Shown here in pieces: positions 1 through 64,000 of a DNA stretch of 64,000 nucleotides. The number at the start of each line of letters is the position of its first letter. Position 1 is the stretch's first letter. Under the pieces are notes generated by a model, which was not told the DNA's origin, ran no database searches, and worked only from the letters and a program-made list of their open reading frames with translations. Source of the stretch: Roseomonas gilardii subsp. gilardii (GTDB lineage: Bacteria; Pseudomonadota; Alphaproteobacteria; Acetobacterales; Acetobacteraceae); the NCBI RefSeq assembly GCF_023078375.1, contig NZ_CP095554.1:3898501-3962500 (forward strand). The letters are read 5' to 3'. The position numbers were made by a program, and so were the translations under genes.

Positions 1-232
1 CCAGTCGCCCAAGGAGACCGGCGAGGCCACCTTCGCCAAGCAGATCGCCCAGACGCTCCAGGCCATGAAGCTCCAGAACGGCTTCGAAGCCCTGGTGGTG
101 GTGGCCGACCCGCAGACCCTGGGGCAGCTTCGCGAGGCGATGCACAAGGCGGTCGAGTCGAGCGTCGTGAAGTCGCTGGACAAGGACCTGACCGGCCACA
201 CGCCGGAGGAGATCGCCGCGGCGCTGCGCTGA
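1..232 (+). CDS. host attachment protein family, C-terminal fragment
   Basis: The window opens inside a gene read in the frame starting at base 2; 76 codons remain before the TGA at 230-232. The visible part has the pattern of the C-terminal half of the host attachment family (Pfam Host_attach, related to the archaeal/bacterial RF1-like fold): a Phe-Ala-x-x-Ile helix, a hydrophobic strand with ALVVVADP, then a Leu-Arg helix and a closing HTPEEIAAALR. In plant-associated alphaproteobacteria a member was linked to attachment, but the biochemical role is unknown. The start lies outside the window. A perfect hairpin follows the stop at once. Confidence 0.6.
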   Translation, partial: QSPKETGEATFAKQIAQTLQAMKLQNGFEALVVVADPQTLGQLREAMHKAVESSVVKSLDKDLTGHTPEEIAAALR

Positions 233-241
233 ATCCTGCGG

Positions 242-268
242 GGAAAAGGCGGCCCAGCCGCCTTTTCC
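242..268. terminator. hairpin terminator between host-attachment gene and yqeY
   Basis: A 12-bp perfect inverted repeat (242-253 with 257-268) and a CCA loop lie between two convergent genes. Each arm ends in an A4 or T4 stretch inside the stem, so the hairpin could stop transcription from both sides. Confidence 0.6.
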
Positions 269-279
269 GGGAAGGCCGG

Positions 280-738
280 TCAGCCGCCCAGCTTCGCCTT
301 CACGATCGGGCCGACCTTGGCCATGTCCAGCGTGGCCGCGTGTTTCGCCTTCAGCGCCGCCATCACCTTGCCCATCTCCTTGATGGAGCCGGCCCCGGTC
401 TCGGCGATCGCCGCCTCCACCGCCGCCGTGGTCGCGGCCTCATCCATCTGCTGCGGCAGGAAGCCCTCGATCACCGCGATCTCGGCCTCCTCCTTCGCCG
501 CCAGTTCGGGACGGTTGCCCTGGCGGTACATCTCCACGCTCTCGCGCCGGCTCTTCGCCATGCCGCGCAGCATGGCGACGATCTGCTCGTCCGGCACCTT
601 GTCCACGCCCGAGGGGCGCGCGGCGATGTCGGTGTCCTTCAGCTTCGCCATGATCATGCGCAGCGTGGAGGTGCGGGCGGCATCGCCCGCGCGCATGGAG
701 GCCTTGAGTTCCTCAGTGAATCGGCTGCGAAGGTCCAT
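280..738 (-). CDS. yqeY: GatB/YqeY domain protein
   Basis: A 152-residue protein made of the YqeY/GatB tail domain alone. It begins MDLRSRFTEELKASMRAGD and has the family pattern of an RxSTLRMI helix, a Glu/Lys-rich middle (AAKEEAEIAVIEGFLPQQM) and a closing MAKVGPIVKAKL. The family is related to the tRNA-binding tail of the GatB amidotransferase subunit; its own role is not settled. The ATG at 738 was chosen because AGGAAGGAGAG stands just before it; a longer in-frame start at 807 lacks this. The gene is divergent from carA, a neighbourhood common in alphaproteobacteria, and the 161-bp gap between them holds the carA operators, which could also affect this gene. Confidence 0.85.
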   Translation of the reverse strand: MDLRSRFTEELKASMRAGDAARTSTLRMIMAKLKDTDIAARPSGVDKVPDEQIVAMLRGMAKSRRESVEMYRQGNRPELAAKEEAEIAVIEGFLPQQMDEAATTAAVEAAIAETGAGSIKEMGKVMAALKAKHAATLDMAKVGPIVKAKLGG

Positions 739-800
739 CAGGCCCTCTCCTTCCTGTTCTGGCGTCATCCGGCCGGCCCCCGTGCCGGACGGGCGGAAAC

Positions 801-887
801 TTCCCACCCGCTCGCCGGGAAAACGGTGTTGGGAAATTTCTTCCCAGGCTCACGCGGGATTTCTTTGACTTGGGAAACCACTTCCCA
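801..887 (+). promoter_or_regulatory. array of TGGGAA-N5-TTCCCA palindromes upstream of carA
   Basis: Two identical-arm palindromes, TGGGAAATTTCTTCCCA at 830-846 and TGGGAAACCACTTCCCA at 871-887, share arms TGGGAA/TTCCCA with a 5-bp spacer. A third TTCCCA half-site sits at 801-806. The TTCCCA arms begin at 801, 841 and 882, so they are 40 and 41 bp apart, about four helical turns, as expected for dimers on one DNA face. The likely reader is the HTH domain fused to CarA, but that is inference. Confidence 0.7.
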
Positions 888-893
888 GATAAC
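865..893 (+). promoter_or_regulatory. predicted carA promoter, spacer filled by operator
   Basis: TTGACT at 865-870 resembles a -35 box and GATAAC at 888-893 a -10 box. They are exactly 17 bp apart, and that spacer is precisely the palindrome TGGGAAACCACTTCCCA. A transcript starting about 7 bases after the -10 box would begin at or near the A of the ATG at 900, which fits the lack of any Shine-Dalgarno sequence and suggests a leaderless mRNA. Confidence 0.55.
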
Positions 894-899
894 CCCGCC

Positions 900-2315
900 A
901 TGCGTTCCGTGGAAGAGATCATCCGCCTCGCGGGCGGGGCGGAGGCCGTGGCCCAGCGCTGCGGCGTGGGCGGCGAGGCCGTCCGCAAGTGGCGCCAGGC
1001 CCGCGCCATCCCGCCCAAGCACTGGCCCGCCCTGATCGCCGCCACCGGCCTGTCCTTCGGGGACATGCCGGGCGCCTCCGTGGCCACCCCGGCCGATCCC
1101 GCCACGCCGCCCCCCTCCCCCGTCCTCGCGGAGCCCTCCATGCCCGAAGCCGCCGACACCCCGCCCGCCGGCGCGACCGCCTGCATTGTCCTGATGGACG
1201 GCACGGTCTTCTGGGGCCGAGGCTTCGGCGCCGCCGGGACCCGGGCGGGCGAGATCTGCTTCAACACCGGGCTGACGGGCTATCAGGAAACCCTGACCGA
1301 CCCCTCCTATGCCGGGCAGATCATCACCTTCACCTTCCCCCATATCGGGAATGTCGGCGCCAATGCCGAGGATGTGGAGACCATCACCCCCGCCGCCCTC
1401 GGCCTGATCACCAAGGCCGATGTCACCGAGCCCTCCAACTACCGCGCCCAGCGCCACCTGGACGACTGGCTGAAGAGCTTCGGCATCCCCGGCATCGCCG
1501 GGGTGGACACGCGCGCGCTGACCATCCGCATCCGTGACGGCGGCCCGCCCAACGGCGTCATCTGCCACGCGCCCGATGGCCGCTTCGACCTCGCCGCGCT
1601 GCGCGCCCAGGCCGCCGGCTGGCCGGGGCTGGAGGGCATGGACCTCGCGAAGGAGGTGTCCTGCCAGCAGTCCTACCGCTGGGAGGAAGGGCTCTGGCGC
1701 TGGAACCAGGGCTATGAGGCCAGCCCGGCGAAGCGCCACAAGGTCGTGGCCGTGGACTACGGCGCCAAGCGCAACATCCTGCGCTGCCTGGCCGATGCCG
1801 GCTGCGACGTCACCGTGGTCCCCGCCACCGCCACGGCGGAGGAGATCCTGCGCCACGGGCCGGACGGCGTCTTCCTCTCCAACGGCCCCGGCGACCCGGC
1901 GGCGACTGGCGAATACGCCGTGCCCGCCATCCGCGGCGTGCTGGAGAAGCAGGTCCCCGTCTTCGGCATCTGCCTCGGCCACCAGCTCCTCGCCCTGGCG
2001 CTCGGCGCCCGCACCTACAAGCTGGACCGCGGCCATCGCGGCGCCAACCAGCCGGTGAAGGACCTCGCCACCGGCAAGGTCGAGATCACCTCGCAGAACC
2101 ACGGCTTCGCGGTGGACGAGAAGAGCCTGCCCGAGGGGGTGAAGGTCACCCATGTCTCGCTCTTCGACGGCTCCAACGAAGGCATCGCCTGCGAGGCGAA
2201 GCGCGCCTTCTCCGTCCAGTACCATCCCGAGGCCTCGCCCGGCCCCTCCGACAGCCACTATCTCTTCCACCGCTTCACCGCGCTGATCGAGAACGTGAAG
2301 GGGAAGGCGGCATGA
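900..2315 (+). CDS. carA: carbamoyl phosphate synthase small subunit with N-terminal HTH domain
   Basis: The glutaminase subunit of carbamoyl phosphate synthase frees ammonia from glutamine and channels it to CarB for arginine and pyrimidine synthesis. This protein has 471 residues, about 90 more than usual. Residues 1-55 (MRSVEEIIRLAGGAEAVAQR then GEAVRKWRQ and IPPKHW) look like a YdaS/Cro-type helix-turn-helix; 56-92 are a Pro/Ala-rich linker. The normal CarA domain starts near residue 93 (CIVLMDGTVFWGRGFG). The class I amidotransferase domain has nucleophile Cys358 (GICLGHQ) and the YHPE pair His442/Glu444. The ATG at 900 has no ribosome site but fits a leaderless transcript; the longer TTG start at 870 would run through an operator. 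The stop overlaps the next gene by ATGA. Confidence 0.93.
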   Translation: MRSVEEIIRLAGGAEAVAQRCGVGGEAVRKWRQARAIPPKHWPALIAATGLSFGDMPGASVATPADPATPPPSPVLAEPSMPEAADTPPAGATACIVLMDGTVFWGRGFGAAGTRAGEICFNTGLTGYQETLTDPSYAGQIITFTFPHIGNVGANAEDVETITPAALGLITKADVTEPSNYRAQRHLDDWLKSFGIPGIAGVDTRALTIRIRDGGPPNGVICHAPDGRFDLAALRAQAAGWPGLEGMDLAKEVSCQQSYRWEEGLWRWNQGYEASPAKRHKVVAVDYGAKRNILRCLADAGCDVTVVPATATAEEILRHGPDGVFLSNGPGDPAATGEYAVPAIRGVLEKQVPVFGICLGHQLLALALGARTYKLDRGHRGANQPVKDLATGKVEITSQNHGFAVDEKSLPEGVKVTHVSLFDGSNEGIACEAKRAFSVQYHPEASPGPSDSHYLFHRFTALIENVKGKAA

Positions 2316-3070
2316 CCGCCCTCTTCGACCTCGCCGGCCGCACCGCCATCGTCACCGGCGGCAATGGCGGGATCGGCCTCGGCATGGCGCGCGGCCTCGC
2401 TGCCTGCGGCGCCCGCGTCGCCGTGGTGGGCCGCAACGCGGAAAAGAACGCCGCTGCCGCCGCGGCGCTCGGCGGCGGGGCCTTCGCCCTCCAGGCCGAC
2501 CTCGCCGAGCCCGGCAGCGCCGACCGCGTGGTGGCCGAGGTGGTGGCCCGCGCCGGCGGCCTCGCCATCCTGGTCAATAATGCGGGCACCAATATCCGCC
2601 GCCTGCCGCAGGATGTGTCGGACGAGGACTGGTACGCCGTCATGGACGCCAACCTCACCAGCGCCATGCGGATGAGCCGCGCCGCCTATCCGCATCTCAG
2701 GGCCTCCGGCCATGGGCGGGTGATCTCGATCGGCTCGATGATGTCGATCTTCGGCCTGCCGCTCTCCCCCGCCTATGGCGCCAGCAAGGGCGGCATCGTG
2801 CAGTACATGCGCTCCCTCGCCGTGGCCTGGGGGCCGGACGGGATCACCGCCAACGCCATCCTGCCCGGCTGGATCGAGACCGAGCTGACCGCCGGCGCCA
2901 AGCGCGACATGCCCGACCTGAACGACCGCGTCCTGGCCCGCACGCCGCAGAAGCGCTGGGGCCTGCCGGGCGACTTCGCCGGCATCGCCGCCTTCCTGGC
3001 CAGCGACGCCGCCGCCTTCGTCACCGGCACGGCCATCCCGGTGGATGGCGGGCTGTCGGTGCACGGCTGA
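2312..3070 (+). CDS. SDR family oxidoreductase
   Basis: A 252-residue classical short-chain dehydrogenase. The nucleotide-binding TGGNGGIG is at 15-22, NNAG at 89-92, and the catalytic Ser (ISIGSMMS, near 139-145), Tyr155 and Lys159 (YGASK) are in place. The C-terminus (ITANAILPGWIETEL, later TGTAIPVDGG) is the usual FabG/gluconate-dehydrogenase-like ending. An Asp/Arg pattern after strand 2 (VVGRN) hints at NADP. The start codon overlaps the carA stop (ATGA), so the gene is translationally coupled to carA. No role in carbamoyl phosphate metabolism is evident, and the substrate cannot be read from sequence. Confidence 0.85.
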   Translation: MTALFDLAGRTAIVTGGNGGIGLGMARGLAACGARVAVVGRNAEKNAAAAAALGGGAFALQADLAEPGSADRVVAEVVARAGGLAILVNNAGTNIRRLPQDVSDEDWYAVMDANLTSAMRMSRAAYPHLRASGHGRVISIGSMMSIFGLPLSPAYGASKGGIVQYMRSLAVAWGPDGITANAILPGWIETELTAGAKRDMPDLNDRVLARTPQKRWGLPGDFAGIAAFLASDAAAFVTGTAIPVDGGLSVHG

Positions 3071-3092
3071 GGCACGGGGCAGGCCACCCGCC

Positions 3093-3359
3093 ATGATGCT
3101 CCCCGCCCTCCTCCTGCTGGCCTGCCTCGCCTGCATGGGGCTGAGCTATGGGTTGTGGCGGGCCTTCCTGCGCGCCGGGCGGCCCGGCCACCCGATGGCC
3201 ATGGCCCTCCTCGCCTCGCTGCTGGTCTCGGGGCTGCTGCTCTGGCTGTTCCGCGACCGCGCGCCGCCGAACCTGCCGGTGAACGGGCTGACCGAGGCGC
3301 TCTACATCGCCTGCCTGCTCAACATCCCCGCCGCCATCCTGCTGACCTGGCGCCGCTGA
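3093..3359 (+). CDS. small membrane protein, unknown
   Basis: An 88-residue hydrophobic protein with about three membrane helices (residues near 2-22, 32-52 and 65-84) and a short polar loop RDRAPPNLPVNGLTE. It starts at the ATG at 3093, or the next ATG at 3096, 22 bp after the dehydrogenase stop and 48 bp before carB, so it is probably co-transcribed with the carA-carB cluster. I recognise no family. Confidence 0.55.
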   Translation: MMLPALLLLACLACMGLSYGLWRAFLRAGRPGHPMAMALLASLLVSGLLLWLFRDRAPPNLPVNGLTEALYIACLLNIPAAILLTWRR

Positions 3360-3407
3360 CCGCGCGCGCCCCCGAAACGCCAGACCCTCCGGACGAAGCC
3401 CCCGACC

Positions 3408-6653
<3,246 letters not shown>

Positions 6654-6659
6654 GACATC

Positions 6660-6694
6660 GGGGCGGGTCTGGCTTCCTGGCCAGGACCCGCCCC
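6660..6694 (+). terminator. terminator after carB
   Basis: GC-rich hairpin seven bases after the carB stop: GGGGCGGGTC pairs with GACCCGCCCC, with an inner TGGC/GCCA extension. It is followed by GCCTGTTTCGG, a weak T tract. Confidence 0.65.
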
Positions 6695-6800
6695 GCCTGT
6701 TTCGGCCCCGGCGCCGCTCCGGTTCCTCCGAATGTCCTGGTCCAACCGTCCAGGCAGGGACTGGCGCGGCCGCGTCGCGTTCTAGGGAAGGCTAAACGCC

Positions 6801-7273
6801 GTGCAGAAGTTCCCCATCACGGCCGAGGGTCTGTCTCGGCTTGAGGAAGAGTTGAAGGTTCTGAAGTCCGAGGAGCGCCCGGCCGTGATCCGCGCGATCG
6901 CGGAGGCGCGCGCCCATGGTGACCTCTCCGAGAATGCCGAGTACCACGCCGCGCGCGAGAAGCAGTCCTTCATCGAGGGCCGCATCGCGGAGCTGGAATC
7001 CGTCGTCCCCTCCTCCGAGGTGATCGACGTCTCCAAGATGACCGGCGACCAGGTGCGCTTCGGCGCCTATGTCACCATCGTCGATGAGGAATCCGAGGAC
7101 GAGAAGACCTATCGCATCGTCGGCCAGTATGAGGCCGACATGAAGAAGGGCTCGATCTCCATCTCCTCCCCCTCGCCCGGGCGCTGCTCGGCAAGAGCGT
7201 CGGCGACAGCGTCGAGGTGCCCGCCCCCGGCGGCGCCCGATCCGTCGAGATCACCGCCGTCCGGTTCCGGTAG
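6801..7273 (+). CDS. greA: transcription elongation factor GreA, interrupted by a -1 frameshift
   Basis: GreA rescues backtracked RNA polymerase by stimulating transcript cleavage. From the GTG at 6801 (GGGAAGG nine bases before it) the reading frame gives the coiled-coil domain with the expected acidic tip ([20 protein letters not shown]) and the start of the FKBP-like domain up to [10 protein letters not shown]. After the C5 run at 7168-7172 the frame is lost. Shifting by one base restores [19 protein letters not shown], ending AVRFR and the TAG at 7271-7273, giving 157 residues, the family length. One C appears to be missing. Read literally, translation would run out of frame to 7754, into the next gene. 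Confidence 0.85.
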
Positions 7274-7284
7274 GCACCGCCCCC

Positions 7285-8517
7285 ATGCCGGAAGGGACAG
7301 CCCTCCCCACGCGGCACGTGGCGCTGTCCGACGTGCGCGCGGCCGCCGCGCGCATCGCCGGCACGGTGCTGCGCACCCCGCTGGTCGAGCCGCATGCCGT
7401 CTCCCGCGCCGCCGGGGCGCGGGTCCTGCTGAAGCTGGACAACCTCCACCCGACCGGCGCCTTCAAGGAGCGGGGTGCCGCCAACCGCCTCGCCCAGCTT
7501 TCGGCGCGGGAGCGCGAGGCCGGGGTGATCGCGATGAGTGCGGGCAACCATGCCCAGGCCGTCGCCCGCCACGCCCATCTGCTGGGCCTCCGCGCCACCA
7601 TCGTGATGCCCCGCTTCACCCCCTCCACCAAGGTGGTGCGGACGGAAAGCTGGGGCGCCCGGGTGGTGCTGCATGGCGACACGCTGGCCGAGGCCGCCTC
7701 CCACGCCCATGCCCTGGCGCTGAGCGAGGGGCTGGTCTTCGTCCATCCCTATGACGACCCGGAGATCGTCGCGGGCCAGGGCACCATGGCGCTGGAGATC
7801 CTGGAGGATGCCCCCTCCGGCCTGCAATCCATGGTGATCCCCGTGGGCGGCGGCGGCCTGCTCGCCGGCTGCGCCGCGGTGGTGAAGGAGATGCGCCCCG
7901 ACCTCGCCCTCTATGGCGTCGAGGTCGAGGGCTATCCCGCCATGGCCCAGCGCCTGGCGGGCGAGACGGTGAAGGTGGGCGGTCCCACCATCGCCGAGGG
8001 CATCGCCGTGCGCGATGTGGGCGAACTGCCCGCCGCCATGCTGGCCCGCCTCGGCATCGAGGTTCTGGTGGTGCCCGAGCGCGCCGTGGAGCGGGCCATC
8101 GCCCTGCTCGCCGAGGGGGCCAAGGTGGTGGCCGAGGGCGCCGGCGCCGCCGGCCTCGCGGCCATCCTCGCCTTCCCCGAGCGCTTCGCCGGCCATACCG
8201 TCGCCACCACCGTCTGCGGCGGCAATATCGACCCGCGCATCCTGGCCAATGTCCTGCTGCGGGAGATGCTGCGCGACGGCCGCATCCTGCGCCTGCACCT
8301 CGACATCCCCGACCGGCCGGGCGTGCTGGCGGACATCTCCACCCGTGTGGCGGCCGCCGGCGGCAATGTCATCGAGGTCAGCCACCAGCGCCTCTTCGCC
8401 GCCCCCTCGGTCCAGACCGCCGAGCTGGAGCTGATGATTGAGGTCCGCGACGCCAACCAGGGCGCCGCCATCGTCGCCGCCCTGGAAGCGGCGGACTACA
8501 CCGTCCGGGTGGGCTGA
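7285..8517 (+). CDS. threonine ammonia-lyase (threonine dehydratase)
   Basis: A PLP enzyme of 410 residues that deaminates threonine to 2-oxobutanoate, the entry to isoleucine synthesis or threonine breakdown. The cofactor lysine is Lys61 in HPTGAFKERGA; the glycine-rich phosphate loop is VGGGGLLAGC near residue 190. A single ACT domain (from about 330: LDIPDRPGVLADISTRVAAAG) is the TdcB/IlvA-short arrangement, suggesting allosteric control by an amino acid. It starts 11 bp after the greA stop, so the two may share a transcript. An Lrp/AsnC regulator gene converges on it from downstream. I leave the symbol blank because ilvA and tdcB cannot be told apart here. Confidence 0.9.
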   Translation: MPEGTALPTRHVALSDVRAAAARIAGTVLRTPLVEPHAVSRAAGARVLLKLDNLHPTGAFKERGAANRLAQLSAREREAGVIAMSAGNHAQAVARHAHLLGLRATIVMPRFTPSTKVVRTESWGARVVLHGDTLAEAASHAHALALSEGLVFVHPYDDPEIVAGQGTMALEILEDAPSGLQSMVIPVGGGGLLAGCAAVVKEMRPDLALYGVEVEGYPAMAQRLAGETVKVGGPTIAEGIAVRDVGELPAAMLARLGIEVLVVPERAVERAIALLAEGAKVVAEGAGAAGLAAILAFPERFAGHTVATTVCGGNIDPRILANVLLREMLRDGRILRLHLDIPDRPGVLADISTRVAAAGGNVIEVSHQRLFAAPSVQTAELELMIEVRDANQGAAIVAALEAADYTVRVG

Positions 8518-8531
8518 GGCTCCTTTACCCT

Positions 8532-8560
8532 GGCCGTGGGCGGCAGCACCGCCCACGGCC
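8532..8560. terminator. bidirectional hairpin between threonine lyase and Lrp-type gene
   Basis: A 12-bp perfect stem (GGCCGTGGGCGG with CCGCCCACGGCC) and a CAGCA loop lie in the 54-bp gap between two convergent genes. Confidence 0.6.
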
Positions 8561-8571
8561 GGCACAGCGCC

Positions 8572-9060
8572 TCAGCGACGCTCCACCGGTACGCCCACCT
8601 CTTCCTTGGCGGTGCGGATGACCTGCAGGGTCTGCACCCGCATCACATGGTCGGCCCCGGTGAGGCGGGAGGTCAGGGCGTTCTCATGCGCCGTGTCGCG
8701 CGCCACCAGCCGCAGCAGGAAATCCCCGCCGCCACGGATCATGTGGCATTCCCGCACCTCGGGCCAGGCCGTCACCATCCGCTCGAAGGCTTCCAGCACC
8801 GAGAGCTTCTGCGTTTCCAGCCCGACCAGGGCGTAGAAGCCGACCTCCCAGCCGAGCGAGCCGGGCTCCAGGTCGGCATGGTAGCCCCGGACCACGCCGA
8901 GTTCCTCCAGCCGCCGCACCCGCCGCAGGCAGGGCGGGGCCGAGAGGCCGACGCGGCGGGCCAGTTCCACATTCGTGATCCGCCCGTCCTGCTGGATCTC
9001 ATCAAGGATGGCCAGGTCGGTCGCGTCCAGTTCGGGCGCGTCATTCGGCATTCTGTTCAT
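8572..9060 (-). CDS. Lrp/AsnC family transcriptional regulator
   Basis: A 162-residue feast/famine regulator. Residues 10-65 form the AsnC winged HTH (LDATDLAILDEIQQDGRITN, then LARRVGLSAPPCLRRVRRLE); residues 75-150 form the RAM ligand-binding domain with the typical GGGDFLLRLVARD strand. Such proteins form octamers and sense amino acids. The start could be the Met at 9060 or the one at 9051 (MPNDAPELD). It is divergent from trxB and convergent with threonine ammonia-lyase; control of that gene is possible but not shown by the sequence. Confidence 0.88.
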   Translation of the reverse strand: MNRMPNDAPELDATDLAILDEIQQDGRITNVELARRVGLSAPPCLRRVRRLEELGVVRGYHADLEPGSLGWEVGFYALVGLETQKLSVLEAFERMVTAWPEVRECHMIRGGGDFLLRLVARDTAHENALTSRLTGADHVMRVQTLQVIRTAKEEVGVPVERR

Positions 9061-9196
9061 TGCCCGTCATGGCGATGCGGCGAAATATCCTTGCACGCCC
9101 CGCACGTCCAGACCATCCTTTCTGGAATGCCGGGTTGCGGTGGACGCAGGGCTGACCGATATGCTGCGCGTAACCCGCGACTCGCAGGAATCAGAA

Positions 9197-10177
9197 GTGC
9201 CCGAGACTCACCGAACCCGCCTCCTCGTTCTGGGTGCCGGACCGGCCGGATACACGGCGGCCATCTACGCGGCCCGCGCCGGTCTGCAGCCGATCGTCGT
9301 CGCGGGTCTCCAGCCGGGCGGACAGCTCACCATCACCACTGAGGTCGAGAACTACCCGGGCTTCGCCGAACCCATCCAGGGCCCCTGGCTCATGGAGCAG
9401 ATGGCGAAGCAGGCCGAGCATGTCGGCGCCCGCCTCCAGATGGACACCATCACCGCCGTGGACCTGTCCCGCCGCCCCTTCCGCTGCGAGGGCGATTCCG
9501 GGGATGTCTACTTCGCCGACAGCCTCGTGATCGCCACCGGCGCCCAGGCCCGCTGGCTCGGCATCCCGGGGGAGAAGGAGCTTTCCGGCTTCGGCGTCTC
9601 CGCCTGCGCCACCTGCGACGGCTTCTTCTTCCGGGGCCGGGAGGTCGCGGTCATCGGCGGCGGCAACACCGCCATCGAGGAAGCCCTCTACCTCTCCGGC
9701 CTCGCCGCCAAGGTCACGCTGATCCACCGCCGCGACAGCTTCCGGGCCGAGCGCATCCTGCTCGACCGCCTCTTCGCTCGCCCGAACATCGTGGTGGTGC
9801 GCGACACCGTGGCCGAGGCCATCCTGGCCGACGAGAGCGGCCGCGCCCCGGTCGCCCGGGCGCTCGCGCTGCGCAACGTGAAGAACGGCGAGACGTCCGA
9901 ACTGCCGGTCCACGGCGTCTTCGTCGCCATCGGCCATGCGCCGGCCACCGCCCTGTTCCGGGGCCAGCTCGACATGGACGAGGCGGGCTATATCCGTACC
10001 GAACCCGGCCGCACCCGGACCTCCGTGGAGGGGGTCTTCGCCGCCGGTGACGTGCAGGACCACATCTACCGCCAGGCGATCACCGCAGCCGGCACCGGCT
10101 GCATGGCCGCGCTCGATGCCGAGAAGTGGCTCGCCGGCCTTCCCGAATCCGCTCCGGCCCCAGCGGCCTATCTCTGA
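9197..10177 (+). CDS. trxB: thioredoxin-disulfide reductase
   Basis: A 326-residue flavoprotein that passes electrons from NADPH to thioredoxin. FAD-binding GAGPAG is at residues 13-18, the redox pair is Cys137-Ala-Thr-Cys140 followed by DGFF, the NADPH fold has GGGNTAIEEALYL (from 154), and the C-terminal FAD motif is GVFAAGDVQD. I chose the GTG at 9197 because GCAGGAA precedes it at proper spacing and it gives the family length; an ATG at 9161 would add 12 residues. A LysR-type gene follows 19 bp downstream and is probably co-transcribed. Confidence 0.92.
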   Translation: MPETHRTRLLVLGAGPAGYTAAIYAARAGLQPIVVAGLQPGGQLTITTEVENYPGFAEPIQGPWLMEQMAKQAEHVGARLQMDTITAVDLSRRPFRCEGDSGDVYFADSLVIATGAQARWLGIPGEKELSGFGVSACATCDGFFFRGREVAVIGGGNTAIEEALYLSGLAAKVTLIHRRDSFRAERILLDRLFARPNIVVVRDTVAEAILADESGRAPVARALALRNVKNGETSELPVHGVFVAIGHAPATALFRGQLDMDEAGYIRTEPGRTRTSVEGVFAAGDVQDHIYRQAITAAGTGCMAALDAEKWLAGLPESAPAPAAYL

Positions 10178-10196
10178 GGCGAGGAAACACCGAATC

Positions 10197-11090
10197 ATGC
10201 CGCTCGATTGGGACAAGCTGCGGGTCTTCCACGCGGTCGCCGAGGCAGGGTCCTTCACCCATGCCGGCGAATCGCTGAACCTGAGCCAGTCCGCCGTCTC
10301 CCGCCAGATCCAGGCGCTGGAAGAAGCCCTGGCCGTGCCCCTCTTCCACCGCCATGCCCGCGGCCTGATCCTGACGGAACAGGGCGAGACGCTGAACAAG
10401 ACGGTGCGCGAGGTCTTCGCCAAGCTGGCGATGACCGAAGCGCTGCTGACCGAGAGCCGGGAGCGCGCCGCCGGCCGCCTCAAGGTGACGACCACCACCG
10501 GCTTCGGCTCGCTCTGGCTGGCGCCGCGCCTCCAGCGCTTCATCGACAAGCACCCCGACGTCACCGTCACCCTGTTGCTGGACGACACGGAGCTGGACCT
10601 GGCGATGCGTGAGGCCGACGTGGCCATCCGCATGCACGCACCGCGGCAGCCGGACCTGATCCAGCGCCATGTCGCCACCTTCGGCTGGAAGGTCGTGGCC
10701 GCGCCCGAATACGTGAAGCAGCATGGCGCCCCGCAGCGGCCGGAGGACCTCGATAACCACCGGCTGATCACCTATGGCGACCACCGCCAGCCGGTCGAGG
10801 ACATCAACTGGCTCGCCGAGGCCGGCCGCCGCGCCGGCAGCCCGCGCCGCGCCGTGATGGAGGTGAACAGCCTCCCCGCCATGCTGCGGGCCGTGCGCAG
10901 CGGCCTCGGCATCAGTGCCCTGCCGGACTACCTGGGCGACGACATCGCGGATCTCACCCCGATCCTGAGCGAGATGAAGACGCCCCGCTTCGAGTCCTAC
11001 TTCGTCTATCCGGAGGAGATGCGGCACTCCAAGCGCGTGGCCGTGTTCCGGGACTTCCTGGTGTCGGAACTCTCCCGCAGCCAGGGCTGA
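10197..11090 (+). CDS. LysR family transcriptional regulator
   Basis: A 297-residue LysR-type regulator. Residues 5-65 are the winged HTH (DKLRVFHAVAEAGSFTHAGE, then LNLSQSAVSRQIQALEE); the rest is the periplasmic-binding-like effector domain. The ATG at 10197 follows GAGGAAA at about ten bases. It stands directly behind trxB on the same strand, a pairing common in alphaproteobacteria. The target genes and ligand cannot be deduced. Confidence 0.9.
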   Translation: MPLDWDKLRVFHAVAEAGSFTHAGESLNLSQSAVSRQIQALEEALAVPLFHRHARGLILTEQGETLNKTVREVFAKLAMTEALLTESRERAAGRLKVTTTTGFGSLWLAPRLQRFIDKHPDVTVTLLLDDTELDLAMREADVAIRMHAPRQPDLIQRHVATFGWKVVAAPEYVKQHGAPQRPEDLDNHRLITYGDHRQPVEDINWLAEAGRRAGSPRRAVMEVNSLPAMLRAVRSGLGISALPDYLGDDIADLTPILSEMKTPRFESYFVYPEEMRHSKRVAVFRDFLVSELSRSQG

Positions 11091-11101
11091 CCGAACCGCC
11101 T

Positions 11102-11124
11102 GGGGTGGGCCGCCGGCCCGCCCC
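11102..11124. terminator. hairpin between LysR gene and exported-protein gene
   Basis: GGGGTGGGCC pairs with GGCCCGCCCC (one T·G pair) around a GCC loop, in the 52-bp gap between convergent genes. Confidence 0.5.
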
Positions 11125-11142
11125 GTCTCTCCGGCGCCGGGA

Positions 11143-11631
11143 TCAACCCCCGCGCGCCATCCGGGCCGCCAGTTCCTGGCTCACGCTGGCCACCCCCTTC
11201 ACCAGGGGTGCGGGCCAGGGCGAGCCGCGCGGCGGCACCTGACGGTCGAGTTCGCCATCCCGGATCAGCAGCATCCAGAGCAGACCGTTCTTCGGCTCAT
11301 GCCCCAGGAACAGCCCGTTCCGCGCGCAGTCGCCGCCTTGACAGCCCCAGGCCCAGGCGAAGCCGTCCTCCGCATGGACATAGCTCCCCGGGGCCCTCAG
11401 ATGCTCGAAAATCACCTGCTGCCGGCCGCGCGCGACATTGCGCAGCATCGGCGCCGTGTCCTGCAGGGCACCGAGCTGCTGGATGGTGCGCCCCTCCAGT
11501 TCCGAGGCATCGGACACCACGGCATCATCCGCCCGGGCCTGGACAGGCAGGCAGAACAGGGCCAGCGCAAACAGCAACGGGGCGAGTGGTTGCCCACCCG
11601 CCCCGCGCCGAAACGATCCGATCAAACGCAT
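11143..11631 (-). CDS. exported protein, unknown
   Basis: A 162-residue protein with a clear secretion signal: basic start MRLIGSFRR, hydrophobic PLAPLLFALALFCLPV and an AxA cleavage site at QARA-DD. The mature part has a Trp/Cys segment AWAWGCQGGDCARN and a hydrophobic GLLWMLLIRDGE, probably a periplasmic fold of beta strands. I recognise no named family. It lies 11 bp downstream of rplQ on the same strand and so may be the last gene of the ribosomal transcript. The ATG at 11631 was chosen because a longer in-frame start would overlap rplQ. Confidence 0.7.
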   Translation of the reverse strand: MRLIGSFRRGAGGQPLAPLLFALALFCLPVQARADDAVVSDASELEGRTIQQLGALQDTAPMLRNVARGRQQVIFEHLRAPGSYVHAEDGFAWAWGCQGGDCARNGLFLGHEPKNGLLWMLLIRDGELDRQVPPRGSPWPAPLVKGVASVSQELAARMARGG

Positions 11632-11642
11632 CGTCCGATTGA

Positions 11643-12074
11643 TCAAGCCTGCGGCTGCTCGCCCTCGGCCTCGACGATCTCCGGCTTCGGGCCGCTGTCC
11701 AGGCCCTTGGCCGAGACATCGCGGTCCACCAGCTCGATCACCGCCATGTCGGCGGCATCGCCGTAGCGCACGCCGGCCTTCAGCACGCGGCAATAGCCGC
11801 CCTGGCGGGAGGCGTAGCGCTGCGCGATGGTCGTGAACAGCTTGTCCACCACCTTCTCGTCGCGGATCTGGGCCAGCGCCTGCCGGCGGGCCGAGAGGTC
11901 GCCGCGCTTGCCGAGCGTGATGATCCGCTCGACATAAGGCCGCAGCTCCTTGGCCTTGGGCAGGGTGGTCGTGATCTGCTCATGCTTGAGCAGCGAGGTC
12001 GCCATGTTCCGGAACATCGCGATCCGGTGGGAGGAAGTAACGTTCAGCTTCCGCCCGGACATCCCGTGACGCAT
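11643..12074 (-). CDS. rplQ: 50S ribosomal protein L17
   Basis: A 143-residue L17. It opens with the diagnostic [17 protein letters not shown] and contains [18 protein letters not shown]. Residues after about 118 are an acidic tail ([14 protein letters not shown]), longer than in gammaproteobacteria and usual for alphaproteobacteria. It is the last ribosomal gene of the alpha operon, 22 bp downstream of rpoA, and sits around the polypeptide exit tunnel in the large subunit. Confidence 0.96.
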
Positions 12075-12096
12075 TTCAGTCTCCTAGGCCCCGGGT

Positions 12097-13113
12097 TCAG
12101 AAGGGCTCTTCGACCCGGCGAGCCAGGTCCTCGATGTTCTCAGGCGGCCAACCCGGCACGTTCATCCCGAGGCTGAGACCCATGGAGGCGAGAACCTCCT
12201 TGATCTCGTTCAGGGATTTGCGCCCGAAATTCGGGGTGCGCAGCATCTCCTGCTCGGACTTCTGCACGAGGTCGCCGATATAGACGATGTTGTCGTTCTT
12301 CAGGCAGTTCGCGCTGCGGACCGACAGCTCCAGCTCGTCGACCTTGCGAAGCAGGTTGCGGTTGAAGGGCAGATCGTCCTGCACCTCCTGCACCTTGGCC
12401 TCGCGCGGCTCGTCGAAGTTGATGAAGAGCTGCAGCTGGTCCTGCAGGATGCGGGCGGCGAGCGCCACCGCGTCATCCGGCGCGACCGTGCCGTCGGTCT
12501 CCACCGTGAGCACGAGCTTGTCGTAGTCCGTGCGCTGGCCGACGCGGGTCGGCTGCACCTGGAAGGCGACACGGCGGACGGGCGAATAGATCGCGTCCAC
12601 CGGGATCACGCCGATCTCCTGGTCCTCGGTGCGGTTCTCGGAGGCGGGGACATAGCCCTTGCCCGTCGAGACCGTGAGCTCCATGGAGAAGCGCGCCCCA
12701 TCGTCGAGCGTGCAGATCACCAGTTCCGGGTTGGCGACCTCGATGTCGCCGGACACCTGGATCTGGCCCGCCGTCACCTCGCCGGGGCCGGTGGCCTCCA
12801 GCGTCAGGCGCTTCGTGCCCTCGGAGGGCATGCGGATGGCCAGCTGCTTGATGTTCAGGATGATGTCGGTGACATCCTCCTGCACACCCTGCAGGCTGCT
12901 GAACTCGTGCAGCGCGCCCTCGATCTTCACGGCCGTGACGGCCGCGCCCTGGAGCGAGGACAGCAGAACCCGCCGCAGCGCGTTGCCCAGAGTCTGACCG
13001 AAGCCGCGCTCCAGCGGCTCGGCGACCACGGTGGCCACGCGCGCGGGGTCGGCGCCCGGATCGACGTCCAGGCGCTCGGGCTTGATCAGGGAACGCCAAT
13101 TGCGATCCAGCAC
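12097..13113 (-). CDS. rpoA: DNA-directed RNA polymerase alpha subunit
   Basis: A 338-residue alpha subunit. The N-terminal dimerisation and assembly domain (to about residue 235) has the typical [20 protein letters not shown]; the C-terminal domain (from about 250) has [18 protein letters not shown], the DNA- and activator-contacting surface. The start is a GTG at 13113 with AGGAGA nine bases upstream. It follows rpsK and precedes rplQ, the usual alpha operon order. Confidence 0.97.
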
Positions 13114-13141
13114 TTGGGTATCTCCTGCGACGTTTCCCCGA

Positions 13142-13540
13142 TCAGACGCGACGACGCTTGCGCGGACGGCAACCGTTGTGCGGGATCGGGGTCACGTCCT
13201 TGATGGCGGTGACATAGAAGCCGACGGCCTGGAGGGCACGCAGCGCGCTCTCGCGGCCCGAACCGGGACCGGAGACCATGATCTCCAGCGTCTCCATGCC
13301 GTGCTCGCGGGCCTTGCGGCCGGCATCCTCGGCCGCGACCTGCGCGGCATACGGGGTGGACTTCCGGCTGCCCTTGAAGCCCTGCGACCCGGAGGACGAC
13401 CAGGCGATGGCATTGCCCTGGCTGTCGGTGATCGTCACGATCGTGTTGTTGAAGGTCGCGAGCACATGCGCCACGCCCGTGGCGATGTTCTTGCGCTCCT
13501 TCTTGCGGGGGCGGGAGCCCGCCTGCGGCTGACGCGCCAT
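13142..13540 (-). CDS. rpsK: 30S ribosomal protein S11
   Basis: A 132-residue S11, starting with a basic arm and the conserved [18 protein letters not shown] and ending [18 protein letters not shown], the diagnostic tail that lines the small-subunit platform near the mRNA exit. It starts one base after the rpsM stop, so the two are tightly coupled. Confidence 0.97.
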
Positions 13541-13541
13541 C

Positions 13542-13919
13542 TTACTTCGTCACCTTCTTCTTGCCGGCGATCGCCACGGCCTTGCCCTTGCGGGTGCGGG
13601 CGTTGGTGTGGGTGCGCTGGCCGCGCACCGGCAGGCCACGGCGGTGACGCAGGCCGCGGTAGCAGGCCATGTCCATCAGCCGCTTGATGTTCATCGCCAC
13701 TTCGCGGCGGAGGTCACCCTCCACGCGGTAGTCGCGATCCAGCATCTCGCGGATCTTCAGGATCTCCTCGTCGGAGAGCTGGTTGACCCGGCGCTCCTCG
13801 GGGATGCCGAGCTTCTCGCAGATCTCAGCCGCGTTCTTCGGACCGATGCCATAGATGTAGCGCAGGGAAATCTGCACCCGCTTGTTGTCGGGGATGTTCA
13901 CGCCGGCGATACGCGCCAC
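13542..13919 (-). CDS. rpsM: 30S ribosomal protein S13
   Basis: A 125-residue S13 from a GTG start at 13919: [18 protein letters not shown] with helix-two-turn-helix and the C-terminal [16 protein letters not shown] that reaches the P site and contacts L5. The GTG is preceded by AGGAGAGCGAA; an in-frame ATG at 14030 would add 37 unrelated Arg-rich residues. No rpmJ separates it from adk-secY, so L36 must be encoded elsewhere. Confidence 0.96.
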
Positions 13920-14103
13920 GTTCGCTCTCCTGGAGCAACTGCTCCGATAGGGCCGGCGACGGCGGGCAGCCTGGGCCGGCGAGGTGATCATTGCCCGACT
14001 CCGGCGGCGGAACCGCCGAAGCACCGGCAAATGGCATGGGAAAACGCAGCGGGAGGGAGCCCGCCGCGAGGAAGGGGCGGGATAAACCTCCCCGCCCCTC
14101 AGG

Positions 14104-14754
14104 TCAAGCCCGACTCAACAGGGCTTCCAATTCACGGGTCACGTCGTCGATATCGGCCATGCCGTCCACCGACTTCAGCTTCCCCTGAGCCTGGTAGTAG
14201 GGCAGCAGCGGCTCGGTCTGCTTGCGATAGGCCTCCAGCCGCGCCGCCACCGTCTCGGCCTTGTCATCGGCCCGACGGACGAACTCCGTACCGCCGCAGA
14301 CATCGCAGACCCCGGCCTGGATCGTCGGCTTGAAGGTATCGTGATAGCCCGTGCCGCAGGCGGCGCAGGTGAAGCGGCCGGCGATACGCTCGACCAGCGC
14401 CGCCGGGTCCACCTTCAGCTCGATCACATGGTCGAGCGCCAGCCCCTTCTCCTTCAGCATCACGTCCAGCGCCTCGGCCTGGGGCACCGTCCGCGGGAAT
14501 CCGTCCAGGATGAAGCCCTTGGCGCAGTCCGGCCGGGCGACCCGCAGGGCGAGCATGGCGGTGATGATCGCGTCGGGCACCAGCCCGCCGCTCTCCATGA
14601 TCGCCTTGGCCTCGCGCCCGATCTCGGAGCCCGACTTGACCTCCGCCCGGAGCATGTCGCCGGTCGAGATCTGGGCGATCCCGAACTTCTCCTCCAGGCG
14701 CTTGGCCTGGGTTCCCTTTCCGGCCCCGGGAGGCCCCAGCAGGATCAGGTTCAA
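14104..14754 (-). CDS. adk: adenylate kinase
   Basis: A 216-residue enzyme interconverting ATP+AMP and 2 ADP. The P-loop is [10 protein letters not shown] (7-16), the AMP site has TGDMLRAEV and the LID has four cysteines (130, 133, 150 and 153; CAAC and CDVC), so it is the zinc-carrying type. The start is a TTG at 14754 overlapping the secY stop (TTGA), which implies coupled translation. The secY-adk order within the spc operon is standard. Confidence 0.95.
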
Positions 14755-16157
14755 CGACGTCTCCCAACACTCGGACGGTTACCGTTCGGCAGGGACCGGC
14801 TTCCCCCCGCCCCCGGCGCCCCCAGCCGGGCCTTGCGGATCAGGCCCTGGTACTGGTGCGCGAAGAGATGAGACTGCACCTGCGCCACCGTGTCCATCGT
14901 TACGGACACGATGATCAGCAGGGAAGTGCCGCCGAAATAGAAGGGCACGCCGTACTGGCTGATCAGGAATTCCGGGATGAGGCAGACGATGCAGAGATAG
15001 ATCGCCCCCACCAGCGTCAGCCGGGTCAGGACACGGTCGAAATAATCCGCCGTCGCCTGCCCCGGGCGGATGCCCGGCACGAAGCCGCCGTTCTTCTTCA
15101 GGTTCTCCGCCGTCTCCTGCGGGTTGAAGACCACCGCGGTGTAGAAGAAGGCGAAGAAGATGATCAGCGCGACATAGAGGCCCATATAGAGCGGCTGCCC
15201 ATGCGCCAGCCACTGCGCCGCCCGGCTCAGCCAGGTCTCCTCCCCCTGCCCGGCCCCCGCGAATCCGGCGAAGGTCGCCGGCAGCAGCAGCAGGGAGGAG
15301 GCGAAGATCGGCGGGATCACGCCGGCCGTGTTCAGCTTCAGCGGCAGATGGGTCGAATCGCCGCCGAACATCCGGTTCCCCACCTGGCGCTTGGGGTACT
15401 GCACCGGGATGCGCCGCTGCGCCCGCTCCATGAACACCACGAAGGCAATCACGGCGAGCGCGATCAGCAGGAAGAAGATGATGAAGGGCGTGGACAGCGC
15501 TCCGGTCCGGCCCAGCTCCAGGGTCGAGACGAAGGCATGCGGCAGGTTCGCCACGATCCCCGCGAAGATGATCAGGCTGATGCCGTTGCCGATGCCCCGG
15601 GCGGTGATCTGCTCACCCAGCCACATCAGGAACATCGTGCCGCCCACCAGGGTGATCACCGCGGAGAGCCGGAAGAAGGCACCTCCGGCATAGACGGGCG
15701 AGGCCCCCATGGCCCCCTGCATCCCCTCCAGTCCCACGGCGATGCCATAGGCCTGGAAGATCGCGATCACCACCGTCAGGTAGCGCGTGTACTGGTTGAG
15801 CTTCTTGCGCCCGCTCTCGCCCTCCTTCTTGAGGGTCTCCCAGGCCGGGATCGCCGCCGTCATCAACTGCACGATGATGGAGGCGGAGATATAGGGCATG
15901 ATGTTCAGCGCGAAGACCGTCATGCGCCCCAGCGCGCCGCCCGTGAACATGTCGAACATGCCCAGGACGCCACCGCCATGCTGGCGCAGGATATCCGCCA
16001 TCACCGACGCATCCACGCCGGGAACGGGGATATAGGTGCCGAGGCGATAGACGATCAGTGCCCCTAGTGTGAACCAGAGCCGCTTCTTCAGCTCGGTGGC
16101 GCGCGACAGCACCCCGAGGTTGAGATTGGCCGCGAGCTGCTCGGCGGCGGACGCCAT
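14751..16157 (-). CDS. secY: preprotein translocase subunit SecY
   Basis: A 468-residue channel subunit with ten membrane helices. The start [20 protein letters not shown] leads to TYIPVPGVD before the plug region, and the [20 protein letters not shown] segment covers helix 10. With SecE and SecG it forms the protein-conducting channel. The ATG at 16157 was chosen over 16220 because the extra 21 residues are Gly/Arg-rich and unlike any SecY. It lies downstream of rplO and overlaps adk. Confidence 0.96.
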
Positions 16158-16253
16158 GCGTACCCTCCATACGACTGCGGCGCCCGGGGGGAGGTCCCCC
16201 GCGCGCCGCAGCGAAGACATCAGCTGTCAGGTAGCCCCCCAGGGAGGCGAAGA

Positions 16254-16751
16254 TCAAGCGGCCGGAGCGTCTTCCGAAGCCTTCGGCGCGGTCACCGTCA
16301 CCTTGCCGCCCGCCGCCTCGACCGCCGCGATCGCGGCCTGCGAGGCACCGGCGACGGTGATGTTCACCGCGCGCTTGATCTCACCCTTGGCGAGCAGGCG
16401 GATACCGGCGCGCTTGCCGCTGACCCGCACCACGCCGGCTGCCTTCAGCATCGTCTCGTCCAGCGCCTGGTCGGCCGGCAGGCGGCCTTCCTCGATCGCC
16501 TTGTCGAGCAGGCCGATGTTCAGCGGCGCGTACTCGACGCGGAAGAGGTTCACGAAGCCCCGCTTCGGCAGGCGCCGGTAGATCGGGAGCTGACCGCCCT
16601 CGAACCCGTTCAGCGACACGCCGGTGCGGGCCTTCTGGCCCTTCACGCCGCGGCCGCCGGTCTTGCCCTTGCCGGAGCCGATGCCGCGGCCGATGCGCTT
16701 GAACTTCGGGCGGGCGCCCTCGTTGTCGCGCAGCTCGTTGAGCTTCACCAT
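16254..16751 (-). CDS. rplO: 50S ribosomal protein L15
   Basis: A 165-residue L15: glycine-rich N-terminus with [20 protein letters not shown] and [18 protein letters not shown], then the globular domain and an Ala-rich tail. It is followed after 96 bp by secY and lies directly behind rpmD (2-bp gap). Confidence 0.96.
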
Positions 16752-16753
16752 GA

Positions 16754-16945
16754 TCAGTCCTCCACCTTGATGAGGTGGGCGACCTTGCGGATCATCCCGC
16801 GCACGGCAGGGGTGTCCTCAAGCTCGCGGGTCCGGTGCATCTTGTTCAGCCCCAGCCCGATCAGCGTCTCGCGCTGGCCGGGCTTGCGGCCGATCGGCGA
16901 CCCGGTCTGGGTCACCTTCACGGTCTTCTTGGCAGTCTCAGACAC
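16754..16945 (-). CDS. rpmD: 50S ribosomal protein L30
   Basis: A 63-residue L30 with the conserved [20 protein letters not shown] and [17 protein letters not shown]. The start overlaps the end of rpsE by 8 bases, so ribosomes probably pass straight from one to the other. Confidence 0.95.
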
Positions 16946-17579
16946 CGCCAGCCTCCTGAGCCGCCGGAGCGGCCTCGTCCTTGCGCGGGCCGATCAGGTC
17001 GGAGACCTTCTTGCCGCGCCGCGCCGCCACGGCACGCGGGGAGGTCACCTTCCCCAGCGCCGCGAAGGTCGCCTTGACCATGTTGTGCGGGTTCGTCGTG
17101 CCGGTGCACTTGGCGACCACGTCGCCCATGCCCAGCGTCTCGAACACGGCGCGCATCGGACCACCGGCGATGATGCCGGTGCCCGCCGGCGCCGCGCGCA
17201 GGATCACGCGACCCGCGCCGAACTCGCCGATCATGTCGTGGTGCAGGGTACGGCCCTCGCGCATCGGCACGCGGATCATCGTCCGCTTGGCGCGCTCGGT
17301 CGCCTTGCGGATCGCCTCCGGAACCTCGCGCGCCTTGCCGGCGCCCCAGCCCACGCGGCCCTTCTGGTCGCCCACCACCACGAGAGCGGCGAAGGAGAAG
17401 CGACGGCCACCCTTCACCACCTTCGCAACGCGGTTGATGGTCACCAGCTTGTCGCGGAGCTCATCACCCTCGCTGTGGGCCTGCTGCTGATTGCGGTCGT
17501 TGTCGCGACGGCGGCCGCGGCCACGGCGCTCGCCGTCACCACCCTCGCCACCGCCACCGGACCTCGGTGCATATGCCAT
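16938..17579 (-). CDS. rpsE: 30S ribosomal protein S5
   Basis: A 213-residue S5. A Gly/Arg/Asp-rich N-terminal stretch (about 40 residues) precedes the double-stranded-RNA-binding-like domain ([19 protein letters not shown]) and the ribosomal fold with [16 protein letters not shown]5 shapes decoding fidelity and the mRNA entry site. The N-terminal tail is longer than in E. coli, as is usual in alphaproteobacteria. Confidence 0.95.
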
Positions 17580-17593
17580 GCGTCAGACGCTCC

Positions 17594-17950
17594 TCAGAAC
17601 GACAGCCCGCCCTCGCGGGCGCCGTCCGCCAGGGCCTTGACCCTGCCATGGTAGAGATAGGGACCGCGGTCGAAGACCACCGCCGAGACACCGGCCGCGA
17701 TGGCGCGCTCGGCCACCAGCTTGCCGATGGCGGTCGCCGCATCGACATCCGCCCCTGTACGGGCGCGCAGGTCCTTCTCGAGCGTCGAGGCGGCCGCCAG
17801 GGTACGGCCCTCCTTGTCGTCGATCACCTGCGCATAGATGTGCCGGCCGGAGCGGTAGATCGACAGGCGCGGACGCCCACCGGCCTTCTGCCGCAGCTGG
17901 AAGCGGAGCCGGGAGCGGCGCCGCGTCTGGAGTGCGAGCTTGCGCATCAC
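17594..17950 (-). CDS. rplR: 50S ribosomal protein L18
   Basis: A 118-residue L18, the 5S-rRNA-binding protein of the central protuberance, with the conserved [18 protein letters not shown] and the ending [20 protein letters not shown]. The start overlaps the rplF stop by four bases (ATGA-type). Confidence 0.96.
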
Positions 17951-18483
17951 TTCTTCTTACCCTCCTTCCGGAGGATGACCTCGTTGTCGTAGCGGACGCC
18001 CTTGCCCTTGTAGGGCTCGGGACCACGATAGGCGCGGATCTCGGCGGCCACCTGGCCGACCCGCTGCTTATCCGCACCCTCGACCTTGATCGCCGTGGGG
18101 CGCTCGGTCGTGATCTTGATCCCTTCCGGGATCGCGTAGCGGATCTCGTGGCTGTAGCCGAGGTTCAGCACCAGCTCCTTGCCCTGGACCGCCGCACGGT
18201 AACCCGTGCCGGTGATCTCCATGGACTTGGAGAAGCCGCTGGAGACGCCCGTCACCATGCCGTTGATCAGCGAACGTGTGGTGCCCCACAGCGTGCGCGA
18301 CCGCCGGTCCTCGCCCTTGGGCGAGACGGTGACGGAACCACCCTCGATCTTCACTTCCACCGCATCCGTGACGACCGGCAGGCGCAGCTCGCCGAGCTTG
18401 CCCTTGGCCACCACGACGCCGTCCTGCAGGGCGACGGTGACGCCGCTGGGAACGGTGACGGGATACTTGCCGACGCGTGACAT
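17947..18483 (-). CDS. rplF: 50S ribosomal protein L6
   Basis: A 178-residue L6 starting [17 protein letters not shown], with two similar alpha-beta domains and the C-terminal [20 protein letters not shown]. It contacts the sarcin-ricin region of 23S rRNA. A longer in-frame start (18549) was rejected because it would overlap rpsH and add residues unlike L6. Confidence 0.96.
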
Positions 18484-18496
18484 GGGGTCGGCCTCC

Positions 18497-18895
18497 TCAG
18501 AACACGCGGCAGAGGACTTCGCCGCCAACATTGGCAGCGCGGGCCTCATTGTCGCTCATCACGCCGCGAGGCGTGGACAGGATGGAAACGCCGAAGCCGT
18601 TATAGACCTTCGGCAGCTCCTTGATCTTCGCGTAGACGCGGCGGCCCGGCTTGGACACCCGGTTGATCTCCTTGATCACCGGCTCGCCCTCCGAATACTT
18701 CAGCTCGATGTTGAGGATCTTCACGCCAGGGCGCACGTCCTCGGAGCTGTAGCCACGGATATAGCCTTCGCGCTTCAGGACATCCAGCACGTCGGCGCGC
18801 AGGCGCGACGCGGGAGACACGATGCGGCTCTGCCGCGCGCGCTGACCATTGCGGATGCGGGTGAGCATATCACCCAACGGATCGGACAGGGACAT
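18497..18895 (-). CDS. rpsH: 30S ribosomal protein S8
   Basis: A 132-residue S8: [20 protein letters not shown] at the start and the closing [21 protein letters not shown]8 binds helix 21 of 16S rRNA and in E. coli also represses the spc operon. Thirteen bp separate it from rpsN. Confidence 0.96.
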
Positions 18896-18907
18896 CGATC
18901 CTCCGCC

Positions 18908-19213
18908 TTACCAGGAGGCCTTCACGAGCCCGGGGATCTGGCCAACGGAGGCCAGGTCACGGAGCGCGTTACGGCTCAGCTTGAACTTGCGGTAGTTCCC
19001 GCGGGGACGGCCGGTCAGCTCGCAGCGCAGGCGAACGCGCACCTTGGCGCCGTTGCGCGGCAACTGGGCGAGCTTGAGCGTGGCCTCGAAGCGCTCCTCG
19101 ACGGGCGCCTCGCGGTCCATCACCAGAGCCTTCAGCGCCGCACGCTTCTCCGCGTGCAGCGCCGAGAGCTTGGCGCGCCGGTTGTTCTTCTCGACAGCCG
19201 AAGTCTTGGCCAT
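18908..19213 (-). CDS. rpsN: 30S ribosomal protein S14, zinc-free type
   Basis: A 101-residue S14 of the long, cysteine-free form. The C-terminal half has [20 protein letters not shown] and [18 protein letters not shown], with the zinc CxxC pairs of the short form absent. It follows rplE after a 79-bp gap. Confidence 0.96.
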
Positions 19214-19292
19214 GCGATCTTATCCTCCAGAACCTGGCCCCACCCGCTCCATGCCAACTGGGCAGGGAACGGGCCGGACCGGTTTTCCGAGA

Positions 19293-19856
19293 TTAATTGG
19301 CGAAAGGCAGCTCGAAGGCCTTGAGAAGGGCCTTGGCCTCCTTGTCCGTCTTTGCCGTGGTCACGAACTGGATGTCCATGCCACGCACCGCCTCGACCTT
19401 GTCGTAGGCGATTTCCGGGAAGATGATCTGCTCCTTCAGACCCATGGCGAAGTTGCCACGGCCGTCGAAGCCACGGTTGCCGGGCAGGCCGCGGAAGTCG
19501 CGGACGCGCGGCAGCGCGATCGTCACCAGACGGTCCAGGAACTCGTACATCCGGGCGCGGCGCAGCGTGACCTTGCAGCCGATCGCCTGCCCCTCACGGA
19601 TCTTGAAGCCCGCGATCGCCTTCTTGGCACGGGTCTTGACCGGCTTCTGGCCAGCGATGGCCATCAGGTCGGCCACGGCCGCGTCCAGCTTCTTGCTGTC
19701 GCCGGCCGCTTCGCCCACGCCCATGTTGATGACGATCTTGGAGAGCTTCGGCATCTCCATGACGTTCTGGTAGCCGAACTGCTCCTGCAGGGCCTTGCGC
19801 ACCACCTCGTTGTAGTGCCGCTGCAGGCGCGGCAGCTCCTTCTGAGTGTCGCTCAT
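19293..19856 (-). CDS. rplE: 50S ribosomal protein L5
   Basis: A 187-residue L5 with the conserved [20 protein letters not shown], the loop [20 protein letters not shown] and an [20 protein letters not shown] ending. It binds 5S rRNA and bridges to S13. The start overlaps the rplX stop by four bases. Confidence 0.96.
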
Positions 19857-20170
19857 GCGTCGAGCACCTCGCCGGAGGCCTTGGCCACCCGGACCTTCTT
19901 GCCGTCCACGTCCTTGAAGCCGACGCGGGTCGGCTTGTCGGACTTCGGATCGATCAGCGCCAGGTTGGAGAGGTGGATCGTCGCCTCCTTCTCCTGGATG
20001 CCACCCGGCTGGTTCATGCCCTGCGGCTTCAGGTGCCGCTTGACCATGTTCACGCCTTGGACGATCGCCCGGTTGTCCTCGGGAATCACGCGCAGCACCT
20101 CGCCGCGCTTGCCCTTGTCGGAACCGGTGATCACCTGGACGCGGTCACCCTTGCGGATCTTCGCGGCCAT
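19853..20170 (-). CDS. rplX: 50S ribosomal protein L24
   Basis: A 105-residue L24: KOW motif near the start ([20 protein letters not shown]) and [20 protein letters not shown]. It is an assembly-initiator protein of the large subunit. The start and the rplN stop share one base. Confidence 0.96.
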
Positions 20171-20538
20171 TACAGCACCTCCGGAGCCAGGGAGATGATC
20201 TTCATGTACCGGCGGGCGCGCAGCTCGCGCACCACCGGGCCGAAGATACGGGTGCCGATCGGTTCGCCCTGCTTGTTGATCAGGACGGCCGCGTTGTTGT
20301 CGAAGCGGATGGCCGAGCCGTCGCCGCGCCGCACGGGATAAGCCGTGCGGACGATGACGGCGCGATGCACCTCGCCCTTCTTCACCTTGGCACGGGGAAT
20401 GGCGTCCTTCACGGACACCACGATGATATCACCGACAGAAGCCGTCTTGCGCTTGGAGCCGCCCAGCACCTTGATGCACTGGACCTTCCGCGCGCCGGAG
20501 TTGTCGGCGACGTCGAGGTTGGATTCAACCTGGATCAT
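20170..20538 (-). CDS. rplN: 50S ribosomal protein L14
   Basis: A 122-residue L14, first gene of the spc part of the cluster: [20 protein letters not shown] at the start and [20 protein letters not shown] near the end. It overlaps rpsQ by four bases, so the S10 and spc gene blocks run together without a promoter-sized gap. Confidence 0.97.
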
Positions 20539-20831
20539 GCCGCAGCCGTCTCCGCCGTCGGGGCAGCCTCGAAGCCGGCGGGACGGGCGACGTCCTCACC
20601 GTTGCGCGCGATCACCAGCCAGCTCTTCCGCTTGCTGATGGGGCGGCACTCCTCGATCCGCACGGTATCGCCTTCCTTGCACAGGTTGGCGTCGTCGTGC
20701 GCCGCATAGCGGCCCGAGCGCTTGATGAACTTCTTGTAGAGCGGATGCATGACACGACGTTCGACGAGGACGGTAACCGTCTTGTCGCCCTTGTCGCTCA
20801 CAACCCGCCCGGTGAGGACTCGCTTCGGCAT
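20535..20831 (-). CDS. rpsQ: 30S ribosomal protein S17
   Basis: A 98-residue S17 with the OB-fold signature [19 protein letters not shown] and [12 protein letters not shown]. An Ala-rich tail ([13 protein letters not shown]) extends the usual length by about 15 residues. Confidence 0.95.
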
Positions 20832-20847
20832 CGCCGGGGTCTCCTCG

Positions 20848-21054
20848 TCAGGCCTTCTTTTCCGCCTGGGCCGACTGGCCCAGCACGGTCTTCACGCGGG
20901 CGATGTCTCGCCGCACCGCGCGAATACGCGAAACCGCCTCCAGTTGTCCAGTGGCACGTTGGAAGCGGAGGTTAAACTGCTCTTTCCGGAGATCGAGCAG
21001 CATCGCCTTCAGTTCGTCCGGGCTCTTGGCCCGGACATCTGCGATCTTGGTCAT
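20848..21054 (-). CDS. rpmC: 50S ribosomal protein L29
   Basis: A 68-residue L29: two long helices, with [20 protein letters not shown] and [16 protein letters not shown]. It lies near the exit tunnel and takes part in SRP and trigger-factor binding. I chose the ATG at 21054, four bases after the rplP stop; an earlier in-frame start would overlap rplP. Confidence 0.94.
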
Positions 21055-21058
21055 GTCT

Positions 21059-21478
21059 TTACGCCTCGGCGCCCAGACGCGCCACGAACTTCGTCTTGAT
21101 CGGCAGCTTCGCCGCGCCAAGGGTCAGCGCCTCGCGGGCCGTCTCCTGGCTGACGCCGTCGATCTCGAACATGATGCGGCCCGGCTTGATGCGGGCCACC
21201 CAGTACTCGGGCGCGCCCTTGCCGGAGCCCATGCGGACCTCGGCAGGCTTGGTCGAGACCGGAACATCCGGGAAGATCCGGATCCAGACGCGACCCTGGC
21301 GCTTCATGGCGCGGGTGATGGCGCGACGGGCCGCCTCGATCTGGCGGGCCGTCACTCGCTCCGGCTCCAGGGCCTTCAGGCCGAAGCCGCCGAAGGACAG
21401 GGTGAACCCGCCCTTCGCCAGGCCATGGATGCGGCCCTTATGGGCCTTGCGGAACTTCGTGCGCTTCGGTTGCAGCAT
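21059..21478 (-). CDS. rplP: 50S ribosomal protein L16
   Basis: A 139-residue L16: [20 protein letters not shown], then [20 protein letters not shown] and [19 protein letters not shown]. It lies at the A-site/peptidyl-transferase side of the large subunit. Confidence 0.97.
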
Positions 21479-21491
21479 GATTCATCCCGCC

Positions 21492-22169
21492 TCAGCGCTG
21501 AGGCGCCTGCTCCGCGGCGCGCTTGTCCTGCGCCATCGGATCATGAGCCAGAATTTCACCCTTGAAGATCCAGACCTTGACACCGCAGGTGCCGTAGTTG
21601 GTCTTCGCCGTCGCCGTGCCGAAGTCGATATCGGCGCGGAGGGTATGCAGGGGCACGCGGCCCTCGCGGTACCACTCCATGCGCGCGATCTCGGCCCCGC
21701 CCAGGCGGCCACCGCAGTTGATGCGGATGCCGCCGGCGCCCAGGCGCATCGCGGACTGCACGGCGCGCTTCATGGCGCGCCGGAAGGCCACGCGGCGCTC
21801 CAGCTGCTGGGCGATGCTCTCGGCCACCAGGGTGGCGTCGATCTCGGGCTTGCGGATCTCCATGATGTTCAGGGAGACCTCGGCCCCGGCGAGCTTCGCC
21901 AGGTCCTTGCGCAGCACCTCGATGTCGGCGCCCTTCTTGCCGATCACCACGCCAGGGCGGGCGGCATGGATCGTGACGCGCGGCTTCTTGGCCGGGCGCT
22001 CGATCACGATGCGCGACACGCCAGCGCCCTTCAGGCGCTCCTTCAGCTTCGTGCGCAGCTTCAGGTCATCATGCAGCATCTTGGAATAGCCCGCGTCGGC
22101 GTACCAACGGCTATCCCAGGTGCGGTTGATGCCCAGCCGCAGCCCGATCGGGTTGACTTTGTGACCCAT
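21492..22169 (-). CDS. rpsC: 30S ribosomal protein S3
   Basis: A 225-residue S3: [20 protein letters not shown], a KH domain ([18 protein letters not shown]) and the C-terminal domain with GCRL-like Gly/Ile segments ([20 protein letters not shown]). It forms the mRNA entry channel with S4 and S5. The upstream in-frame start at 22283 would lie within rplV and was rejected. Confidence 0.96.
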
Positions 22170-22170
22170 G

Positions 22171-22575
22171 TTACGCGGCCTCCTGCTGCGGCGCGGTCTC
22201 GGCCACCTGCTGCTCCGCCACCACGATGGTGATGTGGCTGAACCACTTCTCGACGCGCGAGGACCGCCCACGGCCACGCGCATGGAAGCGCTTCATGACA
22301 ACAGCGCGGCCGACCTCGGCGCGGGACACCACCAGACGGTCCACGTCCAGCTGGTGGTTGTTCTCCGCGTTCGCGATCGCGCTCTCCAGCGTCTTCTTGA
22401 CCGTGTCGGTGATCCGGAACTTGGAGAAGGTCAGGATCGCCACCGCGTCCTGCGCCTTCTTGCCACGGATCAGGCCGGCGGCCAGGTTCAGCTTGCGCGG
22501 CGAGACCCGGATGTTCCGGGTGGTCGCCATGGCCTCGGTCTCACCGAGGCGACGCTCATGCTTCGGCTTGCTCAT
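22171..22575 (-). CDS. rplV: 50S ribosomal protein L22
   Basis: A 134-residue L22 with [20 protein letters not shown] and the tunnel-lining hairpin near [20 protein letters not shown]. The first 15 residues are an Arg/Glu-rich extension; a second ATG at residue 16 ([14 protein letters not shown]) is an alternative start. Confidence 0.94.
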
Positions 22576-22576
22576 C

Positions 22577-22855
22577 TCAGCCCCGCTTCGCCTTCTTGTC
22601 GGCCGAGTGGCCGGTGAAGGTCCGCGTCGGCGAGAATTCGCCGAACTTGTGGCCGACCATGTTCTCGTTGACCTGCACCGGGATGAACTTCTTCCCGTTG
22701 TAGACCCCGAAGGTCAGGCCGACGAACTGCGGAAGGATCGTGCTGCGGCGGCTCCAGATCTTGATGATCTCGTTCCGCCCCGACGCACGCGCCGCATCCG
22801 CCTTGTTGAGCAGGTAGCCGTCAACGAACGGCCCCTTCCAAACACTGCGAGCCAT
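22577..22855 (-). CDS. rpsS: 30S ribosomal protein S19
   Basis: A 92-residue S19: [20 protein letters not shown] and the conserved [19 protein letters not shown]. It belongs to the head of the small subunit with S13. It starts four bases after the rplB stop and ends one base before rplV. Confidence 0.97.
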
Positions 22856-22859
22856 CTAA

Positions 22860-23696
22860 TCAGCCCTTCGTCGCGTTGCGCCGGCGAACAATCAGATTGT
22901 CCGTCCGCTTGTTGGTGCGGGTCTTGTAACCCTTCGTCGGCTTGCCCCACGGGGTGACCGGGTGACGGCCGCCCGAGGTCCGGCCCTCACCACCGCCATG
23001 CGGGTGGTCGACCGGGTTCATGACCACGCCGCGGTTGTGCGGACGGCGGCCCAGCCAGCGGGAGCGACCGGCCTTGCCGATCTGCTGGTTGCTGTTGTCC
23101 GGGTTGGACACGGCGCCGATCGAGGCCATGCACTCCGCCCGCACCAGCCGCAGCTCGCCCGACATCAGCTTGATCTGGGCATAGCCCGAATCCTTGCCGA
23201 CCAGCTGCGCGTAGGAACCCGCGGAACGGGCCATCTTCGCGCCGGCGCCCGGCTTCAGCTCGATGCAGTGGATGATCGTGCCGACCGGAATGGCCGACAG
23301 CGGCATCGCATTGCCCGGCTTGATGTCGGCGCGCTGGTCGGACACCACCGTGTCGCCGGCCTTCAGCCGCTGCGGCGCGATGATATAGGCCAGCTCGCCA
23401 TCCTGGTACTTCAGCAGCGCGATCCAGGCGGTGCGGTTGGGGTCGTACTCCAGCCGCTCGACCGTCGCGGGAACGCCGAACTTGGCGTTCCGCTTGAAGT
23501 CCACGTAGCGATAGGTCTGCTTGTGTCCGCCGCCGCGAAACCGGACCGTGGTGCGGCCGTGGTTGTTGCGGCCGCCCGAGTGCTTCTTGCCCTCGGTCAG
23601 CTGCTTGACGGGCGCGCCCTTCCACAGCTCGGACCGGTCCACCAGCACCGTCCCGCGCAGGGACGGGGTGACCGGATTGAAGTTCTTCAATGCCAT
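22860..23696 (-). CDS. rplB: 50S ribosomal protein L2
   Basis: A 278-residue L2. Diagnostic segments are [20 protein letters not shown], the RNA-binding core [20 protein letters not shown] and the C-terminal [16 protein letters not shown] that approaches the peptidyl-transferase centre. Full length, intact. Confidence 0.98.
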
Positions 23697-23699
23697 GGC

Positions 23700-24032
23700 T
23701 TACGCGAGCCCCGTCGTGAGGTCGATGGACTGGCCCTCGCCGAGCTTGACCATCGCCTTCTTCCAGTCCGAGCGCACCCCGGGACGACCCTTGAAGCGCT
23801 TCGTCTTGCCCTTGACCACCACGGTGTTCACGGCCTTCACCGTCACACCGAACAGGCCCTCCACGGCGGCCTTGATCTCGGGCTTCGTCGCCTCGAGCGC
23901 CACCTTGAAGGTCACCTGGCCCTGCTCGTTCAGGGCGGTCGCCTTCTCCGTCACCAGCGGCGCCAGCACGACCTGGTACATCCGCTCGCGCCCGATCACC
24001 GGGCGCTTGGCCTTCTCCTGCGTCTCGCTCAC
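23700..24032 (-). CDS. rplW: 50S ribosomal protein L23
   Basis: A 110-residue L23, the docking site for trigger factor and SRP at the tunnel exit: [37 protein letters not shown] and [20 protein letters not shown]. It overlaps the rplD stop by four bases. Confidence 0.96.
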
Positions 24033-24643
24033 GCCAGCCGCTCCTTCAGCGCCTCGACCCCGGCCCGCGTCACCGCGAGGATGTCGTGGTTGAGGATGTC
24101 GTACACGTTGGCCCCGACCGTCGGCATGACCTGGACCTTGGGCAGGTTGCGCGCGGCGCGCACGAAGCCCTCGGCCGGGGTCGCATCGACCACCAGCGCG
24201 CTCGTCCAGCCCAGCGCCTTGACCTGCTTGGCCAGCTGCGCGGTCTTGGCCGCCTCGGCCGGCACGTCGATCACGACGAGCTTGCCGTCCTTGGCCTTCT
24301 GGCTCAGCGCCGAGATCAGGCCCAGGCGACGGACCTTCTTGTTCAGGCTGTAGCCGTGGTCACGGACCACCGGACCATGCACGACGCCACCGGTGCGGAA
24401 CTGCGGCGCACGGAGCGAACCCTGACGGGCATTGCCGGTCCCCTTCTGGCGATAGGGCTTCTTGGTGGTCCCGGAGACCTCCCCCATGCCCTTCACCTTG
24501 TGGGTACCCGCACGTCGCTTCGCGAGCTGCCAGTGCACCACGCGCGCCATGATGTCGGACCGCGGAGTGGCTCCGAAGAGCTCCTCCGGCAGCTCGATCT
24601 CACCGGCTTGGCCGTTATCGAGAGTGATAACCTTCACTTGCAT
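24029..24643 (-). CDS. rplD: 50S ribosomal protein L4
   Basis: A 204-residue L4 with the tunnel loop [20 protein letters not shown] and the C-terminal [20 protein letters not shown]. In E. coli L4 also represses the S10 operon; whether that holds here is unknown. It follows rplC after a 15-bp gap. Confidence 0.96.
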
Positions 24644-24658
24644 CGCTTTTGTCTACCT

Positions 24659-25336
24659 TTACGCCGGATAGGGCGCGTCGGCGTGGCGCGCGCGCTTCAC
24701 CGCGTCGCGAACCATCACCCAGGCCCCCGCGGCGCCGGGCACGGAGCCCTTGACCAGCAGCAGCCCCTTCTCCGCATCGACACCCGCCACCACCAGGTTC
24801 TGGGTGGTGACGCGCTCGACACCGAGATGGCCGGCCATCTTCTTGTTCTTGAAGGTCTTGCCCGGATCCTGGCGGTTGCCCGTGGAGCCGTGCGAGCGGT
24901 GGCTGATCGACACGCCGTGCGACGCCTCGAGACCACGGAAGTTCCAGCGCTTCATCGCACCGGCGAAGCCCTTGCCCTTCGAGGTCGCGGTCACGTCGAT
25001 GCGCTGACCTGCGACGAAGTGCGACGGCGTCAGCGAAGCACCAGCCTCCAGAACCGCATCGGCAGCGACGCGGAACTCCACCAGCTTGGCCGGCGCTTCC
25101 ACGCCGGTCTTCGCGAAGTGGCCCTTGTTGGGCTTGGAGACGTTCTTCACCTTCGCCTTCCCGGCACCGACCTGAAGGGCGACATAGCCGTCCTTCTCCT
25201 CGGTGCGGGTCGACACCACGCGCACGTCATCGACATGCAACACGGTCACGGGGACGGTCGAACCGTCCTCGTTGAACAGCCGGGTCATGCCCAGCTTCTT
25301 GGCGATCAGGCCGGTGCGGCCGTTAGTGGCGGCCAT
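24659..25336 (-). CDS. rplC: 50S ribosomal protein L3
   Basis: A 225-residue L3: [20 protein letters not shown], the long loop [20 protein letters not shown] with the Gln residue that PrmB methylates, and [16 protein letters not shown]. It is an assembly initiator near the peptidyl-transferase centre. Confidence 0.97.
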
Positions 25337-25355
25337 GACAGCAGTCCTCCCGGCT

Positions 25356-25667
<312 letters not shown>

Positions 25668-25673
25668 GGTGCA

Positions 25674-26861
<1,188 letters not shown>

Positions 26862-26891
26862 GGTCGTGTCTCTCTAAAGATCGGGTGTCTG

Positions 26892-27368
26892 TTACCAGCG
26901 GTAGTGGCTGAAAGCCTTGTTGGCTTCGGCCATCCGGTGGGTGTCCTCACGCTTCTTCACGGCGGCGCCGCGGTTGTTGGCCGCGTCCATCAGCTCGCCG
27001 GAGAGGCGCTCCTCCATCGTGCTCTCGCCGCGCTTGCGCGCGGACTCGATCAGCCAGCGGATCGCCAGGGCCTGACGGCGCTCCGGACGAACCTCCACCG
27101 GCACCTGGTACGTGGCACCGCCGACGCGGCGCGAACGCACCTCGACAGCCGGCTTCACGTTATCCATCGCCTCATGGAACACGCGCAGGGGGTCCGCATT
27201 CGCGCCAGCGCGGCGCTTCAGCGTATCCATCGCCGCATAGACGATGCCCTCGGCGGTGCTCTTCTTGCCATCATACATCAGCACGTTCATGAAACGGCTG
27301 AGGACGATGTCGCCGAACTTCGGGTCCGGCAGGACTTCGCGCTTCTCTGCGCTGTGACGACGAGACAT
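26892..27368 (-). CDS. rpsG: 30S ribosomal protein S7
   Basis: A 158-residue S7: [20 protein letters not shown], then [20 protein letters not shown] and the closing [16 protein letters not shown]7 organises the 3' major domain of 16S rRNA. Eleven bp separate it from rpsL; the next gene is tuf, not fusA. Confidence 0.97.
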
Positions 27369-27379
27369 CTCTCAGCCCC

Positions 27380-27751
27380 TTACTTCGGACGCTTCGCGCC
27401 GTAGAGCGAACGACGCTGGCGACGCTTCGCGATGCCCTGCGTATCCAGCACGCCGCGCAGGATGTGGTAGCGCACGCCCGGAAGGTCCTTCACGCGGCCA
27501 CCACGGATCAGGACCACCGAGTGCTCCTGCAGATTATGCCCCTCACCGGGGATGTAGCTCACCACCTCGTAGCCGTTGGTCAGACGGACCTTCGCCACCT
27601 TACGGAGCGCGGAGTTCGGCTTCTTCGGCGTGGTGGTGTAGACGCGAGTGCAAACACCCCGCTTCTGCGGGCAGCCCTGCAGCGCAGGAACCTTGTTGCG
27701 GCTCGGCTTCGGCTCGCGCCCCTGGGCGATGAGCTGGTTGATCGTCGGCAT
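27380..27751 (-). CDS. rpsL: 30S ribosomal protein S12
   Basis: A 123-residue S12, central to decoding accuracy: [39 protein letters not shown] and [17 protein letters not shown]. Lys43 and Lys88, where streptomycin resistance changes usually arise, are both the wild-type lysine. The ATG at 27751 gives the family length; an earlier in-frame start adds Gly/Arg-rich sequence unlike S12. Confidence 0.97.
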
Positions 27752-28059
27752 GACGCCCCTTCGTGAACCCGTCCCAGCGGCCGCCAGCCCCGCCATGCGA
27801 GAGGGCCCGACAGAGCGCGATCCTTCGCACCCCTCGGGCCACCATCCCACCCCCGAACTTCGCCCCCCAGCACAGGAGCAGCCTCGGCGGCGCAGAGCTG
27901 TCGTCCAAGAACAAAACCTTCGAGGCCCGGAGGCCCCGTCGAGGGGCGGAGACCTACCCCTCCCCCCATCAGAGTCAAGCAAGAACGCCCCGAAACGGAC
28001 AGGGCCGGGACCCGAAGGCCCCGGCCCTGCCATGCATGGAACGCGGTTGCCTGCCCCTT
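27752..28059. other. rpoC-rpsL intergenic region
   Basis: A 308-base gene-free stretch between rpoC and rpsL on the minus strand. It holds the hairpin after rpoC (28001-28028) and then about 250 bases that should contain the promoter of the str/S10 cluster. I found no clear -35/-10 pair and no reading frame with coding character. Confidence 0.5.
28001..28028 (-). terminator. hairpin downstream of rpoC
   Basis: AGGGCCGGG (28001-28009) pairs with CCCGGCCCT (28020-28028) around a 10-base loop, about 30 bases past the rpoC stop. On the minus strand it is followed by GTCCGTTTCG, so the T tract is weak. Confidence 0.55.
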
Positions 28060-32259
<4,200 letters not shown>

Positions 32260-32369
32260 CAGCTCGTTCTGGGCCTTCCTTCTCGTCCAGCCTGCGGCGG
32301 TGGGGGCGCGCCGCCGCGAAATCAGCGACCGGCCCCGCTGGCGGGGGCCGGCGCGATCCTCTCAATGGC

Positions 32370-36562
<4,193 letters not shown>

Positions 36563-36708
36563 GCGCGCCCTGCTTCCTTCTGTCTCCGGCCGGGGCCAAG
36601 GCGGCGTCCTCGGACGCCCCCTCCCCCCGGCCGGGGTGCACCTGTGTCGTGCCCCGCGTTTGCCAGGACCAGCCCGCCACAGGGACTGGTCCAGGGAAAC
36701 GCAGGCAA

Positions 36709-36743
36709 GGGCGGGACTCCGAGTGTCTTCGGAATTCCGCCCC
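36709..36743 (-). terminator. hairpin between rplL and rpoB
   Basis: On the minus strand GGGCGG and CCGCCC close a stem-loop with an inner TCCGA/TCGGA helix, 65-100 bases past the rplL stop. In many bacteria a partial terminator here sets the ratio of ribosomal protein to polymerase output; that role is inferred. The 245-base gap holds no gene. Confidence 0.45.
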
Positions 36744-36807
36744 TACCGCTCAAATACTCAGTCCGCTGCCGGCAGCGTAGCCCCGGCAGCGTGCCGGTTG
36801 AAAGGTC

Positions 36808-37188
36808 TTACTTGACCTCAACCTTGGCACCGTTCTCCTCGAGCACCTTCTTGATCTTCTCGGCCTCGTCCTTGGACGCGGCCTCCTTGATCACCTTCGG
36901 CGCGCCCTCGACCAGGTCCTTGGCCTCCTTCAGGCCCAGACCGGTGATCGTGCGGATCTCCTTGATGACGTTGATCTTCTTGTCGCCGGCGGAGGCCAGG
37001 GTCACGGTGAACTCGGTCTGCTCCTCGGCGGGGGCGGCAGCGGCGCCACCAGCGGCCGGGGCGGCGGCCACGGCAACCGGAGCGGCGGCGGAAACGCCCC
37101 ACTTCTCCTCGAGCAGCTTGGAAAGCTCAGCGGCTTCAAGAACCGTGAGGGTCGACAGCTCGTCAACCAGCTTGGCGAGATCAGCCAT
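36808..37188 (-). CDS. rplL: 50S ribosomal protein L7/L12
   Basis: A 126-residue stalk protein: N-terminal dimerisation helices ([20 protein letters not shown]), an Ala/Pro hinge (about 38-58) and the C-terminal factor-binding domain with [20 protein letters not shown]. Multiple dimers bind L10 and recruit EF-Tu and EF-G. Confidence 0.97.
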
Positions 37189-37276
37189 ATTCGTATGTCC
37201 TTCGATCTAGTGGCTTGGCTTGGTCTTTGCAAGACCCGCCCGGCGCCCTTGCGGCGCCCGGACAGGCCGGTACGCG

Positions 37277-37801
37277 TCAGGCGGCTTCCGCCTCGTCCTT
37301 CTTGGCATACGCCCCGAACACCCGCGCCAGCTGCCCGGCCGGAGCCTGCAGCACGCCCGCGATGCGCGTCGCCGGGGTCTGGATGAGACCCACGAGCTGC
37401 GCACGCAGCGTTTCCAGGGAGGGCAGCTCGGCCAGCGCCTTGACCCCGTCCAGGGCCAGGGTCTGCGTGCCGAGGGCACCACCCAGGATCACGAACTTAT
37501 CGTTCGTCTTGGCGAATTCCACGGCGGTCTTCGCCACGGCCACCGGGTCCTTCGACCACGCGAGCGCGGTCGGACCCTTCAGCAGCGGCTGGATGCCCTG
37601 GAAGCGGGTTCCGTCGAGGGCGAGGCCGGCCAGGCGGTTCTTCGCGACCCTGTAGGTCGCGCCCGCACCGCGCATGCGACGCCGCAGCTCGCTCACCTCG
37701 GCCACGGTCATGCCCTTGTTCTGGGCGACCAGGACGAAGGAGGTCTCGGCGAACACGCCGGCGAGGGTCGCGACGAACTCGCGCTTCTCCGTACGGTCCA
37801 A
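37277..37801 (-). CDS. rplJ: 50S ribosomal protein L10
   Basis: A 174-residue L10, base of the stalk: [20 protein letters not shown], then [20 protein letters not shown] and [13 protein letters not shown]. The TTG at 37801 is chosen because GGAG stands six bases before it and it gives the family length; an ATG at 37927 would add 42 residues without likeness to L10. Followed by rplL after 88 bp. Confidence 0.93.
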
Positions 37802-38093
37802 CTCCGTCTCCAAACGAAAGCCGGAAAGCCTTTTGGAAGGGCCCCGGCGGTTCACGCGAGGGTACGGCACCCGCCGCACCCTCTTCGCCTGCCAGTAAGC
37901 CGGAAAGCCAAGCCGAGCCTCGCCCAATGCCCTCAGGCAGCGGGAAACAGATCGATTTGACGCCCCGTCTACCGTTGGCGCGGCCTCGCCGCATCAAGGC
38001 CCGGAATGGGCCACCCACGGTTTCCGACAGGTTTCGGACGGGTCCCGAGGGCCCCGCCCTGTCCACCCTCCCGGCGAAGGGAGGGCGTATTCT
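37802..38093. other. rplA-rplJ intergenic region, probable rplJL leader
   Basis: 292 bases between rplA and rplJ on the minus strand. In most bacteria this gap holds the rplJL promoter and an mRNA leader that binds L10-L12 for feedback. Several GC-rich inverted segments are present (for example around 38040-38070), but I cannot assign the kink-turn structure by eye. Confidence 0.35.
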
Positions 38094-38786
38094 TCAGGCG
38101 GAGGCCAGCGAGGCCACATCCACCTTCAGGCCCGGGCCCATGGAGGAGCTCAGGGCGACCTTCTTCACATAGGTCCCCTTGGCACCCGCCGGACGGGCCT
38201 TCTGGATCGCGTCGATGAAGGCTCGCGCGTTCTCCAGCAGCTTGCCCTCCTCGAAGGAGGCCTTGCCGATGCCGGCATGCACGATGCCGGCCTTCTCGGC
38301 ACGGAACTCCACCTGACCCGCCTTGGCCGCCGTCACGGCGCCCTTGACGTCCATGGTCACGGTGCCGAGCTTCGGGTTCGGCATCAGGCCACGCGGGCCG
38401 AGGATCTTACCCAGCCGCCCCACCAGGGCCATCATGTCCGGGGTCGCGATGCAGCGGTCGAAATTGATGTTGCCCGCCTGAACCTGCTCGGCCAGGTCCT
38501 CGGCACCCACCACGTCCGCACCGGCCGCCTGGGCCTCCTCGGCCTTGGGGCCGCGGGCGAAGACGCCCACGCGCACCGTCTTGCCGGTGCCGTTCGGCAG
38601 GCCGACCACGCCGCGGACCATCTGGTCGGCATGGCGCGGGTCGATGCCCAGGTTCATCGAGATCTCGACGGTCTCGTCGAACTTGGCGGTCGCATTCGCC
38701 TTGGCGAGGCGGATCGCCTCCTCCAGCGCGTAGGACTTCTCGAGGTCCAGGCCCTCGACGATCTTCTTCAGACGCTTGCCGGCCAT
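38094..38786 (-). CDS. rplA: 50S ribosomal protein L1
   Basis: A 230-residue L1 of the mobile tRNA-exit stalk. Conserved segments include [32 protein letters not shown] and [16 protein letters not shown]. In E. coli L1 represses its own operon. It starts four bases after the rplK stop. Confidence 0.97.
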
Positions 38787-38790
38787 CGGA

Positions 38791-39225
38791 TCAGCCCTCC
38801 GCCACGATCATGCCCATGGACCGGGCGGAACCGGCGAGCATGCTCACCGCGGCCTCCACGTCCTCGCAGTTCATGTCCTTCATCTTCACCGCCGCGATCT
38901 CGCGCAGCTGCGACTTGGTCACGCGGCCCACCGCGCCACCCTTGCCGGGGGTCTGCGAGCCCTTGTCCAGCTTCGCCGCCTTCAGCAGGAAGTAGGTGTT
39001 GGGCGGGGTCTTCGTGATGAAGGAGAAGGTGCGGTCGGAATACGCGGTGATGACGACCGGCGTCGGGGTGCCGGGCTCCATCTGCTGCGTCGCCGCGTTG
39101 AACTCCTTGACGAACTGCATGATGTTCAGGCCGCGCTGACCCAGCGCGGGGCCGACCGGCGGCGACGGGTTCGCCTTGCCGGCCGGGATCTGCAGCTTGA
39201 TGTAGCCGACGATCTTCTTAGCCAT
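38791..39225 (-). CDS. rplK: 50S ribosomal protein L11
   Basis: A 144-residue L11 of the GTPase-associated centre: [36 protein letters not shown] and the C-terminal rRNA-binding domain ending [13 protein letters not shown]. In most genomes nusG stands immediately upstream; here about 5.6 kb with four other genes lies between them. Confidence 0.97.
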
Positions 39226-39412
39226 GATACTCCATCCCCAGGAACCGGGGGCGCGCGGTTCGGCGGCCCATGGCTGGGCCTCCCGCGTCCATCGGTGCGA
39301 GTGAGGGGCGGCCTCTACACCCCCCCGCGCGCCCTGTCCATCGCCGAATCGCTCGCCGGACGCGCATCAGCCCCGCGCCGCGACAGGTGGGCTCCCTCCC
39401 CTGCCGGGACGC

Positions 39413-39907
39413 TCAGGCGACATCCCCCCGGGCACCGCCCGTGGCCCGCCCGGCCGCCGCCCGGCGCAGCAGGACCTGCCTCGACAGGAGCCAGGCGGCG
39501 CCCCCTACGGGAATGCCGATCACCACCCCGCCCAGCAGCAGCTCCTCCAGGGCCGGCAGCCCCAGGCTCAGCCAGTGGCTGAAACTCGCCCCGGGCGACG
39601 CATGGTGATGCATCTCGTGCCGGAGGACCGTGCGGCCGATCTCGTATTCCGCCGGGATCAGGAGCGCATGGGTCAGGGGATTGCCCAGCAGCAGGCAGGT
39701 CGCCCCCGCCGCCGTCATGCTGCCCCGCAACAGGAAAGCCAGCCCCGCCGCCAGAGCGATGTGAAGCCCGAAAGCCGGCATCATGGCGGCGAAGGCCCCG
39801 GCGCCAATCCCACGGGCCACCCGTTCCGGCCCTCCGGGAGAGCGCAGGATCTTCTCCCACCCCTCCCGGAACCGCCGCTTCAGTTCCTCCAGGCGCCCTT
39901 CCGGCAC
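39413..39907 (-). CDS. DUF2062 domain membrane protein
   Basis: A 164-residue protein with a basic amphipathic start (RLEELKRRFREGWEKILRSP) and the DUF2062 pattern: ARGIGAGAFAAMMPAFGLHI, a membrane helix ALAAGLAFLLRG, and CLLLGNPLTHALLIPAEYEI. Two further hydrophobic stretches complete it. The function is unknown; relatives often lie beside lipid or glycosyltransferase genes. It ends 1 base after the ABC transporter stop region on the same strand and is probably co-transcribed with it. Confidence 0.8.
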   Translation of the reverse strand: MPEGRLEELKRRFREGWEKILRSPGGPERVARGIGAGAFAAMMPAFGLHIALAAGLAFLLRGSMTAAGATCLLLGNPLTHALLIPAEYEIGRTVLRHEMHHHASPGASFSHWLSLGLPALEELLLGGVVIGIPVGGAAWLLSRQVLLRRAAAGRATGGARGDVA

Positions 39908-39908
39908 C

Positions 39909-41777
39909 TCAGGCCGCTTCGCTGACCGGCACGCCGGCCGCGAGCATCCCCTGGGTGCTCAACAATTCGCGGTAGATGCCCGGCTGCCGCGCCAGGGCAT
40001 CCGGCGCCCCCTGCTCGACCACCTTGCCCGCATCCACCACCACGATGCGGTCGAAGCCCTGCAGCGTGGCCAGCCGGTGCGCCACCGCGATCACCGTCCG
40101 CCCCTGCATCAGCCGTTCCAGCGCCGCCTGCACCGCCACCTCGGATTCGCTGTCCAGGGCCGAGGTCGCTTCGTCCAGCAACAGGATCGGCGCATCCTTC
40201 AACAGCGCCCGGGCGATCGCCAGCCGCTGCCGCTGCCCGCCGGACAACCGCACGCCCCGCTGGCCCACCTCGGTGTCGAACCCTTCCGGCAGCGCCTCGA
40301 TGAAGTCCCGGCAATTGGCCGCCTCGGCCGCCGCCAGCACCTCCTCGTCCGTCGCCTCCGGCCGGCCATAGCGGATGTTCTCCAGGATCGAGCGCTGGAA
40401 CAGCGACACGTCCTGCGGCACCACCGCGATGGCATCGGCCAGGCTCTTCTGCGTCACCGCGCCGATCTCCTGCCCGTCGATCAACACCTGCCCGCCCTGC
40501 GCCTTGGTGAAGCGCTGCAACAGCGTCAGCACGGTGGACTTGCCGGCCCCCGAGCGCCCGACCAGCCCGATCCGCTCGCCCGGCTCGATGGAGAGGTCGA
40601 AGCCCCGCAGCACCGGCCCGCGCCCAGGATAGGAGAAGCGCACGTCGTGGAAGTCGATCCGCCCGCCCCGCACCCGCAGCGGCCGCGCATCCTTGGCATC
40701 CGGCAGGGCATGCGGCACCAGCAGGGCGCCCACCGCCTCGGCCAGCCGCGCCACATGCTGCGTCATCTCCACCAGCGCCACGGCGAGGTCACGGGTCCCG
40801 TGCAGGATGGTGAAACCCAGCGAGCAGATCATCACCACATCGCCCGTGCTGGCCCGCCCGGTCTGCCAGAGGGTGATCGCCCAGAGCAGGAGACCGATGG
40901 TCAGCGCCGCGGTCATCACCGCATGCGCCAGCCGCAGCTTCTCGATATAGCGCAGGCTGCGCTTGCGGGCGTTCACCTCGCTCTGCACCTGCCGGGCGAA
41001 GCGCGCCCGCTCCCGCAGGACCGAGCCGAAGGCGCGCACGATGTTCATGTTCTGGACGACATCGACCAGCTCGCCATCCACCGCGGCCGCCTTCTCGGCA
41101 TAGTCCATGTGCAGCGGCTTGCCCTTCGCCGCCAGCCGCGTCAGCAGATAGGCCATGCCGCCGGCGATGCTCACGATCACCAGAGCCATGAACACGTCCA
41201 CGCTGGCCAGCAGGGCGATCGAGAAGATCACCGCGATGGTCGGCGGCAGCGTGTTCCAGGTGAAGGTGGAGATCACCGTCCAGGCGGCGTTCGAGGTCGC
41301 GCTGATCCGGCTGGCCAGCACGCCCGGCGAACGGTCCACGAAATAATCCGGCGCATGGCCGGACAGGTGACGGAACAGGTCGCTCCGCAGGTCGCCCGTG
41401 ACGCCGGTGAAGGCGGTGGTGGAGATCCAGCCACCCACCCGCCAGAGCAGGTTGTCGGCGGCGATCACCGCGCCCAGCACCGCCAGCGCCACCCAGACCG
41501 CGGCCATGGCGGAAGGCCCGCCGGACATCGCGTCCACCAGCCCCTTCATGGCGTATTGCGTGCCCACGGAACAGGCGACGGCCAGCACCACCGAGAGCAG
41601 CACCACGGCATGCGCCAGCCCCCGCCGCCGGATGTAGCGAAGCAGGAAACCCATGGGCCGGGACTGGTAGCGCAGCAGCGCCTCCGTCCCCTCCGCCTCG
41701 GCCGGGGAACCTGCGAAGGACCCTGTGAAAGTCCCCTGGGGCGCCTGCATGTTCTCGATGACTCGGAGATCGGCCAT
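39909..41777 (-). CDS. ABC transporter, fused permease and ATPase (exporter type)
   Basis: A 622-residue half-transporter. An N-terminal cytoplasmic stretch (about 50 residues) precedes six membrane helices (about 58-340, ABC_membrane type) and the nucleotide-binding domain: Walker A GRSGAGKST, Q-loop VVPQDVSLFQ, signature LSGGQRQR, Walker B ILLLDEATSALD and switch AHRLAT. It must work as a dimer and export a lipid, glycan or drug-like compound; the substrate cannot be read. It is divergent from a glycosyltransferase across 393 bp. Confidence 0.88.
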   Translation of the reverse strand: MADLRVIENMQAPQGTFTGSFAGSPAEAEGTEALLRYQSRPMGFLLRYIRRRGLAHAVVLLSVVLAVACSVGTQYAMKGLVDAMSGGPSAMAAVWVALAVLGAVIAADNLLWRVGGWISTTAFTGVTGDLRSDLFRHLSGHAPDYFVDRSPGVLASRISATSNAAWTVISTFTWNTLPPTIAVIFSIALLASVDVFMALVIVSIAGGMAYLLTRLAAKGKPLHMDYAEKAAAVDGELVDVVQNMNIVRAFGSVLRERARFARQVQSEVNARKRSLRYIEKLRLAHAVMTAALTIGLLLWAITLWQTGRASTGDVVMICSLGFTILHGTRDLAVALVEMTQHVARLAEAVGALLVPHALPDAKDARPLRVRGGRIDFHDVRFSYPGRGPVLRGFDLSIEPGERIGLVGRSGAGKSTVLTLLQRFTKAQGGQVLIDGQEIGAVTQKSLADAIAVVPQDVSLFQRSILENIRYGRPEATDEEVLAAAEAANCRDFIEALPEGFDTEVGQRGVRLSGGQRQRLAIARALLKDAPILLLDEATSALDSESEVAVQAALERLMQGRTVIAVAHRLATLQGFDRIVVVDAGKVVEQGAPDALARQPGIYRELLSTQGMLAAGVPVSEAA

Positions 41778-42170
41778 GGAGCCTCCCTTCCCGAAAACGG
41801 GTCACGACACCGTGCTTCGGACCCCGTCCTCCGTGCCCACGGATCGGGCCACCCGGAACAACGGGAACCCCGCCAGCGGATCGTGATGTGAACCTATCAA
41901 CGCGCAGTTCAGCCCCGGTTTCTGGCGGAGTTTTGGTGCGGCTGCCCCATTCCGGTCACAGTTAAATCGTTGGTGGGGTCAGGTTCCGCCCGAGCAGCCG
42001 CGAGGGCACGGCCAGCCGGCATGGCCACCCCGGAGGGGCGTCGCGGGACATTCCCCGAAAGCCCCTCGGAAAACCCCCGAAATTGACACAAACGGGGGCG
42101 AGAAGCGGGGACCAGGCCGGGATCTGGAAGGGAGGATCTCCCTGAAGCCACGAGAAGGAGAGCCGCCGGA
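41778..42170. other. divergent intergenic region, ABC exporter / glycosyltransferase
   Basis: 393 bases without a gene. It contains a TTGACA at 42083-42088 that could be a -35 box for the rightward gene, but no good -10 box at the right distance, and a short GC-poor stretch around 41930-41975. No repeats or reading frames of note. Confidence 0.4.
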
Positions 42171-43220
42171 ATGCGTATCGCGCAGATCGCCCCGTTGTAC
42201 GAAGCCGTTCCGCCGAAGCGTTATGGCGGCACGGAGCGTGTCGTCTCGTTCCTGACCGAGGAACTGGTGGCTCTGGGCCACGACGTGACGCTCTTCGCCA
42301 GCGGGGATTCGCAGACCAGTGCCACGCTCGTCCCCGTGCGGCCCCAGGCCCTGCGCCTCGACCCCTCGGTCCGCGACCCCATGGCCCCCCATGCCCTGAT
42401 GCTGGAACAGGTCCTGCGCCGCGCCCACGAGTTCGACCTGCTGCATTTCCACCTGGACTACCTGCCCTTCTCCCTGTTCAGCCGGCAGGAGGTGCCCTGG
42501 GTGACGACCCTGCACGGCCGCCTCGACCTGCCGGAACTGGGCCCGATCTTCGACACCTTCCCGAACGCGCCGGTGGTCTCGATCTCCGATTCCCAGCGCG
42601 CGCCCCTGCCGCAGGCCGGCTGGGCCGGCACCATCCACCACGGCCTGCCGAAGGACCTGCTCACCCCGCGCGACGTGGAGCCGGGCTATCTGGCCTTCCT
42701 TGGCCGCATCGCGCCGGAGAAGCGCCCGGACCGCGCCATCCGGATCGCCGCCGAGGCCGGCCTGCCGCTGAAGATCGCCGCCAAGGTCGACAAGGCTGAC
42801 GCGGAATACTACGCCCAGCATATCGAGCCCCTGGTCGCCCAGGCGCATGTCGAGTTCATCGGCGAGATCTGCGACCTGCAGAAGCCGGACTTCCTGTCCG
42901 GCGCCCGGGCGCTGCTCGTCCCCATCGACTGGCCCGAGCCCTTCGGCCTGGTGATGATCGAGGCCATGGCCTGCGGCACCCCCGTCATCGCCTACAACCA
43001 CGGCTCCGTGCCGGAGGTGATCGAGGACGGGCTGACCGGCTTCATCGTCCACAATGAGGAAGAGGCCGTCGCTGCGGTCCGGCGCCTGCCGGAACTCTCC
43101 CGCGCGCGAATCCGCCGCCGCTTCGAGGAGCGCTTCACCGCCCGCCGCATGGCGGAGGATTATGTCAGCCTCTATCAGAGCCTGGCCCGCACCGCGCGCC
43201 CTCTCCTGCGCGTGGTCTGA
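42171..43220 (+). CDS. GT4-type glycosyltransferase
   Basis: A 349-residue GT-B enzyme. The N-terminal half starts RIAQIAPLYEAVPPKRYGGT, the glycine loop of acceptor-side binding, with LLHFHLDYLPF and TLHGRLDLPE. The C-terminal half has the Glycos_transf_1 signature: YLAFLGRIAPEKRPDRAIRI, then PEPFGLVMIEAMACGTPVIA with the E-x7-E pair. It uses an NDP-sugar; donor and acceptor are unknown. A glycan such as a capsule or a glycolipid is possible. The ATG at 42171 has GAGAAGGAGAG before it. Confidence 0.85.
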   Translation: MRIAQIAPLYEAVPPKRYGGTERVVSFLTEELVALGHDVTLFASGDSQTSATLVPVRPQALRLDPSVRDPMAPHALMLEQVLRRAHEFDLLHFHLDYLPFSLFSRQEVPWVTTLHGRLDLPELGPIFDTFPNAPVVSISDSQRAPLPQAGWAGTIHHGLPKDLLTPRDVEPGYLAFLGRIAPEKRPDRAIRIAAEAGLPLKIAAKVDKADAEYYAQHIEPLVAQAHVEFIGEICDLQKPDFLSGARALLVPIDWPEPFGLVMIEAMACGTPVIAYNHGSVPEVIEDGLTGFIVHNEEEAVAAVRRLPELSRARIRRRFEERFTARRMAEDYVSLYQSLARTARPLLRVV

Positions 43221-43409
43221 CACCGCTCCCGGCGCCCTTCCCCAACGGGACGGGCGTCACCTTCCGCCATCACTCCTCCGTGACGAACTCCGCCCAGGCC
43301 ATTTCTCCGCCACTTTCCATCGTGGCGTGTATTTCAAAGACACATCCCTTCATGGTTGTAATTCCAACATCACAACCAACCAGTGGCTTTGCCGCTGAAG
43401 GGAGCCTTC

Positions 43410-44690
43410 ATGGCCTTCTGGCGACGTCTTCTATGCTCGGCGCTCTTCCTGGCCCCCACCGCCGCTCTGGCACAGCCCGTCACCGGCCTCTATCTGGGCG
43501 GCGCCGCCGGCCTGAACTTCCGCGATCCCAACACCGGCAAGATCGGTGGCGTCGTGGGGCGCACCCTGGCGGAAAGCGGCCTGTCTCGCGAGATCCGCAC
43601 GGATTTCAACCTGGGCTGGGCCGGCCTGGGCAGCGTCGGCTGGGGCTTCGGCAATGGCCTGCGGCTTGAGATCGAAGGCAATTACCGCTCCAACAACCTC
43701 GACCGCTACACCGTGGCCGGCTACCGCCTGCCCCGCGCCAAGGGCAGCGCCGATACCTACGGCGTCATGGCGAATGCCTATTACGACTTCGACCTGAGCA
43801 GCTACGGCATCTCCTCCAGCGCCCTGATGCCCTATATCGGCGTCGGCGTCGGCTATGCCTGGAGCAGCCATCGCGGCCTCGCCGGCTCGATCAACGCCAC
43901 CGCGCCTGCCGGCCTGGCCGACCGCGTCGTCGACCGCATCAACAACGAGCTGGAAAGCCGCTTCCTCGCCAATCTGACGGACGATCAGCGCGCCCAGCTC
44001 CAGCCCGGCCAGATCCCGCAGGTCAACCTCAACACCAGCAACCTGAATGCCCAGGCCCAGGTCCGCAGCGATGACACGGAGGGCGACTTCGCCTACCAGG
44101 CCATGGCCGGCCTGGCCTTCCCGATCCGCGCCGTTCCCGGCCTCGCCGTGACGGCCGAGTACCGCTTCTTCGGCACGCTCTCGAACAAGCTCTCCACCAC
44201 CGTCACCGCCAGCGCGGCCGGCCGCTCGATCGAGCGCACCTACGACATCAAGTACGACAACTTCAACCACTCCGCCATGCTGGGCCTGCGCTACGCGCTC
44301 TGGACCCCGCCGGCGCCCGTGGCCGCCGTGGCCCCCGCGCCGGCCCCGGCCCAGACGGCCGCCCGCACCTACCTCGTGTTCTTCGATTGGGACCGTTACA
44401 ACCTGACGGACCGCGCCCGGCAGATCATCGCCGAGGCGGCGCAGAACGCGCGCAGCACGGGTTCGACCCGCATCGAGGTGGCCGGCCACGCCGACCGCTC
44501 CGGCACGCCGCAGTACAACATGGGCCTGTCGCGTCGCCGCGCCGACGCCGTGGCCGCCGAGCTGGTGCGCAACGGCGTGCAGCGTTCGGAGATCACGGTC
44601 GAGGCTTTCGGCGAGAGCCGTCCGCTGGTGCCGACCGCCGATGGCGTGCGCGAGCCGCAGAACCGCCGCGTGGAGATCGTCCTGCGCTGA
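43410..44690 (+). CDS. OmpA family outer membrane protein
   Basis: A 426-residue secreted protein. Signal peptide MAFWRRLLCSALFLAPTAAL cleaved near ALAQ-P; residues about 25-300 form an outer-membrane beta-barrel of OmpA-like/Opa-like type (GLYLGGAAGLNF, many alternating aromatic residues, closing SAMLGLRYALW); a Pro/Ala hinge follows; the last 110 residues are the peptidoglycan-binding OmpA domain (FFDWDRYNLTDRARQIIAEA, VAGHADRSGTPQYNMGLSRR). The insertion around NNELESRFLANLTDDQRAQL in one loop is unusual. I chose the ATG at 43410 because GAAGGGAG precedes it. The upstream 190 bases are AT-richer and hold a TGGTTGT/ACAACCA inverted repeat (43353-43378). Confidence 0.88.
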   Translation: MAFWRRLLCSALFLAPTAALAQPVTGLYLGGAAGLNFRDPNTGKIGGVVGRTLAESGLSREIRTDFNLGWAGLGSVGWGFGNGLRLEIEGNYRSNNLDRYTVAGYRLPRAKGSADTYGVMANAYYDFDLSSYGISSSALMPYIGVGVGYAWSSHRGLAGSINATAPAGLADRVVDRINNELESRFLANLTDDQRAQLQPGQIPQVNLNTSNLNAQAQVRSDDTEGDFAYQAMAGLAFPIRAVPGLAVTAEYRFFGTLSNKLSTTVTASAAGRSIERTYDIKYDNFNHSAMLGLRYALWTPPAPVAAVAPAPAPAQTAARTYLVFFDWDRYNLTDRARQIIAEAAQNARSTGSTRIEVAGHADRSGTPQYNMGLSRRRADAVAAELVRNGVQRSEITVEAFGESRPLVPTADGVREPQNRRVEIVLR

Positions 44691-44724
44691 TCGCTCGGAC
44701 ACTCCATACGCCGCTTCAGGAAAG

Positions 44725-44757
44725 GGGCCGGTCCGCGAGGACCGGCCCTTCTTCTTT
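44725..44757 (+). terminator. terminator of the OmpA-family gene
   Basis: GGGCCGGTCC (44725-44734) pairs with GGACCGGCCC (44739-44748) around a GCGA loop and is followed by TTCTTCTTT, 34 bases past the stop. Confidence 0.85.
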
Positions 44758-44773
44758 CCGGAAAGCAGGCACG

Positions 44774-44798
44774 AAAAAGGGCGCCCGGAGGCGCCCTT
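44774..44798 (-). terminator. terminator of secE-nusG
   Basis: A 9-bp stem AAGGGCGCC/GGCGCCCTT around a 4-base loop (44777-44798). On the minus strand it is followed by TTT, so the T tract with the stem end is five long. It ends 26 bases past the nusG stop. Confidence 0.85.
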
Positions 44799-44823
44799 GC
44801 GAAAGCCGCGGCGGGGAAAGCCC

Positions 44824-45360
44824 TCAGACCTTCTCCACCTGCCCGTATTCCAGCTCCACCGGGGTGGCACGGCCGAAGATCGAGACCGAGACCTTTACCC
44901 GGCCTCGCTCCTCGTCGACCTCCTCCACCACGCCGTTGAAGCTGGTGAAGGGGCCATCCGCCACGCGCACCTGCTCGCCCACCTCGTAGACCACGGAGGG
45001 GCGGCGCGGCTTCTCCACATTCTCCTGCACCTGCTGCAGCATCCGCTGCGCCTCGGATTCGGGGATGGGGGCGGGCTTGTTGCGGGCGCCGAGGAAGCCG
45101 GTGACCTTGGGCGTGTCCTTCACCAGGTGCCACGCCTCGTCCGTCATCTCCATCTTCACCAGCACATAGCCGGGGAAGAACTTGCGCTCGGCATTCACCT
45201 TCTGGCCGCGGCGCACCTCGACCACTTCCTCGGACGGGACGAGCACCTCGCCGAAGAGGTGCTCCAGCCCCTTCTGCACGGCCTGTTCCTTGATCGCCTG
45301 GGCGATCTTCTTCTCGAAGCCCGAATAGACGTGAACGACGTACCACTTCATGCCGGCCAT
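44824..45360 (-). CDS. nusG: transcription termination/antitermination protein NusG
   Basis: A 178-residue NusG: NGN domain [20 protein letters not shown], then [20 protein letters not shown], and a C-terminal KOW domain ([20 protein letters not shown]). It binds polymerase and Rho or S10. Start at the ATG at 45360 (MAGMKWYVV), with GGGAG before it; ATG at 45351 is an alternative. It is followed by a terminator, not by rplK, unlike most bacteria. Confidence 0.95.
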
Positions 45361-45381
45361 GACCGAATCTCCCAATCCGCC

Positions 45382-45576
45382 TCAGCCGAACCCGAACAGC
45401 AGACGCATCCCGAGCTGGATGACCTGATCCACCACCAGGAAGAACACGGCCGCCAGGGCCGACAGGGCCAGCACCAGCCCCGTGGTGATCAGGGTCTCCT
45501 TGCGGGTGGGCCAGGTGACGCGCGCCACTTCCTGCCGCACGTCGCGCAGATACTGCACAGGGTTCACCTTGGCCAA
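45382..45576 (-). CDS. secE: preprotein translocase subunit SecE
   Basis: A 64-residue SecE of the short, single-helix form: AKVNPVQYLRDVRQEVARVT, then WPTRKETLITTGLVLALSAL and a membrane helix to VVDQVIQLGMRLLFGFG. The TTG at 45576 is chosen because GGAGAGG stands seven bases upstream and the length is right. It is followed after 21 bp by nusG and preceded by tRNA-Trp. Confidence 0.9.
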   Translation of the reverse strand: MAKVNPVQYLRDVRQEVARVTWPTRKETLITTGLVLALSALAAVFFLVVDQVIQLGMRLLFGFG

Positions 45577-45648
45577 GGGCCGGCCTCTCCAACACTTCGA
45601 GGGCGGTGCCGACGCCGGCATCGCCCGCCTCATTATGCATGGCGACGG

Positions 45649-45725
45649 TGGCAGGGGCGGAGGGTCTCGAACCCCCAACCTCCGGTTTTGGAGACCGGCG
45701 CTCTAGCCAATTGAGCTACGCCCCT
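45649..45725 (-). tRNA. tRNA-Trp (anticodon CCA)
   Basis: Minus-strand cloverleaf: acceptor AGGGGCG with CGCCCCT, D-arm GCTC/GAGC, anticodon loop CTCCAAA, T-loop TTCGAGA with a five-pair stem, and an encoded CCA end. It stands just upstream of secE, as in many proteobacteria. Confidence 0.97.
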
Positions 45726-45855
45726 GCACGCGGCATCGCCGTGAGGCCGGGTCTATAGGATAGGAGCGCCCCCCTGTCGAGATGGCCCCGGGCAGGAAAA
45801 GCGACCGGATGCGCCTTTCCGCACGGCTGCCCCGGCGCCCCTGGAAACAGCCAAG

Positions 45856-45885
45856 AAAAAAGCGGCCCGCATCGCTGCGGGCCGC
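45856..45885 (-). terminator. terminator of the second tuf gene
   Basis: A perfect 10-bp stem GCGGCCCGCA/TGCGGGCCGC with a TCGC loop (45862-45885), followed on the minus strand by six T. It stands about 40 bases past the tuf stop. Confidence 0.9.
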
Positions 45886-45926
45886 CCTTCCGTTCCGGTC
45901 CCCGGCGCGGAGCCAGGGTGCCGGCC

Positions 45927-47114
<1,188 letters not shown>

Positions 47115-47226
47115 GTCTGTCCTCGTGCCTGTCGTCCCGGGGCCCCGTGTCGCGTGAAACGTGTCGCGTGAGAACCGGTCCCCGAAAAGCCGACAGCAGT
47201 TGCATGTTTGAAAGGTGACGGGAAGA

Positions 47227-47299
47227 TGGAGCGGGTGACGGAATCGAACCCGCACAACCAGCTTGGAAGGCTGGGGCTCTACCATTGAGCTACACCCGC
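47227..47299 (-). tRNA. tRNA-Gly (anticodon TCC), T-arm one base short
   Basis: Minus-strand tRNA: acceptor GCGGGTG/CACCCGC, D-arm GCTC/GAGC with AATGGTA, anticodon stem CCAGC/GCTGG with loop CTTCCAA, encoded CCA. The T-arm reads GCGGG-TTCGATT-CCGTC. Its five-pair stem fails unless one more C follows the loop (CCCGT), as in related tRNAs. So 73 bases are present where 74 are expected. The identity is clear, but the sequence as given would fold poorly. Confidence 0.9.
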
Positions 47300-47323
47300 G
47301 CCCCGCATGTACCGGGGTGAATA

Positions 47324-47406
47324 TGGAGGGGGTTGGATTCGAACCAACGTAGGCGCTAGCCAACGGATTTACAGTCCGTCCCCTTTAGCCACTCGGGCAC
47401 CCCTCC
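47324..47406 (-). tRNA. tRNA-Tyr (anticodon GTA)
   Basis: Minus-strand class II tRNA with a long variable arm: acceptor GGAGGGG/CCCCTCC, anticodon loop CTGTAAA, T-stem GTTGG/CCAAC with loop TTCGAAT. The CCA end is not encoded. It stands 24 bases upstream of tRNA-Gly, and both precede tuf. Confidence 0.96.
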
Positions 47407-47570
47407 GCATGGCCGACCCAGCGGGAGCGGCGCCGAGGTATCGCGTTCCCGGGCAGGCTGTCAATTGCCCCCTCGGGAAGAATCCGCCGCCCCGCCACCG
47501 GTCGCCCCCATCGGCAGCCCCGCGCGCAAACCCCTTGTGGAGCGGGGCACGATTTGCTGGATGCCGGAAC

Positions 47571-48848
47571 ATGCCCAAGCCCCGCCGTCCCGGCTCGCCC
47601 GCCAGCCCGTCCCGCCCCCGCACTCCCGGGCAGCCTTCGGGAGCCTCCTTCGGGGCCTCCCCCAGGAAGCCCGCCGCGAAATCCGCCGGCGCGCCCGGAA
47701 AAGCCCCCGGGAAAGCCTCCGGAAAAACACCCGGGAAGTTCCCAGGGAAACCCGCGGGACGTGGGCCGGCGCATCCGGACGCCCGCGGCCAGCGCGGCTT
47801 TGCACCCGAGGCGGGCAGCGAGGCGCGCCCCGGAAAGGAATTCCGCAAGGACCCCCGCCGGAACCCGCGCCCGGCGGCCCGCCCGGACCAGGCCCCGGAA
47901 TCCCGCACCGAGCCCCGCTTCCCCGAAGGAGGCTTCCGCTCCCCGCGCGGCCGCGCCCCCGCCGAGGCTGCGGCAGGCGCCACCCGCCCCGCCGGGCGTG
48001 ACGAAGCCGCCCGTGGGGGCACCCATGGCGGACGCGGCGGCCCGCCCGAGCGCGTGTCCCACCACCACATCGAGGCCCCGCGCCCGGCCCAGCCCACCGA
48101 GCGCCCGGAGAACGGTACGCTCTGGATCTACGGATTGCATGCCGTCTCGGCGGCCCTGGCGAATCCGCGCCGCCAGATCCGCCGCCTGCTGCTGACCCAG
48201 GAGGCCGAGGGCGCGCTGGCCGAGCGCCTGCCCAAGCCCTGGCGCCTGCCCGTGGAGCGGGTCGAGGACCGCTCCCGCTTCAACACCTTCCTGCCCGAGG
48301 ATGCGGTGCACCAGGGCGCCGCCCTGCTTGTCCACAACCTCCCCACCGCCCGGCTGGACGCCGCCCTCGCCGCCTCGGAGGGCCCGGTCCTCCTGCTCGA
48401 CCAGGTGACGGACCCGCGCAACGTGGGCGCCATCCTGCGCTCCGCCGCTGCCTTCGGCGCCGCCGCCGTGGTGATGCAGGACCGCCACGCCCCGCCGGAA
48501 ACCGCCGCCCTGGCCCGCGCCGCCTCCGGCGCGCTGGAGATCGTGCCCGTGGTGCGCGAGGTGAACCTGTCGCGCGTCATCCAGGCGCTCCAGGCCAAGG
48601 GATTCTGGGTCCTGGGCCTTGCGGGCGATGCCACCCGCACCCTGGCCGAGGCCGCGCCGCGCGACCGCCGCGTGGCCCTCGTCCTCGGCGCCGAGGACAG
48701 CGGCCTGCGGCGCCTGCAGCGCGAGAATTGCGACGAGCTGGTGCGGCTGCCGATCTCTCCGGCCATGGAGAGCCTGAACGTCTCCGCCGCCGCCACCGTC
48801 GCCCTCTACGAGCTCGCGCGGGAGAGGCCGCCGGTCACGGAGCCTTAA
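47571..48848 (+). CDS. SpoU/TrmH family rRNA 2'-O-methyltransferase with long low-complexity N-terminus
   Basis: A 425-residue protein. Residues 1 to about 175 are a Pro/Gly/Arg/Lys-rich disordered region with repeated PGK units (KAPGKASGKTPGKFPGKPA). The enzyme part starts LWIYGLHAVSAALANPRRQI (SpoU substrate-binding domain) and has the knotted SPOUT core: LLLDQVTDPRNVGAILRSAA, VALVLGAEDSGLRRLQRENC and LPISPAMESLNVSAAATVAL. This is the RlmB type, which methylates G2251 in the 23S P loop with SAM; the exact target is inferred. The ATG at 47571 is the first after the tRNA gene. Confidence 0.88.
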   Translation: MPKPRRPGSPASPSRPRTPGQPSGASFGASPRKPAAKSAGAPGKAPGKASGKTPGKFPGKPAGRGPAHPDARGQRGFAPEAGSEARPGKEFRKDPRRNPRPAARPDQAPESRTEPRFPEGGFRSPRGRAPAEAAAGATRPAGRDEAARGGTHGGRGGPPERVSHHHIEAPRPAQPTERPENGTLWIYGLHAVSAALANPRRQIRRLLLTQEAEGALAERLPKPWRLPVERVEDRSRFNTFLPEDAVHQGAALLVHNLPTARLDAALAASEGPVLLLDQVTDPRNVGAILRSAAAFGAAAVVMQDRHAPPETAALARAASGALEIVPVVREVNLSRVIQALQAKGFWVLGLAGDATRTLAEAAPRDRRVALVLGAEDSGLRRLQRENCDELVRLPISPAMESLNVSAAATVALYELARERPPVTEP

Positions 48849-48925
48849 CCGGCCCGGCGGCAAAATGCCGGCGCGGCCGTATCAAGAGGACACGCCGGCA
48901 CTTCGAACGAAAGGGGGCAGACCCC

Positions 48926-49159
48926 GTGGAACACCGCATTCCGGGTAGGCCGGGCCTGGACGACGAACTGCACCTCGCCCTGTCGCGCGAGGCCCTGCGG
49001 CAGGCTTCCGAAACCCTGGCCCGGCAGGCCGAACTGCTGGCCGCGGAAATGGAACTGGGCAATCTCCTCGACCGCGGTGGGCCGGCGGCGCTACGGCTCT
49101 TCGCCGCCGTGATCCGCTCCACCCGTCTGCCCGCCTCGCCTCTGGTCGGCCATGCCTGA
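48926..49159 (+). CDS. small hypothetical protein
   Basis: A 77-residue protein from a GTG at 48926, with AAGGGGGCAG before it. It is mostly helical: an amphipathic coiled-coil-like stretch REALRQASETLARQAELLAA, then LGNLLDRGGPAALRLFAAVI. I recognise no family. It lies 77 bp behind the rRNA methyltransferase and 117 bp before the tRNA that hosts the integrated element. Confidence 0.5.
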   Translation: MEHRIPGRPGLDDELHLALSREALRQASETLARQAELLAAEMELGNLLDRGGPAALRLFAAVIRSTRLPASPLVGHA

Positions 49160-49276
49160 CAGCCCCCCGGCTTGAGACGGATCACGCCACGGTCTAGTGT
49201 CCCGCCCGCCCGCTCAGCCTGGGCGACGGGCGGAAAAGGGCCATCGGCGCGGCCCCGGGGGCCTTCAACCCCGGCC

Positions 49277-49351
49277 GCCGGGTTAGCACAGTGGTAGTGC
49301 AGCTGATTTGTAATCAGAAGGTCGGGGGTTCAAATCCCTCACCCGGCACCA
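49277..49351 (+). tRNA. tRNA-Thr (anticodon TGT), integration site
   Basis: Acceptor GCCGGGT/ACCCGGC, D-arm AGCAC/GTGC type, anticodon loop TTTGTAA, T-loop TTCAAAT, encoded CCA. The 3' 45 bases (from the anticodon loop to CCA) are repeated at 59554-59598, the mark of an element inserted in the tRNA 3' end that restores it. Confidence 0.97.
49307..49351 (+). repeat. attL, 45-bp direct repeat (tRNA-Thr 3' end)
   Basis: Identical over 45 bases to 59554-59598: starts TTTGTAATCAGAAGGTCGGG and ends CCCGGCACCA. Similarity stops on both sides of the block. Confidence 0.95.
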
Positions 49352-49406
49352 TGATTTCAATGAGTTAGAGGCCACCAGGAGAGTGAGGCTGATGCTGACC
49401 TGTCTT

Positions 49407-49426
49407 CCCGGACTCTTCCCGGACTC
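49407..49426 (+). repeat. paired CCCGGACTC repeats, left end
   Basis: CCCGGACTC at 49407-49415 and 49418-49426, 11 bp apart and followed by ATTTG. The same pair with the same spacing and ATTTG tail is at the right end (59404-59423). Being close to the att core at both ends, they are candidates for integrase arm-type sites. Confidence 0.7.
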
Positions 49427-49779
49427 ATTTGCGCCAACTTCGGCCGGCTCCGTCGAGTTGCCGGCCCCCTGCCCGACCAAGAAAAGATTCGGCGTTTATC
49501 GCGGCGTCATGCGCGTGACCCCGGTGCGGTCGCGGCCCCCGAGCCCTGAGAGATTTAACCCCCCCTCCCGTCCAGGCCGGTTCACTGAACCCCGGTTAAC
49601 CCATCCGCTGAACCACCCCACTAGCGAACCTCGGCGCTCTCGCCGCCCGTATTTCCTGGGACCGCCGGGAGGACCCAATGGGGGTGGGGCAGGCGCCGGC
49701 CGGTGCTGATGGCACAACCCACAGGGGAACCCAGCACGCTCTCCGACCTCCCGCGCTATCTACCCCCTTACCAAAATGC

Positions 49780-49957
49780 GGTGTTCCAGGTGTTCCAGGT
49801 GTTCCATGTCATCTAATGAACTGATTTGTATGAATAAACCATGGAACACCTCACCCTCGATCTTGGAACACCTCGGATTTAAGGTGTTCCAAGAACATGG
49901 TTAAATTGGTCAACTTTGACCTTAATGGTCGAAATTAGGGCTATGGATCGGTGTTCT
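49780..49957. repeat. GGTGTTCC iteron cluster, left end
   Basis: Three tandem copies of GGTGTTCC with a 9-bp period (49780, 49789 and 49798), inverted copies GGAACACC at 49843 and 49865, and further copies at 49883 and (with last base T) 49950. The cluster overlaps the AT-rich stretch downstream of the DUF927 gene. Confidence 0.85.
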
Positions 49958-50087
49958 GGGTGGCTAATTTGCGGACCGCAATCTGCCACCTATGGTTGAT
50001 TAACCCTCAGGATGTCCAGCCGCACCAGGGTACGGGATGAACGCGGATAGGAGCCTGCCGGCCACCCCGGCCATCCCGCGCGCGTGG

Positions 50088-52016
50088 CTATGCCGCGCCT
50101 TCGTCGGCGTCGAACAGGCTGGGCAGGATCGGATAAAGCCGCATCTTCGGATTGCCGGGCGGTGTCATGGATCGCGAGTGCTTGCCACCCTTGTCGGGTG
50201 GCATGAGGTAGCCACGCGCCGCCAGCACGCTCGTGGCGTCGCGCACCGTCAGCCCCCGCAGTGCCTCCTTCATGCCATCCGGCGTGAGGTAGTAGTGCCA
50301 GGCGAAGGGCGCGCCCTCGGCCGTCTGCTGCCACCGCCGCCAGCCCGCACGGTTGACGGTGCGGTATCGCTCCGCTGGCGGCAGATCGGGCCGTGTCTGC
50401 TCGTCCTGCGCCTCGCTGGCGGCATCGCGCCACAGCTCGAAGCGGGCGGCACCATGCGCGTTCAGGAAGCCTTGCAGCGCCACCACGGCCTGCGCGTCCT
50501 CCTTCGCACCCACCGTACCGCGCTCGCTCAGCCATGCGCGGAAGCACGTCGAGGCCGCCGCCTCGGCGTCCGTCTCGGGCCATGGCGCGATCCCGGCCCG
50601 CGCCGCCATCTCGCCCGCCACGGCCACCAGCGCGAAGGAGGCCGCCACGCTGCGGACCTGCCCACCGGCCGCCTCGGGCAGCATCGCCCGCATCATGCCG
50701 TCGCGCTCATCCCGCAGGGCCGAGCAGAAGCCTGCCTCGTCCCGTTCCAGCTCGGTCAGCAGCCAACCCAGGAAGGCCCGGCCCGGCGCGCCGTAGCAGG
50801 CGGCGGTGGCGGCCTTGATGCGCTCCGCGAGGTTGCCCGGCCCGACCTCGCCGTGCAGCGCTTCGAACAGTCCCAGACCGGCGCCAGCGTCGGCCGGCAC
50901 GTCCACCAGCCGGACCTCCTGCCCAGCCCGCGTGCGCTTGCCCGCCTCCGCGTTCTTGTCCGCGATCCCTTCCTCGCCGGTGGACAGGATCAGCACGCGC
51001 CACCGCAGCTCGGGCCGCGTCGCACCGCTGCGCGAGGCGCGCGTCTTGCCTCTGCCGTTCGCCAACATGTACGCCGCTTCGCCAGCGTCGCGGGCGTCCA
51101 TCTGTCCCAGCTCGTCCATCGGTAGCAGCGCGTCGGAATGGGCTGCAGCCAGCCCCTCGATACCGTTGCTGGTGGCACGCCACTGGCGCACGAACCCCTG
51201 CGCCCCGCTTCCCGGCTCCCCTCCCCACACCGACGCCGCAACCCGTAGCGCCGTGCTCTTCCCCAGGCGCGACGCGCCTTTGATGTTGAAGCCGCCGCCG
51301 TCCGCACCGGCCAGCATCATCAGCGGGCCGGCGAAGGCGCAGGAGGCCGAGAACACCAGCCGTGAGTTGCCGAGGCACAGCGCCCCGACCTCGTCCCGCC
51401 ACTGCGCCACCGTGCCTGCCTGCCGGAAGGCGTGCGTGGCCCGCTCTTCGGCCGCCAGGATCACGCGCTCAGACGTGGTGCCGAACACCTCGTCGGGCAG
51501 CACGAACACGAGATTGCCCCCGATGCGGTGCCAGCCCAGGCGAGGCACCGACCGCGCACGCCGTTCCGAGATGACGGCGGACAGGTATTCCATCATGGCG
51601 GCGCGGGCCTGCGGCTGCGGCGCCAGCGACAGCCCGGCGTCGCTCAGCATCTCGCGCACCGCCACGCCATCGCCCGCGAGGTTCCGGCGCGGCAAGGCCA
51701 CCTCGTGCCGCTCGCCGTCGCGATCACGGAAGCCCAGCAGCAGGCCCCAGGCGCCGCCCTCTTCGTCGCGTGTTTCCGCCAGCAGCTCGAACGGCCCACA
51801 CAGCCACATGTCGGTTTCCCGGCTCGCATCACGGGCCACGCGCCACAGCCCATCGCGCTCCATGCGGAAGCGCCCTCCCAGCCGATCCGGTGGCGACGGT
51901 GGAGGCTTGCCGCCATCGTTCGCGGGTGGTGGTGGCGACGCGCTGGGCTTGGCGGCTGCGGCCCCCTCGATGGCACCGCGCACCGCCTTCCGGCCACCTT
52001 TGCTGGCGCCGCTCAT
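50088..52016 (-). CDS. DUF927 domain protein, probable helicase/primase-helicase
   Basis: A 642-residue protein whose middle is the DUF927 domain: LGWHRIGGNLVFVLPDEVFG near 160-180, a P-loop GASRLGKST at 247-255 and a Walker B-like ALLPMDELGQ with Asp301-Glu302. The first 45 residues are Pro/Ala-rich and disordered; a C-terminal winged-helix-like part (YYLTPDGMKEALRGL) follows. Such proteins sit beside Toprim primases in prophages, satellites and plasmids and are thought to unwind DNA during replication. Its start overlaps the primase-like stop by ATGA-type four bases, so the two are coupled. Confidence 0.8.
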   Translation of the reverse strand: MSGASKGGRKAVRGAIEGAAAAKPSASPPPPANDGGKPPPSPPDRLGGRFRMERDGLWRVARDASRETDMWLCGPFELLAETRDEEGGAWGLLLGFRDRDGERHEVALPRRNLAGDGVAVREMLSDAGLSLAPQPQARAAMMEYLSAVISERRARSVPRLGWHRIGGNLVFVLPDEVFGTTSERVILAAEERATHAFRQAGTVAQWRDEVGALCLGNSRLVFSASCAFAGPLMMLAGADGGGFNIKGASRLGKSTALRVAASVWGGEPGSGAQGFVRQWRATSNGIEGLAAAHSDALLPMDELGQMDARDAGEAAYMLANGRGKTRASRSGATRPELRWRVLILSTGEEGIADKNAEAGKRTRAGQEVRLVDVPADAGAGLGLFEALHGEVGPGNLAERIKAATAACYGAPGRAFLGWLLTELERDEAGFCSALRDERDGMMRAMLPEAAGGQVRSVAASFALVAVAGEMAARAGIAPWPETDAEAAASTCFRAWLSERGTVGAKEDAQAVVALQGFLNAHGAARFELWRDAASEAQDEQTRPDLPPAERYRTVNRAGWRRWQQTAEGAPFAWHYYLTPDGMKEALRGLTVRDATSVLAARGYLMPPDKGGKHSRSMTPPGNPKMRLYPILPSLFDADEGAA

Positions 52017-53077
52017 GCACTCTTCTCCGCGTTCAGCGCGTCGTTGAAATCGGCGTGCCCGTCAGGAGGAAATGCAACACGCACCTCCCGCCCCTCGCCC
52101 GCGAACCGGTCCACGGCGCGTTGCAGGCCGCGCGCAGCGGCGGGGTTGTCGCCATCGTTGTCGGCGCACAGAATCACCGTGCGGATCGCGGGCGGCAGCG
52201 CCACGGAGCCCATGTTGCCCAGGCTCACCGCGGCGAGGACGCGCAGCTCGGGGCACGCCAGCGCCACGGACAGCCCCGTCTCGATCCCCTCGGCCAGCGC
52301 CACGGCCTCGCCGTCCCGCGCCTCCCGTAGCGGCCGACCGGTGGCGCCGCGCCACAGCCGCACCGTGCCGCCAGCGAAGCCGCCGAGAACCTTCTTGGCC
52401 TTGGAGAGAGGCGCCTTGCGCCACACCCCCTCGGCTTCGGCCAGCCACGTCCGGTGTGTGGCGACATGCTCGCCGTCTGGGCCGTGGATCGCCGCCAGCA
52501 TGGCAGGCAGGGGGCATCCGGCTTCCTGGCACCACACGCCGGGATGGAAGCGCAGGGCACGCGGGATGCGGCCCAGCTCGGCCAGCTCGATCCCACGCCC
52601 CGCGAGGTAGAAGGCGGCCGGCGTGCCCGCGATGTTGTGCAAGGTGTCAGGGTGCCCGAACAACCCGCGCGCCGCCCGGCGGCGGCCCTCTGCCTCCGCC
52701 TCGGACGCCGCGTCATCGGCCGGCGCTGGCGCACGGCGCATCGTGGCGGGCAGCGGTGCGGCGCGCGGATCGTCTGGCAGGCCCAGCCAGCGCCGTGCCC
52801 AGCCCATCGCGGCCTTCACGTCGCCACCGAAGAGAACCGCCGCCACCAGATCGAGGGCGTCGCCGCGCTCGCCGCTGGCGAAGTCGGACCACACGCCCGC
52901 ACGCTCGCCGTGGAGCCGCACCGCGAGCGATTGCCCCCTCTCACCGGCGAGGCTGCCGCAGCGCCATTCTGGGCCGTCCCGGCGCCCTCCTGGCAGCAGC
53001 TCGGGCGCGAGGGCCGGCATCCGCTGCGCCAGGGCGGTGGCGAGGTCCCGCGCGTCGTGTCTCCGGGGCGGGTTCAC
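52013..53077 (-). CDS. Toprim domain protein, primase-like
   Basis: A 354-residue protein. The N-terminal part has a compact domain with CGSLAGERGQSLAVRLHGER and WSDFASGERGDALDLVAAV, as in DUF7146-type primases. The Toprim domain follows: AEGIETGLSVAL (acidic Glu263) and TVILCADNDGDNPAAARGLQ (acidic DxD near 306-310). Toprim enzymes bind magnesium and in this context make replication primers. No N-terminal zinc-finger CxxC pair is visible. It overlaps the genes on both sides by four bases. Confidence 0.82.
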   Translation of the reverse strand: MNPPRRHDARDLATALAQRMPALAPELLPGGRRDGPEWRCGSLAGERGQSLAVRLHGERAGVWSDFASGERGDALDLVAAVLFGGDVKAAMGWARRWLGLPDDPRAAPLPATMRRAPAPADDAASEAEAEGRRRAARGLFGHPDTLHNIAGTPAAFYLAGRGIELAELGRIPRALRFHPGVWCQEAGCPLPAMLAAIHGPDGEHVATHRTWLAEAEGVWRKAPLSKAKKVLGGFAGGTVRLWRGATGRPLREARDGEAVALAEGIETGLSVALACPELRVLAAVSLGNMGSVALPPAIRTVILCADNDGDNPAAARGLQRAVDRFAGEGREVRVAFPPDGHADFNDALNAEKSA

Positions 53078-53592
53078 GGCAGGGAGTCCGCCCTTCCGTG
53101 CGTGACGTGCTTCTCGATGACCCAGCCATCGGGCGCGACATAAGCGCGTCCCTCGATCAGATGGCCCGCCGCTTCATCCTTCCGCCCCGCTTCGCGCTCA
53201 GCCGCCATGCCCCACAGAGCCAGCATATCAGCTTGGTGACGGGCAGCCTGGACGAGCAAGCGCATCGCCACGCCGATCCGGGGCCGCCGCCACTGGCTCA
53301 CGTTGTCACCCTGGTAGCTCGCCCCGAACAGGCGGTCGCAGTACCGCAGCTCAGCGTCGAGCCGCTCGCCCGCCTTCAGCAGCTCCACCAGGGCTGCCCA
53401 CGCATCTTCCGGCGCCCCCGTCTCGGCCACCACCAGGGAGTTGTCCAGAAGGCTTCCGTCTTCCGCATCCCCGCCCTGATATGCGTCGTGGAGGGCGCGC
53501 GCCTCATTGAGTATCATCACCAGACGGCCCAGCGGCCATCCCTCCGGTTCGCGCCAGAGGATTCGAGGGAAGGCGGTCAATTCGCCGGTCAT
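53074..53592 (-). CDS. element hypothetical protein
   Basis: A 172-residue acidic, helical protein starting MTGELTAFPRILWREPEGWP, with aromatic-rich patches (YCDRLFGASYQGDNVSQWRR) and a C-terminal VAPDGWVIEKHVTHGR. I recognise no family. Its start overlaps the HTH gene stop (ATGA) and its stop overlaps the primase-like start, so it is a core member of the replication operon. A longer in-frame start at 53799 would overlap the HTH gene in full. Confidence 0.65.
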   Translation of the reverse strand: MTGELTAFPRILWREPEGWPLGRLVMILNEARALHDAYQGGDAEDGSLLDNSLVVAETGAPEDAWAALVELLKAGERLDAELRYCDRLFGASYQGDNVSQWRRPRIGVAMRLLVQAARHQADMLALWGMAAEREAGRKDEAAGHLIEGRAYVAPDGWVIEKHVTHGRADSLP

Positions 53593-53840
53593 TGCGCACC
53601 AGCCCTTTCCGCCCGCACGGTGGCGGCGGAGGTTGAGGTGGCGAGGCGCAGGCGCAGCCACATGTTCAGATCGGCGAGCGGATAGAGCGCGCGGCGCCCC
53701 ACCAGCGAGAAGGGCGGCCCTGCACCGTCGAGGGCGAGGCGTTCCAACGTCCGCACGGACAAGCTGGCGTGGTCCGCTGCCTGCCGGCGGCTCAGCCATC
53801 GGTCCTCAGGGCGAGACGCGGCCCCGGATGTGTCTTTCAT
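53589..53840 (-). CDS. AlpA/MerR-like helix-turn-helix protein
   Basis: An 83-residue protein with an excisionase-type winged HTH: RWLSRRQAADHASLSVRTLE, then GPPFSLVGRRALYPLADLNM. Such proteins act as excision factors or as activators of satellite genes (the AlpA group of P4-like elements). The ATG at 53840 starts MKDTSGAA; an earlier frame extension was rejected. First of the tightly overlapping block ending with the DUF927 gene. Confidence 0.8.
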   Translation of the reverse strand: MKDTSGAASRPEDRWLSRRQAADHASLSVRTLERLALDGAGPPFSLVGRRALYPLADLNMWLRLRLATSTSAATVRAERAGAQ

Positions 53841-53942
53841 GGTGTCGGCTCCAAACCGCCTAGAGCCACCCCTGCGGCCCTGGCACCGCCACCACTGACG
53901 CATGACGAAGCATGGTGTCCGTGGGGCCTGTGGCGTTCGGGG

Positions 53943-55397
53943 TCAGGGCTCCACAGGCTCCACGGAAGCCTTCGTGACATGTTGCGGGTACAGCTTGCTG
54001 AACCCTTTGCGCAGGCGGTCAACCTTGCTTGCGTCACTCCCGTGACCCACAGCCTTGCGGAACACTTGGCGCGCGGCGTCCTGGGCATCCTTCGCCCTAC
54101 CGGCACGGCATAGCTCCGCCATCTCGGCCAGCAGCGGCGCATCCTCGTTCCTGTAGTCGGCACCACCTCTACGCCTGGGCTTCATCGGCGCCAGCAGCGG
54201 CTCGGGAATGACCGCTGGCGGCGTCGCCTCCGCCAACGCGACGGCCGTAGGCGCCGCGACAGGCACACCGGGCTTCACCCGGAGCGTGGTCAGGACTCGA
54301 ATCTCACGCACCTCCAGCGACCTGATGAAACGCCCGTTCGGCGACAGCCACAGGCATTGATCGGTGGCGAAGTCAGGGTTGATGAGGTGCGTGACCTCTT
54401 CCAAACGGGAAGGGGGGATACTGCTGGCGCCAATGAAGGCAAGGCCACTACGGATCAGCTCGCCCAGGCTCGGCGGCGCCTGCCACTCCGCATAATCCTT
54501 CTCGGGATCGTTGGCGGTGACGCGCAGCCGCCCGGCCCGGATATCACCGAACAACCGCTGCTCGGCCGCCTTCCACAGCGCCAGGGCTTCGTCCTCCTTG
54601 CCCTGGCTATAGCCAGAGTTCAGGAAGCCGGCGCCGCGACGCGGATAGCCGTCCGCCATCAGCCCGGCCATGTGGTTCACCTTGCCATGCTCGCAGCAGG
54701 CCAGCACGGCGTTGCGCCAGGACAGGCCGGCTTCCGGCCAGCCCACCCGCACGCCGTAGAAGGCGGTGGCGTCGCCCTTGACCTTCGAGACCACCGCCCC
54801 TGCCTTCCAATCCTGCGTCTTCAGATGCGGCCACATGTCGGGCTCGATCCGCGTCCAGGCGCCACCGATGCCGCCAGCACGGCCATGCGCGATCAGCTCG
54901 CCCGCTCGTAGCCGCCCCAGGAACGCGCCGCGAAATGCACGTTCCGCCGCCTCCTGCGAAGCCTTCGCGAGACGGCGGTGCGCTTCGTCATGGGGTGACG
55001 GCCGCGAGGTCGCTCTGCCGAACCAATCGCGCCGCTCGAAGGTGACCCGCCGGTCGCAATCACGCAGCGCCCGCTCTTCCTCGGCGCGCCGCCTCTCGGC
55101 CAGCTGCCCTTGCACCTCTGCCTCGGTGGGCGCGGGCGGGCGGTAGAAAGCGGCTCGCACATCCTCAGGGGAGAAGGCGTCAAGCGCGTCGCGCAGGGGC
55201 AGGCCATAGCGGGCCGCCCCCTGTTCCTGGGCTGGATGATCCACCGCCGCCTCATGCCGGCTGTCCTCATGGTGGGAAGGTGGCGCGGCGGGCCGGGCAT
55301 GAGGTTCCGGCGTTCGGTGGCCAGACCTAGCCGCGCCCGGCAGGAGATTGGGGGGCGAGGCGGTGGCGGGCAAGGCGGTGTGGCTGGCAGGGATCAT
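53943..55397 (-). CDS. element protein of unknown function, 484 residues
   Basis: A large protein without a recognised domain. Residues 1-65 are Pro/His/Ala-rich; 85-175 are charged and helical (PPAPTEAEVQGQLAERRRAE and later DEAHRRLAKASQEAAERAFR); 175-350 look globular, with Trp-rich segments (GGAWTRIEPDMWPHLKTQDW, EKDYAEWQAPPSLGELIRSG). A Pro/Ala linker and a C-terminal helical part (EMAELCRAGRAKDAQDAARQ) follow. The start overlaps the upstream gene by ATGA. The last region has a size and charge pattern that could bind DNA, but this is only an impression. Confidence 0.7.
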   Translation of the reverse strand: MIPASHTALPATASPPNLLPGAARSGHRTPEPHARPAAPPSHHEDSRHEAAVDHPAQEQGAARYGLPLRDALDAFSPEDVRAAFYRPPAPTEAEVQGQLAERRRAEEERALRDCDRRVTFERRDWFGRATSRPSPHDEAHRRLAKASQEAAERAFRGAFLGRLRAGELIAHGRAGGIGGAWTRIEPDMWPHLKTQDWKAGAVVSKVKGDATAFYGVRVGWPEAGLSWRNAVLACCEHGKVNHMAGLMADGYPRRGAGFLNSGYSQGKEDEALALWKAAEQRLFGDIRAGRLRVTANDPEKDYAEWQAPPSLGELIRSGLAFIGASSIPPSRLEEVTHLINPDFATDQCLWLSPNGRFIRSLEVREIRVLTTLRVKPGVPVAAPTAVALAEATPPAVIPEPLLAPMKPRRRGGADYRNEDAPLLAEMAELCRAGRAKDAQDAARQVFRKAVGHGSDASKVDRLRKGFSKLYPQHVTKASVEPVEP

Positions 55398-55786
55398 GAC
55401 GCGGCGCCCGTCCTCAGCAGGCTTTTCGCCTGCTCACCGATGGCGAGGATCAGGTCCACCTCAACGTCCATAAGGCACCGCCGGGGCTCTTCTTCCAGGC
55501 GGTCGCCGATGACTTCCACCAACCGCAAGAGGGTCCGCAGATCGCCGGCCGGCGCATCGGCAAGGGCCTGCACGGCATCGGCCTCTTGGTCGCACCACGC
55601 CGAACAGGCTTCATCCGAGATAGCCGCGTCACCGCGCCGGGCCATGACCTCGGCATAGTGGCGGAGGGCGGCTTCACCCTGCTTCTGGTTGGGCGAAACG
55701 CCCACCCCATCGGGGGCGCAGGGCGGCGCCAGGAGTGCGGCAGGGGCACCGGCCAGCAAGGCGCGACGGTGGATGCTGGCCATCAT
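55394..55786 (-). CDS. element hypothetical protein with signal-like start
   Basis: A 130-residue protein beginning MMASIHRRALLAGAPAALLA, which resembles a twin-arginine or simple export signal, followed by acidic helices (EACSAWCDQEADAVQALADA, LRTLLRLVEVIGDRLEEE). The ATG at 55786 overlaps the stop of the preceding gene (ATGA). I recognise no family. Confidence 0.6.
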   Translation of the reverse strand: MMASIHRRALLAGAPAALLAPPCAPDGVGVSPNQKQGEAALRHYAEVMARRGDAAISDEACSAWCDQEADAVQALADAPAGDLRTLLRLVEVIGDRLEEEPRRCLMDVEVDLILAIGEQAKSLLRTGAAS

Positions 55787-56208
55787 GCGGCCCTCCGGAC
55801 GCGGCGGAGCAGCGCCCGATCCGGGCACAGGGTGGCCGGCTGTGCCGACGCCTCGGCCTCGCCGTCATCGTCCAACGGTTCCGGTTCCAGTTCCGCCGCA
55901 GGAGCATCCATGGCGTCCGCGAGGGCCAGCAGGGCGGCAGCCAGGTCGAGGATGCGTCCGCGCTGTTCCAGCAAGGCGATGCGGTCAGGCAGGTCCACCG
56001 GGAGCATCCGGCCGGCAGCGTAGAAGGCTTGGCGGAGCTGATGCAGGACTTCGGTTTGGTCGCTCAGCTCGGGGGAACCAAAGCCGCTCCCCGAAACGGG
56101 GGAACGGGATGCCAGGGGTTTTCCCCCAAACGGGGGAAAAGGGCCCACTGGCAATGCGGGCGCGTGGGGACGCACGCCGCCGAGCGTGCTATGGGCGCAG
56201 GTAGCCAT
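55783..56208 (-). CDS. element hypothetical protein, first gene of the operon
   Basis: A 141-residue frame; the C-terminal 90 residues are a plausible acidic helical protein (ELSDQTEVLHQLRQAFYAAG and [20 protein letters not shown]). The first 45 residues are Pro/Gly-rich and are encoded by a stretch with two GC-rich hairpins (56084-56140), so the true start may be further in. It is coupled to the next gene by an ATGA overlap and stands divergent from the regulator at 56362. Confidence 0.5.
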   Translation of the reverse strand: MATCAHSTLGGVRPHAPALPVGPFPPFGGKPLASRSPVSGSGFGSPELSDQTEVLHQLRQAFYAAGRMLPVDLPDRIALLEQRGRILDLAAALLALADAMDAPAAELEPEPLDDDGEAEASAQPATLCPDRALLRRVRRAA

Positions 56209-56302
56209 GATCCGGTTGCCTCATGCTTCCGGGTTGCGGTCAGGCCGGGCGCAGAGTTCCTACCTCTCGCTCGGCCGTTTTGCTTGTGGCTTTGCCTCAA
56301 GC

Positions 56303-56361
56303 TGGTAACATCGCTACCAAGCGGGCTCACCGCAGTCAACAAGTTGGTAACGGTGTTACTC
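56303..56361. promoter_or_regulatory. operator pair between regulator and operon
   Basis: Two 17-bp near-palindromes, TGGTAACATCGCTACCA (56303-56319) and TGGTAACGGTGTTACTC (56345-56361), lie 42 bp apart in the gap between divergent genes. For the minus strand a TTGACT (56334-56339) and TAGCGA (56311-56316) stand 17 bp apart, with the -10 inside the first operator. The second ends at the ATG of the regulator. This is the layout of an autoregulated control switch. Confidence 0.6.
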
Positions 56362-56604
56362 ATGAGCATGGACGCGGCCCAATGCCGCATGGCGCGAGCT
56401 GCACTTCAGCTTGGAGTGCGTGAGGCCGCAGCCCTGGCCTCGGTGTCCCCAAACACCATCGCCCGTCTCGAACGCGGCGAAAGCCTCTACGCCCGCACGG
56501 TGGACGCTATCAGGACTGCCCTCGAAGGGGCCGGCGTCGAGTTCATCCCCGAGAACGGTGGCGGGGCTGGGGTGAGGCTGCGCAAGACGGACGCGCCATC
56601 GTGA
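56362..56604 (+). CDS. small XRE-family helix-turn-helix regulator
   Basis: An 80-residue DNA-binding protein: MARAALQLGVREAAALASVS, NTIARLERGESLYARTVDAI, RTALEGAGVEFIPENGGGAG. This is a single Cro/C1-type HTH with the short tail ending found in many alphaproteobacterial XRE proteins. It is the only rightward gene of the element and faces the operon across two operator-like palindromes, so it is the probable lysogeny-type switch. Either ATG at 56362 or 56368 could be the start. Confidence 0.8.
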   Translation: MSMDAAQCRMARAALQLGVREAAALASVSPNTIARLERGESLYARTVDAIRTALEGAGVEFIPENGGGAGVRLRKTDAPS

Positions 56605-57056
56605 GTGGGGCGGGACGTTCCCTGCCCCGGCGCCGATCTCCTGTCCGCAGGATGCATGATCCCCTTCTTAGCCGCCTGGCATTTCTTCGGATCACTTCCC
56701 GCCGGTATCCCCTCATGGCGGGCTTCCATGACGAGAAGACCGGCAACGGCACGGCCTTCGGGCAGGTGGGAAGACAAGGCCCCTGGATGTGGGAACGCAC
56801 CATCCGGGCCGGACAGTGGTCTGGCCCGTGGCGTCGCATCCGCTGGCGAGACGAGGCCAGGGGTTAATGCTGTTGGCAGCTCCGAATGCTGCCGACAGCA
56901 TGACATTCTCACCGCGACGATCGAACCGCGATCGGTACCTCAACCAGCGGCCGGAGAACTTCGAGGCGGTTGGGATAGGCAGCTGGCTAAGGAGGCTTAG
57001 GCAGCGAATCTGTTCATGTCGCTAGCACCACCGCCAAACCACTGAGACGATTCTGG
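56605..57056. other. non-coding region between regulator and serine recombinase
   Basis: About 450 bases without a convincing gene. It contains a 14-bp inverted repeat with one mismatch (56867-56880 with 56888-56901, ATGCTGTTGGCAGC and GCTGCCGACAGCAT, 7-bp spacer). Reading frames present on both strands lack start sites or coding character. Confidence 0.5.
56867..56901. repeat. 14-bp inverted repeat
   Basis: ATGCTGTTGGCAGC and GCTGCCGACAGCAT with a TCCGAAT spacer, one mismatch. It lies between the XRE gene and the serine recombinase and could be a terminator or a recombination site. Confidence 0.5.
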
Positions 57057-57650
57057 CTACTTCTGCTCGGGCACGTTACCTGTAGGCGGTAACGTGCTGC
57101 TGCCGAGGATGCGATACACAGAGGCCCTGCCCATCCCCAGGCGACGCGCAATGTCCACCGGCCGCACCCCTTCAGTCTTGAGCCGCATCACTTCGGCCGC
57201 CTGCCGCTGCGCAGTCGGGGCGCGGCCCTGGTACTTCCCTTCCGCCTTGGCTTTGGCGATACCCTCGCGCTGGCGTTCCAGCATCAATCCGCGCTCGAAC
57301 TCCGCCACCGCCCCCAGCATGGTCAGCATCAGGCGCCCAGTGGGGGTGCGCGTGTCCACCTCCTGTCCCCCCATGGACAGGACCCGCAGCGCCGCCCCCG
57401 CCGCTTCGATGCGGGCCACCAGGGCCAGAAGATCGGCCACCGAGCGGGCGAGGCGGTCAGGCTTCGTGACCACCAGCGTGTCCCCGGCCCGGAGCTGCGC
57501 CAGCGCCGCGTCGAGTTGGGGCCGGGCCGCCACCGACGACACGCGCTCGGACAGGATGCGTTCGCAGCCGGCGGCGCGCAGATCGCGATCCTGTCCTTCC
57601 AGCCCGGCGAGTTGTTCCACGGTGGAGGTGCGGGCGTAACCGATCTGCAT
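57057..57650 (-). CDS. serine recombinase (resolvase/invertase family)
   Basis: A 197-residue resolvase. The catalytic region is QIGYARTSTVEQ (Ser9), followed by RAGDTLVVTKPDRLARSVAD and the family helix LMLTMLGAVAEFERGLMLER; the C-terminal HTH is VMRLKTEGVRPVDIARRLGM. The ATG at 57650 (MQIGYART) gives the family start; 57668 is an alternative. Such enzymes resolve cointegrates, invert segments or separate dimers. It lies 190 bases from the integrase on the same strand. No matching sub-sites could be proven, but a near-perfect palindrome is just upstream. Confidence 0.87.
   Translation of the reverse strand: MQIGYARTSTVEQLAGLEGQDRDLRAAGCERILSERVSSVAARPQLDAALAQLRAGDTLVVTKPDRLARSVADLLALVARIEAAGAALRVLSMGGQEVDTRTPTGRLMLTMLGAVAEFERGLMLERQREGIAKAKAEGKYQGRAPTAQRQAAEVMRLKTEGVRPVDIARRLGMGRASVYRILGSSTLPPTGNVPEQK
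57071..57097. repeat. 10-bp perfect inverted repeat in the recombinase gene tail
   Basis: GCACGTTACC (57071-57080) and GGTAACGTGC (57088-57097) with a TGTAGGC spacer, inside the last codons of the serine recombinase. Its GTTACC arms resemble the TGGTAAC arms of the regulator operators, so it may be a terminator or another binding site. Confidence 0.5.
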
Positions 57651-57687
57651 GGCGGCAAACTGTCTCATAGGGTCTATAACGTCCTAA

Positions 57688-57701
57688 GGGGCAATTGTCC
57701 C
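57688..57701. promoter_or_regulatory. near-palindrome upstream of the serine recombinase
   Basis: GGGGCAATTGTCCC, a 14-bp palindrome with one G/T mismatch, 38 bases upstream of the recombinase start. It is the most symmetric site in the 190-base gap between recombinase and integrase and could be an operator or a recombinase sub-site. Confidence 0.35.
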
Positions 57702-57840
57702 AAAATGCAAGAGCAATTCGTACGAGACACTTTGGGGCGCTTCTCGGGGACGGCGTGAGACGCCTCAATAGACCAGGCTCTATTTAGACACTCGTGCTGG
57801 ATCGGGCTGGCACAGGGAGCCTTGATCCGCTGGCGGTGCC

Positions 57841-59193
57841 CTACCGGGGCCGGACGGGCAGCAGGAGGACGTTGCTAGCCTGCGCCTGCCGGTCGGGCAC
57901 GGTGGCGACGCGCAGCACGTAGCGTGCCCAGGTCCGCAGCGCCGCCTCTCGCTCGGGCAGGAACTCGTGCCGCTGGTAGATCGCCGCGACGCCATGGATC
58001 GTGCCCTGGACATGGTTGAGCAGCCGATCCGCGACGTGCGGCGCCACGCCTTCCTGCGCCAGCGCCGTCACACCCGTGCGGCGAAAGTCATGGAAGCGCC
58101 ACGCTGGCGGCTCCGGTGGCGCTTCGCCCTCATCGGTGGCGGTGTCGGCGGCCTCGGCCGCCTCCTTCGCCATCATTCGCAATAGGCGCTCCTTGGCGTT
58201 GGAGAAGCCGGAGATCGGTGTCTTGCCCGTGGTGCTGAACACCAGCTCGGCCCCCTTCGGCCGAGGGATGCGCCGCAGCTCTGCGCGCACCGGTTCTGCC
58301 AGATGGACGAGATGCGCCTTGCCGTTCTTCGCCCGCTCGGCTGGCACAGTCCAAGTGGACAGGTCCGCCGCCAGCTCGGCCCAGCGCATTCCGGCCACTT
58401 CGCCCTCTCGTTGCAGCGTCAGCAGCAGGACCCGCACCCAGGGACCGTATGGGAAGCCCAGCCCAGCAGAGGCCCGCCACACCGCCCCCAGTTCAGCGTC
58501 CGACAAGCAACGGTCGCGGGGCACGTCCCTGCCCTCTGTCACTCGGCCCGAGAACGGGTTCATCGGCACCAGGCCGCGCCGTGTCGCCCAACCGAACATG
58601 GCACGGGCATAGGCGAGGCTGCGCCGGGCCATGACAGGGCCTCGGTCCTCGGAAATGCCGTCGAGGGCGCGCTGCGCGCCAGCGGCGTCGATGGAGTGCG
58701 CCGGCTTCTCCTTCAGCTTGGCGAGGTTCACGAGAAGCGCGCGGCGCGCCTCGGTACGGTAGCTCGGCCGCCTGTCCCGCAGGCCGATAGAGGCCCAACG
58801 CTCCACCAAGACCCCGAAGGTCAGTGCATCGGCCTCGCTTTGCTTCCTCGCCGCCGCCTCAGCGGCCAGGGTAGAGCGGTTCTTCTCCCGCCGATCCGCC
58901 ACCGGGTCGCCACCGCCACGGGCCTGCGCGCGGGCCTGCTCGGCCGCCGCCCGCGCCTGCGCTGGCGTCATCGCGCCATAGTCACCCAGCGTGAGGCGAC
59001 GCACCGCACCCGAGCCGAGGCGGTACTGGAAAAGGAAGACCTTGCGGCCGGTGTCCGTGACGCGAACCCCGAAGCCCGGCAGCTCGGCGTCGAACACCAT
59101 CACATCGCGTCGCCCAGGCGGGCACGAGAGGGCGTCAATCTCCCGTTTTCCCAGCTTCATCCGCCTGCGCGCGGGACCATCGGGGGCGCCCAA
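57841..59193 (-). CDS. tyrosine-type site-specific integrase
   Basis: A 450-residue phage-type integrase: N-terminal arm-binding DUF4102-like domain (KLGKREIDALSCPPGRRDVM, FGVRVTDTGRKVFLFQYRLG), a core-binding domain (about 125-215) and the catalytic domain with Arg262 (LTLQREGEVAGMRW), Lys289/292, HDFRRT (His368 and Arg371), His394 (LLNHVQG) and Tyr406 (IYQRHEF). It catalyses insertion and excision at tRNA-Thr. The TTG at 59193 has AAGAGG eight bases before it; ATG at 59160 (MKLGKREI) is an alternative. It reads inward from the right end and its upstream region is the right iteron cluster. Confidence 0.9.
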   Translation of the reverse strand: MGAPDGPARRRMKLGKREIDALSCPPGRRDVMVFDAELPGFGVRVTDTGRKVFLFQYRLGSGAVRRLTLGDYGAMTPAQARAAAEQARAQARGGGDPVADRREKNRSTLAAEAAARKQSEADALTFGVLVERWASIGLRDRRPSYRTEARRALLVNLAKLKEKPAHSIDAAGAQRALDGISEDRGPVMARRSLAYARAMFGWATRRGLVPMNPFSGRVTEGRDVPRDRCLSDAELGAVWRASAGLGFPYGPWVRVLLLTLQREGEVAGMRWAELAADLSTWTVPAERAKNGKAHLVHLAEPVRAELRRIPRPKGAELVFSTTGKTPISGFSNAKERLLRMMAKEAAEAADTATDEGEAPPEPPAWRFHDFRRTGVTALAQEGVAPHVADRLLNHVQGTIHGVAAIYQRHEFLPEREAALRTWARYVLRVATVPDRQAQASNVLLLPVRPR

Positions 59194-59217
59194 TTCGCTA
59201 ACCTCTTGTTATTGCTT

Positions 59218-59344
59218 GGAACACCAAGAACACCTCACGAAATGTAAGGTGTTCCAGCCACACCCACCCTAGAACACTGAAACTGCTTATATTTCTATGT
59301 GTGGAACACCAAGAACACCTAGAACACCGCATTTTTGGTGTTCC
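59218..59344. repeat. GGAACACC iteron cluster, right end
   Basis: Copies of GGAACACC or AGAACACC at 59218, 59227, 59303, 59312 and 59321 (9-bp period in both tandem groups), a variant at 59271, and inverted GGTGTTCC at 59248 and 59337. The tandem group has the opposite orientation to that of the left end. The cluster directly precedes the integrase start, so it may carry its promoter. Confidence 0.85.
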
Positions 59345-59403
59345 CCGCCGCAGCAGAACATGGACCGAACGCCCGACCCTGCACAGGGCTCTGACGCCGG
59401 TTT

Positions 59404-59423
59404 CCCGGACTCATCCCGGACTC
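59404..59423 (+). repeat. paired CCCGGACTC repeats, right end
   Basis: CCCGGACTC at 59404-59412 and 59415-59423 followed by ATTTG, matching the left-end pair in sequence, spacing and orientation. It lies about 130 bases inside the right att repeat. Confidence 0.7.
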
Positions 59424-59553
59424 ATTTGAACGGGTAGTGAGGGCGGTTCCTGTCGCACGCTGGCGGCGACCCCATCCTTCAATATGCTGTTTTAACTCAC
59501 TTCTGTCGGCGCCTGTCGCGTCGCGGCGGGCCGTGGCGGGCTGTCCGGGCGTT

Positions 59554-59598
59554 TTTGTAATCAGAAGGTCGGGGGTTCAAATCCCTCACCCGGCACCA
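59554..59598 (+). repeat. attR, 45-bp direct repeat (displaced tRNA-Thr 3' end)
   Basis: Identical to 49307-49351, from the anticodon loop to the CCA of tRNA-Thr, but without the 5' half, so it is not a functional tRNA. It marks the right border of the element. Confidence 0.95.
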
Positions 59599-59621
59599 GC
59601 CTCACCCCGCAAGTCACCCCC

Positions 59622-59717
59622 TCAGGGATCATCCCCGAACAGGAAGGACAGCGCCGCCAGCACGAAGATCAGCACCACCAGGCTCCAAACCAGTAGTTCC
59701 ACGGGCGGGCTATCCAA
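59622..59717 (-). CDS. possible 31-residue single-span membrane protein
   Basis: A short frame from a TTG at 59717 (or a GTG at 59702, giving 26 residues) with one hydrophobic helix VELLVWSLVVLIFVLAALSF and a charged end FGDDP. It lies just outside the right att repeat in the chromosome. Hydrophobic pattern and end are typical of small membrane proteins, but the ribosome site is weak. Confidence 0.35.
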   Translation of the reverse strand: MDSPPVELLVWSLVVLIFVLAALSFLFGDDP

Positions 59718-59773
59718 CGGATTCCCGCCACGCGCGGCGGTGGTTCAGGAAGGGGCGTGCCGGAGCACTATCA

Positions 59774-59794
59774 GGCCCCGCCACCGGCGGGGCC
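59774..59794 (-). terminator. hairpin downstream of the 102-residue gene
   Basis: A 9-bp perfect stem GGCCCCGCC/GGCGGGGCC with an ACC loop, about 95 bases past the stop of the minus-strand gene at 59889-60197. Confidence 0.45.
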
Positions 59795-59888
59795 GGCACG
59801 TCCGCGCAGGCACATATCGCGAAGCCGGAATGAAATCCAGGCGGATGGGGGCAGTCCAGCCCCCATTCCAGCCCCCATCCCGTGCCGT

Positions 59889-60197
59889 TCAGCCGGTCCT
59901 GCGCTGGACCGGGCCCGGCACCGGGGCTGATATCCCGTCCTGCTGGCGATCCCCCGTGGCGGTCCCTGTCCCTTCGCCTCCCTCCAGGCTGGAGCCGGGC
60001 AGCCATCGCTCGCGATAGCTGTCCCATTCGGCCTTGCTGTCGCAGATCAGGCGCAACAGGTCCTGCGGCACCGACTTTGCGACGCCATCGCCGAAAACCC
60101 CGTCGCCGAACTGTGTCCGAAGGCTTTGCCGCAGCCACAGATCGAAGGGGTCCGTGGGCCTCGGAGTCACTGGCGGGCGGGAGGAATCTGCCTTCAT
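59889..60197 (-). CDS. small hypothetical protein, weak likeness to NepR-type anti-sigma factors
   Basis: A 102-residue protein from an ATG at 60197 (GAGG seven bases before it). The core LWLRQSLRTQFGDGVFGDGV, then AKSVPQDLLRLICDSKAEWD, has the helix-loop-Val-Pro-helix pattern of NepR, the anti-sigma factor of the general stress response. However, the loop carries a duplicated GDGV and no PhyR or EcfG gene is nearby, so this may be chance. The C-terminal 40 residues are Gly/Pro-rich. Confidence 0.5.
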   Translation of the reverse strand: MKADSSRPPVTPRPTDPFDLWLRQSLRTQFGDGVFGDGVAKSVPQDLLRLICDSKAEWDSYRERWLPGSSLEGGEGTGTATGDRQQDGISAPVPGPVQRRTG

Positions 60198-60563
60198 GCC
60201 GGACCTCGCCAAGAAAGGATAAGCCATTAGAACGCCCGACGGCGCTCCCGGCTTCCCGCGGCGCGGCAGGAACAGCCTCCCCACGCCCCATACCCCTGTG
60301 CGGCCTGGAGTCACATCCCCTCTCACATCCTCGGGATGGGGAGGCAGGCCGGGCGCTACTCCGGCAACCCTGGGCCCTTGGACGGCTGGGGTCGGTCCCA
60401 TGGTCCGGGATGCCGCTGTCATCAGGGGGAACGGCATCCCGCGGGGGCTGCTCCCCCGATCTGCGCGGGCAGGATGCGGAGTTCCCCTTTCCCGCCACAA
60501 GCGATGCACCGTCGCGGCAGTCCCCCCGGCACCTCATGCCCTGTAACACGCCCGCCCGCCGCC
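60198..60563. other. gene-free interval
   Basis: 366 GC-rich bases between two minus-strand genes. Several inverted GC stretches occur (for example near 60435-60470), but I see no coding frame with a start site, no RNA and no clear promoter. Confidence 0.4.
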
Positions 60564-60971
60564 TCATGGCCATGCGCCGCCCTCGGGCAGCGGCTTCCAG
60601 CCGATGGGCTCGATGCGCATCCCTCCCGGCACGAACCAGGCGAATTCCCCTCGCCGCGCCTCCGTCGTCCCGGTGTTGCGTGGCATCCAGCGGAACACCG
60701 CCGGCACCTCGCCCAGAACCACGTCCAGCACCAGCACCGGCACGTTCTGGAGGCCGGGGAAGCGGCTCATGCACCGCCAGCCGCCCTGGCGGATCGGCTC
60801 CCGCACCGTCCAGGGCAGGCTGTCCGCCCCTGGCCCGGCGCCGGCATCATTTGCCGGAATCCCCGCGCCCACCTGGCTCACCGGCCGATTCCCCATCGCC
60901 ACGCCCCGCGCCGGCCCGTTCCCTGGCGGCACGTTCCACCCGCCGCTCCCGCCCTGCATCCAGCCGGTCAT
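60564..60971 (-). CDS. hypothetical protein behind the DUF374 gene
   Basis: A 135-residue protein starting MTGWMQGGSGGWNVPPGNGP; the first 55 residues are Gly/Pro-rich, the rest compact with GGWRCMSRFPGLQNVPVLVL and VVLGEVPAVFRWMPRN. Its ATG overlaps the stop of the acyltransferase-like gene (ATGA), so it is coupled to it and may share its role in the envelope. I recognise no family. Confidence 0.6.
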   Translation of the reverse strand: MTGWMQGGSGGWNVPPGNGPARGVAMGNRPVSQVGAGIPANDAGAGPGADSLPWTVREPIRQGGWRCMSRFPGLQNVPVLVLDVVLGEVPAVFRWMPRNTGTTEARRGEFAWFVPGGMRIEPIGWKPLPEGGAWP

Positions 60972-61777
60972 GCGCACACCGCCTCGGCCGCCCGGTCGGC
61001 GGCCATGTCCAGCGCGTCCTGCAGCACCGCCGCATGGAAGGCAGCCGCCTCCCCGCCGATCCCACCCTCGATCCCACCACCGGGCATGATCGGGCGCCCG
61101 GCCACCGCCACGCCGCGCGCGAAGGGCAGGGGAATCAGCATCCGGTCCCAGGTGCCGAGCCGGTGCATCGGCAGGGCATGCGCGGCGCAGGGGATCACCG
61201 GCACACCGGCCATGGCGGCCAGCCGCACCGCGCCCATCGAAACCTGCCGCCGCGGCCCGCGCGGCCCGTCCGGCACCACCACGGCGATCGAGCCCTGGCG
61301 CAACCCCTCCAGCAACTGGCGGGCCGCCGCCATGCCGCCGCGCGAGGAACTGCCCGCCACGGCGCAGAGCCCGAAGCGCTGCAGCATCCGCCCGATCAGG
61401 CCGCCGTCGCGGCTGCGCGACACCAGGACCAGTCCAGGCTTGCGCGCCACCCCGGCCTGCGAGGATTGCCAGAAGGCGCTCCAGGCCAGAGGCATCAGGG
61501 GCAGGCATTCATGCCAGAAGGCCAGGACGAAGCCCTGTTCGCGCGCCGCCAGGTCGCGCAGATGCTCCGTGCCGCGCAGTTCCCAGCGGATCGTCCGCTG
61601 GCAGAGCGACAGATAGCAGGACGGAAGCCAGGTCACCGCCCGGCTGCGCATCAGCGCCTTGCCCAGCCTTCTCCACCGCCGATCCCATCGGCTCCTCGCC
61701 CGGGCAGGCCGCTGCGGGCCTTCGGATGGGCGGCTGCGGATGGCCTGCCGCTGCTTCGGCATCCCGTCATGGTCAGA
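60968..61777 (-). CDS. lysophospholipid acyltransferase-like protein, DUF374
   Basis: A 269-residue protein with the DUF374 pattern related to PlsC acyltransferases: FVLAFWHECLPLMPLAW (His as in the HxxxxD-type site), LVSRSRDGGLIGRMLQRFGL, AGSSSRGGMAAARQLLEGLR and VVVPDGPRGPRRQVSMGAVR. Relatives lie near lipid A and Kdo genes. A basic N-terminal stretch could contact the membrane. The ATG at 61777 (MSDHDGMPKQ) is taken; a longer frame to 61813 would run into a palindrome. Confidence 0.85.
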   Translation of the reverse strand, partial: SDHDGMPKQRQAIRSRPSEGPQRPARARSRWDRRWRRLGKALMRSRAVTWLPSCYLSLCQRTIRWELRGTEHLRDLAAREQGFVLAFWHECLPLMPLAWSAFWQSSQAGVARKPGLVLVSRSRDGGLIGRMLQRFGLCAVAGSSSRGGMAAARQLLEGLRQGSIAVVVPDGPRGPRRQVSMGAVRLAAMAGVPVIPCAAHALPMHRLGTWDRMLIPLPFARGVAVAGRPIMPGGGIEGGIGGEAAAFHAAVLQDALDMAADRAAEAVCA

Positions 61778-61794
61778 CATGCCGGATACACTCA

Positions 61795-61811
61795 GTGGGA
61801 AAATTTCCCAC
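61795..61811. promoter_or_regulatory. 17-bp perfect palindrome upstream of the DUF374 gene
   Basis: GTGGGAAAATTTCCCAC, perfectly symmetric, 18 bases upstream of the acyltransferase-like start. Its arms TGGGAA/TTCCCA equal those of the carA operators, but the spacer is 3 bp, not 5. Confidence 0.5.
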
Positions 61812-61969
61812 AAACCTTAGACGCCGTTCCCTGTAACAGCCTCCCCGGACTCGACAAACCAGCCATGCGCCCCTTCCACCGTCCCGAAAAAGAACACGCC
61901 GCCCGGCTTCCCAGCCGATCGCGCACCCGCCTCTTCCTTCCCCGGGCCATTCGCCCCTAACCTCGCCCC

Positions 61970-62166
61970 GTGCCGGTCCCGCGCGAGCGGGCGAAGAGGG
62001 AACGCCGTGCGCCCACGCCATGGGCAAGTCGGCGGCTGCCCCCGCAACTGTCAGCGGCGAGCCGGCGGCCTTTCCACCCCCATCGGAGGTGGGCCACTGG
62101 AGCTTCCAGGCTCCGGGAAGGCAGGCCGCCCGCCATCGCGCCGCGAGCCAGGAGACCTGCCGGCAC
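61970..62166 (+). ncRNA. cobalamin riboswitch
   Basis: Adenosylcobalamin-type riboswitch in the leader of cbtBA. The closing stem is GTGCCGG (61970-61976) with CCGGCAC (62160-62166). Conserved segments follow in order: AGGGAACGCCGTG, AAGTCGGCGGCTGCCCCCGC with AACTGTCAGCGGCGAGCC, GCCACTGG, GGGAAGGC and GCGAGCCAGGAGACCTGCC. Binding of B12 should turn off the genes behind it. Such switches commonly precede cobalt transport genes. Confidence 0.96.
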
Positions 62167-62216
62167 AGGACACACCTTCATGGCCCCCGCGGGGTGCGGT
62201 GGCCGGAGACAGCACG

Positions 62217-62400
62217 ATGCACAACAGCCTTTCCCCCACCGCCGGCCTCGCCGCCCGGCCCGCCTCGCGCCGCCCTGGCCGCCCTGCTCAGCGCCGCGCT
62301 GGGGGCCGTCCTGCTGTGGGGCGTCGGCTTCGCCCATGCCGACGCCCTGCACAACGCCGCGCACGACACGCGCCATTCGAACGGCTTCCCCTGCCACTGA
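62217..62400 (+). CDS. cbtB: cobalt transporter subunit CbtB, frame broken by +1
   Basis: CbtB is a one-helix protein of about 60 residues that works with CbtA in cobalt uptake. The ATG at 62217 has GGAGACAGC before it and gives MHNSLSPTAGLAARP. The expected hydrophobic helix (RAALAALLSAALGAVLLWGV) and the diagnostic His-rich end HNAAHDTRHSNGFPCH are in the next frame, to the stop at 62398-62400. Removing one C near 62259-62262 joins them into 60 residues, so one extra base seems present. Confidence 0.8.
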
Positions 62401-62409
62401 GCCGCCGCC

Positions 62410-63165
62410 ATGCACCTCTTCCCGAGGCTTCTCCTCACCGCCCTGCTGGCCGGCCTGCTGTCCGGCGGCTTGGCCACGGTGCTGCACAATCTCGGCACCG
62501 TGCCGATCATCCTGCAGGCCGAAACCTACGAGCAGGCCGCCGAGGCGCCCGCGCATCACGCCACGCCCAGCCCGGCCCAGCCCCCCACAGCGTCCACCAC
62601 GGCGCCCCCCGCGGAGGCTCATGCGCATGACGACGGGGGCTGGTCGCCCGCGGATGGCGCGGAGCGGATCGCCTACACGCTGCTGGCCGACCTGCTGACG
62701 GGGATCGGCTTCGCCCTTCTCCTGGTGTCGGGCTTCGCCCTGCGCGCGCCACCCGGCGACGACCGCTCCTTCGGCTGGCGCCAGGGGCTGTTCTGGGGCC
62801 TGGCCGGCTTCGCGGTCTTCACCCTGGCCCCGGGCCTCGGCCTGCCGCCGGAGCTCCCCGGCACCGAGGCCGCTCCCCTGGCCGAGCGGCAGGTCTGGTG
62901 GCTGGCCACCGCCGCCCTGACCGCCTCGGCCCTGGCGCTGATCGCCTTCACCCGGAATCCGGGCTGGGCCGCGCTGGCGATCGTGCTTCTGCTCCTGCCG
63001 CACCTGGCCGGCGCGCCGCAGCCGGCCGGGCACGCCGCCCTTGCCCCGCCGGAACTGGCGCGGCGCTTCCTGGTGACCGCCACGGCGACGAGCCTGCTCT
63101 TCTGGGTCGTCCTGGGTACCATCGCCGGCTGGCTCTATGGCCGGCCCACCCGGCGAACGGCCTGA
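62410..63165 (+). CDS. cbtA: cobalt transporter subunit CbtA
   Basis: A 251-residue membrane protein with about five helices: LFPRLLLTALLAGLLSGGLA at the start, a His/Pro-rich extracytoplasmic loop (AHHATPSPAQ, AHAHDDGG), LLADLLTGIGFALLLVSGFA, FWGLAGFAVFTLAPGLGLPP ELPG-type segment with the family Pro-Glu-Leu-Pro-Gly, and a final helix. With CbtB it is a predicted B12-regulated cobalt importer. It starts 9 bases behind cbtB under the same riboswitch. Confidence 0.9.
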   Translation: MHLFPRLLLTALLAGLLSGGLATVLHNLGTVPIILQAETYEQAAEAPAHHATPSPAQPPTASTTAPPAEAHAHDDGGWSPADGAERIAYTLLADLLTGIGFALLLVSGFALRAPPGDDRSFGWRQGLFWGLAGFAVFTLAPGLGLPPELPGTEAAPLAERQVWWLATAALTASALALIAFTRNPGWAALAIVLLLLPHLAGAPQPAGHAALAPPELARRFLVTATATSLLFWVVLGTIAGWLYGRPTRRTA

Positions 63166-63214
63166 CACACCCGCAGGGGCCACACGAAGGCGGCCCAGGA
63201 AGGAATCCAGAATG

Positions 63215-63241
63215 GGGAAGGCCGCCCCGCGCGGCCTTCCC
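63215..63241 (+). terminator. hairpin after cbtA
   Basis: GGGAAGGCCGC/GCGGCCTTCCC, an 11-bp perfect stem with a CCCGC loop, 49 bases past the cbtA stop. No T tract follows. Confidence 0.55.
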
Positions 63242-63357
63242 AGCGCGGCGACCCACCGGCCCGCACGGCATGGAACCCTCCCCCGGCTGCGGTGTTGTCC
63301 CGGAGACAGCGCCCGGCATGGCGCACGCACCACCTCCGGACAAGGGAATCCCAGACC

Positions 63358-63633
63358 ATGGACCAGCAGGCCACTCAGCCCATGCCCTATGGCAACCAGC
63401 CCTATGACAGCCAGCTTCCCGCCCGCACCGGCGGGGATGATGACGCCACGCTCAGCCTGGGCCAGCGCGCCCTCTATGTCGTGGGCGGCCTCGCACTGGC
63501 CGCCGCCGGCGCCAGGCCCCGGCCCAACCCGCTGCTGAACATCCTGGCCCTGGGTGCCGGCTCTTATCTCGCCTGGCGGGGGGCCGAAGGCAGTTGCCCC
63601 ATCAAGGCCGCCTATGTCCGGCGTTTCGGCTGA
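63358..63633 (+). CDS. small membrane protein, DUF2892/YgaP-like
   Basis: A 91-residue protein. The first 32 residues are polar (MDQQATQPMPYGNQPYDSQL); then LGQRALYVVGGLALAAAG and NILALGAGSYLAWRGAEGSC form two membrane helices ending in a Cys-Pro-Ile near the C-terminus, the pattern of the YgaP-like transmembrane domain. Function unknown. The ATG at 63358 is the start that fits the family-like length; its ribosome site (AAGGGAA, about 12 bases upstream) is spaced widely. Confidence 0.65.
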   Translation: MDQQATQPMPYGNQPYDSQLPARTGGDDDATLSLGQRALYVVGGLALAAAGARPRPNPLLNILALGAGSYLAWRGAEGSCPIKAAYVRRFG

Positions 63634-63641
63634 GACGCCAC

Positions 63642-63668
63642 GGGGGGCTCAGGATCGCCCCCCTTTCT
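63642..63668 (+). terminator. terminator of the DUF2892-like gene
   Basis: GGGGGGC (63642-63648) pairs with GCCCCCC (63657-63663) around an 8-base loop and is followed by TTTCTCTC, 9 bases past the stop. Confidence 0.75.
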
Positions 63669-63829
63669 CTCGGGGAGGGGCTGGCGCATCCTGGCCCCTG
63701 GGGCGCCAATCCGGCCCCCATCCAGGCGGGTCCGCGCCACAGACCCGCCGCCAAGGAACCGGGAGCCGGCGCGATCGCGGGACGCAGCCGCCCGTGTCGG
63801 CCCCGACCGCGACAGGATAGGCTGGAGCC

Positions 63830-64000
63830 ATGACCGAAGACCCCGTCGCCAAGACCGAGACCCTGGTCCGCCACCTGCGGGAACAGGAGCACCATGCCGA
63901 GGCCGACCGCCTCCAGGCCGCGGTGACGCAGAAGCAGGGCGGCAACGCCTTCCTGGAGGGTTTGCGCGACCTCTGCCAGACTCTCCTCACCACGCTGGAG
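63830..64000 (+). CDS. hypothetical protein, N-terminal fragment
   Basis: A frame that starts at the ATG at 63830 (TGGAG before it) and runs out of the window after 57 codons: MTEDPVAKTETLVRHLREQE, then AEADRLQAAVTQKQGGNAFL. It is charged and helical, coiled-coil-like. No family recognised from this part. Confidence 0.55.
   Translation, partial: MTEDPVAKTETLVRHLREQEHHAEADRLQAAVTQKQGGNAFLEGLRDLCQTLLTTLE

What the first reader, a model, noticed from the sequence alone, without database searches (positions are those of the whole stretch)
900..1180. CarA fused to a helix-turn-helix domain: a metabolic enzyme that may be its own transcription factor
Seen: residues 1-55 of CarA match a YdaS/Cro-type HTH pattern (AGGAEAVAQRCGVGGEAVRKW), followed by a Pro-rich linker and then an intact glutaminase subunit with its Cys-His-Glu triad. 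Known: canonical CarA begins where residue 93 begins here and has no DNA-binding domain. Inference: the first enzyme of arginine and pyrimidine synthesis could read its own flux state and repress its own promoter. I recall an NCBI domain name 'carph-isopro' for N-terminal domains on carbamoyl-phosphate and isopropylmalate enzymes; whether this is that domain needs checking.
Basis: partly seen in the sequence, partly recalled or inferred. Interest (0 to 1): 0.82.

Follow-up and report, generated by a model that had tools for sequence, protein, structure and literature searches.

The report
Enzyme subunit carrying its own repressor
In this family of bacteria (Roseomonas, Acetobacter and kin) the enzyme subunit that starts arginine and pyrimidine synthesis carries a phage-repressor-like DNA-binding domain, and its own promoter carries a matching pair of binding sites, so the enzyme very probably turns down its own gene.

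Summary
ORF 900-2315 is one CarA: residues 4-51 are a Cro-like helix-turn-helix (HTH; NCBIfam NF046037 'carph-isopro', 63 bits, cut-off 38), then a low-confidence linker, then an intact glutaminase subunit. The domain is over cut-off in 278 of 299 family genomes.

New evidence lies at the promoter. Two perfect TGGGAA-N5-TTCCCA palindromes sit at 830-846 and 871-887. Of 55 perfect sites in 60 family genomes, 50 lie at carA. Among 108 fused carA genes, 84 have two sites scoring at least 9 of 10. In 63 of 108 the near site directly follows TTG, filling a 17-bp -35/-10 spacer. None of 28 unfused carA genes from other families has the pair, and three family members without the HTH (two losses on the tree) lack it too. 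Autorepression is well supported; sensing of flux is untested.

Further finding: the variable linker often holds a second start. Of 73 genes with a linker ATG, 54 have a Shine-Dalgarno 4-mer before it (synonymous null 18), which would give CarA without the HTH.

The domain was already catalogued; I found nothing in print on operators, promoter or second start. New variant of a known kind (trigger enzymes).

The parts
830..846 (+). operator O1, perfect palindrome TGGGAA-N5-TTCCCA
865..870 (+). -35 hexamer TTGACT (inferred)
   Evidence: read; TTG precedes the near site in 63 of 108 fused carA genes
871..887 (+). operator O2, perfect palindrome that is exactly the 17-bp promoter spacer
888..893 (+). 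-10 hexamer GATAAC (inferred), ending 6 nt before ATG 900, hence a probable leaderless mRNA
   Evidence: read
900..2315 (+). fused carA gene, 471 aa plus stop
909..1052 (+). HTH domain (NF046037 carph-isopro), residues 4-51; helix 3 (putative recognition helix) residues 25-34 = 972-1001
1059..1175 (+). linker, residues 54-92; pLDDT under 50 at residues 62-80
1130..1133 (+). Shine-Dalgarno-like GGAG before the internal start
1140..1142 (+). internal in-frame ATG (codon 81), probable start of HTH-less CarA
1176..2312 (+). CarA core, residues 93-471
3408..6653 (+). carB, partner subunit, with oligomerisation and MGS-like domains
280..738 (-). divergent yqeY-like gene sharing the intergenic region with O1

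Best explanation
HTH-CarA is a catalytic subunit that negatively autoregulates its own gene. Pairs of its Cro-like N-terminal domains bind two palindromic operators upstream of carA. The near operator is the spacer between -35 and -10 of a leaderless promoter (in Acetobacter-type genera it lies further up and seems to overlap the -35), so bound protein keeps RNA polymerase off. In many species the same gene also has a Shine-Dalgarno-led internal start in the linker that would make CarA without the HTH, so that only part of the CarA pool is repressor. Shown by sequence: domain, predicted fold, operators, their place, their near-confinement to carA, joint absence with the HTH, internal SD plus ATG. 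Inferred: DNA binding, repression, use of both starts. Unknown: what gates binding. My odds: binds these operators 0.92; represses 0.87; second start used 0.7; gated by a metabolite or by CarB 0.4. The confidence below is for autorepression by the HTH.
For: Domain and fold. Fusion family-wide; among 22 named GTDB loci found with the HTH, 21 are fused to CarA and 19 have both sites scoring at least 9 (some are the same genomes as the unnamed ones). Operators: 84 of 108 fused genes have two sites scoring at least 9 of 10 and 100 of 108 at least 8; in 5400 shuffles of the same upstreams the best reached 10 once and the second-best never 9. Confinement: 50 of 55 perfect sites in 60 genomes are at carA, reversed-pattern control 6 sites. 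Promoter place: TTG directly before the near site in 63 of 108 (background 1.3%), -10 ending 6-8 nt before ATG in 58 of those 63. Absence together: 28 unfused carA genes of other families, and G210, G029, G116 inside the family. Residues E26, R29, K30 of helix 3 invariant in 108. Second start: 54 of 73 against 18.1 +/- 2.9.
Against: No binding or expression was measured. The Foldseek match is modest (E 0.025) and HTH-like folds also occur in enzymes listed among the matches for which I know no DNA role (HppE, MPnS). Eight of 108 genes do not have two sites of 8 or more (L042, L046, L115, L118, L120, L123, L134, L135); some have variant letters, L115 and L120 show one good site. Site spacing is not held to one helical phase (38-40, 44, 48-50). 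HTH-operator covariation rests on four events and is not significant; 7 of 13 operator-shifted genes keep Q33. 35 of 108 genes have no linker ATG away from the domain end. The oligomer model has the wrong sign by E. coli rules.
Confidence: 0.86

Rival explanations
1. The palindromes are bound by another, unlinked regulator, and the HTH on CarA is a structural or protein-protein domain.
For: No DNA binding is shown; HTH-like folds occur in enzymes (HppE and MPnS rows). In E. coli carAB is under several separate regulators (PMC6245113 passages).
Against: Sites are nearly confined to carA, follow the HTH rather than carA itself (absent in 28 unfused outgroup genes and in the three family members without HTH), and exposed-type residues of helix 3 are invariant.
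Confidence: 0.08
2. HTH-CarA binds its operators but activates, or only bends DNA, rather than repressing.
For: O1 lies upstream, where activators bind; nothing measured.
Against: O2 fills an optimal 17-bp -35/-10 spacer, where a bound dimer should exclude polymerase.
Confidence: 0.06
3. Repression is gated by the assembly or ligand state of the synthase: four HTHs of an (alpha-beta)4 tetramer hold the two palindromes.
For: Two palindromes need four HTHs; carB keeps its oligomerisation and MGS domains; E. coli CPSase changes from heterodimer (UMP) to tetramer (ornithine, MgATP, K+) (PMC6245113 passage).
Against: By those rules the tetramer forms when carbamoyl phosphate is wanted, the wrong sign for end-product control; spacing of the sites varies.
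Confidence: 0.25
4. The internal ATG with SD is not used: it is a relic of the old carA start before the fusion.
For: A fusion to an existing carA would leave its start behind; 35 of 108 genes have no such ATG.
Against: The linker is otherwise variable, yet the SD is kept above synonymous-recoding and codon-shuffle nulls at shifting distances from the core (-5 to -39 codons); HTH-less L160 starts at the matching place.
Confidence: 0.28

Closest known systems
PutA and other trigger enzymes of E. coli (BirA, NadR, PepA, PyrH)
   Same: A metabolic enzyme that also acts as a regulator; PutA binds only the putA/putP spacer and represses it (PMC8249747 passages).
   Different: Another enzyme and another DNA-binding fold (Cro-like here; ribbon-helix-helix in PutA is recalled); operator is the promoter spacer of a probable leaderless mRNA; probable second HTH-less isoform; switch signal unknown.
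E. coli carAB control (PepA, PyrH, ArgR, PurR, RutR, IHF)
   Same: Same gene; enzymes take part in its transcriptional control (PMC6245113 passages).
   Different: There the regulators are separate proteins; here the DNA-binding domain is part of CarA itself.
N15, Xfaso 1 and P22 Cro
   Different: Best Foldseek E only 0.025; here the domain is part of an enzyme and its perfect sites are nearly confined to one gene.
NCBIfam NF046037 carph-isopro domain
   Same: The N-terminal domain is a clear member.
   Different: The family entry, as shown by the tool, gives no function; operators, promoter and second start are added here.

Membership tests
NF046037 carph-isopro domain | score over the curated cut-off of 38 bits | tested here: met
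   59.8 and 63.4 bits
Pfam YdaS_toxin (PF15943) | score over the gathering cut-off of 30 bits | tested here: not met
   21.9 and 25.0 bits
Pfam P22_Cro (PF14549) | score over the gathering cut-off of 30.2 bits | tested here: not met
   17.3 and 20.3 bits; the fold is Cro-like all the same
CarA, CPSase small subunit (TIGR01368) | score over the curated cut-off of 307.35 bits | tested here: met
   456.1 bits
CarA, CPSase small subunit (TIGR01368) | catalytic Cys-His-Glu present | tested here: met
   C358, H442, E444 invariant in 58 sequences; their role is recalled
Trigger enzyme / PutA-type autorepressor | complete enzyme and DNA-binding domain in one chain | tested here: met
   (sequence and predicted structure)
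Trigger enzyme / PutA-type autorepressor | operators at its own promoter | tested here: met
   conserved palindromes, (comparative, not binding)
Trigger enzyme / PutA-type autorepressor | DNA binding and repression shown | not testable with these tools
   needs EMSA and reporter assays
Trigger enzyme / PutA-type autorepressor | substrate or ligand switches between enzyme and regulator | not testable with these tools
   no ligand data

The most novel reading that the evidence does not exclude
One gene makes two CarA isoforms, a repressor-enzyme from the first start and a plain enzyme from the SD-led internal start, which mix in one synthase; assembly with CarB or ligands such as UMP and ornithine sets how many HTHs are free to hold the carA promoter, so the enzyme reports its own state to its gene. 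The same HTH module has been added to other enzymes (zinc-dehydrogenase type, L093 and L099) that carry a palindrome before their own start.
Probability: 0.28. Interest if true: 0.88.

Novelty: new variant of a known kind. Interest (0 to 1): 0.75.

Why it matters
If right, nearly a whole bacterial family, acetic acid bacteria included, runs the entry step of arginine and pyrimidine synthesis through an enzyme that is its own repressor, and relatives lacking both domain and sites provide a natural control. It makes the question of how an enzyme reports its state to its own gene testable with one protein and one promoter. It also shows a Cro-like domain of phage type built into central metabolism, and a probable two-start gene that would set the ratio of repressor to enzyme. 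What else regulates carAB in this family was not surveyed beyond the named searches.

Tried and rejected
YdaS toxin reading: rejected; below Pfam's cut-off, fused to CarA across the family, with operators at its own promoter. Regulon wider than carA: no support; the five perfect sites away from carA in 60 genomes are one inside a 666-aa ORF in G000 (L007), three inside long open frames (L197, L198, L199) and one in no frame of 120 codons (L196), with no CarA found on those four loci. I did not search with looser patterns genome-wide beyond one mismatch in G000 (7 sites against 2 for the reversed pattern). TTG start at 870: set aside, since the predicted transcript would start after it. Strict helical phasing: not found. 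HTH-operator covariation as proof: four independent events only, median p 0.25; 13 genes have shifted operators, 6 of them among the 7 that lost Q33. 'Isopropylmalate' in the domain name: not confirmed; partners outside the family were mitofilin-like or dehydrogenase-like. The two C2 stretches resembling the HTH DNA score 22.5 bits, under the cut-off. L252 (Dehalococcoidia MAG) is a chance match.

Rows dropped and sampling: 112 sequences went into (window plus 111 loci); L158 (10 bases) and L154 (no domain by phmmer) fell out there, L152 and L153 (domain, no CarA), leaving 108 from 76 genera, 12 of them from one genus. They are related, so counts are not independent samples. L129, whose CarA frame is broken, is kept for its promoter but was left out of the tree. 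L022-L070 were the best-scoring hits, not a random draw; L100-L151 were picked about one per genus from listed places. One search picked 89 diverse proteins and printed 60; I aligned 58. Outgroup control: 30 loci given of 45 matching genomes, two of them fused family members, hence 28; for these 400 bp before the core were scanned, for the fused genes 250 bp before the ATG. Where a linker had two ATGs, the one with an SD was taken (the nulls kept that choice).

Literature: 'carph-isopro' 0 papers; CPS + HTH + Acetobacteraceae 0; carA + HTH + autoregulation + carbamoyl 0; CPS small + HTH domain + Alphaproteobacteria 0; Gluconobacter + carbamoyl phosphate + repressor + operator 0. Most subscription papers are not held. 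PMC5756330, PMC6245113 and PMC8249747 were seen as found passages only, others as search listings.

Full report

HOW WIDESPREAD. The domain is over cut-off in 278 of 299 sampled genomes of the window's family and in 148 of 150 in the order sample, all of the same family (the two samples overlap). All 51 family loci (L022-L070, L090, L097) are fused to CarA. In named genomes 21 of 22 loci found with the HTH are CarA fusions, titled Roseomonas, Pseudoroseomonas, Belnapia, Acetobacter, Novacetimonas and others; the 22nd is a chance match. Of 23 family genomes searched for CarA (the 19 without a domain hit and 4 others), 7 had a match over cut-off: three complete and without HTH (G210, G029, G116), one fused (G066), and three lacking the start of the core (G026, G178, G146), two of these at a contig end. 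G116 has a domain hit that is not at carA; I did not look at it. In the class sample 44 of 240 genomes are over cut-off. Outside the family I read the domain ORFs of 27 loci and saw no CarA; of 10 given to Pfam, 7 carry mitofilin and 2 zinc-dehydrogenase domains. On a tree of 117 CarA cores the HTH changes state three times, read as one gain at the base of the family and two losses.

THE OPERATORS. Perfect palindromes TGGGAA-N5-TTCCCA lie at 830-846 and 871-887. The 4.62-Mb genome holds three perfect copies; the third is inside a 666-aa ORF. In the 250 bp before 108 fused carA genes the two best sites both score 9 or more of 10 in 84 and 8 or more in 100; in 5400 shuffles the best reached 10 once and the second never 9. 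The distance between the two is 36-44 bp in 96 of 108, most often 38-40. In 60 family genomes there are 55 perfect sites (reversed pattern: 6), and 50 lie directly upstream of carA (compared with the carA places; six genomes whose carA was not listed, and G036, were fetched and all have it there, with the HTH). Twenty-eight unfused carA genes of other families score at most 8 for the best and 7 for the second site; the three family members without HTH score 7-8 and 6-8 with unrelated spacing. So the sites follow the HTH, not carA as such.

PROMOTER GEOMETRY. In the window TTGACT 865-870, O2 871-887 and GATAAC 888-893 make a promoter whose 17-bp spacer is the operator; ATG follows after 6 nt. 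In 63 of 108 genes the near site directly follows TTG (background 1.3%), and in 58 of these the -10 ends 6-8 nt before ATG. The -10 position 2 is A in 58 of 63, which fits the lax motif reported for Gluconobacter oxydans (ttGnnn, nAtnnn), where 62 mRNAs (5%) were leaderless (PMC5756330, passages). A transcript starting at or next to ATG 900 is my inference. In the other layout the near site is 60-95 bp before ATG; named examples are Acetobacter and Novacetimonas (61-65 bp). There, by eye, its right half coincides with a -35 and the ATG has a purine-rich leader (print). In both layouts the operator covers the core promoter, which argues for repression.

RECOGNITION. G12, G13, E26, A27, R29, K30, W31, P38, H41 and W42 are invariant in 108 sequences. 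Genes that lost Q33 more often have operators without G at position 2 (mean 0.71 of half-sites against 0.10). On the tree Q33 changed four times; in independent pairs the operator went the same way in 3.4 of 4 on average and never the other way, but four events cannot be significant. Seven of the 13 shifted genes keep Q33. S24 and G35 correlate less cleanly.

THE SECOND START. The linker varies from 13 to 53 residues. Still, 73 of 108 genes have an in-frame ATG in it away from the domain end; Met is 3.2% of linker residues against 0.9% of the later protein. GGAG, AGGA or GAGG begins 9-14 nt before this ATG in 54 of 73 genes, against 18.1 +/- 2.9 (largest 27) in 1000 synonymous recodings and 7.8 +/- 2.4 (largest 16) in 1000 codon shuffles; 43 of 62 after removing similar stretches. 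In the window GGAG 1130-1133 precedes ATG 1140. HTH-less L160, sister to fused L060 (support 92), starts MPDIQQPDGATAALVL where L060 has MPDARPDGATAALVL. Six of the 35 genes without such an ATG have GTG or TTG with an SD. I read this as a second start; it stays inference until proteins are seen, and 29 of 108 genes show none.

MECHANISM AND LIMITS. Best reading: negative autoregulation by HTH-CarA. Whether a ligand gates it is open. E. coli CPSase is a heterodimer with UMP and a tetramer with ornithine, MgATP and K+ (PMC6245113, passage). A tetramer has four HTHs for two palindromes, but by those rules it would bind when carbamoyl phosphate is wanted, the wrong sign for end-product control. 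A sensor of surplus CarA, or simple concentration feedback, is at least as likely. Enzymes with HTH-like folds are among the structural matches (HppE, MPnS), so the fold alone proves nothing; the operators carry the argument.

WHAT IS KNOWN. Trigger enzymes are a known class: BirA, NadR, PepA, PutA and PyrH in E. coli, PutA repressing its own putA/putP spacer (PMC8249747, passages); carAB of E. coli is itself under PepA and PyrH. NCBI has named the domain. Five searches found no paper on this fusion or its operators, in a library that lacks most subscription journals. Hence: new variant of a known kind.

Noticed in passing
L071, L074, L079, L080, L083, L088, L095: Outside the window's family the same HTH domain sits at the N-terminal side of mitofilin (Mic60-like) proteins: PF09731 over cut-off in 7 of 10 proteins tested. 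Why a membrane-shaping protein should carry a Cro-like domain is unexplained.
   Followed up: partly
L093:1411-1435 and L099:1411-1435: Two zinc-dehydrogenase-type enzymes carry the HTH and share a palindrome CGTCAA-N13-TTGACG shortly before their start: a possible second HTH-enzyme with its own operator. The divergent neighbour reads like an acyl-CoA mutase (recalled).
   Followed up: partly
L230:1511-1566 (G036); window 738-830: The operators lie between carA and the divergent yqeY-like gene; in G036 O1 ends 17 bp before the yqeY ATG, so yqeY might be co-regulated.
   Followed up: no
L129 (G088): The CarA frame is broken just after the linker while operators and HTH are intact: a frameshift in the assembly or a real lesion.
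   Followed up: no
L152 (G323), L153 (G149): Short ORFs (listed as 124 and 105 codons) carry the domain without CarA in genomes that also have a longer fused-type ORF.
   Followed up: no
window 2312-3359: A short-chain dehydrogenase gene overlapping the carA stop and a small ORF without Pfam match lie between carA and carB.
   Followed up: no
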